64,000 nt of DNA from Cytophagaceae bacterium (lineage in GTDB: Bacteria; Bacteroidota; Bacteroidia; Cytophagales; Spirosomataceae). This document shows positions 1 through 64,000 of the stretch, piece after piece (position 1 is the first letter of the stretch; each line of letters begins with the position of its first letter). The stretch spans positions 186,001 through 250,000 of the forward strand of contig JAIXWL010000010.1 in the NCBI GenBank assembly GCA_027491315.1, in the 5' to 3' direction. The translations under genes were made by a program, and so were the position numbers. The notes below the pieces were generated by a model. It saw only the letters and a list, made by a program, of their open reading frames with translations, ran no database searches and was not told the DNA's origin.

Positions 1-579
1 GATATCAAAATATAACCTAGAGCGCTGACGGTCAATAATGGCATCTTCCTTAATCTCGATGATGGACAATTCCTTTGGAAAGAAATACGAATCTAAATTT
101 GCCACAGGTTTAGTATCAAAATCATCTGTTTTTTTAGCTGCATCGCCAGGTTTGGTTGTGGTTCCCCAGCCATCATCTACTGCAGTTTTCTTATCTCCTC
201 CTTCAGCTCCAAAGCCGGCAGCTTTTTCAGCTTCTGAAAGACTACCTTCACCTATGGAATCATCCATACGAAGTTTTTCTTTAAACTGGGCGGCTGTAAG
301 TTTAGTCACTAAGGAATCATTCACATAAGGAATCAAAATACCTGCTTCAACCCATTCAACTAAGAATTTAGAAATCTCATTATTCACTGAGAAAAATGGT
401 TGGTTGATTTTTTCATTCAAATCCATGCGACGCCATAGGCGAGCCTTATAATGAATATTAGCTGGATCAATGGGACGCACTGAATTCAACTTTGATTCAT
501 CTAAAGGTTTCTCCTGAGCTAGGGCACTAAATCCACAGATCAGAGAAATTAACAACAAAAACTGATTAACTGATTTCAT
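1..579 (-). CDS. gldN: Gliding motility protein GldN, N-terminal part (cut by window edge)
   Basis: The frame is open from the ATG at 579 to the window edge, giving 193 residues without a stop. It begins with a signal peptide (MKSVNQFLLLISLICGFSALA) and continues with the GldN-type stretch containing YKARLWRRMDLNEKINQPFF and VEAGILIPYVNDSLV. GldN (PorN) is a periplasmic component of the type IX secretion system, where it works with the GldK ring and the GldLM motor. It is the last of four genes in the order K-L-M-N, starting 13 bp after gldM stops, so it is very likely co-transcribed. The C-terminal part lies outside the window. A low-complexity Gly/Ala/Lys/Asp stretch near residues 125-155 may be a linker. 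The assignment rests on order plus sequence. Confidence 0.9.
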   Translation of the reverse strand, partial: MKSVNQFLLLISLICGFSALAQEKPLDESKLNSVRPIDPANIHYKARLWRRMDLNEKINQPFFSVNNEISKFLVEWVEAGILIPYVNDSLVTKLTAAQFKEKLRMDDSIGEGSLSEAEKAAGFGAEGGDKKTAVDDGWGTTTKPGDAAKKTDDFDTKPVANLDSYFFPKELSIIEIKEDAIIDRQRSRLYFDI

Positions 580-592
580 ATACAGGGTTTTC

Positions 593-2188
593 CTAATCAC
601 TCAAAGGTATATTTTTAACCATGGAAATAGGTATGGTCTCAATAGCTCCTTTGAAATTCTTTCTTTGAACTTCTTTCACTTCAATATAATAGCGATCCCC
701 TGGCTGTGCCTGAGAGGCTAACTTAGCTATTGACCCAGAACCAGGTAAATTAGCTATCTCGTCAATTTTTCTTTGACCACGCACTAAAGCAACATAAACT
801 GAAGCGACACGGTAATTCGCATCATCTGGATTCGTATTTTTAAATGATTCATCAGCAATGGCGCGGGCATCTAAGGTTCTTAAACCAGATGCACTTGTAC
901 CTCTCTTCTCATTTAATTCACCACCATTTCCAAAGATTCGTACTTCTGGTCTAGGAACACGACGCACTTTAAAAGTCTCTTTTCCTAGTAAGGTACCTCC
1001 ATTATTCACATTTAAGGTAATTGTAGCTGAAGAAGGAACAATGGTTACTTTGCCTCTGTTTTGACCAGGAATTACCTCTCCACCTTCGGCAGAGAATTGT
1101 GGATTCCACAATGCACCTAAACCTGGACTAACAACACTTAAACGATTAGCACATCCCAAATAAAGCGCTGGTAGTGTTGCTGTTTCAATGTTGTAGGTTG
1201 GTTTCAAAACAAAATATTCTTTTTGAATGGATTCAGTTTTAGGACCAGCAGGACTCATGTAAGCCACTGTAGCCGTGTATGTCTTTTTGGATAATCCATT
1301 GGCATCATACCCTCCACCTGATGTTTTGAATTTAATCTGGCCACGTCCATCCACTACTGGAATAGATGCCCCATTGAAACTCATACGAGGGGTAAAACCT
1401 GAAGAGGTAGCAGCTATAAATACTTCAGCTTGATATTCCATACCTGCAACAACCGTGTTGGCATTGGCAGAAACTTGGGCAAAAACCTTATCAAACTTAA
1501 TTTCTTTGGCCCCTACTTTAGAAGCTAACTGACTCAGTACTTCCGTCTCATATCTTCTAATCTCCGCCTGCTTCTGACTAAGTGTAGCTAAAGCAGCTGG
1601 AACTGGAGTATGTTCAAAATTCAATTCTGCAAAATCTTTATTGGATTGTGCAGCATCACGACTAGCCACAGGATCGTCTTTAGCAGCTAAAGCTAAGGAT
1701 GGGAATTTGGTTCCTGGATCTGCAATCGTTTGTAATTTCGTTACATACTGATCAAACATAGGAACTAATTGGTAAGCCTCTCCTTTGGAATTGGCCCCAA
1801 CCATTAATTCAAATACCTTTTCTTCTTCCTTTGGATTTTTGATAGTACCCGTTTCTGGATCAATGCCTCCTCCTGTTTCAATTACCTTTGCTTTTAATCC
1901 ATCAATGTGATTGACTAATTCATCCGCTAGTTTACGAACCTCATTCGCTTTTCTAAGGATATCTGCATATGCAGCCGGATTAGGAAGATCTTTGATTCGC
2001 TCTTCAATGCCGGTTACCATACTTTTATTCTTTGAACTTGCAGACTGATTCGCAATTTCCAAACTATTATTTAACAAGGTAAACTTCTGTAAAAGGGCAT
2101 CACTGACCTGTAAGGCTAACAGGGCCGTGAGTACCAAATACATCATCCCGATCATTTTCTGCCGGGGGGTCTCTTTTAAACTTGCCAT
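593..2188 (-). CDS. gldM: Type IX secretion/gliding motor protein GldM
   Basis: This 531-residue protein matches GldM (PorM). It has a short cytoplasmic N-terminus (MASLKETPRQKMIGMMYLVL), a single membrane helix at about residues 12-33 and a long periplasmic region. The conserved start, in which the helix begins just after the Pro-Arg-Gln-Lys stretch, is typical of the family. GldM forms, with GldL, the inner-membrane proton-driven motor that powers the type IX secretion system and gliding. Its periplasmic domains reach the GldK/GldN ring. It lies between gldL and gldN on the same strand with 13-33 bp spacers, in the canonical order. No truncation is seen. Confidence 0.96.
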   Translation of the reverse strand: MASLKETPRQKMIGMMYLVLTALLALQVSDALLQKFTLLNNSLEIANQSASSKNKSMVTGIEERIKDLPNPAAYADILRKANEVRKLADELVNHIDGLKAKVIETGGGIDPETGTIKNPKEEEKVFELMVGANSKGEAYQLVPMFDQYVTKLQTIADPGTKFPSLALAAKDDPVASRDAAQSNKDFAELNFEHTPVPAALATLSQKQAEIRRYETEVLSQLASKVGAKEIKFDKVFAQVSANANTVVAGMEYQAEVFIAATSSGFTPRMSFNGASIPVVDGRGQIKFKTSGGGYDANGLSKKTYTATVAYMSPAGPKTESIQKEYFVLKPTYNIETATLPALYLGCANRLSVVSPGLGALWNPQFSAEGGEVIPGQNRGKVTIVPSSATITLNVNNGGTLLGKETFKVRRVPRPEVRIFGNGGELNEKRGTSASGLRTLDARAIADESFKNTNPDDANYRVASVYVALVRGQRKIDEIANLPGSGSIAKLASQAQPGDRYYIEVKEVQRKNFKGAIETIPISMVKNIPLSD

Positions 2189-2221
2189 ATACTTATGAGA
2201 TCAAAGCTAAAGTGGATAAAA

Positions 2222-2971
2222 TTAGCCTTTCATAGCTGTTAACATACTACCATATACTTGGTTCAATGACTGAATATTAGCATTCAATTTAGCTAATTCC
2301 GTCTTGAACAATTCTGCATCTTTTTGAGTAGCAGCCATTTGTTCAACCGTTAAATTAACATTACCATAGTAACTATTGATAGCTTTCAAGTGTTTAGTGG
2401 CTTCTTGAATCTCCGTTTCATAAATCGTATTCAGCGTAGACAACTGGTCACCTGCTTTGGCATATTGTTGTGCATATTTAGCCGCTTCTGCAGAAGAAAC
2501 AGATATTGCACCCAAAGAATTAGCTGCTTCAGAAACAGATTTATTCAAGGTTCCTAATGATTCTGAAGAAGTAGACAAAGACTTCACAAAATCTTGTGTA
2601 GCTACAGTAGCTTTAGAAATATCTTGTAAACTATTCGCTGTTTCTGTTAATCCTTTTAAACTTTTGGTCAATCCTTCTACCACCTCTGGTCCTAAACCTT
2701 TCAAGCTTGATAAAGCATCTACACCTCCAGTCGAACTAGGTCTAACTGGAGCTCCGCCCATTAACTCTGGATAAACCTTTTCCCAATCATACGTTTTTTC
2801 AGGTTTTGCTTGTAAGTACAATACACCAAATAAAATAAAAATGGCCGCTTCGGTAAACATACCAACCATTAACATTTCGTTGGCACCGTCCCAGTGAACA
2901 ATTTTAAATAAAGCTCCTACAATAACGACTGCCGCACCAAAACTAGCGATGACATTGATTGATTTTTCCAT
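2222..2971 (-). CDS. gldL: Type IX secretion/gliding motor protein GldL
   Basis: The 249-residue protein has two membrane helices close to the N-terminus (about residues 6-25 and 32-53), separated by the short KIVHWDGANEML segment. A long helical, Ser/Ala/Thr-rich cytoplasmic region follows, probably coiled coil. This is the architecture of GldL (PorL), the stator partner of GldM. The Glu in the second helix (MFTEAAIFILFG) is at the place where the family carries the acidic residue implicated in proton flow. The gene sits between gldK and gldM with short spacers, as in other Bacteroidota. Confidence 0.95.
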   Translation of the reverse strand: MEKSINVIASFGAAVVIVGALFKIVHWDGANEMLMVGMFTEAAIFILFGVLYLQAKPEKTYDWEKVYPELMGGAPVRPSSTGGVDALSSLKGLGPEVVEGLTKSLKGLTETANSLQDISKATVATQDFVKSLSTSSESLGTLNKSVSEAANSLGAISVSSAEAAKYAQQYAKAGDQLSTLNTIYETEIQEATKHLKAINSYYGNVNLTVEQMAATQKDAELFKTELAKLNANIQSLNQVYGSMLTAMKG

Positions 2972-3009
2972 GTTAAAAAGAATGTAATATAGATTTTAAA
3001 AGGTATAAT

Positions 3010-4122
3010 TTAGTTTTGTTTAGGACGACCCAAATAGCGCATCATACATCTAAACCCAATATATGACCGTTTGTTTTGTTCTAATTCGTAAGCCCTAGTT
3101 CCTGTTTCTAGGTAATAAGCTATATCTTTCCAAGACCCACCACGAGTTACTTTTCTGGGTTCATCTGCATCTTTGTTGACGGTGTTCAAATCCCAAGTTA
3201 CAGCTACCGCATTATCTGCATAGGCATCTTCACACCATTCTGCCACGTTACCAGCCATATTATATAATCCAAAATCATTAGGATCGTAGGCATTGGCAGG
3301 GGCCGTATAAGAATAACCATCAGCATCATAATTACCTCTGTGAGGTTTAAAATTAGCTAATAAACATCCTTTGGCATTAGAAATATAAGGATTACCCCAA
3401 GGGTATTTGGCTGAAGCCCTTCCACCACGTGCTGCCCATTCCCACTCAGATTCAGATGGAAGCTCAAAACGCGGCAAAATAAATTGACCTTGCTTTCTAC
3501 GATAGTCGTTCATCAACTTACTTCTCCACAAACAGAAATATTTAGAAGCTACCCAACTAACACCTACTACAGGGTATTGATCAAAGGCTGGACTAGAAAA
3601 ATAATATTCCGTCATTGGATCACCATTGTGATACGTAAAATCACGCTTCCAAACGGTAGTGTCTGGATAATACTCAGACATGATTTTATCTTCTCCTAGA
3701 ACAGAAACCGAATCTTTCAATAAAGCATACGTGAATTGACGATACTCATGATTGGTAATTTCGGTATCATCCATGTAAAAGGCTGCTACGGTTACTCGCT
3801 TATTGAAGTTGACACCTGCACGAGAAACTTCCTCATCCGCTTGACCCATCATGTAACTACCTGAGGGTACTAAGACCATTCCGTAGGGAGTTGGTTGTGA
3901 CCATCCTTTACGAGTAGTGGCTACAATTTCTCCATTCTGCACACCTGGAACCTCTTTACTGGATTTTCCAATTCCTAAGATTCCTTTGCCCGAAGAGCCT
4001 TTTTTACTACTCAGTGTCTTGGAACCACCTGAGTTTTTGGAACCACAACTGTTTAAAACGACAGCCATAGCCAAAATCGAAAGTCCTAGTATTAATCTCT
4101 TTTCAACAAATTGAAAATTCAT
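3010..4122 (-). CDS. gldK: Gliding motility lipoprotein GldK
   Basis: This 370-residue protein starts with a lipoprotein signal peptide whose lipobox ends at LNSC (Cys about residue 26). A formylglycine-generating-enzyme-type (SUMF1/FGE-sulfatase) domain occupies about residues 75-365. Recognisable stretches are PYGMVLVPSGSYMMGQ, FELPSESEWEWAARGG, AGNVAEWCEDAY and VTRGGSWKD. GldK (PorK) is an outer-membrane lipoprotein that forms the periplasmic ring of the type IX secretion system with GldN; the FGE-like fold is structural there. It is the first gene of the gldKLMN set. A candidate -7 promoter element lies 125-133 bp upstream. Confidence 0.95.
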   Translation of the reverse strand: MNFQFVEKRLILGLSILAMAVVLNSCGSKNSGGSKTLSSKKGSSGKGILGIGKSSKEVPGVQNGEIVATTRKGWSQPTPYGMVLVPSGSYMMGQADEEVSRAGVNFNKRVTVAAFYMDDTEITNHEYRQFTYALLKDSVSVLGEDKIMSEYYPDTTVWKRDFTYHNGDPMTEYYFSSPAFDQYPVVGVSWVASKYFCLWRSKLMNDYRRKQGQFILPRFELPSESEWEWAARGGRASAKYPWGNPYISNAKGCLLANFKPHRGNYDADGYSYTAPANAYDPNDFGLYNMAGNVAEWCEDAYADNAVAVTWDLNTVNKDADEPRKVTRGGSWKDIAYYLETGTRAYELEQNKRSYIGFRCMMRYLGRPKQN

Positions 4123-4247
4123 AGAAGCAAATTAAAATTACTGTTTGTTAACGTAACAGGGTTTAAAATATTGTTTTTATCTACTTTTACCCAACTCACA
4201 CTCATTCAAATTCCTCAAATTTAAAGCATTTTCTAAGAATATTTCAG

Positions 4248-4255
4248 CAAAAGTA
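4248..4255 (-). promoter_or_regulatory. Candidate -7 element upstream of gldK
   Basis: On the minus strand the sequence reads TACTTTTG, which fits the Bacteroidota -7 consensus TAnnTTTG. It is about 125 bp upstream of the gldK start, in the 160-bp gap before the PorP-like gene. No clear -33 TTG is seen at the usual spacing, so this is a weak call. Confidence 0.3.
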
Positions 4256-4282
4256 CAAAATTTTATGCCTTAACATGAATTC

Positions 4283-5284
4283 CTATAAAATCTTAAACCT
4301 GGGAGTTCTCACAGGAAGTCCCTTAATTCCACTGGATTGAAATGAAGGTAATTGAAACCGAACAAATATCTCATGCGTCAAAGGAGCTTTAACCGCTGCT
4401 TGTACCAAGGATACATCGATCGAATAACCAATATCTAATTTTTGCTGCAATAAAGAAACTCCAGCCATACCAATCGCAGCATCATTTAAACGAAACGAAC
4501 CTCCCAACCAGAATAAATCCTTATAGCCAAATCTTGTTCCTAATTCGGGCAAAATCTTACCTGAATAATAACGAACTTGAGCAAATGGCATGGCTGCCAA
4601 ACTTTCAGATAAAATCAATTCTGCCGAACCATGAATTGCGGCCACCATATTCATAGGCATATTTCCCTGCGGAGTATCCATGGTAAATTTAGGCGAAGTC
4701 AGATGGTCAGCAGACAAACCGATTTGCCAATTATCTTTGGAATAAAGCAAACCAAAACCAAGATCAAACTGATTTTGACTAATCACCTTACCTGATAATT
4801 GACTAGCAATGGGATCGTTCTCATCACGAATCCGATAAACACGACCATCAAAAGATTTCCCCTGCAATCCACCTCGTAGACCAGCGGATAACATAGCCTC
4901 TCCTATTGCGTAATGATAAGCTAATTGGATTTTCATGGATTGCTGACCCACCCCAGAAGGAGTTTTGTCAGACATTACCAAAAGTCCCACTCCTAAGTTC
5001 AATTTACTTATAGGCAGAGAAGCACTTAAGATTTGAGTACCCAGGTTACCCGGACCTTCCACAGTAGCTTCATACTGCGTCCATTGATTTCGGTAATGTA
5101 ATTGAGCAAAAGAGGCCCCTCTCAATCCTGAATTAGCAGGGTTTTGATAAATGGCATTCATTTGAAACATGCTCAAACCTGGGTCTTGTTGTGCCAGCAA
5201 ACTCGGCCCACAAAATAGAAGTAAGATGCCCAAGCATACATAAAACCAAGAAGGCAATAAGAGCAATTGCTTGTTGAAGCGCAT
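4283..5284 (-). CDS. PorP/SprF family type IX secretion membrane protein
   Basis: The 333-residue protein begins with a long signal peptide (hydrophobic to about residue 31, ending LLAQQ). It then shows the PorP/SprF signature near the mature N-terminus: DPGLSMFQMNAIYQNPANSG followed by AQLHYRNQWTQYE. The rest is alternating beta-strand sequence typical of an outer-membrane barrel. Members assist type IX secretion of specific partners such as SprB-like adhesins. It lies 160 bp upstream of gldK on the same strand, a common association. Which adhesin it serves cannot be told here. Confidence 0.88.
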   Translation of the reverse strand: MRFNKQLLLLPSWFYVCLGILLLFCGPSLLAQQDPGLSMFQMNAIYQNPANSGLRGASFAQLHYRNQWTQYEATVEGPGNLGTQILSASLPISKLNLGVGLLVMSDKTPSGVGQQSMKIQLAYHYAIGEAMLSAGLRGGLQGKSFDGRVYRIRDENDPIASQLSGKVISQNQFDLGFGLLYSKDNWQIGLSADHLTSPKFTMDTPQGNMPMNMVAAIHGSAELILSESLAAMPFAQVRYYSGKILPELGTRFGYKDLFWLGGSFRLNDAAIGMAGVSLLQQKLDIGYSIDVSLVQAAVKAPLTHEIFVRFQLPSFQSSGIKGLPVRTPRFKIL

Positions 5285-5373
5285 GTTAAGTGGATAGCTT
5301 GTTAGGCGTTTTGATGGCTAAAAATAAGCATTATTTTCAAACGAGAAATATTCCTGGAAATATATTAATAATA

Positions 5374-5398
5374 AAGCCCCGATTTGGGGCTTTTTTAT
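5374..5398 (-). terminator. Terminator after hemD
   Basis: An inverted repeat AAAGCCCC/GGGGCTTT with a 5-nt loop lies directly after the hemD stop. On the minus strand it is followed by a T-rich tract. The plus-strand side also has a run of six T, so it could work in both directions. Confidence 0.75.
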
Positions 5399-6187
5399 TT
5401 AAGCGTTTGCTTGCTTTATATAATGCTCGAGTGCACCCGTCATGGATGGAGCATTAGGCATTGGAGCCTGAATATCTAATAATAGTCCCGCATCAGTAAC
5501 TGCTTGAGCCGTGGTAGATCCAAAGGCTGCTATCCGGGTGTTATTTTGCTTAAAATCGGGGAAATTCTCAAAAAGAGAAGTAATTCCTGATGGGCTAAAA
5601 AAGGCCAAAACATCATAAAAAACTTCTTCTAAATCGGATAAATCAGCTGAAACTGTTTCATACATAACAGCCTCCGTTAATTGAAAATCATTGGTTCCCA
5701 TGTAGTCAGGCAAATCTTTCTGACGCTTGTTCGAACAAGGGAATAAAAATTTCTCTGATTTATGTTTTTTAATGATTTCCAATAAATCTAAAGCCGTCTT
5801 CGTTCCTGTAAAAACCTTACGTTTACGGATAACGATGTATTTCTGCAGGTAATTGGCAGTTTGCTCCGTGATACAAAAGTACTTCATATCAGAAGGAACC
5901 TCAATCTTAGCTTCCTTACAAATACGGAAGAAATGGTCAATGGCATTACGGCTCGTAAAAATGATGGCCGTATGCTCTAAAATATTAATCTTCTGCTTTC
6001 GGAAATCTTTGAAGGCTATTCCTCGCACCTCAATGAATGGACGAAAATCCACTTTAACACCATACTTTTTTTCAATCTCAAAATAAGGAGATTTGGCATC
6101 CGTAGGCGCTGCTTGAGTAACTAATATACTTTTTACTTTTTTCAACCGCTTGATATCCGGCGTAGCAACGTTAGCTATTTCACTCAT
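5399..6187 (-). CDS. hemD: Uroporphyrinogen-III synthase
   Basis: The 262-residue protein has the HemD-type two-domain pattern: a first half with KSILVTQAAPTDAKSPYFEIEKKYGVKVDFRPFIEVRG and IIFTSRNAIDHFF, and a second half with DVLAFFSPSGITSLFENFPD and AAFGSTTAQAVTDAGL. The Ser/Pro-Ser-Gly stretch near residue 200 and the FGSTTA loop are the family hallmarks. The enzyme cyclises hydroxymethylbilane to uroporphyrinogen III in haem and sirohaem synthesis. The gene follows a DUF4271 membrane protein, a pairing common in Bacteroidota. A TATATTTG promoter element lies about 50 bp upstream. Confidence 0.9.
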   Translation of the reverse strand: MSEIANVATPDIKRLKKVKSILVTQAAPTDAKSPYFEIEKKYGVKVDFRPFIEVRGIAFKDFRKQKINILEHTAIIFTSRNAIDHFFRICKEAKIEVPSDMKYFCITEQTANYLQKYIVIRKRKVFTGTKTALDLLEIIKKHKSEKFLFPCSNKRQKDLPDYMGTNDFQLTEAVMYETVSADLSDLEEVFYDVLAFFSPSGITSLFENFPDFKQNNTRIAAFGSTTAQAVTDAGLLLDIQAPMPNAPSMTGALEHYIKQANA

Positions 6188-6237
6188 AAATCAAATTTGT
6201 ATTAACTCGACAATCTAGAATAGTCAACTTTATGTTG

Positions 6238-6245
6238 CAAATATA
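6238..6245 (-). promoter_or_regulatory. Candidate -7 element upstream of hemD
   Basis: The minus strand reads TATATTTG, a full match to the Bacteroidota -7 consensus, in the 91-bp gap between the DUF4271 gene and hemD. No clear -33 element was found, so hemD may have its own promoter or be read from upstream. Confidence 0.4.
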
Positions 6246-6278
6246 CAAAAAAAAATCTTGATTATCACTCTCTTAGGT

Positions 6279-7466
6279 CTAGCTGTATTGTGGAAATATC
6301 AATTCACGTATGCCAAACAAAATGACGATGGCCTCGGTAATAATCAAATACGCATATAGAGATAATCGATTGACTGATAAGACCTTATTAAACACTTGGG
6401 TAAAATATATAAAACGAATGAGTAAATAAATATTCAATAAATAGGAAACAATTTCCATGTCAATGGAATAAGCCGGTCCTTGGTAAATAGCGTATAATCC
6501 AATTCCTACAAATACGATGATAAAGAATTGAATATTAGCTTGTATGGATTTAAAGAAATGTAAATTGGCAACCGATTTTAGTTTGAATAAATTGGCAAAA
6601 AGTTGGAAAATGAAATACTGTATAATAAAAATGAAGTAAGCCAATAAAGTCCGAGAAAAAACAAACCACAAAGAGGGTATCAGGGTATTGTAATTTTCTT
6701 CATTCACAAAAAATGCATCGCCAGAACGATAGGTAATTCCATTGTAGAATGCCATCAAAGAAATTAAGAGGCTTAGAATAAATAGTATATATAAATTGGC
6801 CAATGAGAAGGGGCTTTTCACCATGGCATTCTCTTTTGTTTCCCAGTTAATCCAATCCGTAAAACGGAAATAGACGATAAAATACCTTGGAAAAATAGCA
6901 AACAATAAGCCCATCAAAGCTAGAAGCGACAAAAAGCCCAAGGTGAAAAAATGGGTATAAACGGCAGGTGCACGATTCAGAAACAATTGTACCTCCCTGT
7001 TTTGTGCAATTACTTGATCAAATTTTTTCTCAATACTTAAATCTCCGGGTAAGCCTTCCAAGCTACTACTATAAAATGTAGCGATGACTTGATCCTTATG
7101 ATGAACTTTCAACAAGCTATCTAAAGACATTCTGATTAATTCTCCTTTGGCTAATTTCCTTTGAAATGCCCCATCAATGAATAAGTGATAGGTTTCTTTG
7201 GGCTTAATAGTCAAATAAGCTTGATAATAATCCCGATTTGAGAGTTGAATGGATTTAGAATGATAGGAATAATGTTGGCTAGGAATATAAGGCAAGAAAC
7301 TATTCCATCCGGATTGATAAACCAACCATTCCTTTTCAACAGAATGCATGGGTTTCCAAACAGCCGCCTTTGCACTGGTGGTGATTAAGATAGCCCACAA
7401 AAAAAATCTGCTCCATCGTAGCATGAATGCGTGGAATGAAGCAGATTTTTCAATAAAAGGAATCAT
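6279..7466 (-). CDS. DUF4271 domain membrane protein
   Basis: The 395-residue protein has a signal-like N-terminal helix (residues about 15-34), an exported soluble part to about residue 165, then about six to seven membrane helices to the C-terminus. The C-terminal half has the look of DUF4271, a Bacteroidota family of unknown function regularly found next to hemD. The start could be the second Met at 7424, which would put the signal peptide at the very N-terminus. Only 11 bp separate it from sucD upstream, suggesting one transcript. The biochemical role is unknown. Confidence 0.75.
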   Translation of the reverse strand: MIPFIEKSASFHAFMLRWSRFFLWAILITTSAKAAVWKPMHSVEKEWLVYQSGWNSFLPYIPSQHYSYHSKSIQLSNRDYYQAYLTIKPKETYHLFIDGAFQRKLAKGELIRMSLDSLLKVHHKDQVIATFYSSSLEGLPGDLSIEKKFDQVIAQNREVQLFLNRAPAVYTHFFTLGFLSLLALMGLLFAIFPRYFIVYFRFTDWINWETKENAMVKSPFSLANLYILFILSLLISLMAFYNGITYRSGDAFFVNEENYNTLIPSLWFVFSRTLLAYFIFIIQYFIFQLFANLFKLKSVANLHFFKSIQANIQFFIIVFVGIGLYAIYQGPAYSIDMEIVSYLLNIYLLIRFIYFTQVFNKVLSVNRLSLYAYLIITEAIVILFGIRELIFPQYS

Positions 7467-7477
7467 CCTTTAGTATT

Positions 7478-8356
7478 TTACTTAGCAGATAATGCTTTTA
7501 ACATAGTTTCGCCAATGTCAGCTGGAGAGTATACCACGTGAATTCCACATTCTTGCACGATTTTCATTTTTGCTTCAGCAGTATCATCAGCACCACCAAT
7601 GATGGCACCAGCATGACCCATACGACGACCCTTAGGTGCTGTTTGACCAGCAATAAAACCTACGACAGGTTTTCTATTTCCATCAGCTTTGATCCAACGT
7701 GCTGCTTCTGCTTCCATTCCACCACCAATCTCTCCAATCATCACGATACCTTCTGTTTCTGGATCATTCATTAATAGTTCAACCGCCTCTTTGGTAGTAG
7801 TTCCAATGATGGGATCTCCTCCAATTCCAATAGCGGTAGTCTGTCCTAAACCAGCTTTAGTTAATTGATCTACTGCCTCATAGGTTAATGTACCTGATTT
7901 AGACACAATACCCACTTTGCCTTTTTTGAAAATAAAGCCTGGCATAATACCCACCTTACATTCCTCGGCAGTCATGACACCTGGACAGTTAGGTCCAATT
8001 AATCGACATTCCTTAGTAGAAATATATTCCTTGGCAACAATCATGTCTTTGGTGGGAATACCTTCCGTGATACAGATAATCACTTTAATGCCAGCGTCAG
8101 CAGCTTCCATGATGGCATCTGCGGCAAATGCCGGTGGAACGAAGATAATGGATGTATCAGCACCAGCTTTGGCAACTGCTTCAGCAACAGTATTGAAAAT
8201 AGGACGATCTAAATGCGTTCCTCCTCCTTTTCCTGGAGTAACACCACCTACAACGTTGGTTCCATAAGCGATCATTTGCTCGGCATGAAAACTACCTTCC
8301 GTACCTGTAAAACCCTGAACTATAATTTTGGAATTTTTATTTACTAAAACACTCAT
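7478..8356 (-). CDS. sucD: Succinyl-CoA synthetase (ADP-forming) alpha subunit
   Basis: The 292-residue protein has the SucD hallmarks: the CoA-binding N-terminal Rossmann domain ([34 protein letters not shown]), the [10 protein letters not shown] stretch, and the active-site His loop [13 protein letters not shown] with His at about residue 248. It catalyses the succinyl-CoA to succinate step of the TCA cycle with substrate-level phosphorylation, together with SucC, which is not in this window. Length matches the family. A TACCTTTG element lies about 40 bp upstream. Confidence 0.97.
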
Positions 8357-8394
8357 TTTGTCTGGTTTAATTATTCTAAGGCGAAAAATTTTTC

Positions 8395-8402
8395 CAAAGG
8401 TA
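8395..8402 (-). promoter_or_regulatory. Candidate -7 element upstream of sucD
   Basis: The minus strand reads TACCTTTG, matching TAnnTTTG, 39-46 bp upstream of the sucD ATG in the divergent sucD/recN gap. No -33 TTG was found at standard spacing. Confidence 0.45.
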
Positions 8403-8499
8403 CAAATTATTGATAAATTAATTTAAAAAGGTTTAAGAGCAAGTAAATAAATATTTCAACAAATAATTTTATGTAAATTTAAGTTTCCATTTCAAATTC

Positions 8500-10164
8500 A
8501 TGCTTAGGCACTTAGAGGTTCAAAATTATGCATTGATTGACCAGCTTGATTTACATCTTGCGGAGGGTCTCACTGTGATAACTGGCGAAACAGGAGCAGG
8601 TAAATCCATCCTATTAGGAGCTATTTCACTGCTTTTGGGGCAAAGAGCCGACAGCAAAAGTTTGTATGATGATCAAAAAAAATGTGTCATTGAGGGTACA
8701 TTCTCGGTTGCTGCTTACCCACATTTAAAGGAAATTTTTCAACAAGAGGATATTGATTTTGAAGATCCTTGCATCATTCGACGTGAAATAAATCCTCAAG
8801 GAAAGTCTAGAAGTTTTATCAATGACAGCCCAGTTACACTGGAAAGCATGAAACGGATAGGGCAAGAGCTGGTTGATATACATTCTCAACAAGATAATGG
8901 TTGGATGGGGCACCCAGATTTTGCCTTGGAACTAGTGGATGATTTTGCCCAAAATCAGCCTTTGAAAGCATCTTACGAAAAAGCTTATAAGGCTTTTCTT
9001 GCAGCTCAAAATCATCAAGAGCAATTGGCTCAAAAGGCTCGACAAGGCAATCAAGCGATTGATTTTCTTCAATTTCAATGGGAGGAATTAGATAAGGCCC
9101 AACTGATACCTGGGGAATATGAACAACTCAGCGAGCAATTACAAAAACTACAAAATTCAGAACAAATCTTAGAAAAGCTAGCTCAATTAGCAAATTACCT
9201 GAGCTTATCGGAAACAGCAGCCATGGAGCAAATTGGCCAAGCTCGCCAGTTGAGTCAAAGTTTATCTAAGTGGGCTCAGTCATTTGATCAGTGGAATCAA
9301 CGAATTCAATCCTTATGGATTGAATTAAAAGATCTATCTGCCGAAGTAGAGGCTGAGGCTGAATCGTTTCAATCAGATCCAGTGGCATTGGAAAAGTGTC
9401 AAAAAAGACTGGATTTATTAAATCGGCTTTTAGTCAAATATCAGGCAAAAGATGTGGAAAGGCTCATGGCTCTTCGGGAAGAAGTGGAAGAGGAATTATC
9501 CCAGCACGAAAACCTTGATCAAGCCTTAGCCGATGCAAACCAGGCGCTTCAATTGGCAGAAAATCTAGCGTTAGAAAAAGCCATTGAACTACATGAAAGT
9601 AGAGTAGAATGCTTGGATTCGATCGAACAAACATTACTAAATTCCCTACAACAATTGGGCATGCCCAATGCAAGTTTAGCCTGGGATATTCAAACGGGTA
9701 AATTATCTAAAACAGGACAAGATAAAATCCAATTACTCTTTTCTGCTAATAAAGGGCTAGCTCCCAAGCCATTTAAACAAATTGCTTCTGGTGGTGAATT
9801 AAGTCGATTAATGTTATCTATTAAGCATTTATTAGCACAAAAAAGAGCATTACCTACGCTTATTCTTGATGAGATTGACACAGGGGTTTCGGGAGAAATT
9901 GCCATTAAAATGGGCCAAATGCTCACTCAAATGAGTCAAAAGCACCAGTTGATTGCCATCACCCATTTACCTCAAATCGCTGTAACAGGTCAAACGCATT
10001 GGTTTGTTTACAAAAATCATGAAGGGGAGAAAACGGTTTCAAGCATAAAAACCTTAGTTGGAGAAGAGAGAATTGATGAAATCGCTAAAATGATCGGCGG
10101 GCAATCTGGCTACAAAGATTTAAAAGAAAATGTTCGAAAATTAATGAAAACCAATACCATTTAG
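8500..10164 (+). CDS. recN: DNA repair protein RecN
   Basis: The 554-residue protein is an SMC-like ATPase. Walker A is GETGAGKS at about residues 29-36, the ABC signature is ASGGELSRLML near residue 430, and Walker B is LILDEIDTGVSG near residue 455. The region between is long and helical, rich in Gln/Glu/Leu, the expected coiled coil. RecN acts in recombinational repair of double-strand breaks. Length matches E. coli RecN. It is the first gene of a plus-strand run with a lipoprotein, a SCO protein and a cytochrome. That run is probably positional rather than functional. Confidence 0.97.
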   Translation: MLRHLEVQNYALIDQLDLHLAEGLTVITGETGAGKSILLGAISLLLGQRADSKSLYDDQKKCVIEGTFSVAAYPHLKEIFQQEDIDFEDPCIIRREINPQGKSRSFINDSPVTLESMKRIGQELVDIHSQQDNGWMGHPDFALELVDDFAQNQPLKASYEKAYKAFLAAQNHQEQLAQKARQGNQAIDFLQFQWEELDKAQLIPGEYEQLSEQLQKLQNSEQILEKLAQLANYLSLSETAAMEQIGQARQLSQSLSKWAQSFDQWNQRIQSLWIELKDLSAEVEAEAESFQSDPVALEKCQKRLDLLNRLLVKYQAKDVERLMALREEVEEELSQHENLDQALADANQALQLAENLALEKAIELHESRVECLDSIEQTLLNSLQQLGMPNASLAWDIQTGKLSKTGQDKIQLLFSANKGLAPKPFKQIASGGELSRLMLSIKHLLAQKRALPTLILDEIDTGVSGEIAIKMGQMLTQMSQKHQLIAITHLPQIAVTGQTHWFVYKNHEGEKTVSSIKTLVGEERIDEIAKMIGGQSGYKDLKENVRKLMKTNTI

Positions 10165-10174
10165 ATAAGCCAAT

Positions 10175-10570
10175 ATGAAATCTATCCCATTATTTAGCCT
10201 AAGTTTACTTGTAGGATTACTTGTTTCTTGTAGTCAATCGGAAGAAACCGCAGTCAAGGAATTAAATGATTCAGTGATGACATTGCATGATGAACTTATG
10301 CCCAAAACTGAGCAAATTATTCAATTAAAAACTAGTTTGGACAGCATGAGTAAAGGCCCAGATTCTGTTCATGTGAAAAAACTTATTCAGTCCTTGGATA
10401 AAGCTGACAATGAAATGATGAACTGGATGCATCAATATTCCATTGATTCTTTGTCTAATATGGATTTCAAAGCAAAAATGATTTATCTCCATGACCAATT
10501 TACTAAACTTAAGAGCGTAGAAACATTAACCGACTCCACATTAAATGCCGCCAATCAATATAAAAAATAG
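10175..10570 (+). CDS. Small helical lipoprotein of unknown function
   Basis: The 131-residue protein has a lipoprotein signal ending LLVSCSQ (Cys about residue 19) and a mature part that looks fully alpha-helical, with charged heptad-like repeats. Such small helical lipoproteins often sit next to SCO1 and cytochrome genes in Bacteroidota, but no function is known to me. It starts 10 bp after recN, and its last 26 bp overlap the SCO gene, so translation of the two is probably coupled. Confidence 0.75.
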   Translation: MKSIPLFSLSLLVGLLVSCSQSEETAVKELNDSVMTLHDELMPKTEQIIQLKTSLDSMSKGPDSVHVKKLIQSLDKADNEMMNWMHQYSIDSLSNMDFKAKMIYLHDQFTKLKSVETLTDSTLNAANQYKK

Positions 10571-11183
10571 ATTTTGGTACCTATTAATCTTCTCCTGGGT
10601 GCTACTTGCCGCTTGCCAGGAAAAGAAAACATTACCCATTTTGGGAAATAAGGAGACCATCATCAAACAGGGAAAAGCAGATACCCTTTATCAGCAAATT
10701 CCCGCCTTTCAATTTTTAAATCAGGATTCTTCTTGGGTCAGTGATCGAGATTATGCGGGAAAAATTTATGTGGCAGATTTTTTCTTCACATCATGCCCAA
10801 CTATTTGCCCAAAAATGAAAACGCAAATGCTGCGTTTGTATGAACGATACGCCAATGAAAACCAATTAGCTTTATTATCGTTTAGTATTGACCCAGACTT
10901 TGATCAGCCCCATGTCTTAAAAGCATATGCTGATAGATTACATATCAAGTCGCCGAAATGGAATTTGGTCACAGGGGCAAAGGCTAAGATTTATGAATTG
11001 GGACAAAAAAGCTTTATGGTGACTGCACAGGAGGACAAAAATGAAGCGGGAGGATTTGTTCATAGTGGTGCATTCATTTTAGTAGATAAGCAAAAGCATG
11101 TTCGCGGAATTTATGATGGAACGAAGGAACAGGAGGTCAACCATTTAATTGAGGACATCGAATTATTACTGAAAGAAAAATAA
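10545..11183 (+). CDS. SCO1/SenC-type lipoprotein
   Basis: The 212-residue protein has a lipobox at LLAACQ (Cys about 24) and a thioredoxin fold with the SCO copper motif CPTIC (Cys84 and Cys88). A later His lies in GGFVHSGAFILVD, the third copper ligand of the family. SCO proteins deliver copper to the CuA site of cytochrome c oxidase or act as periplasmic thiol oxidoreductases. The next gene, starting at the following base, encodes a c-type cytochrome, which fits a respiratory role. A second SCO-type protein is encoded at 53420-54094. Confidence 0.92.
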   Translation: MPPINIKNRFWYLLIFSWVLLAACQEKKTLPILGNKETIIKQGKADTLYQQIPAFQFLNQDSSWVSDRDYAGKIYVADFFFTSCPTICPKMKTQMLRLYERYANENQLALLSFSIDPDFDQPHVLKAYADRLHIKSPKWNLVTGAKAKIYELGQKSFMVTAQEDKNEAGGFVHSGAFILVDKQKHVRGIYDGTKEQEVNHLIEDIELLLKEK

Positions 11184-11615
11184 ATGAAACAAATACCTTC
11201 TTTTTTAGGCTTGATGGCCATTTTAGCTGTATGTATTGCTCAAACTTCCTGCCAAAGTAAGGAGGAAATTTTTAGGCAACAATACGTGGTGGAAGGCATG
11301 ATGCAGTATGAGAAACATTGTGAAAATTGCCATCAGAAGGATGGATCGGGATTAAAAGATTTATATCCTCCTCTTGCTAAAACAGATCTTTGGAAAAGAT
11401 TAAATGCAAATCAAATTGCCTGTATCATAAAGAATGGACAAAAAGAGGCCATTTTAGTAAACCAAAAACCTTATCAAAATTACATGCCAGGAAATGCTAA
11501 ATTGGAAGCATTGGATGTGGCTGAGATTATCACTTACCTGCGGGATAAGTGGGGGAATGATCCTCGAATATTTCCTTTGGATAGTGCTCGTTTGGCCCTA
11601 AAAAATTGTCCTTAG
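11184..11615 (+). CDS. Class I-like cytochrome c (monohaem)
   Basis: The 143-residue protein has an N-terminal signal peptide with a possible lipobox (AQTSCQ). It carries one haem-binding motif, CENCH at about residues 46-50, and a candidate axial Met in NYMPGNAKL, the usual layout of a small class I cytochrome c (cytochrome_CBB3 type). It follows the SCO gene with no gap, suggesting one transcript. Its stop codon shares bases with the convergent lptC stop codon. An electron-transfer role in the periplasm is inferred. Confidence 0.88.
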   Translation: MKQIPSFLGLMAILAVCIAQTSCQSKEEIFRQQYVVEGMMQYEKHCENCHQKDGSGLKDLYPPLAKTDLWKRLNANQIACIIKNGQKEAILVNQKPYQNYMPGNAKLEALDVAEIITYLRDKWGNDPRIFPLDSARLALKNCP

Positions 11616-12157
11616 TCGGTTGGCAGACTTTCCACCGTCAGCACCGAATTCGTTACATGACGTAAGGAATAATGGGTGAAATCCTGTGCGGCATCCATCC
11701 CTACACCATAAATAATCTCTTTCTTGGTCCGTATTTGAACAGGCTTTTCAGTAAATACTCGCTTTTCTTCTGGCAACCAGGTAAATTCTTCCGTCTTTAA
11801 GGTTTCATTTTGTTGCACATTAAAAATCTGAACATTCCCCATAAGTTTATAGGAATTTTTCTGTTTAAAAAAATGGGCTGAATCCCCTCGGATTTGAGAG
11901 GTAACATTTCCCATTTTATCATAAAACCAAAGCTTTACTTCTTTAGGATAAACTCGGTCTTCCGAATATAAGGTGATTTGAGAGGGTGTGACCATTCGGA
12001 CTACGGTCCTAGCCGAATCTGAATAGACCATATCGATGTCGGACAATTCAGATTTAGGACCTACATAAATGAGATTTTTGGCCGTTTTCTCTTCCCGACA
12101 AGCCAGAGAAACAATCGACAAAACAAGCAGCAAAAAGAGATTTCTCAAATCGCGCAT
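11612..12157 (-). CDS. lptC: LPS export protein LptC
   Basis: I start this at the ATG at 12157 because the protein then begins with a lipoprotein-like signal (MRDLRNLFLLLVLSIVSLAC). A longer frame would add residues with no signal character. The mature part has the LptC pattern: LYSEDRVYPKEVKLWFYDK, then the repeated beta-strand run GDSAHFFKQKNSYKLMGNVQI and KTEEFTWLPEEKRVFTEKPV. LptC is the periplasmic bridge component of the LptB2FGC lipopolysaccharide exporter. It follows the outer-membrane protein gene by 8 bp, so the two are probably co-transcribed. Confidence 0.85.
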   Translation of the reverse strand: MRDLRNLFLLLVLSIVSLACREEKTAKNLIYVGPKSELSDIDMVYSDSARTVVRMVTPSQITLYSEDRVYPKEVKLWFYDKMGNVTSQIRGDSAHFFKQKNSYKLMGNVQIFNVQQNETLKTEEFTWLPEEKRVFTEKPVQIRTKKEIIYGVGMDAAQDFTHYSLRHVTNSVLTVESLPTD

Positions 12158-12165
12158 GAGGGAAA

Positions 12166-13485
12166 TTAGTTGAGTTTCACCTTTTGGAACCAAAGGTCAC
12201 TGAGTGTTAAGCCAATGGTAACTTTTTGGTATTGCTCTTCTAAACCATTCTCAGCGAGTACACCACGTTTACCAATTTGATAAGCGATATTCAAATAGGA
12301 TAAATTTCTCAGTGGTAAAGCTATTCCAAGGCTAACATATTTATCAACGGCATATTTACCATTTCCTAGATAATCATAGGGAGTAGTGGCATAACTGAAT
12401 CCAGCCCGATAAGTTGTTCTTTTGAAATAATTAGAGATAGCTTCAAAATCGGGAGTATATTCTCCACCGATTGACCAACGAGTACTCACCGGTAGTTTAG
12501 ATGAACGGCCTAAGTTATTATCTACTTTAGTCCAATCTGTTCTTGAATAATCAATTCCGATCATCCATTTTGCCAACTTTTCAAGACTAATTCCAAAGTG
12601 CTGAGACACTGGTAAATTTTGCGAAAATGGTGTGGATTTGTTCAAGGTATCGGCATTGATGGTCGTAATTCCTGAAAGATCCATAATGGCAAAGCGCTTC
12701 AATTGTTTGGAACTTAAGGTAGTGCTAATATCAAAAGAAGTACCAAGATTAAGGTATAGGTCATTTTTTAATTGTTTCCTATAGGCCAAACCACCTCTAA
12801 AAAGGAAATCTGAATAATCAATACGATTTTCTAATTGTATTTTATAATATTGTCCATCAGATAAATTCTGGGTAGCAACATTTCGATTTACGGTTCCAAA
12901 TAAATAATCAATTCCTAAACCTAGGTAGAATTCTTTACCAATCCTCACGCCATTGTTTATTGTCAACTTGGTCACTCCACCTTTTCCGTCATAGCTATAA
13001 ATTAAACTATCTACACCCAATAAATTCAAACGACGGAAAGATCGGGTAGCATATTCTACGGAAGAATGTGGACGAAAACCGATGGAAGCTGTCCAACGAC
13101 TTGTAATAGGTAAGGTTAAATTAAGGGAATGATAATTACCTCCAAATATTTGTTGGCGTTGACGAGTATCCTGTAATTCTTTAAGTTCTAATCTTGCGCC
13201 CACCTCAAATACCGTATATCGGTTTCTTGCTAAAAGTGCAGGGTTAAGCATGTTGGTATAGATACCATTGGAATTGGAAACACCTAGGCCTCCCATCATG
13301 GCATTTGTTGGACTTCCACCCTCATCCAGCTCCCCCATTCCTATGTAGGATAATGGTGAATTCAAGATAGTTTGAGCTGAAGACTGAAAGCTACCAAAGG
13401 CACTAATTAATAAGCTAAGTGCTAAAAACAAGCCGTAACTTGTTTTCAATGTAGAAATTTGGATAAACAAAGGACGAGGAATCAT
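12166..13485 (-). CDS. Outer-membrane beta-barrel protein of unknown function
   Basis: From the ATG at 13485 the protein has 439 residues and a signal peptide ending near SSAQTIL. The start is uncertain, because the Met encoded at 13500 is also possible. The mature start (SPLSYIGMGELDEGGSPTNAMMGGLG, NMLNPALLARNRYTVFEVGA) resembles the FadL/PorV-like barrels of Bacteroidota, and the rest shows alternating barrel strands ending in an aromatic-rich C-terminus. It pairs with lptC 8 bp downstream. Substrate and role are unknown. Confidence 0.75.
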   Translation of the reverse strand: MIPRPLFIQISTLKTSYGLFLALSLLISAFGSFQSSAQTILNSPLSYIGMGELDEGGSPTNAMMGGLGVSNSNGIYTNMLNPALLARNRYTVFEVGARLELKELQDTRQRQQIFGGNYHSLNLTLPITSRWTASIGFRPHSSVEYATRSFRRLNLLGVDSLIYSYDGKGGVTKLTINNGVRIGKEFYLGLGIDYLFGTVNRNVATQNLSDGQYYKIQLENRIDYSDFLFRGGLAYRKQLKNDLYLNLGTSFDISTTLSSKQLKRFAIMDLSGITTINADTLNKSTPFSQNLPVSQHFGISLEKLAKWMIGIDYSRTDWTKVDNNLGRSSKLPVSTRWSIGGEYTPDFEAISNYFKRTTYRAGFSYATTPYDYLGNGKYAVDKYVSLGIALPLRNLSYLNIAYQIGKRGVLAENGLEEQYQKVTIGLTLSDLWFQKVKLN

Positions 13486-13563
13486 AAAATAATTTACCAT
13501 ACAGCTTAGCCTGTAAGTCTGCAAAGGTCGTACTTTTTTTTCACATTCGACTAAGTTATTCTC

Positions 13564-13571
13564 TATATTTG
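13564..13571 (+). promoter_or_regulatory. Promoter -7 element of the mscS gene
   Basis: TATATTTG fits the -7 consensus. The predicted start of transcription falls about 10-15 bp before the ATG at 13593. This supports that ATG over the upstream in-frame TTG at 13569, which would lie inside the promoter. Confidence 0.55.
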
Positions 13572-13592
13572 GGGGCAAAATTGATAATTCAG

Positions 13593-14681
13593 ATGAGAGA
13601 AGCATTGGCTAATTGGTATTTATTGGAAAATTCGGCGGAGGATATATTATTTTTTGTTGGGATATTGATTATTGGCTTGGTACTGAGAAGGTTCTTCTCT
13701 AATTCCTTTTCAAAAATCATCTTTCGATTTTTACCAAATCAGTTTATTCAAGTTCAAGATTGTATCCAATTATTGAGAAAGCCCGTTGAGCTTTTATTAT
13801 TCTGGATTTTTCTCTATTTCAGCATTCAATATTTACATGTGCCGAGTAGCTGGCATTTTAATTCTGTAGAGAAATTTGGCTTGCTTTTTTTATTACAAAA
13901 AGCATTTGAAACGGCGGTCATTATCACTTTTACTTGGTTAATAGTTCGGATGTTGAAAGTCATCATTTTAATTGCGCAACAAAAGTGGCAGGGTGTTGAG
14001 CAGAAGTCGAAACAACAATTCATTCCCTTCCTGAACGACCTAGGCATGGTGTTTATTATTGCAGGATCTGGATTTGTCTTGTTGGGAAGGGTATTCCAAG
14101 TAGATGTGATGGCACTCATAACAGGATTAGGATTAGGGGGATTAGCCTTAGCCTTAGCTGCCAGAGAAACCTTAGAAAATCTATTCGCATCCTTCACCAT
14201 TTTCTTGGATTTGCCTTTTGTGGTAGGTGATAGCATCCAAGTAGGAAGCATCTCAGGGGATGTTGAAAAAATCGGATTTAGGAGTACGCGATTGAGGGCC
14301 TTGGATGGTAATCTAATCATGATTCCTAACCGCTTGTTAACTTCGCAGTCATTGGAAAATATGAGTGAGCGGCAATTCAGAAGGGCAAAATATACTTTAT
14401 CATGCTCCCTTCAGAGCAAGCCTGATCAGATACAAACTGTGCTTCCGCAAATAGAACAAATAATAATATCAGAACCTCTATGCAAGAAAAAAGCCCCCAA
14501 AATAATATTTGAGGGCTTTGGTACCTATTCTTTGGATATCTCTGTGACTTATTTTGTTCAAACAAGTGATTTTGGGAAATTCCAAAACGTGAAACAAGAG
14601 ATCAATTTAAATATTTTACATTGTTTACATAAGGCGGGCATCAACTTGGTGAGCAGTGCTACCGCACCCAACATGCATTAA
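13593..14681 (+). CDS. MscS-family mechanosensitive channel
   Basis: From the ATG at 13593 the product has 362 residues. Four hydrophobic helices precede the MscS core: the pore helix is [27 protein letters not shown] and the beta domain follows as [41 protein letters not shown]. This Gly/Ala-rich pore helix is diagnostic of MscS channels, which release solutes on hypo-osmotic shock. The 3' end carries, on the other strand, a terminator for leuA, and the two stop codons overlap. Confidence 0.9.
14484..14521 (-). terminator. leuA terminator embedded in the mscS coding region
   Basis: On the minus strand a stem AAAGCCCTCAAAT/ATTTTGGGGGCTTT with a short loop is followed by TTTTTTC. It sits about 160 bp beyond the leuA stop, inside the mscS reading frame, where it encodes [13 protein letters not shown] on the plus strand. 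Confidence 0.75.
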
Positions 14682-15817
14682 CCAACTAGTTCTTTCAAAT
14701 CTTCATCATGAATCATTTTACGCTCGTCCGCCATCAATAGGAAACGTGTGTATAATTTATCTAACTCTGATTTTTCTAATTCAAAACCTAGTAATTGTAA
14801 TCGGTGACGTAAGGCAGCACGGCCAGAACGTGAAGTCAATAAGATGGCAGAAGATGGCACGCCTACATCTTCAGGATTCATAATCTCGTAATTCTGTGCA
14901 TGTTTCAAGAAACCATCTTGGTGAATTCCAGAGGAATGGGCAAAGGCATTGGCACCAACTACCGCTTTATTCGCTTGAACCGGCATTCCCATTAAATTGG
15001 AAACTAAATTACTGATCGGATATAAATACTTAGGATTAATCCCTGTGGAAAATCCTAGGTCCTTGTGAACGTTTAAAATCATAGCCACCTCTTCCAATGA
15101 GGTATTTCCTGCTCTCTCACCAATTCCGTTAATGGTTACCTCCACTTGACGAGCACCTGCCTGAATTCCTGCAATGGTATTCGCTGTTGCCAAACCTAAA
15201 TCATTGTGATTGTGCATGGAAATGGTTGCTTGGTGAATGTTATCTACATGCTCAAAAAGGTAAGAAATACGGTGGTGCATTTGATGTGGCAATAAATAAC
15301 CTGTGGTATCTGGTAAATTTACTACCGTAGCACCCGCTTTTATGACTGCTTGAGTAAGTTGAGCTAAAAAAGGTAAATCAGCCCGGCCTGCGTCTTCTGC
15401 GAAAAACTCGACGTCCTCTACATAGGATTTGGCATATTGTACCGCCCAAATAGCTTGCTCAATAATTTTTTCACGAGTAGAATTGAATTTATGCTTGATG
15501 TGAACATCAGAGGCACCAATTCCCGTATGAATACGAGGTTTACGTGCCGGCTTCAAAGCTTCTGCAGCAGCATCTATATCTTCTTTTTTTGCTCGAGTCA
15601 AACCACAAACCGTAGCTTCCGTAATTACCTCAGCAATAGCTTTAACAGATGCAAAATCACCAGGAGAAGAAATAGGGAAACCAGCCTCGATGATATCGAC
15701 ACCTAATTTTTCGAGTTCTTTCGCAACTTCAATTTTTTCCTCACGGTTTAACTGACAACCGGGTACTTGTTCTCCATCGCGTAAAGTTGTATCAAAAATC
15801 TGTATACGATTATTCAT
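14678..15817 (-). CDS. leuA: 2-isopropylmalate synthase, short form
   Basis: The 379-residue protein is a DRE-TIM aldolase of the LeuA family. DTTLRDGEQ is at residues 9-17, the metal site is [11 protein letters not shown] and the [14 protein letters not shown] stretch follows. It joins acetyl-CoA and 2-oxoisovalerate in the first committed step of leucine synthesis. Typical LeuA proteins exceed 500 residues; this one ends after the catalytic and first accessory regions and lacks the C-terminal regulatory domain that binds leucine. Its location next to ilvC argues against homocitrate or citramalate synthase, but these related enzymes are not excluded. Confidence 0.88.
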
Positions 15818-16170
15818 AGGTTTGTTTCTGTTAATTAGTTGGCAAAACTAGCTTTAATTACATTATTTACCAAAAAAGAATAGACTCCAAACATTCGTAT
15901 TTTAGATTAAAAATCCACAAAAACCAGAATAAATAGAATTATAAAGTATAATAATCTTTTTTATATGAAATTATTAGACTAAAAATCCTTTTACACACGT
16001 AAGTCTAGAATAAAATTTTATTAAATAAAATCAATTTTTATGTGATAAAATGCCGGCAGGCTCAACTCCAACCTATTGGAGGAACAATTAGACTTAATTT
16101 TAAGGGAGATAATATCAATAACTTGATTGAAATTAGACAATAAAAAAGTTTTGAAAATCGTTAAACGCTC

Positions 16171-16203
16171 AACGCTGTCAAGGTTTGAAACCTTGACAGC
16201 GTT
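16171..16203. repeat. 33-bp intergenic palindrome, copy 1
   Basis: Perfect inverted repeat with 16-bp arms beginning AACGCTGTCAAGGTTT around one central base. Near-identical copies stand at 47096-47128 and 55520-55552, all intergenic. This fits a REP-like dispersed element; a terminator role is also possible as T/A runs flank it. Confidence 0.85.
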
Positions 16204-16237
16204 AAAAAAAATGAGCGTTATTTTATTTTTTCCCCAT

Positions 16238-16269
16238 AAAAAAAGGGGCAATAAATTGCCCCTTTTTTT
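16238..16269 (-). terminator. Terminator of the ilvDBNC operon
   Basis: The stem AAAAAAAGGGGCAA/TTGCCCCTTTTTTT has a very short loop and flanking A/T runs. It starts 16 bp after the ilvC stop and could act in both directions. Confidence 0.85.
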
Positions 16270-16284
16270 CAAATAAGCGATAAA

Positions 16285-17328
16285 CTAGCTACGCTCAGGA
16301 CGAAGGCTACGTACAGCAGCACCTGCTCTCCACATTTCTGATTCACGTAACTCTGTTAATTCAGCTTCTAATTTCACACGGTAGTCTGGCTGAGAGTTCA
16401 AATCAATTGAACGAGCAGCTTCCGCTTGAGTCTTTACTGAATTATATAATTTTTCAAATACTGGCTTAGTAGCATCCTTGAAAGGTCTCCACCAATCTAA
16501 AGCTCCGCGTTGTGCGGTAGTAGAACAGTTGGCATACATCCAATCCATTCCATTCTCAGCCACTAATGGCATCAATGATTGTGTTAATTCTTCAACTGTT
16601 TCATTGAAAGCCTCTGAAGGTGAGTGACCATTCTCACGTAATACTTCATATTGAGCAGCAAAAATACCTTGGATGGCTCCCATCAAAGTACCACGCTCAC
16701 CTGTTAAGTCAGAAGTTACTTCTTTATAGAAATCTGTTTCAAACAAATAACCAGAACCTACCCCGATAGCCATAGCGATACATTTCTCGCGAGCTTTTCC
16801 AGAAGCATCCTGATAAACAGCAAAAGATGAATTCAAACCTTTACCTTCGACGAATAAACGACGTAAAGATGTACCTGAACCTTTTGGAGCAGCCAAGAAT
16901 ACGTCTACGTCCGCTGGAGGAATAATACCTGTTTTCTCCTTGTAGGTAATACCGAATCCGTGAGAGAAGTACAATGACTTACCTGCAGTCAAATATTTCT
17001 TCACTGTAGGCCACATTTCAATTTGAGCCGCATCTGAAAGTAAATAACAGATAATCGTTCCTTTTTGAAGTGCTTCCTCAATTTCAAATAAGTTAACACC
17101 TGGAACCCAGCCGTCAGCAATAGCTTTGTCATAAGTCTTTCCTTTACGTTGACCCACAATCACATTCAAACCATTGTCTTTCATGTTCAATGCTTGACCT
17201 GGACCTTGTACTCCATAACCAATTACTGCGATTGTTTGATCAGCCAATACTTGTCTAGCTTTCTCTAATGGAAACTCTTCTCTTGTTACTACATCTTCAA
17301 CAACCCCACCGAAATTAATCTTTGCCAT
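16285..17328 (-). CDS. ilvC: Ketol-acid reductoisomerase
   Basis: The 347-residue protein is a class I KARI. The dinucleotide-binding loop is IGYGVQGPGQALNMKDNG near residue 36, the phosphate-binding loop is VGQRKGKTYDKA, and the catalytic region includes AAPKGSGTSLRR, the metal-binding DLTGERGTLMGA and a C-terminal ETVEELTQSL. It converts acetolactate to dihydroxyisovalerate in valine and leucine synthesis and handles the isoleucine branch likewise. It is the last gene of the ilvD-ilvB-ilvN-ilvC run and is followed by a terminator. Confidence 0.97.
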   Translation of the reverse strand: MAKINFGGVVEDVVTREEFPLEKARQVLADQTIAVIGYGVQGPGQALNMKDNGLNVIVGQRKGKTYDKAIADGWVPGVNLFEIEEALQKGTIICYLLSDAAQIEMWPTVKKYLTAGKSLYFSHGFGITYKEKTGIIPPADVDVFLAAPKGSGTSLRRLFVEGKGLNSSFAVYQDASGKAREKCIAMAIGVGSGYLFETDFYKEVTSDLTGERGTLMGAIQGIFAAQYEVLRENGHSPSEAFNETVEELTQSLMPLVAENGMDWMYANCSTTAQRGALDWWRPFKDATKPVFEKLYNSVKTQAEAARSIDLNSQPDYRVKLEAELTELRESEMWRAGAAVRSLRPERS

Positions 17329-17379
17329 TTTCGTTTTTGTTTAATTTATATTCTTTTCTAATCTATTATACTTTCAATT

Positions 17380-17913
17380 TTATACAATTTCCCAATCTCC
17401 TTCTGGCAAATATTCCACCAGGCCTTTTTCGGTCTTGCCTACTGCCACTCGTCCAGATTTAATGTATTCCAATATTTCCCATTGCTTTAAATAGGCATAG
17501 AATTCATTGATTTCTTCCTCTGAACCGTTTTTTTCCACCACCACATATTCTAAACCCCAATGCACCACTTTGGCATTCCAATCCAAATTAATGGTTTTAA
17601 CGTCCAAAGCGGGGGAGCCTAAAGGTGTAGCTATCTTAAATAATGCAATTTCATTGAATACAATTTCATCATCCAAATAGCCAAAAACCGCCAATACATC
17701 CGTAATCTTACGAATTTGACGTACCAATTTCTCTACGATCTCCCGGTTCTCATTGCGAATCACAATGGTAAAACGAGATACCCCTTTACGTTCAGTCTCT
17801 GATACCGTCAAACATTCAATATTTAACCTTCTACGGGTAAATATGATGGTGATACGATTCAAAAGTCCAATCGTGTTGGTGGTAAATACCGATATAGTGT
17901 AAGTTGTCAACAT
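17380..17913 (-). CDS. ilvN: Acetolactate synthase small (regulatory) subunit
   Basis: Starting at the ATG at 17913 gives 177 residues and a 7-bp gap after ilvB; an in-frame TTG five codons upstream would overlap ilvB and is less likely. The N-terminal ACT domain is clear (YTISVFTTNTIGLLNRITIIFTRR, IECLTVSETERKGVSRFTIVI), followed by the C-terminal IlvH-type domain. The subunit activates IlvB and confers valine feedback control. Adjacent genes complete the pathway. Confidence 0.94.
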   Translation of the reverse strand: MLTTYTISVFTTNTIGLLNRITIIFTRRRLNIECLTVSETERKGVSRFTIVIRNENREIVEKLVRQIRKITDVLAVFGYLDDEIVFNEIALFKIATPLGSPALDVKTINLDWNAKVVHWGLEYVVVEKNGSEEEINEFYAYLKQWEILEYIKSGRVAVGKTEKGLVEYLPEGDWEIV

Positions 17914-17920
17914 ATAATTT

Positions 17921-19663
17921 CTACTCAAGCATTACTTTGGTTACACATGCACCTGCAGGTACCATAGGGAACACATTCTCTTCTTTTTCACAAATAATTT
18001 CTAATAAATAAGGCTTTTTAGAATTCAATAATGTGTCTATTGACTCCCCTAAATTATTTCGATCACTCACGGTATGTCCATCTATTCCAAAACCCTTGGC
18101 AATGGTAATGAAGTCGGGGTTTTGTAATTCAACAAATGAATAACGATTATCAAAGAACATGGATTGCCATTGACGAACCATACCTAAAAAGTTATTATTC
18201 AAGATGATAATCTTTACAGGTAAACCACTTTGAGTAATGGTTCCTAACTCCTGCAAAGTCATTTGAAAACCACCGTCGCCAATCACGGCAATAACCTCAC
18301 GATCTGGTACCGCCACTTTAGCTCCAAAAGCGGCAGGAAGAGCAAAGCCCATGGTTCCCGCACCACCACTCGTTACGATAGAGTTATGTTTTTTGAAACG
18401 GTAATAACGATTGGTAATCATCTGGTGTTGACCCACATCTGTTACCACAACAGCCTCCCCTTTGGTCTTATCTGACAATAAAGCTACCGCTTCACCCATT
18501 TTGATTTGATTACCTTCATGATAAAGATCTTTCTTGGTAATCTTTTCATATTCCTCATCATCATACTTCTGGAACTCAGCTCTCCACTCGGTATGTTCAG
18601 CCTTTTTAACTAAAGGTAATAAGGCTTTTAAAGCGGCTTTGGCATCACCTACTACAGGTGCATCTGCCTTCACATTCTTATCAATTTCACTTGGGTCAAC
18701 CTCAATGTGCACTACCTTAGCCTGTTTGGCATAGGTACTCAAATCACCCGTAATACGGTCGTCAAAACGCATACCAATGGCAATCAACACATCGCAAGAA
18801 TTGGTTAAAACATTGGCTCCATAATTTCCATGCATGCCTGGCCAACCTACAAAAAGCGGATGGTCAGCATCCATGGCTGACATACCCAATAAGGTTGTTG
18901 CTACAGGAATACCTGTTTTTTCCACAAATTCCTTTAATTCATTTTCTGCCTGCGCAATTAAAACCCCATGACCTGCCAAAATGTAAGGACGCTTAGCTCC
19001 ATTAATCAATTTGGCTGCGGCCTCCACATGCTCTACTTTGGGCTCTAACCTAGGCTTGTAAGATATAATCGATTCGCATTTCTTGTATTGAAAAGGAATT
19101 GTCATCTTTTCTGCTTGCGCAGAACGAGTTATTTCAATTAAAACGGGTCCAGGTCTTCCGCTCTCCGCAATGTAAAATGCTTTCGCAATAATTTCTGGTA
19201 TCTCGTTTGGATCTACAATCTGGTAGTTCCATTTAGTTATTGGCATGGACATTCCAATGACATCACATTCCTGAAAAGCATCTGTCCCCAATAAATTGGC
19301 TCTCACTTGACCTACAATGCAAACCATAGGTGTAGAATCCAACATGGCATCAGCAATAGGCGTAATTAAGTTGGTAGCTCCCGGACCTGAAGTAACTAGG
19401 CAAACACCTGCTTTATTCAGCATACGGGCATAACCCTGAGCTGCATGTCCAGCGCCTTGTTCATGGCGAACTAAAATATGCTTTAATTGATCTCGATAAT
19501 CAAATAAGGCATCATAGGTAGGCATAATTGCACCACCTGGATATCCGAAAATGGTACTCACCCCCTGCTCAACCAACGATTGCATAACCGCTTGAGCCCC
19601 AGTTTTAATATTTGAGGATTGAGTTGATGTAGGTTGAGTAGTTTCTAATTGGGTTTTTCCCAT
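17921..19663 (-). CDS. ilvB: Acetolactate synthase large (catalytic) subunit
   Basis: The 580-residue protein is a thiamine-diphosphate enzyme. The catalytic Glu region is LVRHEQGAGHAAQGYAR. The ThDP-binding motif starts at GDGGFQMTLQELGTI and ends with the ILNNNFLGMVRQWQ segment. It joins two pyruvates to acetolactate, or pyruvate and 2-oxobutyrate to acetohydroxybutyrate. It lies between ilvD and ilvN in one run. Length and motifs are complete. Confidence 0.97.
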   Translation of the reverse strand: MGKTQLETTQPTSTQSSNIKTGAQAVMQSLVEQGVSTIFGYPGGAIMPTYDALFDYRDQLKHILVRHEQGAGHAAQGYARMLNKAGVCLVTSGPGATNLITPIADAMLDSTPMVCIVGQVRANLLGTDAFQECDVIGMSMPITKWNYQIVDPNEIPEIIAKAFYIAESGRPGPVLIEITRSAQAEKMTIPFQYKKCESIISYKPRLEPKVEHVEAAAKLINGAKRPYILAGHGVLIAQAENELKEFVEKTGIPVATTLLGMSAMDADHPLFVGWPGMHGNYGANVLTNSCDVLIAIGMRFDDRITGDLSTYAKQAKVVHIEVDPSEIDKNVKADAPVVGDAKAALKALLPLVKKAEHTEWRAEFQKYDDEEYEKITKKDLYHEGNQIKMGEAVALLSDKTKGEAVVVTDVGQHQMITNRYYRFKKHNSIVTSGGAGTMGFALPAAFGAKVAVPDREVIAVIGDGGFQMTLQELGTITQSGLPVKIIILNNNFLGMVRQWQSMFFDNRYSFVELQNPDFITIAKGFGIDGHTVSDRNNLGESIDTLLNSKKPYLLEIICEKEENVFPMVPAGACVTKVMLE

Positions 19664-19752
19664 GATATTAACAGATCTTTATTTTGTTTCATTTAAACGG
19701 TCCGACTAATTTAAGTCATACACATCTAGAAAAAAATTGAATTGGTCATTTT

Positions 19753-21429
19753 TTACAAATCAGTGACACAACCCAAGCTGGCGGAAGATACATTTTTGAT
19801 GTATTTTCTTAAAACACCAGAAGTATGCTTTGAAACCATAGGTTTCCATAACTTCCGACGCTCTGCCAATTCTTCATCAGATACATGTAAGATAATGCGA
19901 TTATCCACGGCATCGATGGTGATTTTATCCCCATCCTTCACCAAACCAATATTACCTCCTTCTTGCGCTTCTGGTGTTACGTGACCTACGACAAAACCGT
20001 GTGTTCCTCCTGAGAATCGTCCATCGGTAATCATCGCCACACTATTTCCTAAACCGGCTCCCATCAATGCGGAAGTTGGTTTTAACATTTCAGGCATACC
20101 TGGTCCACCTTTTGGCCCTTCATTTCTGATAACTACCACATGACCTGGTTTAATTTCTCCTTTGGAGATAAATTCTATCACTTCTTCCTCGGACTCACAT
20201 ACTTTAGCTGTTCCTTCGAATCGCTCCCCTTCTTTTCCTGTAATTTTAGCTACAGCCCCTTCAGTGGCTAAATTACCATATAATATTTGTAAGTGACCGG
20301 TTGCTTTTATTGGGGTAGCTACTGGATATATAATTTTTTGAGTTTCAAAATTCAAATCTGGAGCTTCGGCTAAATTCTCAGCCATGGTTTTTCCGGTTAC
20401 AGTCAAACACTCCCCATGAATATACCCTTCTTTCCACAAGTACTTCAAAATAGCTGGCATTCCTCCGATTGCCAAGACATCTTCCATGTAATACTTTCCA
20501 GAAGGCTTTAAATCAGCCAATAATGGAGTGCGGTCAGAAATATCTTGAATATCTTTCAAGGTAAATTGAATACCCGCAGAATGGGCTATCGCTAAATAAT
20601 GTAATACGGCATTGGTTGACCCTCCTAATGCCATAACTACTGTCATCGCATTCTCAAAGGCATGGCGAGTCATGATATCTCTTGGACAAATATTTTTCTC
20701 CAATAATACTTTCATCGCGGCACCTATTGCTAAGCATTCTTCCTTTTTACCTTCATGAGTGGCCGGGTAAGTGGATGAATTAGGCAGTACCAAACCCATG
20801 GCTTCCATGGATGAGGCCATAGTATTGGCGGTATACATTCCACCACATGCCCCTGGTCCAGGGATGGAATTACGAATCACTCCTTCATAATCTTCATCTG
20901 AAATACTTCCAGCAAATTTCTTTCCCAAAGCTTCAAATGCCGAAACTATATCTAATTTCTCACCTTTGTATAAACCCGATTTAATAGTTCCACCATAAAC
21001 CAACATGCCTGGGCGGTTTAAACGTGCCAAGGCCATCATGGCTCCAGGCATATTCTTATCACAACCAACCACAGCTATCACGCCATCATACCATTGCGCA
21101 CCTACCACATTCTCAATGGAATCGGCTATGATGTCACGAGATGGCAAAGAATAACTCATACCATCATTACCATTAGTCATTCCATCTGATACACCGATAG
21201 TATGAAAAATCAAACCCACCATGCCGTTCTCTTGAATTCCCTTTTTCACATGAACCGACAATCCATTTAAATGCATATTGCAAGGGTTACCTTCGTAACC
21301 TGTACTAGCAATTCCAATTTGTGCTTTTTGCATGTCCTCAGAACTTAATCCGATTCCATATAACATCGCCTTAGCTGCAGGATTTGTAATCTCTTGAGTA
21401 AGAGTTTTGGAAAACTTATTTAATGACAT
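19753..21429 (-). CDS. ilvD: Dihydroxy-acid dehydratase
   Basis: I use the ATG at 21429 (558 residues); a longer frame from a TTG would run into the promoter. Hallmarks are the iron-sulphur cysteines in [16 protein letters not shown] and [20 protein letters not shown], plus the C-terminal [21 protein letters not shown]. The enzyme dehydrates dihydroxyisovalerate to the 2-oxo acid. It is the first gene of the ilvDBNC operon, with a good promoter 31-63 bp upstream. Confidence 0.97.
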
Positions 21430-21459
21430 AGTCTTTTGGTATGAAATTTTTTCAAACAA

Positions 21460-21492
21460 CAAATATACGCAATCCTATTTGTTCGAAACAAA
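21460..21492 (-). promoter_or_regulatory. Promoter of the ilvDBNC operon
   Basis: On the minus strand TTTG (21489-21492) is followed after 21 bp by TATATTTG (21460-21467). This matches the -33 TTTG and -7 TAnnTTTG layout of Bacteroidota. It lies between the ABC transporter gene and ilvD. Confidence 0.65.
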
Positions 21493-21548
21493 AGTTTCCC
21501 AAATAATGTATGGGTAATCAAGGAATTGCAAAATTTTTTAAAGGTTTC

Positions 21549-23312
21549 TTACAAGCTTTGGTCAGATTTATTTTCTCCAACTTGCTGACGCCACATCGCA
21601 TAGTACAAACCTTTACTTTCAATTAACTGTTCATGCGAACCTTGCTCTACAATACGCCCCTTTTCCAAAACGTAAATTCGGGTAGCATGCATAATGGTCG
21701 ATAAACGGTGTGCAATCAAAATTGTTAAGTGCTCAGCCTCCTGAGATATAGCTCGTATGGTCTCTGAAATTTCCTCTTCCGTCAAAGAATCTAAAGCCGA
21801 GGTTGCCTCGTCAAAAACCAATAAATTAGGATCACGCAATAAGGCCCTAGCTATACTTAATCGTTGTTTTTCCCCTCCCGAAACCTTAACTCCACCCTCA
21901 CCTATTAAGGTATCTAAACCTTTATCTGCACGGGCCAACAGGGTTTGACAGGCCGCTTTTTCCAATACCTCTAAACATTGGGCATCGGAAGCATTCGGAT
22001 TTACAAACAATAAATTTTCACGAATGGAACCTGAGAATAATTGAGTATCCTGAGTCACAAATCCAATTTTCTTTCTTAGTTGATCAAAATCAATTTGTTC
22101 GCCCTCTTCTCCATTATAAAAGACTTTGCCTTTCTTTGGACGATATAAACCTACCAATAATTTAACTAAAGTTGATTTACCTGCTCCAGATGGTCCCACA
22201 AAGGCGATGGTTTCACCACCTTTGACATCAAAACTGATATTGTTCAAGGCCTCCGAATTGGCTGATTGATGCTGGAAGCTTACCTGGTCAAATTGTAACG
22301 TTTGAATGGAGGAGATTGCTTTAGGATTATCCGGTTTTTTCTCCACGGGTATATTCAAGATTTGCTCAAAATTCTGCAAGGAAACCTCTGCCTCCCGGTA
22401 GGTATTAACTACATTTCCAATCTCTTGCAATGGATTGAACAAGAAGAAAGAATAAATATTTAAGGAGTAGAATTGACCTATGGTAATTTGACCTTGATAT
22501 ATCAAATAAATCAAAACCACTACCATCAACATACGCAATAAATTCACGCAAGTACCTTGAACAAAAGCCATGGAACGCACATAACGTACTTTCTTAAGCT
22601 CCAACAACAGTATTTTTTCTGTAGTTGCATTTAAATGTCGAATTTCCTGATCTGCCAATCCTAGGGATTTGACCAATTCAATATTACGCAAGGACTCAGT
22701 GGTAGAACCCGCCAATGCCGTTGATTCCTTGACAATTTGAATCTGAATGGTCTTAATTTTTCTACTCAAGACTGAAGAAACAAAAGCGATCAAGGGACCC
22801 GTCACCAAAAATAAGGGCAATATCATCCAATGAACCGAAAAGGCATAGACTGAAATAAAAATGAGGGCAATGACTGATTGAAAAAGGATATTAATTCCTA
22901 CCGTAATTAATTTCTCCACATCAATCCGCACCTTTTGAAGCTTACCTAGGGTTTCACCTGAGCGCTGATCTTCGAATGTTTCATAAGGTAACTCCAAGGA
23001 GTGACGAATACCATCGGAATATAGATTTGCTCCTACTTTTTGGGTTACGGTATTGATGACATAATCCTGGAAATTTTTGGCCACTCGAGAAACAAATGCC
23101 ACACCTACGGAAGCCAATGCCAAAGGCCAAATAGCCTGGATGAATTGATCCATCGTATGGGTATTCGAACGATATACCGCGGCTACATCATCGATGATTT
23201 TCCTAAAAATATAGGGATCCATCAAGGAGAAAATCTGGTTAGTTGCAGCGAGGGCCAAGGCTCCCACCACACGCCAGCGGTAATGACTTAAATAAGTAAA
23301 TAATAATTTCAT
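21549..23312 (-). CDS. MsbA-like ABC transporter half-molecule (exporter)
   Basis: The 587-residue protein fuses a six-helix transmembrane domain (about residues 1-310) to an ATPase domain. Walker A is GPSGAGKSTLVK, the signature is VSGGEKQRLSIARALL and Walker B is LLVFDEATSALDS; the switch His is in LIAHRLSTI. It acts as a homo- or heterodimer and exports lipid or drug-like substrates. It is 119 bp upstream of ilvD on the same strand but has no evident link to amino-acid synthesis. The substrate is unknown. Confidence 0.92.
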   Translation of the reverse strand: MKLLFTYLSHYRWRVVGALALAATNQIFSLMDPYIFRKIIDDVAAVYRSNTHTMDQFIQAIWPLALASVGVAFVSRVAKNFQDYVINTVTQKVGANLYSDGIRHSLELPYETFEDQRSGETLGKLQKVRIDVEKLITVGINILFQSVIALIFISVYAFSVHWMILPLFLVTGPLIAFVSSVLSRKIKTIQIQIVKESTALAGSTTESLRNIELVKSLGLADQEIRHLNATTEKILLLELKKVRYVRSMAFVQGTCVNLLRMLMVVVLIYLIYQGQITIGQFYSLNIYSFFLFNPLQEIGNVVNTYREAEVSLQNFEQILNIPVEKKPDNPKAISSIQTLQFDQVSFQHQSANSEALNNISFDVKGGETIAFVGPSGAGKSTLVKLLVGLYRPKKGKVFYNGEEGEQIDFDQLRKKIGFVTQDTQLFSGSIRENLLFVNPNASDAQCLEVLEKAACQTLLARADKGLDTLIGEGGVKVSGGEKQRLSIARALLRDPNLLVFDEATSALDSLTEEEISETIRAISQEAEHLTILIAHRLSTIMHATRIYVLEKGRIVEQGSHEQLIESKGLYYAMWRQQVGENKSDQSL

Positions 23313-23386
23313 GGATTACATCTAATGGTGAAGGTAAAATACTTGAACAATTTCAAGCGAATTGGGTTCCTTACGCCCATTTTAAT

Positions 23387-24586
23387 TTAAAATCTGGTCA
23401 ATGCCATACCCGCAACTGTTTTGCCAATGGATAAGGAAGAGGTCGCGGCAGGACTTGGTGCATTTAAAATATTGATGATTTTGGCATCTTCAATAATGGA
23501 AAAATCATCTAACAGACCTCCATTACGATCACAAGCTTGAGCCCGAACACCCGCTCCACCTTCTACTAAGTCTTGCTCTTGAATTTCAGGAATTAATACT
23601 TGCAATGCCTTAGTAAATGCTTCTTTAGAAAAGCTTCGATACATTTCTCCTAAACCCGTCTCCCAGTATTTAGTAGCCACTTTTTGAAAGCCTGGCCAAG
23701 TAAGGGTATTCCAAAGCTCTTTGAAATCCACTCCCAATTTCTTGTAACCTTCCTTTTTAAAGGCCAAAACGGCATTCGGACCGGCCTCCACGCCACCCCG
23801 CATCATGCGCGTAAAGTGCACGCCCAAAAAGGGGAAATTAGGATCAGGAACCGGGTAAATCAGATTTTTTACTAAATATTCTTTGTCTTTTCTTAGCTTA
23901 AAATATTCGCCTCGGAAGGGAACAATACGCACATCTAAAGGTTCTCTTTGCGATAATTGGGCCACTTCGTCTGAGTACAATCCAGCACAATTGATAATCA
24001 ATTTAGCTTCATAAACACCTTTTACGGTTTCGACAATCGAGTAACTAATACCTTTGGTGATACCGATAACCCGTTCACTCAAATGAATTTCACAACCTGC
24101 TTGTTGAATTTTTTCGGCTAATTTGGCGGCAACAACGCGGTAATCGACAATACCTGTTTGAGGAACCCACATCCCCTCTACACCCGTTACATAAGGTTCG
24201 TGTTCTTGCATTTCGGCCAAGGAAAGCTTTTTTAAACCTTCCAATCCATTTTGCTGACCTCTTTGATATAAATTCTCTAATTGAATTCTTTGTTCATGGG
24301 TACTTGCCACAACAATCTTACCCGTTAATTCGAATGGTATCGAATTTTGTTCACAAAATTCAATTAACTGATGATAACCTTCAATGCAATTTTTGGCTTT
24401 TAATGAACCAGGTTTATAGTATAAGCCAGAGTGGATTACCCCTGAATTATTCCCTGTCTGGTGCAGAGATACCATATTTTCCTTTTCAAAAAGGGCGATT
24501 TTTAGTTCGGGTTTTGCTTCCAATAAACGCTGCGCTGTAGCTAAACCAACGATTCCTCCACCAACAATAATTACATCTAAAGCCAT
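23387..24586 (-). CDS. lhgO: L-2-hydroxyglutarate oxidase
   Basis: From the ATG at 24586 the product has 399 residues; a longer frame would add 20 residues before the FAD motif. The FAD-binding motif DVIIVGGGIVGLATAQRLLE is at the N-terminus, followed by HQTGNNSGVIHSGLYYKPGSLKAKNC, the GIVDYRVVA segment and GGAGVRAQACDRNGGLLDDF near the C-terminus. These match LhgO, which oxidises L-2-hydroxyglutarate to 2-oxoglutarate. A promoter element lies about 30 bp upstream. Confidence 0.92.
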   Translation of the reverse strand: MALDVIIVGGGIVGLATAQRLLEAKPELKIALFEKENMVSLHQTGNNSGVIHSGLYYKPGSLKAKNCIEGYHQLIEFCEQNSIPFELTGKIVVASTHEQRIQLENLYQRGQQNGLEGLKKLSLAEMQEHEPYVTGVEGMWVPQTGIVDYRVVAAKLAEKIQQAGCEIHLSERVIGITKGISYSIVETVKGVYEAKLIINCAGLYSDEVAQLSQREPLDVRIVPFRGEYFKLRKDKEYLVKNLIYPVPDPNFPFLGVHFTRMMRGGVEAGPNAVLAFKKEGYKKLGVDFKELWNTLTWPGFQKVATKYWETGLGEMYRSFSKEAFTKALQVLIPEIQEQDLVEGGAGVRAQACDRNGGLLDDFSIIEDAKIINILNAPSPAATSSLSIGKTVAGMALTRF

Positions 24587-24613
24587 GAATGTCAAATTGT
24601 TTAAAAAATGATA

Positions 24614-24646
24614 CAAATATACAAAATCAGGAGGTGGAATTATCAA
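24614..24646 (-). promoter_or_regulatory. Candidate promoter of lhgO
   Basis: The minus strand carries TTG (24644-24646), 22 bp, then TATATTTG (24614-24621). The spacing is near the Bacteroidota norm. Confidence 0.5.
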
Positions 24647-24710
24647 TAAATTATCGATTGATAGATAATTAATATCATCCAGAAAGTCGCTTTTTTTGTA
24701 CCTTCGTTTC

Positions 24711-24770
24711 AGATTTGAGATTTGAGATTTGAGATTTGAGATTTGACAACTTTTGAAAAGTTGTCAAATC
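24711..24770. repeat. Short tandem repeat followed by a palindrome
   Basis: About five head-to-tail copies of a 7-bp GATTTGA-type unit run into an inverted repeat (24740-24770). Its 15-bp arms, GATTTGACAACTTTT and its complement, are separated by one base. The tract is followed by CAAC/AACC-rich sequence up to the anmK start. The array may be variable in copy number and could affect anmK expression. Confidence 0.8.
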
Positions 24771-24836
24771 TAAGAGTCACTAACAACCAACAATCAACAA
24801 CCAGCAACTTATAACCAACAAAAAGCAACCATCAAA

Positions 24837-26033
24837 TTGAATCCACAAATCGCACAGCTGTATCAGATTTCCCAAAAACCTAGTCGGATGATTTTAGGTT
24901 TAATGTCTGGAACTTCCCTAGATGGTTTAGATTTAGCACTTTGTCGGTTTAGTGGATATGGCTTACATACCCAGGTGGAAGTGGTGCATCATCAGACTTT
25001 AGCCTATTCAGAGGAGATTAAAAATTCCATTCGGGAGGTATTTGCCAAAGATCAAATCCATTTTCCTAGTTTATCCACTTTGCATGCACAAATTGGCCGT
25101 TTGCACGCTCAATATATTTTACAAAGTCTAAGTACCTGGGGAATTAATCCCCAAGATGTGGATGCCATCGCCTCGCATGGACAAACAGTCATGCATCGTC
25201 CCATGCGCACGGGTCAATTACCTGACTCCACCTTACAAATAGGTGATGGTGACCACATTGCCCATTTAACTGGTATTATAACCTTATCCGATTTCCGACA
25301 AAAACATGTGGCGGGAAGTGGCGAAGGTGCCCCCTTGGCAGTGTATGGAGACTATTTTTTATTTTCAAAAAAGGGAGAACATCGAATACTGCTGAATATT
25401 GGAGGAATTGGAAATTTCACTTATTTGTCGGCCAGCCAAGACCCCAAAGACATTTTAGTTACGGATACTGGGCCTGGCAATACTTTATTGGATGCCTATG
25501 TTAGGCAACATTTTCCAGGTTTTCATTATGACAAAGATGCTAGGTTAGCCCGCCAAGGCATATTACATATTCCTTTATTGGATTCTTTATTAAACCTCGC
25601 TTTTTTCCAAGAATCTTTCCCAAAAAGTACAGGTCCAGAATATTTTAATATAGATCTTTTGAATCAAGTCATCCAAGAAAACGGATATTCCTTGACTCCC
25701 GTGGATACCTTAAGAACTTTAACTGAATTTACCGCCCAAAGTATTTCCAATGCCATGCAATCTTATATTCCAGGTATTGAGGATAAATCATGCCAATTAA
25801 TTGTGAGTGGCGGAGGAAGTAAAAATCCATTATTGATGGAAAGATTGGCTAAAATCAACCCCCAAATGAAGGTTACAGAAAGTGATCACTTAAGCATAGC
25901 TTCAGAAGCCAAAGAAGCTGTCCTTTTTGCCTTACTAGCCAATGAGACTTTCATGGATGATCAAGTTGCTAGTCATAGAAGATTAGGGGATTCCCCTTGG
26001 CTAAGTTTAGGAAAAATTAGCCTGCCAAACTAA
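24837..26033 (+). CDS. anmK: Anhydro-N-acetylmuramic acid kinase
   Basis: The protein has 398 residues from the TTG at 24837; an internal ATG at 24888 would remove 17 residues and begin just before the ATP-binding GLMSGTSLDGLDLAL. I keep the TTG because similar N-terminal extensions occur in relatives. Further signatures are DAIASHGQTVMHRP, LNIGGIGNFTYL and TDTGPGNTLLDA. The enzyme cleaves and phosphorylates anhydro-MurNAc for cell-wall recycling. The upstream 60-bp repeat lies directly before it. Confidence 0.93.
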   Translation: MNPQIAQLYQISQKPSRMILGLMSGTSLDGLDLALCRFSGYGLHTQVEVVHHQTLAYSEEIKNSIREVFAKDQIHFPSLSTLHAQIGRLHAQYILQSLSTWGINPQDVDAIASHGQTVMHRPMRTGQLPDSTLQIGDGDHIAHLTGIITLSDFRQKHVAGSGEGAPLAVYGDYFLFSKKGEHRILLNIGGIGNFTYLSASQDPKDILVTDTGPGNTLLDAYVRQHFPGFHYDKDARLARQGILHIPLLDSLLNLAFFQESFPKSTGPEYFNIDLLNQVIQENGYSLTPVDTLRTLTEFTAQSISNAMQSYIPGIEDKSCQLIVSGGGSKNPLLMERLAKINPQMKVTESDHLSIASEAKEAVLFALLANETFMDDQVASHRRLGDSPWLSLGKISLPN

Positions 26034-26041
26034 ATTTGTCT

Positions 26042-26758
26042 ATGAAATGGAAAATAGAGGACGCTATCCTTTTCGAAAACAGCGATTTTTTTGTCATCAA
26101 TAAACCTTCTGGCATCTCTACTTTAGATGAACGAAAAGATGTTTATGCTCCCAACATCTTACGACTAGCTAAGGCTTATTCGGACGATGCACAAGTTGGA
26201 CATCGCTTAGATAAAGAAACTTCAGGAGCCTTGGTCATTGCCAAAAACCCAGAAGCGTATCGACATATTTCGATGCAATTTGAACATCGTGAAACAGCCA
26301 AACGCTACCATGCCGTAGTGGAGGGCATGCACGATTGGGATGGCATGTTAGTCAATTTACCCATACTTCCTTTAAAGGATGGTATCGTGGTCATTGACCG
26401 AGCGAAAGGTAAACATGCCGAAACTTGGTTTCAAACATTACGCGTTTACAAGAATTATACTTTGGTGGAATGTATGCCGATCACCGGTCGTATGCACCAA
26501 ATTCGCATTCACCTAGCCTGCTTGAAAGCCCCGATAGTGGCAGATACCATGTATGGCGGGAAGGATATTTATTTATCGGAATTAAAAAAGAAATTTCATC
26601 TCAAACAAGACACAGAAGAACTTCCCTTGATTCGTCGAGTGGCATTGCATGCACATAGTTTAAGTTTCAATTTGTTGGATGGAAGTCCAATTACCGTTGA
26701 AGCACCCTATCCAAAAGATTTCGGAGTGCTTGTCAAACAGTTGGAGAAGTTTTCGTAA
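26042..26758 (+). CDS. RluA-family RNA pseudouridine synthase
   Basis: The ATG at 26042 follows anmK by 8 bp. The 238-residue product has the RluA catalytic motif GHRLDKETSGALVIAK with the catalytic Asp at about residue 56, then GRMHQIRIHLACLKAPIVADTMYGG. There is no N-terminal S4 domain, so it is a single-domain form. The RNA target cannot be assigned; 23S rRNA or tRNA is typical. The stop lies 12 bp before the tRNA-Arg gene. Confidence 0.92.
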   Translation: MKWKIEDAILFENSDFFVINKPSGISTLDERKDVYAPNILRLAKAYSDDAQVGHRLDKETSGALVIAKNPEAYRHISMQFEHRETAKRYHAVVEGMHDWDGMLVNLPILPLKDGIVVIDRAKGKHAETWFQTLRVYKNYTLVECMPITGRMHQIRIHLACLKAPIVADTMYGGKDIYLSELKKKFHLKQDTEELPLIRRVALHAHSLSFNLLDGSPITVEAPYPKDFGVLVKQLEKFS

Positions 26759-26763
26759 TTTTG
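26756..26763 (+). promoter_or_regulatory. Promoter -7 element of tRNA-Arg
   Basis: TAATTTTG fits TAnnTTTG and ends 7 bp before the first base of the tRNA, where transcription should start. It overlaps the stop codon of the pseudouridine synthase gene. Confidence 0.6.
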
Positions 26764-26770
26764 ACCCCTT

Positions 26771-26842
26771 GGCTCCGTAGTTCAATGGATAGAATGTAGG
26801 TTTCCGGTACCTAAGATGCAGGTTCGATTCCTGCCGGGGCTA
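26771..26842 (+). tRNA. tRNA-Arg (anticodon CCG)
   Basis: The 72-nt sequence folds into a full cloverleaf. The acceptor stem is GGCTCCG/CGGGGCT (two G-U pairs), and the D-stem is GTTC/GAAT. The anticodon stem TAGGT/ACCTA carries loop TTCCGGT with anticodon CCG for the Arg codon CGG. The T-stem is GCAGG/CCTGC with loop TTCGATT, and the discriminator base is A. CCA is not encoded. Its 3' part is repeated exactly at 31146-31198, marking it as an integration target. Confidence 0.96.
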
Positions 26843-26866
26843 CAATATGACGCAGGTCAATGTGAT

Positions 26867-26896
26867 AGGACATTTCTTCAAGAGATGTCCTTTTTT
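26867..26896 (+). terminator. Terminator of tRNA-Arg
   Basis: The stem AGGACAT/ATGTCCT with an 11-nt loop is followed by six T. The same hairpin is repeated behind the tRNA-like fragments at 31221-31250 and 31401-31430. Confidence 0.8.
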
Positions 26897-27011
26897 ATTT
26901 GTAGTGAAATGGAAACAATCCGAATTTCTATAAATCGGGTCTTTTTGATATTCAATTCTTAACAAAAGATTTTCTTTCATCAAATTATTTTTGGCAACTT
27001 AATTTAAAGAT

Positions 27012-27413
27012 TCAGGACACAGGTGGATTATTGATAATTTCGTTCCTCTGAGCGTCTAATGCTAGTTTATCTAAACTATTAACATCAGGAGGAGAAATCA
27101 CTGTTGCCCAATAAACATCCCCTATCTTACTATTTTCTTTATTTTTAATTAAAACAAATCCAATTTTTTCGACGGTATTGCAAACAAAAACTGTATTATC
27201 CAATTGCGTAAACCAATATCCAATTTTAGTACTTTTCCCATTTTCAAACAAAGCTAAGTCCCCACTTGAATTATTTTGAAAATCTCCGTCATGAAACTCT
27301 AATGAAGGCGTGAATAAACAATATCCTTTTTCTTCCCATGAATAATAAATTTGTCCATAATGATTTACACATGCTTTAAATTGTCCAACTTGTGGCTTTA
27401 ACCCTATATACAT
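27012..27413 (-). CDS. Small protein of unknown function, paralogue B
   Basis: The 133-residue soluble protein has no signal peptide or membrane segment. It is recognisably related to the protein encoded just upstream. Shared features are a W-E-E-x-G-x-x-L-F stretch, a G-D-x-x-x-x-x-N segment, the block IGYW, then VFV...EKIGFVLIK, a YWA motif and a C-terminal LDKLALDAQRNEIINNP. The pattern suggests a small beta-rich fold. I do not recognise the family. It starts 10 bp after its paralogue and ends the four-gene minus-strand run of the island. Confidence 0.75.
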   Translation of the reverse strand: MYIGLKPQVGQFKACVNHYGQIYYSWEEKGYCLFTPSLEFHDGDFQNNSSGDLALFENGKSTKIGYWFTQLDNTVFVCNTVEKIGFVLIKNKENSKIGDVYWATVISPPDVNSLDKLALDAQRNEIINNPPVS

Positions 27414-27423
27414 AACTTTTCGA

Positions 27424-27834
27424 CTATTTTGGATTATTTAAAATGTGTAAATTTTTTGCGAACAATGCCAATCTATCTAAAGTTTTATTAGCTTGAACAT
27501 CTGATAAATTCGCCCAATACACTAAATAATTTTCACTTAATTTTTCTTTTACCAAAACAAAGCCAACTTTCTCTTCGGTAATGGAAACAAATAAAGAATC
27601 ATCTTTCTGCCTCAACCAATATCCAATATTGACATGTTTGCTATTTTTAATAGTTGTGACATCACCATTTGGAACTTCAAAGGTGCCGTCACCCCAAAAT
27701 TGCCCTCCTTTTTTTCCGTGTCCAAATAAATAAATACCCATTTCTTCCCATTTATAAAATGGAGAATTATCACTTCTATTGAAATGCAAATTAAATATTC
27801 CTATTTGTCTGTATTTTGGACTATATTCAATCAT
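27424..27834 (-). CDS. Small protein of unknown function, paralogue A
   Basis: The 136-residue soluble protein resembles the product of the next gene along most of its length (KWEEMGIYLFG, NIGYWLRQKDDSLFVSITEE, KVGFVLVKEK, YWANL, LDRLALFAKNLHILNNP). The two are tandem duplicates that have diverged strongly. It starts 40 bp after the Cys-motif gene stops and is therefore likely co-transcribed. No function is known to me; a role as substrate, regulator or immunity partner of the upstream VWA and Cys-motif proteins is speculation. Confidence 0.75.
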   Translation of the reverse strand: MIEYSPKYRQIGIFNLHFNRSDNSPFYKWEEMGIYLFGHGKKGGQFWGDGTFEVPNGDVTTIKNSKHVNIGYWLRQKDDSLFVSITEEKVGFVLVKEKLSENYLVYWANLSDVQANKTLDRLALFAKNLHILNNPK

Positions 27835-27874
27835 AATAAAAATTTATTTAAAATGAATAATAAGTAATAATATT

Positions 27875-28870
27875 TTAATTACATAAATCTATTCTTTTTC
27901 TTTCTCCTCGAGCCCCTTTGATGTAGTAATATTTAGCCAACTCTTTGCCTAAATTTTTTTCAAAGTTTAATTTAATCTTTGATATCTTTTCTGATGCAGA
28001 ATTACTTAATGCATTGCACATATCATCAATTGATTGCTTCATTTCTGTCAGTGACCCTAGTGGAGAAAAGCTAGAATAAATGTCATATAATTCTTGTTTA
28101 TGATTAATTAAATCCGTTAAGTGAATACCTTCAGGATATTTTAGAAAAAGCATATATAATGCTTTTTCTAGTGGAGTCATTCGGAGTTCCAATTGTCCAT
28201 AATCAGGAATCATAATTTTATAATCAGTAGTTATCAATATTGGACTAGGCTTTAAATGTTGACGCATATTCTGTGCAAATAACATTTTGATTCGTAGTGA
28301 CTCCAATATTTCAAAAATATGATTAATTACAGGGGGGGATAATTTGAGTGTTAATCGTTCCATACATGTTGGACAAATATCTGCCGTACGCATTTTTAGA
28401 ATTACATCTTTCTTATTTTGACAATAATCATTAACACATCCAATTGGTTCTCTATGTAAGAGGTTTACTAATTCTTTTTCATTATTAACCATTTGTTTCT
28501 GAATCATTAGTGCTACTATATGATACGCCACAGGTAGTTCAGTCGGACAATGAATGAATCGCTCCCAATCTCCAGCATGAACAAAACCGTTTGTTGGGTT
28601 ATTGACATCCAAATAGCCAAAGAAATTATTGAAATTAGGTTTCTGTGTCAATAAGAAAATAAAAGTATCTTCAGGTATTGAATGGTTAATTCGGAGTTTT
28701 TTACAAATGTCAAATAACTCGGACCAACTTAAAACAGGTTTCTCTGGCAAAGGGATAGACTCATCCATTCCTGAAAACCTGCACATACCTGAAACTGATT
28801 GAAGTAAGTGAATTACGGATTCAAATGTTTCGTTAGATACATCTTCACCTCTAAATAAGGTTGCTTTCAT
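27875..28870 (-). CDS. Protein with a four-Cys motif and conserved C-terminal domain, function unknown
   Basis: I start it at the ATG at 28870, one base after the VWA gene's TAA (TAAAATG); a TTG 27 bp upstream is less likely. The 331-residue protein has a putative metal-binding set, Cys145, Cys150, Cys166 and Cys169 (GCVNDYCQNKKD and ADICPTCMERL). The C-terminal region MTPLEKALYMLFLKYPEGIHL to YYIKGARGERKRIDL looks like a helical DNA-binding-type or response domain. I have a memory of similar C-termini in many Bacteroidota proteins but cannot name the family. Translational coupling to the VWA gene suggests the two proteins act together. Confidence 0.8.
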   Translation of the reverse strand: MKATLFRGEDVSNETFESVIHLLQSVSGMCRFSGMDESIPLPEKPVLSWSELFDICKKLRINHSIPEDTFIFLLTQKPNFNNFFGYLDVNNPTNGFVHAGDWERFIHCPTELPVAYHIVALMIQKQMVNNEKELVNLLHREPIGCVNDYCQNKKDVILKMRTADICPTCMERLTLKLSPPVINHIFEILESLRIKMLFAQNMRQHLKPSPILITTDYKIMIPDYGQLELRMTPLEKALYMLFLKYPEGIHLTDLINHKQELYDIYSSFSPLGSLTEMKQSIDDMCNALSNSASEKISKIKLNFEKNLGKELAKYYYIKGARGERKRIDLCN

Positions 28871-28871
28871 T

Positions 28872-29903
28872 TTATTTTTTGGAGTATAAATCGCCAAGTG
28901 AATCGCCGCTACGCTTCTTAATTAAATAGTCATCCATCGAATCAGATAAGCGATTCCAAACATCTTTACCCATTGATTTTTTATTAAAAACAATCGAATT
29001 TTGACGTTTGATTTCCATCATTTCAGCCATTTCAATTGCATCAAATGTAGCTCCCAAATAACTAAATGTCCATTTTCCCGACACTTCTTTGGAGGTAATT
29101 AACTGGCGAATTTGGTCCAAATCAAATAACCTACTAGCATTTTCATATCCATCAGTTAATATAATGAAAACAACCGTATCATCAGGATTATTAACATGTT
29201 TGTCAATGCTGTTAATTCCAATACCTATTGCATCATACAGAGCAGTATTTCCGTTTGGGAAATAGTTGTGTATTGTTTGTTCTAACATCTGTTGAACTGT
29301 CAATTGTTCAAAAATAGGATTCACCTGTGAATTAAAAAATGTTAACCCTACTCGTATTTCTTGTTCAGGAAATTTGTTAGCTAATTCTATAATTTTATTA
29401 CGCTGCTCAAACAAACCATTAATTGTTTGTTCCTTACAATCATACATCGAGCCGCTTTCGTCAACTAGTAAATGATAAAATGTTTTAGGTTTAGATTCTA
29501 TAACATTAATATAAATAGAATCTGGATATTTACCACCAAATACATATTCAGTTACAGGGCATAACCAAAGAACATGTCCAGATGGGTTTGCAATATAGTA
29601 TGCACCATAATCAACAGGTGCATGGCCAACACTATCTAATAAATTTTTATCCATACCCATATGTGTTTTATTAAGTGCAAAAGTTTGTTCTGGGTATGGA
29701 TTAGTAGAAATTTGAATAGTAACTTCATTTTTATTATTCGAGAGTACTTCTAAAAATGTATCTGCACCTGCAACCATCATCAAATTTGCTTTGGTGCCTA
29801 ATCCTTCTTCTAAAAATTCAGGTAAATCGATATACCAAATTCCATCGGTATCTTTGTAAAATCTGTGGGTCATTTCTTGCACGTTGTTGTTTTGATTTTG
29901 CAT
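28872..29903 (-). CDS. VWA-domain protein with DUF6717-like N-terminus
   Basis: The 343-residue protein has no signal peptide. The N-terminal 130 residues (TDGIWYIDLPEFLEEGLGTK, NLMMVAGADTFLEVL, VLWLCPVTEYVFG) resemble DUF6717. From about residue 140 a von Willebrand factor A domain follows with a complete metal-ion-dependent adhesion site: Asp148-x-Ser150-x-Ser152, Thr220 in NGNTALYDA and Asp251 in LTDGYENAS. VWA proteins scaffold complexes, often with AAA+ ATPases or in conflict systems; no such ATPase is here. It is the first gene of the minus-strand run in the tRNA island. Confidence 0.85.
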   Translation of the reverse strand: MQNQNNNVQEMTHRFYKDTDGIWYIDLPEFLEEGLGTKANLMMVAGADTFLEVLSNNKNEVTIQISTNPYPEQTFALNKTHMGMDKNLLDSVGHAPVDYGAYYIANPSGHVLWLCPVTEYVFGGKYPDSIYINVIESKPKTFYHLLVDESGSMYDCKEQTINGLFEQRNKIIELANKFPEQEIRVGLTFFNSQVNPIFEQLTVQQMLEQTIHNYFPNGNTALYDAIGIGINSIDKHVNNPDDTVVFIILTDGYENASRLFDLDQIRQLITSKEVSGKWTFSYLGATFDAIEMAEMMEIKRQNSIVFNKKSMGKDVWNRLSDSMDDYLIKKRSGDSLGDLYSKK

Positions 29904-30245
29904 GTTGTTTTTTGTTTTGAATTAAAATCTGAAACAAATTTCGCATGAAATAGAGTGCAGAATTGGAAGTTACAAGCTTGTAAGTATGACTAAAACTTTA
30001 ATTTTTTCAAAAAAATCCATGATAAATAAATTAAAAAAATATAAAAATTGACTAGACTGGCTACCTTTAAGTTCTCAGATTATCATAAAAAGCCTCTAAG
30101 ACTTTAATTTAATTTTTAAAAGACAAAGGAAAGTGATACTTTATATTGGGAAAAAACCAAATGAAATTTTCTAAACTTCAATTTGTAAGTGTTCTTAAAC
30201 AATTTAAAGTTGAGAATTGAAGAAAAAGCCTTTAAATGTAAATCA
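29904..30245. other. Divergent intergenic region of the island
   Basis: Very AT-rich, 342 bp, between the VWA gene and the plus-strand membrane protein. I see no gene, strong hairpin or clear -7 element here. Promoters for both directions must lie in it but cannot be placed. Confidence 0.5.
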
Positions 30246-30869
30246 ATGAAAAAACTATTATTAGTAATAAGTTGGATACTTTTCCCCCCAATTTTTCTTT
30301 ACATACTATTTCAAAATAAAACTCTTGATACACGAAGAAAGAGGATTGGTTATTTTTCAATTATTATTTCACCATTTACTATTATTATTTTATTTACACT
30401 GATTGTCTGGGCGGGGCAATACAATAATTTTTCCATTGACGAAATGGAAAAATTACTAAATATTGAAATCAAGGGTGATTATTCAGTGAAAAAAAACGAA
30501 ATTATTTCGAATGGTAATCAAGATTATAAAGCCACAGTGTTAATTCGGTTAACTGACGAGTCATTTTCAAATCTTATTAGTCAAATTGAAAAATCTAAAT
30601 TTTTCAACCTAAATCAGGAATTTTATGGTAATGATGAATTAAAATGGATAAAAAGTGATACGGCTGTTTATTGGAAGGTAAGAAATTATTTAGAGGTGGT
30701 AAAGTTAACGGGTTATTGGATTAAGAGTGATAGCCTTACATTCGAATTTTACGAACCTACGTTAAGTGATATTCCGAATTCAGCTATACTATTTCATAAA
30801 GCATACATAGTCGAAGCCAACATTTCAAAAAAAGATAAAACTTTGAAATTTGTATATACTAAATATTAA
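30246..30869 (+). CDS. Small membrane-anchored protein of unknown function
   Basis: From the ATG at 30246 the protein has 207 residues. Two hydrophobic helices (about residues 1-21 and 35-56) are joined by a basic loop, and a polar C-terminal domain of 150 residues follows (IEIKGDYSVKKNEIISNGNQ, TVLIRLTDESFSNLISQIEK). I do not recognise the family. It is the only plus-strand gene of the island, divergent from the VWA run, and its relation to that run is unclear. Confidence 0.65.
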   Translation: MKKLLLVISWILFPPIFLYILFQNKTLDTRRKRIGYFSIIISPFTIIILFTLIVWAGQYNNFSIDEMEKLLNIEIKGDYSVKKNEIISNGNQDYKATVLIRLTDESFSNLISQIEKSKFFNLNQEFYGNDELKWIKSDTAVYWKVRNYLEVVKLTGYWIKSDSLTFEFYEPTLSDIPNSAILFHKAYIVEANISKKDKTLKFVYTKY

Positions 30870-31145
30870 AATTCAGCATGGCATACAATTTCTTGAAGCA
30901 CAATTTGAAATTTTACATTTTTTTAAAAATTCCCTAAAGTCCAAAATCTGAAATCTGGAAGCAAATTTTAACAAAGGAAGATATTAAAATTCAAAAATTA
31001 TCTACCTCTCCCTCCAATTTACAGGAAGTTATAGAAACTAAATTTTGTGCAGCATTTGTGCAGCAGAATATTCAAAAACTAAGGTTTTGCTGCACAAAAA
31101 GACCTCAATATGGTCTTTAAATTAAATAAACACATTTTTGATAAT

Positions 31146-31198
31146 AATGTAGGTTTCCGGTACCTAAGATGCAGGTTCGATTCCTGCCGGGGCTACAA
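31146..31198 (+). repeat. attR-like copy of tRNA-Arg 3' part
   Basis: Identical over 53 bp to 26793-26845. It has the anticodon arm and T-arm but not the 5' acceptor strand, so it is not a functional tRNA. Confidence 0.9.
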
Positions 31199-31220
31199 AA
31201 CGACCCATGGTCAACAAAAA

Positions 31221-31250
31221 AGGACATTTCACAAGGAGATGTCCTTTTTT
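31221..31250 (+). terminator. Duplicated tRNA-Arg terminator hairpin
   Basis: AGGACAT/ATGTCCT stem followed by six T, as at 26867, placed at the same distance behind the tRNA fragment. A further copy is at 31401-31430. Confidence 0.75.
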
Positions 31251-31400
31251 ATTTGGAGTGAAATGGGAACTTGTGCAGCAGATTTGTGTAGCAGAACACC
31301 CATTTTGTAATCGCGTAGGTTTCCGGTACCTAAGATGAGGCCGGGGTCGCGTCCGACTCGATTCCTGCCGGGGCTACAAAACGACCCATGGTCAACAAAA

Positions 31401-31430
31401 AGGACATTTCACAAAGAGATGTCCTTTTTT
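31401..31430 (+). terminator. Duplicated tRNA-Arg terminator hairpin, second copy
   Basis: Same stem and T-run as the copy 180 bp earlier, with one loop difference (AAAGAG for AAGGAG). Confidence 0.75.
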
Positions 31431-31628
31431 ATTTGGAGTGAAATGGGAACTTGTGCAGCAGATTTGTGTAGCAGAACACCCATCATGAAATATTGTAGAC
31501 TTCTGGTACCTAAGATGAGGCCGGGGTCGCGTCCGACTCGATTCCTGCCGAGGCTACAAAACGACCCATGGTCAAATAAAATTTATGAAAGGTGGTCTAG
31601 AATCGAAAATAAGCAACAAGTCAATAAC

Positions 31629-32819
31629 TTACAATTTAGCCAAATAATCTTTTGGAACCATTCCAGTCCTTTTTTTAACCGCCGCTACAAAGGATGTCCT
31701 AGAAGCAAATCCAATGGAATTACCAATATATTCAATCGAATAATTACTGAAATTTGGATTATTTTCCTTTAGGATTTTTAAATAATTAATTCTTGAATCA
31801 TTAATGAATTCACTGAAATTCTTACCCGATTCCTGATTTATTACAGCTGAAATTAAATACATGGGAATATTTATTTCTTCAGAAAGTTCATTTATCGTAT
31901 ATCCTTTCTTTGTATATGGATGATTATTTTGGAAGTGCTTGGATATTGTTAACCAAATATCTCTTCCTTTGTGAATACTAACATGCGGTATTTCCTCATC
32001 CTCTTCTTCGATTTCACCCAAATCTTGTATGCTTCTTATTGGATTTTTAATTTGTACCCAACCAGCCAATCCATAAAGAATTTTAGGTTGAATAAATAAG
32101 TAAATACTAATTACTAAAATTTCAACCCAAATACATATTAGTGTCACTCTACTTGCGTGGTTGTCATGTTTCAATTGAATCAAACCTCCCCAAATAGCTG
32201 CTATTACACCAAAAAACAATATCGTAATAATTACCCAATGAAAATTATAGATTTTCTTATTCCTCTCGTCAAGAATACTAGGATTAAAAATTTTATCTCT
32301 CGAGTTTATTAATTCAATCAAGGTCATGATCGAAAAAATTATGAGAAAGAAAAATCGGATTACTGGAGCCCATTTTATTGGCAATAAGCCTTCAGGCTCT
32401 AAAATATATAGAGATTCATCTAACAATGTACTTAAAACAAACTGCTTCTTTTCTTCAAAAGTGAGTAGATAAAATGGAATTCTATTCAAAACATAAAGTA
32501 CCGCAGGAATAAACAACAATAAGACCTTACGGGGTAACCTAATATATTGATGAAGCACAGATTTTACATATAAATATGCAAATGGTCCGATACAAAAAGG
32601 AGCCCATGAATAAATTTTAAATGTATTTGGATATTCTAAATTTAACTTAGTATATGGGATAACATTTCCTAAGGAAGTTAAAACAAGGGATAATAATAAT
32701 CCAGCTAAAAGTTTAGAACTCAAAGAAGGTACCGATTGCCCAAAAAACAGAATGAAACAAACTGTAAAACCAAGTACGGAAATACCCAAGGTTATGGAAA
32801 AAAACACAAAATCACTCAA
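31629..32819 (-). CDS. Membrane-anchored AraC-type regulator, paralogue 1
   Basis: The 396-residue protein has about seven hydrophobic helices over residues 1-250. A cytoplasmic AraC/XylS-type DNA-binding domain ends the protein (GYTINELSEEINIPMYLISAVINQESGKNFSEFIND, then YSIEYIGNSIGFASRTSFVAAVKKRTGMVPKDYLAKL). Such membrane AraC proteins are frequent in Cytophagales and probably respond to envelope or external signals. It is clearly related to the divergent gene at 33588, including the first helix and the PKILYG segment. It ends about 70 bp from the last tRNA-like fragment. Confidence 0.85.
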   Translation of the reverse strand: MSDFVFFSITLGISVLGFTVCFILFFGQSVPSLSSKLLAGLLLSLVLTSLGNVIPYTKLNLEYPNTFKIYSWAPFCIGPFAYLYVKSVLHQYIRLPRKVLLLFIPAVLYVLNRIPFYLLTFEEKKQFVLSTLLDESLYILEPEGLLPIKWAPVIRFFFLIIFSIMTLIELINSRDKIFNPSILDERNKKIYNFHWVIITILFFGVIAAIWGGLIQLKHDNHASRVTLICIWVEILVISIYLFIQPKILYGLAGWVQIKNPIRSIQDLGEIEEEDEEIPHVSIHKGRDIWLTISKHFQNNHPYTKKGYTINELSEEINIPMYLISAVINQESGKNFSEFINDSRINYLKILKENNPNFSNYSIEYIGNSIGFASRTSFVAAVKKRTGMVPKDYLAKL

Positions 32820-33191
32820 AATCTATATTATTTTAAATTAATTCAAATAGGTCGCCCCACTAAACGTTGATATAAAATTTAAAATTATAGAACTCAGAAT
32901 CTTTCCAAAGATTAACATACCTAAAGAAACAATCTTAGAATGCAAATTGAAAAATCTAAATTTAGATTTCAGTAAATTTCAATTTATATCTTGAAACTTC
33001 AAATTAAAAAATGAATCAATTATCTAATGGTCAACAAGTTATCGATTAAATTTTAATCAAAATGTAACATGTTCACAATCAAAGAAAATGAACGGCAAGT
33101 CTTTTTTGATTTGTTGTTTGATAGCTAGCTTTACGATCCTTTAATAATTGAAAAAGTAATTAAAGGAAAAGAATAGAACACAGTATTACTT

Positions 33192-33227
33192 AAAGTCCTT
33201 TAGTTTTATGGCTGAAGGACTTTTTTT
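33192..33227 (+). terminator. Orphan terminator
   Basis: AAAGTCCTTTAG/CTGAAGGACTTT stem (one G-U pair), 8-nt loop, then a T-run. No gene ends upstream on the plus strand, so a small RNA may end here. Confidence 0.75.
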
Positions 33228-33433
33228 GAGAATCAAATCAGGGATAAAATTGACAGAGTAAATCCAATTTTAAATTGCATTCTCCGCAGCCCTCTTACAC
33301 GTTCTAGACCTTAAAATATCATATTTCAAAAACCAAAATAACTATTGATTAAGCAGCAGACAAATATACAGACCGCTTGAATGCCTTTTAAATTCTAAAT
33401 TTATTATTATTTTTGTAGCATATAATCATATAA

Positions 33434-33469
33434 ATTTTCATTCAAAATGTATTCTAATTGAATGAAAAT
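33434..33469. promoter_or_regulatory. Perfect inverted repeat, possible operator
   Basis: Arms ATTTTCATTCAA and TTGAATGAAAAT, spacer 12 nt, about 120 bp upstream of the plus-strand regulator. No T-run follows, so operator use is likelier than termination. Confidence 0.5.
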
Positions 33470-33587
33470 CAACCAAGTATACTAGATTTTTTTAAATCTA
33501 TTTAGGTTCTATAAATGTATCAATTGAAAGTCGCAAAACTTTGACACCGAGAAGTTAAGCCAATATTGATTTATAATATTTATAGCT

Positions 33588-34796
33588 TTGAACCAATTAA
33601 CTTTTATTACAGCCAACTTAATCATTTCAACCATAGGCTTGGTTGTGAGTTATTTACTTTTTTGGGGGCAAACTATCCCTTCCATTAGCTCTAAAATCTT
33701 ATCGGGTTTAGTGTTAAGTTTAGTAATAACTGCCCTGGGAAATTTACTTCCCTTAACCTCCATCTATGTAGAATTCCCTGAATTATATCGTATACATGCC
33801 TTTGCTCCATTATGCATAGGCCCTTTTACCTATTTATACATCAAATACGTATTACGACAGCACTTCAGATTTCTTAAAAAAGACCTGTGGGTATTTTTAC
33901 CTATGGTACTATATCTTCTAAATAGACTTCCATTTTATTTCTTGTCGCATGAAGAAAAATTAGATTTTGTAATAAAGACCTTAAAATATAACCATGCCTA
34001 TATTTTGGAACCAGATGGATGGCTCCCTACGGGTTGGATTGCCATTTTTCGAGTATCTATCTTATTGTTTTTTTTAACTTGGTCTTTACTTATTCTGTTA
34101 CAATGGAGAAAAAAAATCTTACACGGAAAAGATATCATTAAAAGAAATATCCATATTTACAGATTCCTTTGGGCGCTCTTATTATTCCTCATAATTGGTT
34201 CATGCATTGTATTTGGTTATACCATTACACAAGTAAAAGCAGGGATTTCTGAAGGTCAATCCAGTATTTTAGCTGGAGAACTAACCATTATTGCCATATT
34301 GATTGAAATACTGTTGATTAGTTTTTACCTTCTCACTCAACCCAAAATTCTCTACGGAATGATTGGTTGGATTCAAGTAGACAAACCTGTTCGTTTCTTA
34401 AAAGAACATACCGAATTAGAGGAATTGGAAAATGATCAATTCATTAGTGTGTATCGAGGTAAACGAATCTTAGATTCCATCAACCAGCATTTTAATAAAA
34501 AGCATCCTTTCACTAAAATTGGCTATACCATCACTGATTTATCTAAAGAAATCAATATCCCTTCCTACTTAATTTCACCGGTGATTAATCAGGAGTTTGG
34601 AAAGAATTTTAGTGAATATATTAATGATGCTAGAATAAACCATTTAACTTATTTAAAGGAAAATGACCCCCAATTTGACAATTACACGATTGAACATATT
34701 GGTCAGGCCATTGGATTTGGATCTAGGACTTCATTCATCACGAATGTGAAAAACAGAACAGGTTTATTGCCTAAGGAGTATTTGGCTAGCTTGTAG
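33588..34796 (+). CDS. Membrane-anchored AraC-type regulator, paralogue 2
   Basis: The 402-residue protein begins at a TTG; the aligned N-terminus of its paralogue begins with ATG at the same place, which supports this start. The layout is the same: about seven membrane helices, the QPKILYGMIGWIQV segment, then a helix-turn-helix region (GYTITDLSKEINIPSYLISPVINQEFGKNFSEYIND, YTIEHIGQAIGFGSRTSFITNVKNRTGLLPKEYLASL). It is divergent from the gene at 31629. The target genes are unknown; autoregulation through the shared 768-bp gap is likely. Confidence 0.85.
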   Translation: MNQLTFITANLIISTIGLVVSYLLFWGQTIPSISSKILSGLVLSLVITALGNLLPLTSIYVEFPELYRIHAFAPLCIGPFTYLYIKYVLRQHFRFLKKDLWVFLPMVLYLLNRLPFYFLSHEEKLDFVIKTLKYNHAYILEPDGWLPTGWIAIFRVSILLFFLTWSLLILLQWRKKILHGKDIIKRNIHIYRFLWALLLFLIIGSCIVFGYTITQVKAGISEGQSSILAGELTIIAILIEILLISFYLLTQPKILYGMIGWIQVDKPVRFLKEHTELEELENDQFISVYRGKRILDSINQHFNKKHPFTKIGYTITDLSKEINIPSYLISPVINQEFGKNFSEYINDARINHLTYLKENDPQFDNYTIEHIGQAIGFGSRTSFITNVKNRTGLLPKEYLASL

Positions 34797-34914
34797 GATA
34801 CACTTATTGAGCAAATGCTTTGCTTCTCTTGACCCAAACTTATCGCAAAAAATCATTTCGGGTTCCTTCCATAAATCCCTACACGATCTCAATATTTTTC
34901 ATAGAAATTGAAGT

Positions 34915-35601
34915 TCAAGAACTTTTTAATAATACCTTTTCTATCTCTGACTTTACCCGCTTTAAATCAGCTTGGTTCAAGTTGAAATCGTGATCCACAT
35001 CTACAAAAGCTACCTTAATTTGTGGTGAAAGAGCATAATTTTCTACTACTTCCCTCCCACCGTAAGGATCCCTCAGTCCTTGAAAAATCAGCATTGGTTT
35101 TTCTAATTCAGCTAAATGGGCAATTCTAAATGACTCGTCGATCTCATCCGGGTGCTTAAATGGGTATCCCAAACAAATAATATCATCTACTGCTAGTTGA
35201 TTGGCTAATCGACTAATCACGAGTGAGCCGGCTGACCTGGCTAAAACAACTAAATGAGATGTATTTGCTTGGTTTGCTTCAATGTAACGAGCCACCACCC
35301 TGGTCCTAAATTCAAGACTTGAAATACGACCAAGAGCAAACCTAAGGAAATCAATTAGCTGCCTCTGTATTATCACCACGTATAATGCTCGAAAAAAAGG
35401 AAGAAGGAAATGATTTACCAACAGATTCTTAGTTCCCAATCTCCTCATAAAGGCAAAGCGAATTCGGTCCATCGGATCAAATTTGACTTCGAATCCATGT
35501 AATTGTAAATCGTTCAATAGTTGTTGATACAAAAAACTATCTCGATCCAATGCCTCCCTTCCTAAAACTAATAGGTACTTCTTTTTACTTGTTGAAATCA
35601 T
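34915..35601 (-). CDS. Alpha/beta-hydrolase-like protein
   Basis: The 228-residue protein has no signal peptide. A nucleophile elbow-like ARSAGSLVISRLA, then ICLGYPFKH, PMLIFQGLRDPYGG and FVDVDHDFNL, match the Ser-Asp-His layout of the dienelactone-hydrolase-like/KANL3-type alpha/beta hydrolases. The elbow is A-x-S-x-G rather than G-x-S-x-G. It follows oxyR by 21 bp on the same strand and is probably co-transcribed with it. Substrate unknown. Confidence 0.7.
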   Translation of the reverse strand: MISTSKKKYLLVLGREALDRDSFLYQQLLNDLQLHGFEVKFDPMDRIRFAFMRRLGTKNLLVNHFLLPFFRALYVVIIQRQLIDFLRFALGRISSLEFRTRVVARYIEANQANTSHLVVLARSAGSLVISRLANQLAVDDIICLGYPFKHPDEIDESFRIAHLAELEKPMLIFQGLRDPYGGREVVENYALSPQIKVAFVDVDHDFNLNQADLKRVKSEIEKVLLKSS

Positions 35602-35622
35602 TCAAAAAGGAATCCTCTGATG

Positions 35623-36531
35623 TCAAACAGGATCCTGGTTTATATGTTGATTGACTAATTGGGCAATGTCCACAGAAAATTGCTTGACGATGTTCCATTT
35701 GGCGTATGGTCGGTAAAAACATAAACTTACCTCACGAGAAATATTCCCATCTTCAATGTCTAGTACCTGCAACTGACGTAGAGCACTCAAATTTCGTAAA
35801 TATAATTCAGGAAGTAAGGTCATCCCTTGAAATTCATCCACCAAATTAAGTAGGGTATCAAACGTATTGGACTCAAAAAATAGGTTTGGGGGCAAATGTT
35901 TATTCTTTTTCAAATCGCACCATTGAATAATTTGATCCCTGAGACAATGACCTTCTTGCAAGAGGAATATCTTTTGTCTAGATAACTCTTCCTTGGTAAT
36001 GCTCTTTTTACCAGGTTTCCAATGTCCGTATACATGTAAAGGTTCATGGTACATGAGCATGGTCTCCAAATCATTGGAAGCAATGGGCGTACTTAAAATT
36101 CCCATATCCAGTTTTCCCTCTCGGAGGTTTTTCATGAGTTGATTCGTGGTAACCTCATAAATTTCCAAGACTAATTGAGGATACTTTTCAAGCAAAGGCT
36201 TGAGAATAATGGGCATCAAGGAATTAGCAATGGTGGGAATAATTCCCATTTTCACCCGACCTTCTACCTTATTATGTATGGATTTAGAAGAAGCTAGTAG
36301 TGCATGAGCATGTGCCACCACTTGCTGGGCTTGCAATAAAATCTCTCTTCCATTTTCCGTAACAACGATGGGATTAGCTTTTCGGTCAAATATGACGATG
36401 TCCAATTGCTCTTCCAACTTTTTCACCATGGCACTCAAAGTGGCTTGGGTCACGTGACAATAATCAGCTGCTTTACTAAAACTTTTAAACTGGTCTACAG
36501 CTAAAATATACTCCAATTGATGAATATTCAT
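35623..36531 (-). CDS. oxyR: Peroxide-responsive LysR-type regulator OxyR
   Basis: The 302-residue protein has an N-terminal LysR helix-turn-helix (IHQLEYILAVDQFKSFSKAA, HVTQATLSAMVKKLEEQL) and a substrate-binding-like sensor domain. The redox centre is intact: GHCLRDQ with Cys196 and a second Cys205, nine residues apart as in E. coli OxyR (Cys199 and Cys208). It is divergent from katG with 115 bp between the starts, the classic OxyR arrangement, so it very probably controls katG. A TATATTTG element is placed 22-29 bp upstream of its ATG. Confidence 0.92.
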   Translation of the reverse strand: MNIHQLEYILAVDQFKSFSKAADYCHVTQATLSAMVKKLEEQLDIVIFDRKANPIVVTENGREILLQAQQVVAHAHALLASSKSIHNKVEGRVKMGIIPTIANSLMPIILKPLLEKYPQLVLEIYEVTTNQLMKNLREGKLDMGILSTPIASNDLETMLMYHEPLHVYGHWKPGKKSITKEELSRQKIFLLQEGHCLRDQIIQWCDLKKNKHLPPNLFFESNTFDTLLNLVDEFQGMTLLPELYLRNLSALRQLQVLDIEDGNISREVSLCFYRPYAKWNIVKQFSVDIAQLVNQHINQDPV

Positions 36532-36552
36532 GATTATAGATTTTGTCTATGA

Positions 36553-36560
36553 CAAATATA
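36553..36560 (-). promoter_or_regulatory. Candidate -7 element of oxyR
   Basis: TATATTTG on the minus strand in the oxyR/katG gap. No -33 match at normal spacing. Confidence 0.45.
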
Positions 36561-36625
36561 GAAAAATTCAGTTTTATCTATTAAAAAACTTAGTCTAACT
36601 TCACATCATTAGCGCTTTAAAATAA

Positions 36626-38899
<2,274 letters not shown>

Positions 38900-38927
38900 T
38901 TATTTTTGAAATGGTTAACAGGAAAAG

Positions 38928-38951
38928 CCGACCCCCTTGGGGTCGGTTTTT
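38928..38951 (+). terminator. Terminator of katG
   Basis: CCGACCCC/GGGGTCGG stem, three-base loop, then TTTTT. Confidence 0.9.
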
Positions 38952-39597
38952 ATGTTTTTAATATTTAAATACCATGGAGAATGTTTGTTATTCAGCGAAG
39001 TAAACCTACATTCAATTTTATAATTTTTCAAAGCCAACACATTTTTCATAATTCCCAATAAAAAGAGTTTAGACTTGTTAATACCATAAAATATTGCGAC
39101 CAAATCAAGCTTTTAATCTACCAGGTTACAAAAGATACACTCTCGATAATATCCTATTTTCATTTCAAAACAAACTCAATTAAGTCTCATTCCCTTTTAA
39201 TAAACGCTTAGCTCTCAAGCAGGTATAGGGCAAACAAAATATCCATTTACGCCCAATTTTAGGCTTTTTGAAAATTTCATACTAGAAATCCAATTCCCTA
39301 GCATGGAAATAAACCATTGGACACAATTTTGAGATTTAGGCAAATTGTTCAATTATTCATCCCTACCTTTGCTATCCAAAAGGTCAGACATCATCAAATA
39401 ATTTAAAGCCTTTGATCTTAGCATATAAAGTAAAATTTAAAAAATCCTTAGCTCTATTGCCAAAATAAATTTTCATCAAATTAGTACAAATCCAATTTTT
39501 CGTTCTCTAATGTTATTTTCTTTTCTCAACAATTTCATCTTTCATCGATACATTTCCCAGCTGCGAAGAATAAAAATTCAAAGAAGAAAGTCCAATG

Positions 39598-39605
39598 TAC
39601 CTTTG
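39598..39605 (+). promoter_or_regulatory. Candidate -7 element of the receptor gene
   Basis: TACCTTTG, about 150 bp upstream of the ATG, matching TAnnTTTG. No clear -33 TTG. Confidence 0.35.
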
Positions 39606-39752
39606 CGATACATTTAATTAAAAGATAAACACCTAATTAAACCCTATCATAATTTATTGTTCCATTCTCTCTCAAAAAATAAAATCTGTTCTACTCAAAT
39701 TTTGATACAAAGCCTTCCTTCTAAGTAGACAAAATCATTAAATAAACATCCT

Positions 39753-42371
39753 ATGAAAAAGTACATTATCTCCTCCTTTTTTGCCTTACTTACTTTCATT
39801 AGTATGGCCCAAGGACCTGCAGGAGCCGGAGCTCCTAACTTAAATCGTGGCCACATATTTGGAAAGGTTATCGATGAGCAGGGAAAACCCGTAGAATTTG
39901 CCTCAGTGGTATTATTAAAAACCGTGCTTGACCCAGCTACCAAACAAAACAAAGATATTTTAGTCAAAGCCCAGCAGGCGGAGCTTAATGGTGATTTCAA
40001 TTTCAAAGAGATTCCAGTCAACGTTCGCTTAAAAATTAAAATCAGCTTTGTTGGCTACAAAAATTACGAAGCTCCTATTCAATTCGCCATGCCAAAAATG
40101 GACCCTAGTTCGGCTCCAAAACCTGGACAAGCGCCAGATCCAGCTTTTTTAGCTAAAATGATGGCAGCTTTTGAAAAAGACTTGGGAAACATCAAATTAT
40201 TGTCGGACACCAAAGAATTAGAAACGGTGACAGTAACCGCTACGAAGGCTTTATTGGAAATGGACATTGATAAAAAATCATTTAATGTGAGCCAAAACTT
40301 GGTGACTTCAGGCGGTACAGCGGTAGATGTGATGAGAAATATACCATCAGTTCAAGTGGATATTGATGGCAATGTAAAAGTAAGAAATGCTAATCCCACC
40401 TTATTCATTGATGGAAGACCTACGAGTTTAAGTATGGACCAAATCCCAGCCGATATCATTGAAAAGGTAGAAGTAATCACCAACCCTTCAGCCAAATATG
40501 ATGCTTCAGGTAGCATGGCTGGTATCATCAATATCATTTTGAAGAAAAACAAAAAAAATGGATACAATGGTATGTTGAATTTAAGTGCTGACCGTTTTGG
40601 TGGTTCTAGCATCATGGGTAACTTCAGTTATCAACAAAATAAGTGGAGCTTGACTGTGATGGGCATGAAAATGAACATGAGAAACAACACAGAAGGAAAT
40701 AGCTTACGAAATAGTACCATAGGTGGTGTAGAATCAAGCGTTTACCAAGACATCAATAGTAAAACCAAGGGATCTATGTTTTTCCCACGATTCAGTGTTG
40801 ACTATGCTGCTACCAATAGAACTACCTTAACCTTAGCTGGATTCTTTGGTGGAGGGGGTAAGTTCTCTCCTACGGAAGATATTAAGATCACCAGTGTGGT
40901 CAATAATTTTACTTCTTTAAGCAATCGTTTATCCAATTCTTCTCGTGAGTTTAACCCTAGTGGCTTACAATTAGGATTCAAACATACTTACCCTAAAGCG
41001 GGCGAGGAGTTAACGATGGACTTCAACTATTTTGGAGGTACCAATAAAAATGATGCTACGTTTACTACCAACTATTTGAACAACGCTAACATCACAGGCA
41101 CTCAAATTCAGAAAAATATTGGATCTGGAAGTAATAGCTTCATGACTTTTCAAACGGATTACGTGAAGCCACTAAAAAATGATGGAAATATTGAAATGGG
41201 TGTAAGAGCACAGCTTTTTGAATTGGTGAATGAAAACTACAACACCTTGAAAGCGGTAGGTTCTGATGTGTACAAAGTTATTCCATCGGCCTCTACTAAT
41301 TATGAGAACAAGAATAATGTATATGCGGCCTATGTTTCGGTTTCTGGAAAATCGGTCAATAAGATTTCATACAAAATAGGCTTACGTGCTGAGAGCTCAA
41401 GTTATGATGGAAAATTATTGAATACCAACCAAAGCTTCAGCAATAGTTTCCCATTAAGCTTGTTCCCATCCATCTTTTTAAAGAAAGATCTGACAGCTAC
41501 CGACCAATTGCAATTAAGCATCACCCGTCGTGTAAGTCGCCCGAATTTCTTCCAAATTATTCCATTTGTTGATTATAGTGACAGCTTAAATATCTCCAGA
41601 GGAAATGCTGATTTGGTGCCAGAATTTACCACCTCAGGAGAGCTTTCATACAGCAAAACTAAAGGGTCAGCTACTTTCTTATTATCAGGATATTATAAGT
41701 ATACTGACAACTTGATTACTCGCTTTTTAAGTCAGGAGATTAACCCGATCAGTGGTAGATTAGATTTGATTAACACATTTGTCAACGCAAACTCGAGTAT
41801 CAATTACGGGATTGAAGGAACCTATACTAACAAACTTCAAAACTGGTGGGATTTAACGGCCAATTTGAACATGTATAATTCTAAAATCAATACTTCAAAC
41901 ATTGAAAAAGCTCAGATTACGGATGGAATTTGGACGATATTTGGTAAAATCAACAATACCTTCTTACTTCCAAAAAAATGGTCTATCCAATTATCAATGG
42001 ATTATCAAGGAAAAACCAACATGCCTATTAGTCAGAACCAAGGACAAGGTGGTGGCGGTGGTGGCCCAATGATGCAAGCACAAAGCTCATCTCAGGGATA
42101 CATCGAACCATTCTACGGTTTTGATATGGCCATCAAGAAAACATTCTTGAAAAACGATTTAGCTTCCTTGACCTTAGCGGCTAATGACTTATTCAGAACA
42201 AGAGGAAATACTAGATTCTCATACGGCGAAGGATTTTCGCAGAAATACTATCGATTGTCAAACCCTCAAATGATTCGTCTTACTTTGTCAATTCGTTTTG
42301 GACAATTTAACATGAACAACATGAAGAGAAATAACAACCAGAACCAAGATGGTATGCAAATGGGTCAATAA
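39753..42371 (+). CDS. TonB-dependent-receptor-like outer-membrane barrel with CarboxypepD_reg domain
   Basis: The 872-residue protein has a signal peptide (ending ISMAQ), a CarboxypepD_reg-like domain at about residues 30-115 (GHIFGKVIDEQGKPVEFASVVLL), a plug-like domain at about 155-255 (TSGGTAVDVMRNIPSVQVDIDG, IEKVEVITNPSAKYDASG) and a C-terminal barrel. This is the OMP_b-brl_3 type of receptor in Bacteroidota; ligand unknown. There is a Gly/Met/Gln-rich insert (GQGGGGGGPMMQAQ) and an Asn/Met-rich tail after the last strand. A terminator follows; no SusD partner is adjacent. Confidence 0.85.
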   Translation: MKKYIISSFFALLTFISMAQGPAGAGAPNLNRGHIFGKVIDEQGKPVEFASVVLLKTVLDPATKQNKDILVKAQQAELNGDFNFKEIPVNVRLKIKISFVGYKNYEAPIQFAMPKMDPSSAPKPGQAPDPAFLAKMMAAFEKDLGNIKLLSDTKELETVTVTATKALLEMDIDKKSFNVSQNLVTSGGTAVDVMRNIPSVQVDIDGNVKVRNANPTLFIDGRPTSLSMDQIPADIIEKVEVITNPSAKYDASGSMAGIINIILKKNKKNGYNGMLNLSADRFGGSSIMGNFSYQQNKWSLTVMGMKMNMRNNTEGNSLRNSTIGGVESSVYQDINSKTKGSMFFPRFSVDYAATNRTTLTLAGFFGGGGKFSPTEDIKITSVVNNFTSLSNRLSNSSREFNPSGLQLGFKHTYPKAGEELTMDFNYFGGTNKNDATFTTNYLNNANITGTQIQKNIGSGSNSFMTFQTDYVKPLKNDGNIEMGVRAQLFELVNENYNTLKAVGSDVYKVIPSASTNYENKNNVYAAYVSVSGKSVNKISYKIGLRAESSSYDGKLLNTNQSFSNSFPLSLFPSIFLKKDLTATDQLQLSITRRVSRPNFFQIIPFVDYSDSLNISRGNADLVPEFTTSGELSYSKTKGSATFLLSGYYKYTDNLITRFLSQEINPISGRLDLINTFVNANSSINYGIEGTYTNKLQNWWDLTANLNMYNSKINTSNIEKAQITDGIWTIFGKINNTFLLPKKWSIQLSMDYQGKTNMPISQNQGQGGGGGGPMMQAQSSSQGYIEPFYGFDMAIKKTFLKNDLASLTLAANDLFRTRGNTRFSYGEGFSQKYYRLSNPQMIRLTLSIRFGQFNMNNMKRNNNQNQDGMQMGQ

Positions 42372-42400
42372 GATTTTTGTAGGTTAGTGATATTATACAT

Positions 42401-42431
42401 AAACGGGTTAATCTTTGATTGACCCGTTTTG
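42401..42431 (+). terminator. Terminator of the receptor gene
   Basis: AAACGGGTTAATC/GATTGACCCGTTT stem (one G-U pair), three-base loop, then a T-rich stretch. Confidence 0.8.
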
Positions 42432-42619
42432 ATTTTACCTTTTTTCAAAATGGAATTGAGGAAGAATAAGCTTCGGATTATATCATAGCTGAAAATTCAG
42501 AATCTATTCTCTGTTTACTTCAACATAGAACGATTGTGAGCCAAGCTGACTTTTATACCAAAAATGAAATACCTTTGAAAAAAAATAATGTACTTAGAGC
42601 CAAACAAGAATATCATTTC

Positions 42620-43111
42620 ATGAATCCATCTTTTGATAAGTTTCAACGAATTATTAGAAACCCATTTTTATTTAAATTTTTTATCCTTCAAAAGTTGTCA
42701 GCCGCATTTTGGGCAGGCTTATGCATCCATCATTTTGATGCACAAACTTGTGTGGTGCGCGTAAAAAAATCATGGTTTAACCAAAACCCTTTTAATTCCA
42801 TGTATTTTGCCGTGGAAGCAATGGCTGCAGAGATGAGTTGTGGTATGTTAGCTTTTTCGCAGATCTATGAAAGAAAGCCCGCCGTCAGCATGTTGGTCGA
42901 AAAAATAGAGGCTTCCTTTTTGAAGAAAGCCTCTGGTACTATTTTGTTTACATGCAAGGATGGCGGTGCAATTCTGAGTACCATCCAAGAAGCCCTTCAA
43001 ACGGGAGAAGGCACTAAAATGGTCTGCAAGTCCACCGCCACCAACGAAGATGGAATCATTGTCGCAGAATTTTTATTGACTTGGTCATTTAAGGTGAAGA
43101 GCAAATCCTGA
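42620..43111 (+). CDS. DUF4442 hotdog-fold thioesterase-like protein
   Basis: From the ATG at 42620 the protein has 163 residues, the usual size of DUF4442 proteins; a GTG start at 42536 would add 28 residues of no clear character. The family pattern is seen in FWAGLCIHHFDAQTCVVRVKKSWFNQNPFNSMYFAVEAMAAEM and PAVSMLVEKIEASFLKKASG. DUF4442 proteins have a hotdog fold and are related to acyl-CoA thioesterases; the substrate is unknown. It converges on the next gene with 3 bp between stops. Confidence 0.75.
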   Translation: MNPSFDKFQRIIRNPFLFKFFILQKLSAAFWAGLCIHHFDAQTCVVRVKKSWFNQNPFNSMYFAVEAMAAEMSCGMLAFSQIYERKPAVSMLVEKIEASFLKKASGTILFTCKDGGAILSTIQEALQTGEGTKMVCKSTATNEDGIIVAEFLLTWSFKVKSKS

Positions 43112-43114
43112 GAT

Positions 43115-44404
43115 TTACTTTATTAAATTACTAGTTAACCAATTCGTCATTTTTTCTACCTGCTCGGGGTAATTCCAATGGCCTGTATCCAAGGCCAAAT
43201 ACAACTCTTTAGGAGCGGTAATCACATTATAAGCCGCATACATGGAAGTTGGAGGACAAGTTTCATCATTAAAACCCCAAGAATAAAAGCCAGGTACTTT
43301 GAGTCTACGGGCAAAGTTGACCACATCATAATAGGCTATGGTTTCTAGCTTGGCTTTAGTTTCATTATAACCTCGATTATTTTTATCAAAATAATGTGGC
43401 CAACCACCTGCACGATTAAACAAGTAACCTGTCACGTCCGACAAGGCGGGATAATAGGCCCCTAAAAATTTCACACGATTGTCCAAGGCAGCCGTTACAA
43501 TGGAAAGAGCTCCACCCTGACTACCTCCAGTAACAGCTAAATTTTGACCGTCATATTGAGGTAAGGAGGTTAAAAAGTCATTGGCACGTACGCAACCTAC
43601 ATAAACACGCTTGTAAAAGAAACGATCTTTGTCGTCCATATTATAGGTAGGATATCCGCTCAAAATACCTGCTCCTAAATCAGTATACACGGATGGATCC
43701 AGGTTAACAGGTATACCATGAATACCAATCTGAAGCGTAATGATTCCCTTCTCTGCGTTGGTGATATCCCCCGCATAGGGTCTCACTCCGGCACCCGGAA
43801 CATGCAATAAAGCAGGGTATTTGCCTGGTTTTTTAGGAACACAAAGGATACCATATAATCGAGCGCCTACACGGTAATTCTGAATATTGACATGATACAC
43901 ATTGGTTTTCTCCGTACATCTTTCAGGCATTAAGGTCATTTTAGCATCCAAAGGAATTTTGGCTAAATCTTGTTTGGCCTTATCCCAAAAGGCATCAAAA
44001 TCGCTTGGATTAGTTATCGTTGCTTGTAGCAAATTGGGAGAAAAACCGACAGTAGCTAAATTTCTATACTCCTTTCCTTCCAACTCGGCAATAACCACGC
44101 AACGTAGAAATCCTGCAGAAGTCAAGGTTCCCCCATCCAATACCATAGAACCATTAGCCAAAATTTGAGAATCCTTCTTCCAAGGTTCTTGTTTCTCAGG
44201 ACCAATTTCATATCGAATTTTGACTTGAGGAATGGGACTTCCATTTTTTAAAACCACCACAGAAAAATTTACTTTTTCTCCTGGTTTATAAAGCCAATCT
44301 GCGTGGTCAGCTGATACTTGAACTTTGATTTGTTTTTCCGTGGGTTGGGCAAATGCCAGGTGGACGGAAAAAAGCAAACATAGAAGAAACGGTATTTTTT
44401 TCAT
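43115..44404 (-). CDS. Acetylxylan-esterase (AXE1)-like secreted hydrolase
   Basis: I use the ATG at 44404, which gives a proper signal peptide (KKIPFLLCLLFSVHLAFAQ); 429 residues. An N-terminal beta domain is followed by an AXE1-type alpha/beta hydrolase (TNPSDFDAFWDKAKQDLAK, LLHVPGAGVRPYAGD). The nucleophile Ser is in AVTGGSQGGALSIV, the Asp in GFNDETCPPTSMYAAYN and the His in DTGHWNYP. Members remove acetyl groups from xylan or cephalosporins. It is the last of three genes with the M28 peptidase; the pairing is unusual and the substrate not certain. Confidence 0.85.
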   Translation of the reverse strand: MKKIPFLLCLLFSVHLAFAQPTEKQIKVQVSADHADWLYKPGEKVNFSVVVLKNGSPIPQVKIRYEIGPEKQEPWKKDSQILANGSMVLDGGTLTSAGFLRCVVIAELEGKEYRNLATVGFSPNLLQATITNPSDFDAFWDKAKQDLAKIPLDAKMTLMPERCTEKTNVYHVNIQNYRVGARLYGILCVPKKPGKYPALLHVPGAGVRPYAGDITNAEKGIITLQIGIHGIPVNLDPSVYTDLGAGILSGYPTYNMDDKDRFFYKRVYVGCVRANDFLTSLPQYDGQNLAVTGGSQGGALSIVTAALDNRVKFLGAYYPALSDVTGYLFNRAGGWPHYFDKNNRGYNETKAKLETIAYYDVVNFARRLKVPGFYSWGFNDETCPPTSMYAAYNVITAPKELYLALDTGHWNYPEQVEKMTNWLTSNLIK

Positions 44405-44430
44405 GTAAATAGGTTTTGTTTTATCAATCA

Positions 44431-44820
44431 TTATTCTTTGCAAAGCCCAATAATCGCATGAAAAACATCATGCAAGGCTGTTAGTTCGGATTTCAATACC
44501 TCATCCTTCAGTCCTTGGCGCATCTTAATTTGTAAGGCTTGAGTTCCCTTTACTAAATTATCTAACTGCCATTTTATGTCCTTTTGATTTTTAAAAGCAG
44601 AAGGAATGGAAGATTTCTGCCAAGCCTGAGCCTTGGATAGCATTTCATCAATTCTTGCACGAATGGGTTTAAAATTTCCCTCTTCGGCAGGATGAAAAGT
44701 TTGACTCATCACCGTATGAAATTGGTCTTTTTCTTTCCAATCCGTTTTAGTTTGAGCATCGGCAAAGGTATTTACAAGAAATAAAAGACTACTCAAAATC
44801 AATAATTTCAAATATTTCAT
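44431..44820 (-). CDS. Small secreted helical protein of unknown function
   Basis: The 129-residue protein has a signal peptide ending TFADAQ and an all-helical mature part with HTVMSQTFHPAEEGN and LHDVFHAIIGLCKE. Conserved-looking His residues at both ends suggest a four-helix bundle that may bind a metal. There is no haem motif. It stands between the M28 peptidase and esterase genes with gaps of 23 and 26 bp, so one transcript is likely. Confidence 0.65.
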   Translation of the reverse strand: MKYLKLLILSSLLFLVNTFADAQTKTDWKEKDQFHTVMSQTFHPAEEGNFKPIRARIDEMLSKAQAWQKSSIPSAFKNQKDIKWQLDNLVKGTQALQIKMRQGLKDEVLKSELTALHDVFHAIIGLCKE

Positions 44821-44843
44821 CGGTAAATTTTTAGGTTATTGAT

Positions 44844-46400
44844 TTAATTATTTCCTCCGCTTCGTTTAGATTTAACTTGACTTGGCCACTTTTGACCAGC
44901 AGGTAATACGGCTTTTTCAGTAGAAATTTTCTCAGGTTCCTCACAGGCCATATAGACCATAATCGCCGTTAAAATTGCATTACTTTGTACATCATCGAAT
45001 ACAATTTTATCATAGGTATCTCGGTTGGTATGCCAAGTATAGGTTCCATATGACCAACTTAAAGAACTTAAATTAAAGCCAGGGGCACCCGCGGCTACAA
45101 AAGAAGCAAAGTCAGAACCTCCTCCACCTGGTGTACCAGGAAAATTGGTCTTTATTCTATTTTTAATCGTGTCGGGAGCTGCCGCTAACCATTTACTTAA
45201 ATAGTCTTTCGCTTTAGCAAAACCAGAACCTCCTAAGTTAACCACACGACCTGTACCGTTATCTTGGTTAAATAATGCTTGTAAATTTGCCACTATTTCA
45301 GGGTGATCTTCTACAAAGGCCCTTGATCCATTCAATCCTTGCTCCTCACTTCCCCAATGCCCCACTAAAATTGTTCGTTTAGGATTTGGATATACCTTTT
45401 TTAAGATACGCATAGCCTCCAGCATCACCAAGGTCCCAGTTCCATTATCGGTGGCCCCTGTAGCGCCATCCCAGGAATCTAAATGAGCAGATAACATCAC
45501 ATATTCATTCGGTTTTTCAACTCCCTTGATTTCAGCATGGGTGTTGAAAGTAGGTACATTTCCTAGCTCCTTTGATTGGGTATTCACTGTTATTTTAGGT
45601 TGTCTACCTGACTCGGTTAAACGGTATAAAAGACCATAATCTTCCAAGGCAACATTGACTGTAGGAATCTTTTTTGTGAAAGCTGCAAATATTTTATTTA
45701 CCCCAAAGCCATTGGACCAAAGACTAGAAACTATTCCTAATGCTCCAGCCTCCTCCAAGGCTAATGCTAACTTGGCATTAGTCAAACCTGTTTTTGAGAT
45801 TCGTTTTCTCCAAGCTTCTGTTTGGATTTCGCGTTCTTTTTTCATGGCTTCAAAAGACTCTTTTTGAGCAAACTCTTGCCAATTATAATCTGGCCTACCC
45901 GTCATTTGAGGCATAGAAATTAAGACAAATTTCCCTTTCACTTGAGGTAACCAGGCCTTGAAAGCTATGGAATCAGCTAGGTCAGCTAAAATGATAGTCT
46001 CCCCAGTTTTTGGTTTTTTAGTAGCAGGACTAAAAGCGAGTTGAGTGCCCTCCAATGATTTTATCCATGGAGAAACCATATCAATGGAAGAAATTCCCCG
46101 GTCCCATCCACGCCAAGTACCATAATTCTCTCTACGAGCATCTATACCCCACTGTTTATACTGATCAATGACCCAATCACTCGCTTGAAGCATTTTGGTA
46201 GAACCAACTAAACGAGGCCCTATACCATCAATTAATTCATGAGCCATGCGCTTGAGTTGAGAATTTTCCGTAGCCTCTTTTACAATTGCATTGACGGTTG
46301 AGGAAGGATTTTGTTGGGCCAATACGGGTGTGGCCAAAAGGTTTAAGCCAAGTAGTAGTAGGCTCAAACGAGATTTTAAGTTATTGATAGAAGTTTTCAT
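44844..46400 (-). CDS. Secreted M28-family metallopeptidase
   Basis: The 518-residue protein has a signal peptide ending PVLAQQ, a protease-associated domain insert at about 150-290, and an M28 peptidase core. Zinc ligands are visible in LSAHLDSWDGATGATDNGTG, WGSEEQGLNGSRAF, LFNQDNGTG and TWHTNRDTYD. Members are aminopeptidases or carboxypeptidases acting on peptides in the periplasm or outside. It leads a three-gene run. The C-terminal tail is basic (KSKRSGGNN). Confidence 0.9.
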   Translation of the reverse strand: MKTSINNLKSRLSLLLLGLNLLATPVLAQQNPSSTVNAIVKEATENSQLKRMAHELIDGIGPRLVGSTKMLQASDWVIDQYKQWGIDARRENYGTWRGWDRGISSIDMVSPWIKSLEGTQLAFSPATKKPKTGETIILADLADSIAFKAWLPQVKGKFVLISMPQMTGRPDYNWQEFAQKESFEAMKKEREIQTEAWRKRISKTGLTNAKLALALEEAGALGIVSSLWSNGFGVNKIFAAFTKKIPTVNVALEDYGLLYRLTESGRQPKITVNTQSKELGNVPTFNTHAEIKGVEKPNEYVMLSAHLDSWDGATGATDNGTGTLVMLEAMRILKKVYPNPKRTILVGHWGSEEQGLNGSRAFVEDHPEIVANLQALFNQDNGTGRVVNLGGSGFAKAKDYLSKWLAAAPDTIKNRIKTNFPGTPGGGGSDFASFVAAGAPGFNLSSLSWSYGTYTWHTNRDTYDKIVFDDVQSNAILTAIMVYMACEEPEKISTEKAVLPAGQKWPSQVKSKRSGGNN

Positions 46401-46489
46401 AAGTTAATAATACAAAAGAATATCTGCCCTGCCAAAATTTACAATGAGGCATAGTTATCAAAAATAAAAACTTGGACCAATCAAATTGC

Positions 46490-47005
46490 CTAAGTACCAT
46501 TTTTACCCAAAGAGGACAATACCTGAGCTATTTCTATGGGTTGCTGAGTGCCAATTAACAATTTAGCGCCGTCTTTACACTCAAGTTGTAATCCTTTATT
46601 TCCTGAAACATTGTAAGCTTTTCCTTTTCCGAAAAGGCCATATCGAAGACCCCAACCTCCATATTCCCATAAAGGGGAATAACTACGAACATACGATTTA
46701 TCTATTTGGTCAAAAGAATAATAATTGAATTTTAGATGGAAGGGGAAAAATCGCACATAAATACCCTCCGTGGTGATATGTGTTTCTAATTTCAAAATCA
46801 AAAACAATATGACGATGGAGGCAAAAAGAAGGGTAGTCAATCCTAAGCCCAAATTGCTCATAGGATTATCTCCAAAAGGAATTCCTAGAAAAATTTGTTG
46901 ATATGCACCCCAAATAAAATAGGCAAAAAAGCAAAACAGAAACACCCAAATCCACCATTGGTTAAACTTTTGAGTTTCTGAAAACAATATTTTTTTATTA
47001 TCCAT
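46490..47005 (-). CDS. Two-helix membrane protein with PH-like domain (DUF6141-like)
   Basis: I use the ATG at 47005 (171 residues), because upstream residues of the longer frame lack any family character. Two hydrophobic helices at about residues 18-38 and 52-72 are followed by a small domain with the stretch EYGGWGLRYGLFGKGKAYNVSGNKGLQLECKDGAKLLIGTQQP, split here for recognition: GWGLRYG and LLIGTQ. This resembles a Bacteroidota family (DUF6141, PH-like) of unknown function. The 33-bp palindrome lies upstream. Confidence 0.65.
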   Translation of the reverse strand: MDNKKILFSETQKFNQWWIWVFLFCFFAYFIWGAYQQIFLGIPFGDNPMSNLGLGLTTLLFASIVILFLILKLETHITTEGIYVRFFPFHLKFNYYSFDQIDKSYVRSYSPLWEYGGWGLRYGLFGKGKAYNVSGNKGLQLECKDGAKLLIGTQQPIEIAQVLSSLGKNGT

Positions 47006-47364
47006 TTTTGAATTTTTACTGGTATTGAAGACCGAATGTATCAAAATTTTCATTATCAACTATTTGGACAACAAAGTTAAATGGCTGTTCGTTGTAACGC
47101 TGTCAAGGTTTCAAACCTTGCCAGCGTTGGGAAAATCACCATTTTTTATTTAGATTCGAATCATATTTACTTCAAATAAGATTGTCTTTATTCTTACTCC
47201 GTGTTCTAAATTTCACCAAGGAGTAGAATTAGTCAAAATTTCCCAGCATCATTCGATATTTTTTAAGGGAAAACCTAATCAAAATCATCCTTTTCCAAGC
47301 CTGATAAAGTTTAAAATGGCCTATATTTCGTAATATATTGGGTAGTTTTTAAAAACGGAATTAT
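47006..47364. other. Intergenic region with palindrome copy 2
   Basis: The 359 bp contain the palindrome at 47096-47128 and the likely promoter for the SDR gene. A near -7 element (TATATTTC) lies about 40 bp upstream of the SDR start. Nothing else is visible. Confidence 0.5.
47096..47128. repeat. 33-bp intergenic palindrome, copy 2
   Basis: Arms begin AACGCTGTCAAGGTTT and pair except at one position. See copies at 16171 and 55520. Confidence 0.85.
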
Positions 47365-48132
47365 ATGAAAAAGTTAGAAAATAAAGTTGCCATCATCACA
47401 GGAGCTGGCGCAGGAATGGGAAAAGCTATAGCTACTCTTTTTGCTCAACATGGAGCCAACGTTATTGCGGGAGATATCAATCCCAGCCGACTGGATGAAT
47501 TATCAAAAGAAGTGAAATCTCTGGGAGGCGAAATCACCACCGTTGTAGCCAATATGAGCATAGAATCAGATATTGATCAGCTCATTAATGCGGCTGTAAG
47601 TACCTATGGAACATTAGACATTTTGGTAAATAATGCTGGAATAATGGACCATTTTCAACCAGTAGGTGACGTAGAAAATAGCATGTTAGAAAAAGTGATG
47701 AAAATTAACTTCGAAGGCCCATTCAAAGCCATGAGAAGTGCGGTAAAGATTTTTTTAGCCAAGGGCAAGGGAAATATTATCAATGTTTGTTCCATTGGTG
47801 GATTGAAAGCAGGCGTGGCAGGTGCAGTTTACACTTCCAGCAAACATGCCCTGATCGGACTCACCAAAAGTACTGGCTACCTATACAGCAAATCGGGCAT
47901 TCGATGTAATGGAATCGCCCCTGGCGCAGTGAATACAAGTATCAGCGAGACCATTGATATGACAAAAATTACCCCATTGGTACAAGACCGAATTATGACA
48001 GGAATTGCATTAAATCCGAGAACTGGAGAATCATCCGAAATTGCCCAGGCGGCTTTATTTTTAGCCAGTGATGATTCAAGTTTTGTGAATGCACACATCC
48101 TAACAGTAGATGGAGGCTGGAGTGCTTATTGA
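47365..48132 (+). CDS. Short-chain dehydrogenase/reductase
   Basis: The 255-residue protein is a classical SDR: the cofactor motif TGAGAGMGKAIA at residues 13-24, NNAGI near residue 90, catalytic Ser in NVCSIGG and Tyr-x-x-x-Lys in YTSSKHALIG, then the C-terminal VNAHILTVDGGWSAY. It is likely a FabG-type or sugar/alcohol dehydrogenase with NAD(P); the substrate cannot be told. No gene of a known pathway is adjacent. Confidence 0.9.
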   Translation: MKKLENKVAIITGAGAGMGKAIATLFAQHGANVIAGDINPSRLDELSKEVKSLGGEITTVVANMSIESDIDQLINAAVSTYGTLDILVNNAGIMDHFQPVGDVENSMLEKVMKINFEGPFKAMRSAVKIFLAKGKGNIINVCSIGGLKAGVAGAVYTSSKHALIGLTKSTGYLYSKSGIRCNGIAPGAVNTSISETIDMTKITPLVQDRIMTGIALNPRTGESSEIAQAALFLASDDSSFVNAHILTVDGGWSAY

Positions 48133-48292
48133 TTCTTAATCAAATACAACATAAAAGGGTCCTATGCCAAAATCCTCTTTATTAATTAATATTCTCCGAT
48201 TCTGAACTTTGAAATGAACACCCTGAAAGACAATTTCTTAGGAACTTTCAATTGGAGTTGATTTATTCAGATTCTACGTGCAAATTTGCATG

Positions 48293-48640
48293 ATGTCAAA
48301 CAAGAAAATGAAAATTTTCCTGATTATTTTCTCTACGTTAGTTTTAACTTTCGTGGGTAAAAGTGTTTTGGCACATACCTTTACCAGCTCCCTAAAGGCC
48401 AAATTTACGCCTACTGTTGATGGCAAGATTCAATTTTTAAATGCCGTAGAAGAAGAGGATATTTCAGAAGACTTGCAAGATGAGCAAGACCAGAATACTG
48501 GTAAATATTTAATTCGAATCATTTCTCCTACTCCCTTCTCATCAGAAAGACCTGTTCAAATTTCTTTGGCAGATAAATTTGAGATTATTAAGTCTAACTT
48601 TCTTGCTTTATTTAAGCAGCATGCCAACTTCCGAATATAG
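48293..48640 (+). CDS. Small secreted protein of unknown function
   Basis: About 115 residues from the ATG at 48293 (48290 and 48308 are also possible). A signal peptide (KIFLIIFSTLVLTFVGKSVLA) is followed by a polar mature part with an acidic stretch NAVEEEDISEDLQDEQDQ. I do not recognise it. It precedes the porin gene by 76 bp and may be co-transcribed with it. Confidence 0.55.
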   Translation: MSNKKMKIFLIIFSTLVLTFVGKSVLAHTFTSSLKAKFTPTVDGKIQFLNAVEEEDISEDLQDEQDQNTGKYLIRIISPTPFSSERPVQISLADKFEIIKSNFLALFKQHANFRI

Positions 48641-48716
48641 ACCTCGGCGTTTTCTCTCCATTACCATTTTTCTATTTCATTCTGAACGCTAAAACCGTTC
48701 TAAAAAAGATTCCGCC

Positions 48717-50063
48717 ATGAAAAACAAGTTCATTTTGTGGGTAACTATGCTTACCTGCTTCTCAAGTTTAGCACAAAAAACACCTGATAATGAAGCCCTT
48801 AAGCTGAATTTAAACGAATCAGGCTCTCGATATTTTCAAGCAACATTTTTGAATCAGGCTTGGTTTAGATTCAATGATAATAATCCAGGAACCACCGTCA
48901 ATGGAAATCTTCAACAACAATCCTTTGACATTGGCTTACGAAGAACTAGGATGCAGATGTTCGGACAAATTACTGACCGAACCTTCATGTATTTTCAATT
49001 TGGACAGAATAACTTCAATGCTCAATACAATGTCACAGGTAATCGGAAAATAGCCCCATTTTTTCATGATGCATTAGGGGAATATCGAGTTTCTTCCAAA
49101 AATCAATTAAAAATTGGAGGTGGTTTAAGTATCATCTCAGGTATATCACGATTTTCGCAGCCTAGTATAGGTACAATTATGACCATGGATGTACCTGTTT
49201 TTGCGCAGACGACGGTGGACCAAATCGATCAGTTCTCAAGAAAATTAAGTATTTATGCCCGAGGACAAATCGGTCATTGGGATTATCGGTTTATTTTAAG
49301 CGATCCATTTCCTATCACTTCCAATGGGCAGACTCCTCCGCCAATAAGTTCTAGTTTTGCCAATTTTTCTCAAAAGGGTCATTCATTACAGCAACAGGGC
49401 TATTTGATTTATCAATTCTTTGACCAAGAAAATCATACAACACCCTACATGACAGGTACTTACTTAGGCAGCAAAAAGATTGTTAATATAGCCATTGGGG
49501 GAGCCTACCAACCTAATGCCATGTGGCAAAAATCGGCACAAGGTGATACGTTATACCATGATATGAAACACTTTGCGGTAGAAAGTTTTGTGGATATCCC
49601 CTTAAAAAACCATGCTGCCCTGTCAGCATACCTCGGCTACTTCAACACTCAATATGGTCCTAATTATTTACGCTATAATGGCTTAATGAATCCTGCCACG
49701 GGGACAACTTTAACTGCATCAAATTCGATCACAGGACAAGGACCAGTTTATGGAAACAGTTATCCGATGTTTGGCACAGGGTCTTCGATTTACACACAAT
49801 TTGGCTACCTATTACCCTCACATCGCGCTGATTTAGGAAATAGATGGATGCCTTATGTGGCAGCTACATTCGCTCAATTTGACCGTTTAGGGAATCATGC
49901 AACTCAAACTTTCAACCTGGGCTTAAACTATTTCATACAAGGTCATAAATCCAAACTCAGTTTAGATTTCCAAAGTAGACCTTCCTATCAAGTCAATCAA
50001 GGTGAAGTTAGTACAGGCAGTCGTTTAAACAGCCTAACCCTACAATTTCAAGTTTTTATTTAA
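48717..50063 (+). CDS. Porin-like outer-membrane protein
   Basis: The 448-residue protein has a signal peptide ending SSLAQ and a barrel pattern of alternating strands; early sequence QATFLNQAWFRFND, then DIGLRRTRMQMFGQITDRTFMYFQFGQNNFN, resembles OprP/OprO-type porins of Bacteroidota. The last residues (SLTLQFQVFI) end in a hydrophobic aromatic strand as expected for outer-membrane barrels. Substrate is unknown. It converges on the glycoside-hydrolase-like gene at a shared terminator. Confidence 0.75.
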   Translation: MKNKFILWVTMLTCFSSLAQKTPDNEALKLNLNESGSRYFQATFLNQAWFRFNDNNPGTTVNGNLQQQSFDIGLRRTRMQMFGQITDRTFMYFQFGQNNFNAQYNVTGNRKIAPFFHDALGEYRVSSKNQLKIGGGLSIISGISRFSQPSIGTIMTMDVPVFAQTTVDQIDQFSRKLSIYARGQIGHWDYRFILSDPFPITSNGQTPPPISSSFANFSQKGHSLQQQGYLIYQFFDQENHTTPYMTGTYLGSKKIVNIAIGGAYQPNAMWQKSAQGDTLYHDMKHFAVESFVDIPLKNHAALSAYLGYFNTQYGPNYLRYNGLMNPATGTTLTASNSITGQGPVYGNSYPMFGTGSSIYTQFGYLLPSHRADLGNRWMPYVAATFAQFDRLGNHATQTFNLGLNYFIQGHKSKLSLDFQSRPSYQVNQGEVSTGSRLNSLTLQFQVFI

Positions 50064-50087
50064 AATTGTGTACTCTTTATTACAAGA

Positions 50088-50115
50088 AAAAGACCCTCTT
50101 TTGGAGGGTCTTTTT
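50088..50115. terminator. Bidirectional terminator
   Basis: AAAAAGACCCTC/GAGGGTCTTTTT stem with a five-base loop and A/T runs on both sides, between the convergent porin and glycoside-hydrolase-like genes. Confidence 0.85.
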
Positions 50116-50121
50116 ATGAAG

Positions 50122-52455
50122 CTATTTTTTCAATAACCAAATATCAAATACTTTAGAATGCAATCGCCAATTTAAATGAGACTCTTCTGGCTCATCAAAA
50201 GATATAGCAATTTTCCCATCACTGACGAATTTTGGGTTCAATGGAAACTCCTTAAACTCCTCTACACCTTTATTGTATAGAACGGGCCGAACACGCTCAC
50301 CATCTACCCTCAGCAATGCTTCTCCCTGGCCAGAAATCCGAATGGAATATGAGCCTTTAGGGTCCAAATCCGTGTACTCCAATTGGGGAAAATTTTGAAA
50401 TAGTTGCGTGGATAATCGGCGCCTACTTAAACCATTGTCCCACCACGCCACATCGGTAGCATCTTCGGTTTTTGTCTTCACACGAGGACCTTTAAGCTGA
50501 TCTGAAATATTATCATAATAACTCCCTGGTCCTGGATTTTCCCAGCTTGCCAAAATCTGTAATCGCTCTAATTTGGCAGATTCTTGGGGCATTTTTCTGA
50601 TTTTCTCAAACTCGTCGTGTAACCACCAGCGATTATTCAATGGATAGTCAATGAAATCTAAAATTGCCCCCCTTTCAGCGCCACTTGCCTTATATTTAGG
50701 CACACTGGTTTGTAATCCAATCGATTGAAATAATGCTTCACAATAATCCACCACTTTTTGTCGTAATTCTGGAGAATTAGGCTTCAAATCAGCCTGGTTT
50801 AACTTTTCCAAGGCCAATGCCATCGCTTTTTCAGTACCTAAAATAGAAGCTTGACTTAGAATCAGGTTGGCATCTTTCTCCAATCCTTGCTCATACATTT
50901 TCCTTCTTTTAATGAAGGTATCATAATAAGCACGCATGACTAATTGCTGCCATCTCCAATTTCCCTTTAATTCTGGATGAGATTTTTCTAAATTTTGCCA
51001 AAAAGCAAAGGTGGTTTCAATGCCCCCATTTTCTTCAACTGGACCTACCCAGTTTCGTTCTAAAGCCAAAATACCATCTGCAGCTGCTTCAGCTACCGAA
51101 TTTCCAAAAAAATACCGAGCATATTCCACCATGACTTGACGAACTTCCTTTTCCGGATTCCATGCCATTTGACTCCAAACTACTTTATTTACATCATCGT
51201 GAACCCCATCTGAATAGGATATAAAACCATCCGTAAACGGAGCAAATCGATTATGGATTTTGGCATAATAAGCGGGTTGCGGATTAGTTACTTCCCTTCC
51301 TTCTGTTAAGGCAAAGGCTTGATCCCAGTTTTCTGTGGGATATTGACAACGAACCGTATGGGTTATATCTGGATAATGACGATGTTGGTATTTTTTATCC
51401 AACCTAAAACGTGTAGAGGCCAAATCAGGGCTGCTGGGACCAGTGACAATTCCGGTAAACCAATCTGGTTTATTTTGCTCTAAATAGTCATAAAAATAAT
51501 TAACCTCTTCGTCACTAAATCCTTGAAGTGATAACCAAACGCCAGCCTTAGGATGATATTTTTTTAATTCTAGGGCCACAGCCTTTAAAAATGGCAATAC
51601 GTACTTTGGGTGGTTCTCCCCAGGGTCTCCACCAGGGAAAAATACACCATCAAGTCTTGGACAATTTTTGTAAAATTCGACATGCGATTTTAATTCTTCT
51701 TGAAATTTCTTGGGATCAGCCAAATCAACATCCGCTGGCGTCCAAACCCAATAATCTAAATCATAGGCTTGGCACAAGCGACTCATATGAATATGCATTT
51801 CTTCCCGATTTATTTTCATGTGCGGACTTGCTGCTCCATCTTGAAAAGGAATATTTTCAATGGCATTTGTCCCAAAAAATGCTAATTCCCTGAAATACCG
51901 TTCAAACTGTTTTACATCCCAGGCATCCCATGAATTAGCCGTATTCCGATATCCAATTTGATGACCTCGAATGGCATACATGGGTGAACTACATTTTTCA
52001 TATTTCTTATCAAATAAAATTTTCTGTTTGCTCAAATCAGCTGAACGCAAAAACTCCCCTATGGCAAATAAAAGTCCTCTTTGATCTGCCCCAATAAACC
52101 ACAGCAAATCCCTACCTGCGATGTGCTGGTGAAGCAATCGAAATCCCTCTTTTTTAGTAGAAACATGATCATCTGATGTAAATTCAGGCAAGGAATAGCC
52201 ATGGACTTCCCGGCTATCTTGGGTGGCTAACAAAAACAAAGGGAATTTTTCTAAGGGATTAGTCCCCAATTTCAAGCCCGTTTTCATGGCCAATTCCTCT
52301 TGTAAAACACTGATCATTTTTTCCTTAAATGTTGGCTGAAGAGAGACAGAAGTGACAATACTGGCTTTAGAAAAATCAATAATTTGGGCGTACAAACCCT
52401 GCTCTAGGAATAAAAAAAGGGCAATAATAATACTTCGAAAATGAAAAATCTTCAT
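50122..52455 (-). CDS. Secreted glycoside-hydrolase-like protein
   Basis: The 777-residue protein has a signal peptide (ending GLYAQ), an N-terminal domain like the non-catalytic domain of GH20/GH67-type enzymes (DLLWFIGADQRGLLFAIGEFLR), and a central TIM-barrel-like region (YAIRGHQIGYRNTANSWDAW, DGVFFPGGDPGENHP, AGVWLSLQGFSDEE). A C-terminal helical and beta domain follows. It is probably an alpha-glucuronidase or hexosaminidase relative, but I cannot fix the family or catalytic residues. The gene follows the aldolase gene by 52 bp, suggesting a shared pathway for sugar acids. Confidence 0.7.
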   Translation of the reverse strand: MKIFHFRSIIIALFLFLEQGLYAQIIDFSKASIVTSVSLQPTFKEKMISVLQEELAMKTGLKLGTNPLEKFPLFLLATQDSREVHGYSLPEFTSDDHVSTKKEGFRLLHQHIAGRDLLWFIGADQRGLLFAIGEFLRSADLSKQKILFDKKYEKCSSPMYAIRGHQIGYRNTANSWDAWDVKQFERYFRELAFFGTNAIENIPFQDGAASPHMKINREEMHIHMSRLCQAYDLDYWVWTPADVDLADPKKFQEELKSHVEFYKNCPRLDGVFFPGGDPGENHPKYVLPFLKAVALELKKYHPKAGVWLSLQGFSDEEVNYFYDYLEQNKPDWFTGIVTGPSSPDLASTRFRLDKKYQHRHYPDITHTVRCQYPTENWDQAFALTEGREVTNPQPAYYAKIHNRFAPFTDGFISYSDGVHDDVNKVVWSQMAWNPEKEVRQVMVEYARYFFGNSVAEAAADGILALERNWVGPVEENGGIETTFAFWQNLEKSHPELKGNWRWQQLVMRAYYDTFIKRRKMYEQGLEKDANLILSQASILGTEKAMALALEKLNQADLKPNSPELRQKVVDYCEALFQSIGLQTSVPKYKASGAERGAILDFIDYPLNNRWWLHDEFEKIRKMPQESAKLERLQILASWENPGPGSYYDNISDQLKGPRVKTKTEDATDVAWWDNGLSRRRLSTQLFQNFPQLEYTDLDPKGSYSIRISGQGEALLRVDGERVRPVLYNKGVEEFKEFPLNPKFVSDGKIAISFDEPEESHLNWRLHSKVFDIWLLKK

Positions 52456-52507
52456 GTTATTTATAGGTAAAAGGTTTAGTAAGGTAACGCAAAGGGTAAT
52501 TAGCTAA

Positions 52508-53341
52508 TTAAATACTTTCAGCATGGGTAGTTTGCAAAGGAACAGCACCTTGAATCAATCGTAGTTCGTTCAAATCAGCTTGAAGCTTATCTGCAAATAA
52601 TAGCATATCCGAACAATGTAAAATTATATTAGTTCCAGCTTGAACCCATCGTTTTTGTAATTCTAAACTTCCTCGATAACCCGTATGACCACCTACCGAA
52701 ATTCCCAAGGATTTGGCTTTTTTGATGATGGATGTGGATAGGCTTAAAAATGCCTCAGAATCGTATTTTTCAGGCATATTATAGGAGGTCGATAAATCAT
52801 GTGGCCCAATCACAAAACCATCAACTCCTAGACCATCTAAGGTGGGGATTTGGGCAAAATGTTCCAAATTTTTGACTGCTGCCTCACTTTCGATATTCAG
52901 CAATAAGGTATTATTTCGATTATGATGCGTGAGGTATTGGGCTAGTTCATCAGATGGCTTTTCTTCCCCATGTAAAATCCTAGCAAGCTTTTTTCCCTTG
53001 AGAGGTCGATATTTAACGGCCCCTATTAAGGATAAAACCTCTTCTACCTCTTCAACGTAAGGCACCAAAATAGCACCGGCACCTGCATCCAATGCCTGAG
53101 TCGCTAAATAGGGGCTAGGTTCCAATATACGAACAACGGGATTAATGCCAGCGGCCTTGAAGGCACGACACATCCAACTTAATGTCTCTGGATTATATGC
53201 TACGTGTTCAGTACATAAAAAAACAAAGTCTAGGTGTAAACTAAGTACAACATCAAAGCTTTTGGGCGAAGTAGAAGTCAATAGGGTTCCGTAAAGTGGA
53301 TTCCCTTGATGCAAGGCATTCCGAAAATCTTGGCCAATCAT
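52508..53341 (-). CDS. HpcH/HpaI-family aldolase
   Basis: The 277-residue protein has the HpcH/HpaI pattern: FVFLCTEHVAYNPETLSWMCRAFKAAGINPVVRI, then ALDAGAGAILVPYVE, and GLGVDGFVIGPHDLSTSYNMP. The usual ligands Glu and Asp and the substrate-binding Arg72 (VVRI) are visible. Members cleave 2-keto-3-deoxy acids into pyruvate and an aldehyde. It precedes the glycoside-hydrolase-like gene, fitting sugar-acid breakdown. A promoter is recognised upstream. Confidence 0.85.
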   Translation of the reverse strand: MIGQDFRNALHQGNPLYGTLLTSTSPKSFDVVLSLHLDFVFLCTEHVAYNPETLSWMCRAFKAAGINPVVRILEPSPYLATQALDAGAGAILVPYVEEVEEVLSLIGAVKYRPLKGKKLARILHGEEKPSDELAQYLTHHNRNNTLLLNIESEAAVKNLEHFAQIPTLDGLGVDGFVIGPHDLSTSYNMPEKYDSEAFLSLSTSIIKKAKSLGISVGGHTGYRGSLELQKRWVQAGTNIILHCSDMLLFADKLQADLNELRLIQGAVPLQTTHAESI

Positions 53342-53379
53342 TTAAATAGGTTTATTGGCCCAAAGGAAATAAAATTTGC

Positions 53380-53412
53380 CAAATATATGGTCGCTTTCCC
53401 CCATTAAATCAA
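53380..53412 (-). promoter_or_regulatory. Candidate promoter of the aldolase gene
   Basis: Minus strand TTG (53410-53412), 22 bp, then TATATTTG (53380-53387), about 40 bp from the ATG. Confidence 0.5.
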
Positions 53413-53419
53413 GAGAATT

Positions 53420-54094
53420 TTAATTTTCAGAAAGCAACTTTTCCATATCTTTCACGCACTGCTCGGCTTCCAATGGCAATGTACCATTATAGACACCTCT
53501 TATTCTTCCATTACGATCCACTAATATCATGTGTTCGGTATGTAAAAATTCGGTACTATCCTTAGTATATCCTAATTCTTCCTCAGCAAAATAGGACTTC
53601 CTAGCCAGGTTATAAATTAGGGATTTCGAACCTGTTAATAAATGCCAATTGGGGGCATCGATTTTCTTATCAACAGCAAATTTCTTTAAAGTAGTCACAT
53701 CATCTATCCAAGGAGTAACCGAATAAGATAACAATTCCACTTGGGGATTTGCCTTGAATTTTTTGGTAACAATTTTCATTTGAGAAATCATTTCCGGACA
53801 AATATTTCCACAGCGAGTAAAAATAAATTGAGCTAAATGGATTTTACCTTGCACATTGTCGTGAGAAAAGGTTTTACCATGTTGATCTTTCAAATAAAAA
53901 TGACCTATGTGGTGCTTGATTCGCCCTTGGGCCTCTATTTTATTTAAAAAATGTGGACTAAAATCCGGACTATTGTAATAGGGAATGGAAGAAACCTGTT
54001 CCTCATTTTGGCAGGCTATTAAAATTCCAAACAAACTAATTACGAAAGACTTTCTCAGAAATATTGCGACAGTTTTTGGTACCCAATAAGCCAT
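53420..54094 (-). CDS. Second SCO1/SenC-type protein
   Basis: The ATG at 54094 gives 224 residues with a lipoprotein-like signal ending ILIACQ. The longer frame runs into the upstream gene. A thioredoxin fold carries the SCO motif CGNIC (in FTRCGNICPEM) and a later His in EFLHTEHMILVDR. The first SCO (10545) is only moderately similar. It overlaps the MORN/YwqK-like gene by 59 bp, so expression is coupled. Its relation to the YHYH protein upstream is unknown. Confidence 0.82.
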   Translation of the reverse strand: MAYWVPKTVAIFLRKSFVISLFGILIACQNEEQVSSIPYYNSPDFSPHFLNKIEAQGRIKHHIGHFYLKDQHGKTFSHDNVQGKIHLAQFIFTRCGNICPEMISQMKIVTKKFKANPQVELLSYSVTPWIDDVTTLKKFAVDKKIDAPNWHLLTGSKSLIYNLARKSYFAEEELGYTKDSTEFLHTEHMILVDRNGRIRGVYNGTLPLEAEQCVKDMEKLLSEN

Positions 54095-54617
54095 AACGTC
54101 TGCCTTCCAATACCAAGTAATTTGACCTAATTTTTCCATTATCATAAAACATTTTTTGAGCACCTTGCTCATGCCCTTTGTCATAATGCATTTCTCTAAT
54201 TAATTGACCTTCTGAATTCCACTCCCTGCAAAGCCCTTGGTATTCGTCATTTTCAAATTCAAATACCCGCATCCGCTTTCCATTTTCCCACCAAGCCTCA
54301 TAGGTTCCTGTTTTCTTGCCATGATCATAGGTCCTGATTTCAAATAGTTGGCCTGAAGGGTAATACTTTCTCCAAATTCCATCTTCTAAACCATTAACAT
54401 AGTGTTCTATGCTGGCCGTATCTCGTGTATTGGGGAAAATTTGAAAAATAGCCCCTGTATAAACCTGTTGATTTACGTTCATTCTCCCTGATACCCATGC
54501 TGTTTTAGCTTGGGTGGCATTGACCATGATTTCTTCATCAGACTGACAGCCAATAATGCCCCCAGCTAAGATGCTACTGAGAAACAGTACCCGCACTTCC
54601 GTAAAATCCACTGCCAT
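54036..54617 (-). CDS. MORN/YwqK-like repeat lipoprotein
   Basis: The product has 193 residues from the ATG at 54617; a GTG at 54596 is also possible. A lipobox lies at GGIIGCQS. The mature part has repeats such as GIWRKYYPSGQLFEIRTYDHGKKTGTYEAWWENGKRM and GLCREWNSEGQLIREMHYDKG, shared by the YwqK-type toxin-antitoxin-annotated family (MORN-like). A real antitoxin role is unlikely for a lipoprotein. The reading frame begins inside the upstream YHYH gene (44 bp overlap) and ends inside the SCO gene. Confidence 0.75.
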   Translation of the reverse strand: MAVDFTEVRVLFLSSILAGGIIGCQSDEEIMVNATQAKTAWVSGRMNVNQQVYTGAIFQIFPNTRDTASIEHYVNGLEDGIWRKYYPSGQLFEIRTYDHGKKTGTYEAWWENGKRMRVFEFENDEYQGLCREWNSEGQLIREMHYDKGHEQGAQKMFYDNGKIRSNYLVLEGRRYGLLGTKNCRNISEKVFRN

Positions 54618-55320
54618 TTATATAAGGATCTGTATTGGTAATATGATAATGATAAATACCATTGGGGTAATCAACCGTACTATGAGCATGTCCATGATAA
54701 GCATCAAGGGAAGAATTTTGAACCACTTGACCTCCTTCTTCGGGACCATAAACCGGAAATCCATCCAATAAAAAACCTATTAAAGAGGATTTAGATGCTT
54801 TTACTTGGGTCAAATACAAAGGCTCAACATGGTAATGATAAGAACCCGTTTGCTGAGGGTGCCCCCAATACTGATCGAAACCATTCACTTCATTTGTTAA
54901 AGGTTGACTTGGTCCTGCGTATTGATTAAACAGAGGAACGCCATTAAGAGCTACACCAATGGGACCAAGCGGAGTAGCTTTGTGGGCGGCATCTACTTTT
55001 GGGTTCACAGGTATTTTAAAAGTAAATGATTGGGCGGAAATAGCATTAGGGTTTTTCGCAAAATTATTTCCCCCGAATGTTTTCCCCGAAAAAGCCTCAT
55101 ACAGAGCATTAGTGCTGGCAAAATAAGCACTTTTGTGATCAGGAACGCCGGTTGTTTTAATGGTAATATAGGTTCCATCGTTACTTATAGAGGTAGCCCC
55201 ATAAATTTTGGCATAAACCTCAGGCACAGCCGCACTCGAAGTTGGAGTTATGTTTTCACTGGTATTTTTACAAGCTAAACATATACTTAAAGCAGTCAAA
55301 CTAATGAGAATAAGTTTCAT
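54574..55320 (-). CDS. YHYH-domain lipoprotein
   Basis: The 248-residue protein has a lipobox (CLACKN, Cys about 17) and a YHYH domain, recognisable by the repeated YHYH motifs (GSYHYHVEPLYL, GIYHYHITNTDPY) and GFLLDGFPVYGPEEGG. The domain binds metal, possibly copper, but its function is not established. It is first of three overlapping genes ending with a SCO protein, which also handles copper. Confidence 0.85.
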   Translation of the reverse strand: MKLILISLTALSICLACKNTSENITPTSSAAVPEVYAKIYGATSISNDGTYITIKTTGVPDHKSAYFASTNALYEAFSGKTFGGNNFAKNPNAISAQSFTFKIPVNPKVDAAHKATPLGPIGVALNGVPLFNQYAGPSQPLTNEVNGFDQYWGHPQQTGSYHYHVEPLYLTQVKASKSSLIGFLLDGFPVYGPEEGGQVVQNSSLDAYHGHAHSTVDYPNGIYHYHITNTDPYINGSGFYGSAGTVSQ

Positions 55321-55939
55321 AGTAGATTATTTTTATGTAAAAGTATCAAGTTAAAATTGAATTAAACTTAGCGCTTATCTCCCCATATAACAGGATGGTC
55401 GATTTAATCCACGAAGAGATTCATTTCCAATTAAAAACCCAATTATACCATTCCATTTATCAGGGACTTGATAAAGGCAAAGAGGTGTATAATAAACTTA
55501 AAATAAAAAACGTTTTTCCAACGCTGTCAAGGTTTGGAACCTTGCCAGCGTTAAAAAATTTAAACTTTTCGTAACCGAGGGTAAAAAACTTTACAACAAA
55601 TTCTAAATTTTGTACTAAAAATTTCACTTGAATTGATTTTTGAAAAATTCAAAGTCAAGTCAAAAACATAGCATATATATACCTACGTTCAAAATCGTCT
55701 TAAGTAGCTGAAAAAAGGGCAGTTAGGATTATATTTCAAAGTGGCAAACACATCACAAATGCTATTATTTATTGCACTATTCTTATAAATTACCGCCAAA
55801 TCAACCAATCCGTTTAATAAATATGCTTTTTCAAGCCCACCTTTGGCAGTAAAAAATTCAAAAAGTTGACTTATATTTCAAACTTATTTCGTCGACCAAA
55901 TAACACAATGTGTCGATTAACCATTTAACCATCGTTTGT
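55321..55939. other. Intergenic region upstream of susC
   Basis: The 619 bp separate the divergent YHYH and SusC genes. They hold the palindrome at 55520 and presumably the susC promoter. No clear TAnnTTTG element or operator is seen, and no other gene is supported. Confidence 0.5.
55520..55552. repeat. 33-bp intergenic palindrome, copy 3
   Basis: Arms begin AACGCTGTCAAGGTT with a three-base centre and one mismatched pair in the arm. Same family as 16171 and 47096. Confidence 0.85.
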
Positions 55940-58900
55940 ATGAAAACAAAATTTATTAGCAGCAATGCGGTTTTGCTTTTGGCATTTTTGCTGTCGATGT
56001 CATGGATTTCCATGGGTCAAGCAAAAGTGTCCACAGTAACTGGTAAGGTTACTGATGAAAAAGGTGAGCCGCTAATCGGTGTCAACATCATCTTAAAAGA
56101 AACAAGTAAAGGAACTACGACCAATGTTGATGGTAAGTATTCCATTAACGTTACCAATGCTCAAAGTAAATTAATCTTTTCTTTCGTTAGTTACGAATCC
56201 AAAGAAGTAACTGTCGGAAATCAGAGCGTAATCAATGTAAGCTTATCCCCAGACGCCAAAAGTCTATCCGAAATTGTGGTAGTAGGTTACGGTGTTCAGA
56301 AGAAGGCAACTGTATCGGGTTCTGTAGTTTCTGTGAAAGGAAATGAACTACAAAAATCACCTAGTGTTAACTTAAGTAACTCCTTAGCCGGTAGAATGGC
56401 TGGTGTGGTTGCTGTAAACCGTAGTGGTGAGCCAGGATATGATGGATCTTCTATTCGTATCCGTGGAGCCAATACATTAAATAACAATGATGCCTTAATC
56501 GTAATTGATGGTATTCCAAACAGAGCGGGTGGTTTAGATCGTATAAACCCGGCTGACATTGAGACCATCTCCGTTTTGAAAGACGCATCAGCTGCTATTT
56601 ATGGAGCGCGTGCTGCGAATGGGGTTATCTTGATCACTACCAAAAAAGGAAAATCAGGTAAGCCAGAATTATCTTACTCATTTAACCAAGGTTTTGCTGA
56701 TCCTACAGTTGTTCCTCGCTTAACCAATGCCGCTCAATATGTGAGTATGTTGAATGACTTGGATATTTATCAATTACCAACCAACCAGTGGAAAGATGCT
56801 ACTGCAGCATACAAATCTACAGGCGTTTTTAATGGTAGAAAAGCACCATATAGCCCAACAGACATCCAAAAATATGCGGATGGATCTGATCCATGGTTAT
56901 ACCCAAATACAGATTGGTATAAAGCTACTTTAAAATCATGGTCACCTCAGTCGCGTCACAACGTTCAAATGAGCGGGGGTAGCGAAAATATTAAGTACTT
57001 AGCCTCTTTAGGCTATCAAAACCAAGATGCGTTTTACAAAAATTCAGCAACAGGTTTTGAGCAATATGATTTACGTTTAAATCTAGATGCTAAGATCAAT
57101 GAAAATGTAAATTTATCCATTGGCGTTTTAGGTCGTGAGGAATTCCGTAGATTCCCAACCCAATCTGCAGGAGCCATTTTCCGTATGCAAATGAGAGGAA
57201 AGCCTCAAGAGCAGGCATTTTGGCCAAACGGATTACCTGGTCCAGATATCGAGAACGGACAAAATCCAGTGGTTATTACCACAAACCAAACAGGTTATGA
57301 CCGTGATAAACAAAGTTATTTTCAAACCAACGGACAATTGGATGTTAAAATTCCATGGATTCAAGGTTTAAAATTAACGGGTACTGCTGCCATTGATAAG
57401 CGTTTCCGTGCTACTAAACGTTGGGAGACACCTTGGACATTATACCAAAGAGGATCTGGATTCGAAGCAGATGGAAAGACTCCAATATTGGTGGCTAACA
57501 AGCGTGGTCCAGCTGAGCCTCGTTTAACGTTAGGTGATGAAAACCAATTGAATATCCTATTGGGAGCTATTGCTACGTATGAGCGTAAATTTAATGCACA
57601 TGGAATTACTGTTTTAGCAGGAACCAACAGAGAAACCATTGACGGAGATAACTTCAATGCATACCGTCGTTTCTTCATTTCACCAGCATTAGATCAAATT
57701 TTTGCCGGTGGTGATTTAGAGAAAAATAACGGTGGTGGTGCATTTGAAAGAGCTCGTTTGAACTATTTCGGTCGTGTGGCTTATAACTACAAAGAGAAAT
57801 ATTTAGCGGAATTCTTATGGCGTTATGATGGTTCAGATATTTTCCCTGAAGCAACCCGTTACGGATTTTTCCCAGGTGGTATGTTAGGATGGGTGATGTC
57901 TGAGGAAAGTTTCATTAAGGATCAATTACCAGCCATTAACTTCTTGAAATTGAGAGGTTCTTGGGGTCAAATGGGTAATGACCAAATCGCGACTTACCAG
58001 TATTTATCTACGTACGGATTTAGATCTTACATCATTGGAAACGTAGAGACTAAAACCTTATTTGAAACTAAAATCCCTAATAATAACATCAAATGGGAGG
58101 TGGCTACTAACTCGGATATCGGTTTAGAAGGATCCTTATTCAATGATAAATTGACATTTGAATTAGATTATTTCTACAATAAAAGAACAGATATTCTTTG
58201 GGTAAAAAATGCCTCAGTTCCACAGTCAACTGGTTTAACTCTACCTGCTCAGAATATTGGTGAAGTAGAGAACTCTGGTTTTGATTTTACCTTAGGTTAC
58301 CGTAGCCAAATTGGTGAGTTAAAATACAATGTTGGAGTGAATGGAGGTTATGCTAAGAACAAAATTTTATTCTGGGATGAGGCACCGGGTGCACCAGAAT
58401 GGCAGCGTTCTACTGGCAGACCAATGAACACTTTTGTAGCATATCAGTACGACGGAGTATTTAAAGACCAAGCTGAAATAGATGCAAATACGATTAACTA
58501 TAAGGCTATCGTTAATACATTACGTCCAGGTGATATGAAATACAAAGACTGGAATGGAGATGGTAAAATTACACCAGATGATATGGTACGTAATGACTTC
58601 ACTCAATTGCCTATGTTCCAAGGAGGTATCAACATCGGCGCTACTTACAAGAATTTTGATTTAACCATCTTATTCCAAGGAGCTGCTGGAGCGAAGCAAT
58701 ACATCAGTGCAGGTGAAATGGGTAACATTGGAAACTATATATCTGATATCTATGAAAATAGATGGACGGTTGAAAACCCAAGCAGCGTACACCCTAGAAT
58801 TGCAAACCGTAACGATCAATATTATTCTGCCAACAACACCTATTGGTTACGTAGCTCAGATTATATTCGTTTGAAAAACTTTGAAATTGGATATAATTTA

Positions 58901-59074
58901 CCAGAAACAATTTTGACCAAAATCGGTTTAAAAAACTGCAGATTGTACACCAACGGCTTAAACATGTTAACGTGGGATAAGTTGAAAATCTTCGACCCAG
59001 AAACAGTAAGCTCTACAGGTCAGTATTATCCGCAATCTAAGATTATCAACTTTGGATTAACAGCCACGTTTTAA
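55940..59074 (+). CDS. susC: SusC/RagA-type TonB-linked outer-membrane receptor
   Basis: From the ATG at 55940 the protein has 1044 residues with a signal peptide ending MGQAKV. It shows the CarboxypepD_reg domain (VTGKVTDEKGEPLIGVNIILK, residues about 35-110), a TonB-box-like VVVGYG, the plug (LSNSLAGRMAGV, IRIRGANTLNNNDALIVIDGIP, IETISVLKDASAAIYGARAANGVILITTKKGK) and a long barrel. SusC takes glycans or peptides into the periplasm with SusD. The substrate is not indicated by any nearby enzyme except the VCBS gene. Confidence 0.94.
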   Translation: MKTKFISSNAVLLLAFLLSMSWISMGQAKVSTVTGKVTDEKGEPLIGVNIILKETSKGTTTNVDGKYSINVTNAQSKLIFSFVSYESKEVTVGNQSVINVSLSPDAKSLSEIVVVGYGVQKKATVSGSVVSVKGNELQKSPSVNLSNSLAGRMAGVVAVNRSGEPGYDGSSIRIRGANTLNNNDALIVIDGIPNRAGGLDRINPADIETISVLKDASAAIYGARAANGVILITTKKGKSGKPELSYSFNQGFADPTVVPRLTNAAQYVSMLNDLDIYQLPTNQWKDATAAYKSTGVFNGRKAPYSPTDIQKYADGSDPWLYPNTDWYKATLKSWSPQSRHNVQMSGGSENIKYLASLGYQNQDAFYKNSATGFEQYDLRLNLDAKINENVNLSIGVLGREEFRRFPTQSAGAIFRMQMRGKPQEQAFWPNGLPGPDIENGQNPVVITTNQTGYDRDKQSYFQTNGQLDVKIPWIQGLKLTGTAAIDKRFRATKRWETPWTLYQRGSGFEADGKTPILVANKRGPAEPRLTLGDENQLNILLGAIATYERKFNAHGITVLAGTNRETIDGDNFNAYRRFFISPALDQIFAGGDLEKNNGGGAFERARLNYFGRVAYNYKEKYLAEFLWRYDGSDIFPEATRYGFFPGGMLGWVMSEESFIKDQLPAINFLKLRGSWGQMGNDQIATYQYLSTYGFRSYIIGNVETKTLFETKIPNNNIKWEVATNSDIGLEGSLFNDKLTFELDYFYNKRTDILWVKNASVPQSTGLTLPAQNIGEVENSGFDFTLGYRSQIGELKYNVGVNGGYAKNKILFWDEAPGAPEWQRSTGRPMNTFVAYQYDGVFKDQAEIDANTINYKAIVNTLRPGDMKYKDWNGDGKITPDDMVRNDFTQLPMFQGGINIGATYKNFDLTILFQGAAGAKQYISAGEMGNIGNYISDIYENRWTVENPSSVHPRIANRNDQYYSANNTYWLRSSDYIRLKNFEIGYNLPETILTKIGLKNCRLYTNGLNMLTWDKLKIFDPETVSSTGQYYPQSKIINFGLTATF

Positions 59075-59093
59075 CAATTAACTAGACAAAACA

Positions 59094-60944
59094 ATGAAAA
59101 AAAGAAATTTAATCATTGCGCTATCGGTTTTGGGCACTGTCTTTACGAGCTGTAATGACGATTTTGTCAACACCAAACCTTTAGATCAACTTTCTGAATC
59201 TGTCGTATGGACAGATCCAAGCTTAGCAGATGCATTCGTTACTGAACTTTACGGAGGATTAGGTAACGGGGGATTTGACGAGCAAATGTTAGCTTCTCTA
59301 ACGGACGAGGCATCATTTACTCACCCGGGACGTGGTATTACTACCATTACCGAAGCACGTTCAAACCCTGCAGATCCAGGTTGGATTAACGGTACGATAA
59401 GCTGGCAAAACATGTACTCACGTATTCGTGCATGTAATCTAGCATTAGAGAATTTGAAAAAGGCAACTACCTTCCCAGCAGCTACCGTGAACCGGTTAAA
59501 TGGTGAGGCTAAATTCATGCGTGCCTATTTCTATCACCAATTAGTTCGCTATTATGGTGGAGTTCCTATCATAGACAAATCTTTCTCTTTAGCTGATACC
59601 GAATTCTTATCGAAAAGAAATACGATGAAGGAGTGTATCGAATTTATTGTGAAGGATTGCGATGAGGCAGCAGGCCATTTAAATGGTTTATCCCTGGCAG
59701 CAGGTCGTGCTTCAAGAGCATCAGCCTTGGCTTTAAAATCGCGTATTTTATTATATGCAGCAAGTGATTTGTACGATGCGGCTACAGCTAAGGCTAAGTC
59801 ATCGGCTATGGCAGCGTACACAAATCCAGAATATTTAGCTTATGTTGACGGTTCACGTACAGAACGTTGGACAAGAGCTAAAGATGCAGCAAAAGCAGTA
59901 TTAGATTTGCCAGGTTTAGGTAACAAATTAAACCTTACTGAGCCTGCTTCGAAGGATGATGCAACCACAAATTATTTGAACAATTCACTATCAAGAAATG
60001 GTGGAGAGAAAGAATTAATTTTTGCGCGCTATTTCATCAATGCTAAAGCTGAAAATGGAGGACGTGTGGGCTTGTTCAATGGTCCTAATGGATACAATAA
60101 CTGGGCTGGAAATGCACCTATTCAAAATTTTGTGGATGACTATGAAATGATGGATGGTTCTAAATTCTCTTGGTCTAACCCAGAACATGCTTCTGCACCA
60201 TACCAAAATAGAGATCCTCGCTTCTATGCAACCTTGATGTATGACGGTTCTTCTTGGAAGCCTCGCTCACCAAGTGCTGCAGCCAAAGATCCATTCAATC
60301 AAATTCAAACTGGACAATATGAAGTTAGTTCAGGTTCAGGTAAAGTTGCATACTTTGGATTAGATACGCGTAAAAGTTCAATTGAAGATTGGAACGGAAG
60401 TTACACGGGTTATTATTTCCGTAAATTTACTGATCCTAACCCAGCGATTGTTGACCAAAACACATGGCAACAAATTCCTTGGCCATTCTTCCGCTACACC
60501 GAAGCTGTATTGAACTACGTTGAGGCTTGTATCGAATTAGGACAAGATGCTGAAGCTCGTGCTTGGTTGAACAAAGTTCGTTTCCGTTCAGGTATGCCAG
60601 CTATCACCGAAAGTGGCAATGCTCTTCGTGAGCGTTATCGCAATGAACGTCGTATTGAAATGGCCTTTGAAGAGCAAAGATACCATGATGCACGCCGTTG
60701 GATGATTGCTAGTTCTACCCTAGGAAGAAAGGTTCAAATCATTAACGTGATAGGAACATTGAAACCAGGTAAAACTGTTACTCTATACAGAAATGACCCT
60801 ACTAGCTACGATTATCAATATAAGGTAGTTGAAATGGACCCAGGTAAAGAAAACCGTGCTTGGTTAGATAAGATGTATTTCTTACCTATTCATCGCGATG
60901 AAATGAACCGTAACAAGAATTTGGTTCAGAATCCTGGATATTAA
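59094..60944 (+). CDS. susD: SusD/RagB-type nutrient-binding lipoprotein
   Basis: The 616-residue protein has a lipoprotein signal (FTSCNDDF, Cys about 20), TPR-type helices in the N-terminal half (RIRACNLALENLKKA, GEAKFMRAYFYHQLVRYYGGVPI) and the C-terminal SusD block (RYTEAVLNYVEACIELGQ, RNERRIEMAFEEQRYHDARRW). It forms the lid of SusC. It starts 19 bp after susC and ends before a terminator; the VCBS gene follows. Confidence 0.94.
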   Translation: MKKRNLIIALSVLGTVFTSCNDDFVNTKPLDQLSESVVWTDPSLADAFVTELYGGLGNGGFDEQMLASLTDEASFTHPGRGITTITEARSNPADPGWINGTISWQNMYSRIRACNLALENLKKATTFPAATVNRLNGEAKFMRAYFYHQLVRYYGGVPIIDKSFSLADTEFLSKRNTMKECIEFIVKDCDEAAGHLNGLSLAAGRASRASALALKSRILLYAASDLYDAATAKAKSSAMAAYTNPEYLAYVDGSRTERWTRAKDAAKAVLDLPGLGNKLNLTEPASKDDATTNYLNNSLSRNGGEKELIFARYFINAKAENGGRVGLFNGPNGYNNWAGNAPIQNFVDDYEMMDGSKFSWSNPEHASAPYQNRDPRFYATLMYDGSSWKPRSPSAAAKDPFNQIQTGQYEVSSGSGKVAYFGLDTRKSSIEDWNGSYTGYYFRKFTDPNPAIVDQNTWQQIPWPFFRYTEAVLNYVEACIELGQDAEARAWLNKVRFRSGMPAITESGNALRERYRNERRIEMAFEEQRYHDARRWMIASSTLGRKVQIINVIGTLKPGKTVTLYRNDPTSYDYQYKVVEMDPGKENRAWLDKMYFLPIHRDEMNRNKNLVQNPGY

Positions 60945-60958
60945 TCTAGTATATTTGT

Positions 60959-61000
60959 AAGGAAATGGTAAAGTAGAAATGCTTTACCATTTCCTTTTTT
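60959..61000 (+). terminator. Terminator after susD
   Basis: AAGGAAATGGTAAAG/CTTTACCATTTCCTT stem with an 8-base loop and TTTTTT. Readthrough would reach the VCBS gene 23 bp on. Confidence 0.85.
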
Positions 61001-61022
61001 CATTAATTATCTATATTGTATC

Positions 61023-64000
61023 GTGAAGAAATATTTTGCTCTCTTACTACTAATCCTCAGTTTTTCATGCCAAAAGGCAGAAACAAATGAAGAGAGCAAT
61101 CCTGAACCTCAACTTTTCCAATTACTAAGTCCGGAAAAAAGCCATGTCAATTTTGAAAACAAAATTGAAGAGGGCCTCAATACCAATGTCCTGATGTATG
61201 AATATTTCTACAATGGTGGGGGTGTTGCCACAGGTGATTTAAATGGAGATGGAAAACAAGACATTTATTTTTCCAGTAATATGGAAAACAACCATTTATA
61301 CCTCAATCAAGGTAAAATGGAATTTCAAGAAGTCGCAGAAAAAGCCGGAGTAAGTGGCAGACCTGGACCCTGGAAAACTGGGGTTTCTTTGGTTGACATC
61401 AATGGCGACAAAAAACTAGATATTTACCTATGCTACTCAGGAAATTTGCCTCCTGATAAAAAAAGAAATCAATTATTTATCAATCAAGGAAACGATACGA
61501 CGGGTATACCGATTTTTAAAGATGAGGCCGCAGCCTATGGCTTGGATAGCCCTGCCAATAGTACTCATGCCGTTTTCTTTGATTATGACAAAGACCAAGA
61601 TCTAGATATGATTTTGGTGAATCATAACCCTAAATCACTACCCATATTAGATGAATCTAGTACCGCTGATTTACTTCAAAAAGAAGATCCCAACAGCGGC
61701 TTACGCTTCTTCATTCAAAAACAAAAAGGACATTTTGAAGATAAAACAAGCTCCTTAGGTATTACTAGTTCCACCCTATCCTATGGTTTAGCCGTAGGAA
61801 TTTCTGATATCAATGCCGACGGCTGGTTGGACTTTTATGTATCCAATGATTATACCGTTCCTGATTATTTATACATCAACCAACAAGGTAAAAAATTCAA
61901 AAACGTCATTCAAAAAAGCATGGGGCATACCTCCCACTTTTCCATGGGTAATGACATTGCCGACATTAACAACGATGGCTGGTCAGATATTTTCACCTTG
62001 GATATGTTGCCGGAAGACAATTTGAGGCAAAAGAATTTGATGGCTCCAGACAACTACGAGAAATTCAATTTCAATGTAGCTGTTGGTTTTGGCCATCAAT
62101 ACATGAGAAATATGTTGCAAGTCAATCAAGGGATTGACCCCAACACACAAGAACCTAAATTTCATGAATTAGGGCAATTAGCCGGAATTTCCAATACGGA
62201 TTGGAGTTGGAGTGCACTCTTCGCTGATTACGATAATGATGGCTGGAAAGACCTTTATATCACCAATGGTTATTTGAGGGATTATACCAACCTAGATTTT
62301 CTGAAATACATGGGTGATTATGTTCAGAACAATCAAGCTGCTATTCAGAGGCAAAATGTGTTGGAACTCGTTCAAAAAATGCCTGCTTCCAATATTAGCA
62401 ATTACATGTTTAAAAACCATCAAAATGGTAACTTTAAAGCGGTGACCCAAGCTTGGGGAATGGAAACCACATCCAATAGTAATGGTGCTGCTTACGCTGA
62501 TTTAGACGGAGATGGGGATTTAGAATTAATTGTAAATAACATCAATAAACCAGCCTTTATTTTTGAAAATAAAAGCAATGAGCTAAAAAAAGAAAACAAA
62601 AATCTTCAAATTGAATTGCAAGGTGAAGGTTTAAACACCTTGGGATTAGGGGCTAAAATTTGGGTATACCAGGCTGGTAAAAACCAATATGTAGAACAAA
62701 ACTTATATCGTGGTTATCAATCCAGCGTATCTCCTCTCTTACACGTAGGTTTAGGAAATAAGAGCATGGTGGACTCTATTGTCATCACTTGGAATTCAGG
62801 CAAATCACAAACCATAAAAAAACCACAAAAGACCCTCATTATTTTAAAAGAATCAGAGGCTAAACTAATTGCTAAAAAAGCCCAAATTCAAGAGAATACG
62901 TTTTTTGTTCAAACAAAAACACTTCAATCTTTTGAGGATTCCAAAGAGAATTTCAATGATTTTAAACGTCAAACCCAAATCACCTTGCCTTTGTCCTTTG
63001 TAGGTCCATGCCAAGCAAAGGGAGATGTGAATGGAGACCAGTTAGAAGATTTATTTGTTGGCAATCAAGGCGGTAAAGGAGCTAACCTATATATTCAAAA
63101 GAGCTCGGGTGATTTTACACGTATGCCTTCAGCCATGAATCAAGACCAGGGTTTTGAGGATAGTGATGCCCAGTTTCTGGATGCCGATGCCGATGGCGAC
63201 CTAGATTTATGGGTGGTCAGTGGTGGTTATGGATTGATGGAAGAGAATGACCCTCACCTAACAGATCGCTTGTACCTAAATGATGGTCAAGGGAATTTCA
63301 AAAAATCCCTGGTTCCACTGCCTAGTCAGGGCATAAGTAAATCCTGCATTCAAATCATTGACATCAACCAAGATCGACTACCCGATGTATTTGTAGGTGG
63401 TCGCGTAATTCCTGGAAACTATCCTGTTTGTCCTAAATCCTTTATTTTGATGAATCAAGGTGCGGGTAAATTTAAGGATATCAGTGCTCAGTTTCCAAGT
63501 ATTCAACAAGCGGGCATGGTAACAGACGCTTCATGGGATGATTTGAATCAAGATGGAAAAAAGGAATTAATTTTGATAGGGGAATTCATGCCGATTAAGA
63601 TTTTCACTTGGAATAAAAAGACTTTTGAAGAAAGTACCAACCAATTCTTTGAAGAATCACCGCATGGTTTATGGAATACACTTCGCGTGGAAGACCTGAA
63701 TCGAGATGGTAAAAAAGAATTATTGGTTGGCAATTTAGGCTTAAATAGTCAATGGAAGGCATCAAGCCAACAAGCCATGGAACTTCATTTTAAAGACTAT
63801 GACCAGAATGGCTCCATAGACCCTATTTTGTTTACCTATGTCAAAGGTGAATCCGTACCCTTTATGACGCGAGATGAATTACTGGATCAAATGAGCATCA
63901 TGCGTACTCGGTTCACCGATTACCAAAGTTTTGCAGAAGCAAAATTATCGGATATCATAACAGAAGAAGAACAAAAAGGGGAGCAAATTTTGAAAGCAAA
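61023..64000 (+). CDS. CRTAC1/VCBS-repeat lipoprotein, C-terminus cut by window edge
   Basis: An open frame from the GTG at 61023 runs to the window end with no stop (992 codons). Start: KKYFALLLLILSFSCQK, a lipoprotein signal with Cys at about residue 18. Repeated FG-GAP/VCBS units follow (GDLNGDGKQDIYFSSNM, VDINGDKKLDIYLCYSG, DYDKDQDLDMILVNHNP, DLDGDGDLELIVNN). An ASPIC/UnbV-type segment (LGLGAKIWVYQ, YQSSVSPLLHVGLG, VDSIVITWNSGKSQ) lies at about residues 540-600. Such proteins commonly follow SusCD and are surface lipoproteins; the role is unproven. Confidence 0.85.
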   Translation, partial: MKKYFALLLLILSFSCQKAETNEESNPEPQLFQLLSPEKSHVNFENKIEEGLNTNVLMYEYFYNGGGVATGDLNGDGKQDIYFSSNMENNHLYLNQGKMEFQEVAEKAGVSGRPGPWKTGVSLVDINGDKKLDIYLCYSGNLPPDKKRNQLFINQGNDTTGIPIFKDEAAAYGLDSPANSTHAVFFDYDKDQDLDMILVNHNPKSLPILDESSTADLLQKEDPNSGLRFFIQKQKGHFEDKTSSLGITSSTLSYGLAVGISDINADGWLDFYVSNDYTVPDYLYINQQGKKFKNVIQKSMGHTSHFSMGNDIADINNDGWSDIFTLDMLPEDNLRQKNLMAPDNYEKFNFNVAVGFGHQYMRNMLQVNQGIDPNTQEPKFHELGQLAGISNTDWSWSALFADYDNDGWKDLYITNGYLRDYTNLDFLKYMGDYVQNNQAAIQRQNVLELVQKMPASNISNYMFKNHQNGNFKAVTQAWGMETTSNSNGAAYADLDGDGDLELIVNNINKPAFIFENKSNELKKENKNLQIELQGEGLNTLGLGAKIWVYQAGKNQYVEQNLYRGYQSSVSPLLHVGLGNKSMVDSIVITWNSGKSQTIKKPQKTLIILKESEAKLIAKKAQIQENTFFVQTKTLQSFEDSKENFNDFKRQTQITLPLSFVGPCQAKGDVNGDQLEDLFVGNQGGKGANLYIQKSSGDFTRMPSAMNQDQGFEDSDAQFLDADADGDLDLWVVSGGYGLMEENDPHLTDRLYLNDGQGNFKKSLVPLPSQGISKSCIQIIDINQDRLPDVFVGGRVIPGNYPVCPKSFILMNQGAGKFKDISAQFPSIQQAGMVTDASWDDLNQDGKKELILIGEFMPIKIFTWNKKTFEESTNQFFEESPHGLWNTLRVEDLNRDGKKELLVGNLGLNSQWKASSQQAMELHFKDYDQNGSIDPILFTYVKGESVPFMTRDELLDQMSIMRTRFTDYQSFAEAKLSDIITEEEQKGEQILKA

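Follow-up and report, generated by a model that had tools for sequence, protein, structure and literature searches.

The window, a stretch of 64,000 nucleotides, contains a two-gene unit encoding a VWA protein and a four-cysteine protein (the Cys protein), which is probably an autoregulated transcription module whose DNA-binding part would be the Cys protein. This reading draws on predicted folds, invariant residues, gene linkage, an upstream operator and operator–promoter spacing, each established computationally. As the initial annotation described, four ORFs are packed on the minus strand, and their coordinates give gaps of 1, 40 and 10 bp: the VWA protein (28872–29903; 343 aa), the Cys protein (27875–28870; 331 aa from ATG), S1 (27424–27834; 136 aa) and S2 (27012–27413; 133 aa). 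The conserved unit is the VWA–Cys pair and not the four genes together. S1 is an orphan and S2 its paralogue, as the annotation had noticed; the two are 40–41% identical, and both were found in their own genome alone (1 of 150 family genomes, 1 of 296 phylum genomes), with a profile that finds no match in the relatives' loci scanned. Since no other searched genome carries them, the proposed four-gene system was rejected. Likewise, no S1 or S2 relatives were found in IMG/VR, S1 has no match in phage records, and the best E-value of either against PDB sequences is 1.4.

In 57 of 80 loci the Cys gene has a VWA gene next to it on the same strand. The expected recurrence of the genes holds for the VWA–Cys pair, as an operon, and fails for S1 and S2, which no other genome searched contains. 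The VWA gene is undetected in 17 of the 80 loci, and in one VWA-less relative (L107) an AAA gene lies immediately before the Cys gene. The two proteins are co-inherited (Mantel r 0.87, 0 of 2000 permutations, species phylogeny uncorrected), and the neighbourhood of the pair is stable in several lineages, mostly Flavobacteriales, where the proteins fall to 56% identity. The surroundings were surveyed in 58 loci, after 22 of the 80 had been set aside for synteny or near duplication, L111 among them because it has no intact Cys ORF; one or two nearest neighbours from each gave 97 proteins, genes shorter than 100 aa or truncated at a contig end being left out. No conserved third gene is seen in this set, with at most 4 of the 97 matching any one family.

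The AlphaFold2 model of the Cys protein (pLDDT 93.5) combines an archaemetzincin fold, spanning residues 1–182 (28325–28870, minus strand), with an OmpR/PhoB-like winged helix at residues 208–331 (27878–28249, minus strand). Foldseek against the PDB returns two matches below 1e-3, both chains of the archaemetzincin AmzA (3zvs; best E 1.3e-4), and in VIA-align the top four entries are all archaemetzincins (Z 13.5, 12.7, 12.4 and 12.3; rmsd 2.9–3.1 over 148–158 aligned residues), the first of them, 3lmc, being titled merely "zinc-dependent peptidase". Other metzincins score lower, at Z 11.2 and less. On this predicted model the N-terminal half thus has the metzincin fold of M54. The C-terminal part matches the DNA-binding domains of GlnR (8hml) and SaeR (4ixa) at Z 9.4 and 9.2 (rmsd 2.4–2.5 over 88–90 residues), winged-helix proteins making up 3 of the 50 VIA matches listed. 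It shares this fold with OmpR/PhoB-type regulators and differs from them in that no receiver domain is seen, the N-terminal half being a dead metalloprotease fold instead. The conserved C-terminal domain of the initial annotation therefore exists, and its character is revised to a predicted winged helix, which, joined to the archaemetzincin-like Cys region, points to a regulator. That no curated family covers the protein was borne out; PF07998 (Peptidase_M54) is not among its Pfam matches.

Analysis of 63 aligned family sequences reveals that H139, C145, C150, C166 and C169 are invariant, which establishes the C-x4-C...C-x2-C motif as real, and that none contains HExxH. The motif recurs in 79 of 80 family ORFs of at least 200 aa, again with HExxH in none of the 80. 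Relative to the archaemetzincin fingerprint HEXXHXXGXXHCX4CXMX17CXXC (PMC3427221, in the text available), the Cys protein therefore lacks the catalytic HExxHxxGxxH zinc motif while retaining a His where the third ligand would lie and four Cys, the last two of them in C-x2-C. At positions assigned by eye, 58 of 63 sequences carry Tyr in place of the first His and 28 of 63 retain the catalytic Glu; Met is found at the Met-turn in 16 of 63. The spacing in the window is C-x4-C-x15-C-x2-C, compared with CX4CXMX17CXXC in M54, and the alignment register suggests that one Cys, the first of the site, has moved. In profile–profile comparison the match to genuine archaemetzincins is weak (probability 1.7%, P 0.029), with H139, C145 and C-x2-C in register. 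For the Cys protein, tblastn finds no match in phage records, an IMG/VR scan, shallow because it used a single peptide pattern, confirmed none, and two Prevotellaceae plasmid matches are limited to residues 153–329. Phrases describing an archaemetzincin variant are not mentioned in the open-licence PMC literature.

The VWA protein carries an N-terminal DUF6717 domain (PF20475, E 3.4e-23; residues 12–134, 29502–29870, minus strand), in agreement with its earlier DUF6717-like label, fused to a VWA domain (E 4.6e-10; residues 145–275, 29079–29471, minus strand). In some lineages DUF6717 is present, fused or separate. The DxSxS...T...D MIDAS is complete, as annotated: across the window protein and its paired relatives the D/S/S columns are kept in 47 of 47 non-gap rows, T in 50 of 50 and D in 49 of 50, column counts being used in place of a strict regular expression that matched 24 of 50. 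The AF2 model of DUF6717 (pLDDT 93.4) has no Foldseek match below 0.1. RNA-polymerase chains H or G, which correspond to Rpb8/RpoG, fill all of its top 30 VIA rows, and with a best Z of 5.2 this likeness of the model is a lead only. In BFVD the best viral match, unnamed, has E 1.6e-3, and none falls below 1e-3. DUF6717 is not mentioned in the open-licence PMC literature.

Upstream of the operon lies a palindromic operator, TTACAAGCTTGTAA (29970–29983), followed after 31 nt by the TTTG of a -7-like promoter element (29935–29938, minus strand). The operator core precedes 45 of 53 VWA-bearing operons, compared with 20 of 3369 random control windows, a count that is not blind because the motif was widened on the same set after misses; by hand-made synteny groups it is present in 32 of 38. 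TTTG follows the operator by 30–32 nt in 39 of 49 cases, and of these 39 spaced promoters four have a TTG 17–23 nt before the -7 box. Among 71 operons with 100 nt or more of upstream sequence, 11 are preceded by the exact 14-mer, which is present at no other place in the approximately 980 kb scanned; its own genome contains it once, at the VWA–Cys operon. A cleaner test is provided by six loci found through VWA alone, few and mutually related, in which operator and TTTG at 31–32 nt are present in 6 of 6, with the Cys gene adjacent in all five extended loci and the sixth cut by a contig end. In the open-licence PMC literature, occurrences of the operator string concern human placenta, rat and HIV.

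Together, these features suggest a mechanism in which the Cys protein would be a transcription factor in which an OmpR/PhoB-like winged helix is attached to a zinc fold of the archaemetzincin type, without HExxH but with the third-ligand-position His and four Cys preserved. The protein would bind zinc and, as a dimer, the palindrome RCAASSTTGY located around -53 to -40. It most likely activates its own operon, an indirect argument from the scarcity of a -33 TTG among these promoters. Its VWA partner, whose gene lies just upstream and is co-inherited, would carry a divalent metal in the MIDAS; by binding either the Cys protein or a peptide signal it most likely sets the state of the regulator, the likely input being a metal, redox or damage cue. 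Transcription in this strain probably continues from the pair into S1 and S2, which would then be a strain-specific payload. A precedent is CarG of Myxococcus xanthus, a proteolytically inactive homologue of archaemetzincins with a role in transcription (PMC3427221, PMC4374960); in the available text of these sources it needs its four Cys (PMC3427221), comprises 170 residues and acts with CarD (PMC4374960), and the Cys protein differs in having a fused DNA-binding domain and a VWA partner instead of CarD.

Two other readings of the Cys protein bear on this mechanism. That it is an active zinc protease processing VWA-presented substrates is very hard to sustain: the archaemetzincin fold and the invariant His and Cys residues might suggest it, but HExxH is absent from all 63 aligned sequences and the first His is replaced by Tyr in most of them. 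It is also unlikely that a different, unlinked regulator binds the operator, the Cys protein serving, for example, as a zinc-dependent VWA scaffold. Such a regulator would accommodate the 18 VWA-less Cys loci scanned, in which the core is present in 3 and absent near the Cys gene in 15, as well as seven off-operon operator–promoter pattern matches, compared with two for the control, in a genome (G306) where no Cys gene was found. Nevertheless, the Cys protein is the sole predicted DNA-binding protein of the unit, the operator is found in 0 of 3 VWA-found loci without an adjacent Cys gene against 5 of 5 with one (plus the contig-end locus), and the exact site is single in 4 of 13 genomes scanned and absent in 9.

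The initial annotation placed the genes on a tRNA island and derived a possible defence role from that location. The island is real: a tRNA-Arg (ccg) gene (26771–26843, plus strand) serves as the integration site, and a 62-nt repeat of its 3' end, 95% identical (26793–26854 and 31146–31207), bounds a 4.35-kb insert, the left repeat region (26793–26916, plus strand) comprising the tRNA 3' end and a terminator-like hairpin and the right one extending over 31146–31270 (plus strand). An anti-phage defence or stress island, in which the VWA and Cys proteins sense infection and S1 and S2 are effectors, is nonetheless improbable. Besides the location, it has in its favour an MjaI endonuclease beside one relative (L025) and, among the PADLOC matches listed for the 97 neighbour proteins, MkoA models, matched by 3 of the proteins, and methyltransferase models, matched by 2, counted from the best 25 of 86 models matched at E ≤ 1e-5. 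Against it, none of the four proteins matches a PADLOC 2.0.0 model at E ≤ 1, which agrees with the earlier remark that no nameable defence system fits; the neighbourhoods show no dominant family and remain stable in several lineages despite the divergence of the proteins; and none of ten cargo proteins tested from the same tRNA hotspot in seven other genomes of the genus matches PADLOC. The defence role thus finds little support. A link to Mokosh was also rejected, since related helicase genes adjoin just two of the Cys genes, which is too few.

Known VWA systems differ from the pair in their partners. In the available text of PMC11090510, the TerY-P triad (TerY-like VWA, PP2C and a kinase with a zinc ribbon), hypothesised to be a metal-sensing switch, similarly sets an intact-MIDAS VWA beside a zinc-site protein; no kinase or phosphatase family matches the five insert ORFs, and PADLOC gives no match at E ≤ 1. 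The vWA-MoxR ternary conflict systems share a MIDAS-bearing vWA component, thought to bind peptide through its MIDAS (PMC7159879, in the part available), whereas the VWA partner here is a predicted DNA-binding pseudo-protease. In line with the initial annotation, the Pfam scan of the five insert ORFs yields no match to the usual MoxR ATPase or protease, nor to any AAA+ family. Neither "archaemetzincin" nor "winged helix" appears in the main text of PMC7159879.

The analysis proposes a likely role for an unannotated protein family, and the candidate DNA site makes that role open to direct testing. If correct, a protease fold would have been co-opted to serve as the sensing half of a gene regulator, extending the case of CarG, and one group of small VWA proteins would gain a defined partner. 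More tentatively, and with somewhat less than even confidence, the pair may represent an undescribed class of one-component regulator, in which a VWA protein with a MIDAS, from the same operon, sets the state of a dead archaemetzincin fused to a winged helix. The regulator would act on a self-amplifying promoter and, in some genomes, on nearby targets such as histone-deacetylase-family and DprA-family genes. It would then form a genetic switch triggered by metal, redox change or DNA damage, and would also be carried on tRNA islets together with strain-specific payloads.

The insert also holds a 226-aa ORF without a family match (30189–30869, plus strand), and its G+C content is 26–34% across most of its length, compared with 36–42% upstream. 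A dedicated defence hotspot was rejected, the cargo at the same tRNA site in relatives being mixed and including a sulfatase with its modifying enzyme, an FG-GAP protein, a DegT aminotransferase and an integrase.

The VWA and Cys genes form a recurrent, probably regulatory module with a candidate DNA site, of which no description was found in the literature searched. The operon lies on the minus strand, with the VWA gene (28872–29903) followed by the Cys gene (27875–28870), S1 (27424–27834) and S2 (27012–27413); on re-examination, the four open reading frames, intergenic gaps and motifs of the initial annotation are all borne out, and the full MIDAS it assigned to the VWA protein is present. 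The VWA protein combines DUF6717 and VWA domains, and S1 and S2 are paralogues with 40–41% identity. The 331-residue Cys protein, the proposed transcription factor, falls below every curated cut-off in Pfam and NCBIfam, and searches of PADLOC at E ≤ 1 and of PHROGs at E ≤ 0.1 give it no match. The VWA domain (28872–29510) has relatives in 214 phage records, chiefly of Streptomyces, Microbacterium and Pseudomonas phages, in a collection where the Cys protein has no match; seven Cellulophaga phage records also contain DUF6717. RNA-polymerase chains H or G (Rpb8/RpoG) fill the top 30 VIA rows for the DUF6717 model (29502–29903), with a best Z of just 5.2.

In the AlphaFold2 model of the Cys protein (pLDDT 93.5, pTM 0.87; 63 aligned sequences), predicted residues 1–182 find their best fold match in the archaemetzincins (Foldseek E 1.3e-4; Z 13.5 to 12.3), with snake-venom and ADAM metzincins scoring below these (Z 11.2 and lower), and predicted residues 208–331 match the DNA-binding domains of GlnR (Z 9.4) and SaeR (Z 9.2). 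The motif H139-x5-C145-x4-C150-x15-C166-x2-C169 keeps its five residues invariant in 63/63 aligned proteins, with one extra residue after the motif histidine at loci L097 and L101. The archaemetzincin fingerprint is given as HEXXHXXGXXHCX4CXMX17CXXC in an excerpt of PMC3427221, where a redox role of the four-Cys site is speculation; HExxH occurs in 0/63 aligned Cys proteins. We read the H-x5-C spacing as that from the third archaemetzincin histidine to the second cysteine, and position 147, a methionine in 16/63, as the likely counterpart of the Met-turn methionine. Because the profile-profile comparison with archaemetzincins is weak (P 0.029), the case for homology is carried mainly by the fold and the conserved residues. 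A comparable case is CarG, described in excerpts of PMC3427221 and PMC4374960 as an archaemetzincin homologue without proteolytic activity that acts in transcription. Shorter Cys relatives of 240–254 residues are encoded at L029 (8250–8987), L030 (8605–9369) and L032 (8389–9111); they keep H...GC..D...C..C, are without C150 and the winged-helix part, and read as ending in a membrane anchor.

A pattern scan of one genome per species across 84,980 species gave 88 Cys relatives; the best 80 make up the set of loci analysed here. By record titles these are mostly Bacteroidota, with a few Ignavibacteria, one Balneolales and one Omnitrophota. L042 carries a Streptomyces title, which is doubtful given the 89% identity between its Cys protein and the one encoded in the Chitinophagaceae record L041. 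A same-strand VWA gene adjoins the Cys gene in 57 of the 80 loci, the same 57 by profile search, and the other 23 comprise five cut near a contig end, 17 without a detected VWA and one (L111) without a Cys ORF in the gene list. VWA and Cys distances correlate (r 0.87, 0/2000 permutations, uncorrected for species trees) over 50 pairs, namely the window, L026 and 48 of the 57 VWA-adjoining loci. Several groups, most of them Flavobacteriales by title, show constant neighbours of the pair (core genes by eye) while the pair's proteins fall to 56–62% identity. DUF6717 is fused in four loci and separate in 13 by single-sequence search of the 80, and is present somewhere in 20/80 by profile. The Cys protein is patchy in the phylum sample, being found in 10/296 genomes with the window protein as query (one match containing stops) and in 13/296 with the profile (some partial), and occurs in 5/38 genomes of the genus. 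A same-genus Cys gene at L036 (7712–8701; contig shared with L136), encoding a 69% identical protein, is split by an in-frame stop, with the VWA gene open. A VWA-less Cys branch (L027, L138, L139 and L114, the last on a contig shared with L137) is flanked by genes that look recombinase-like and ParB-like or methylase (labels mostly by eye) and is apparently mobile-element cargo. A few loci (L038 9974–10612, L062 16194–16808, L260 7747–9493, L052 310–2321) have, by eye, AlkB-like, UmuC/UmuD-like and SOS-associated-peptidase-like genes close to the pair, a hint of a possible DNA-damage link.

Upstream of the operons, a palindrome, TTACAAGCTTGTAA, is common to 15 operons (the window, at 29970–29983, and 14 loci). 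Among the 80 loci, 71 operons have 100 nt or more of upstream sequence; the exact palindrome precedes 11 of these and is absent elsewhere (the 989,361 bases counted include 8,960 of L111 outside the scan). With one mismatch it precedes 22 operons and has four further sites, confined to L095, L104 and L106. Because variants such as TTGCAAGGTTGCAA were among the missed operons, the core was widened to RCAASSTTGY after inspection of the misses in the same data. This core precedes 45/53 VWA-bearing operons and is present in 32/38 hand-made synteny groups; it is found in 3/18 Cys loci without VWA, and its background is 20/3369 random windows from the same loci. For the window taken by itself, 37/100 shuffles yield a site of two mismatches or fewer, so the significance of the operator comes from its conservation.

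A TTTG starts 30–32 nt behind the 14-mer in 39/49 of the first set, any other distance occurring at most twice. In Flavobacterium psychrophilum, the sigma-A -7 box is TAnnTTTG at -12 to -5 according to an excerpt of PMC9723704, which therefore places the operator near -53 to -40. Exact TAnnTTTG is present in 10 of the 39 operator-TTTG promoters. A -33 TTG is usual in promoters of this phylum; since only 4 of the 39 have a TTG 17–23 nt before the -7 box, the promoter sequences suggest that the VWA-Cys operon is activator-dependent.

The VWA protein alone, as query against 150 family genomes, matched nine besides the window's own genome. Five of these loci, once extended, have a Cys gene (profile E 4e-95 to 1.5e-109) that follows the VWA gene after 35–80 bp, a sixth ends at a contig end, and the remaining three, in genomes G415, G312 and G332, have no Cys gene nearby, G415 having one elsewhere. 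In the six VWA-found loci, which were kept out of the motif widening, the operator core precedes the VWA gene in 6/6, with TTTG behind it at 31 nt in five and 32 nt in one.

Operator binding, the direction of control, the signal and the VWA contact are inferred. The Cys protein would probably bind the operator as a dimer and activate the VWA-Cys operon. The state of the regulator would be set by the VWA protein through a metal and its MIDAS, and S1 and S2, which come after gaps of 40 and 10 bp, would be expressed from this promoter too. In the window's own genome, GCA_027491315.1, the exact operator occurs once, at the VWA-Cys operon, and the operator-promoter pattern matches three times, its reversed control twice; on these counts no other target is put forward there. 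The pattern is unspecific by itself, because G306, a genome in which no Cys gene was found, gives seven matches versus two for the control. Rufibacter roseus (L095, G464) has six pattern matches, five of them in an 8.2-kb stretch close to the Cys gene, and one control match. Across the 80 loci, 42/63 operator-TTTG pairs are followed by a Cys, VWA or DUF6717 gene. At L095 such a pair precedes a DprA-family gene, and operator plus TTTG at 29–33 nt precede genes of one histone-deacetylase-like cluster (L080 10605; L104 2386 and 7380; L106 1901; Pfam scan, L106 member only), both of which are leads as putative targets.

The operon and one outward ORF lie in a 4.35-kb insert bounded by a repeat of the tRNA-Arg 3′ end, 62 nt long at 95% identity and extending to about 124 nt if gaps are allowed; the right repeat is followed by two partial tRNA-Arg 3′-end copies at 31315 and 31538. 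The initial annotation drew a possible defence role from this location. The preceding gene and this tRNA-Arg, searched as one query, find a partial or whole match in 34/38 genus genomes, and in 20 stretches from 17 genus genomes the sequence after the tRNA is variable, with some cargo common to several genomes and second tRNA-end copies in several stretches; in G306 a Phage_integrase protein adjoins the tRNA. The hotspot cargo tested in the genus is metabolic, surface, mobile or unknown. The tRNA site therefore resembles an integration hotspot of a general kind rather than one for defence. A defence function of the locus is possible, without specific support. Behind the insert, the three graded tRNA-Arg 3′-end copies (the right repeat and the two partial ones, spaced about 180 bp; 31146–31575) are probably scars of repeated integrations.
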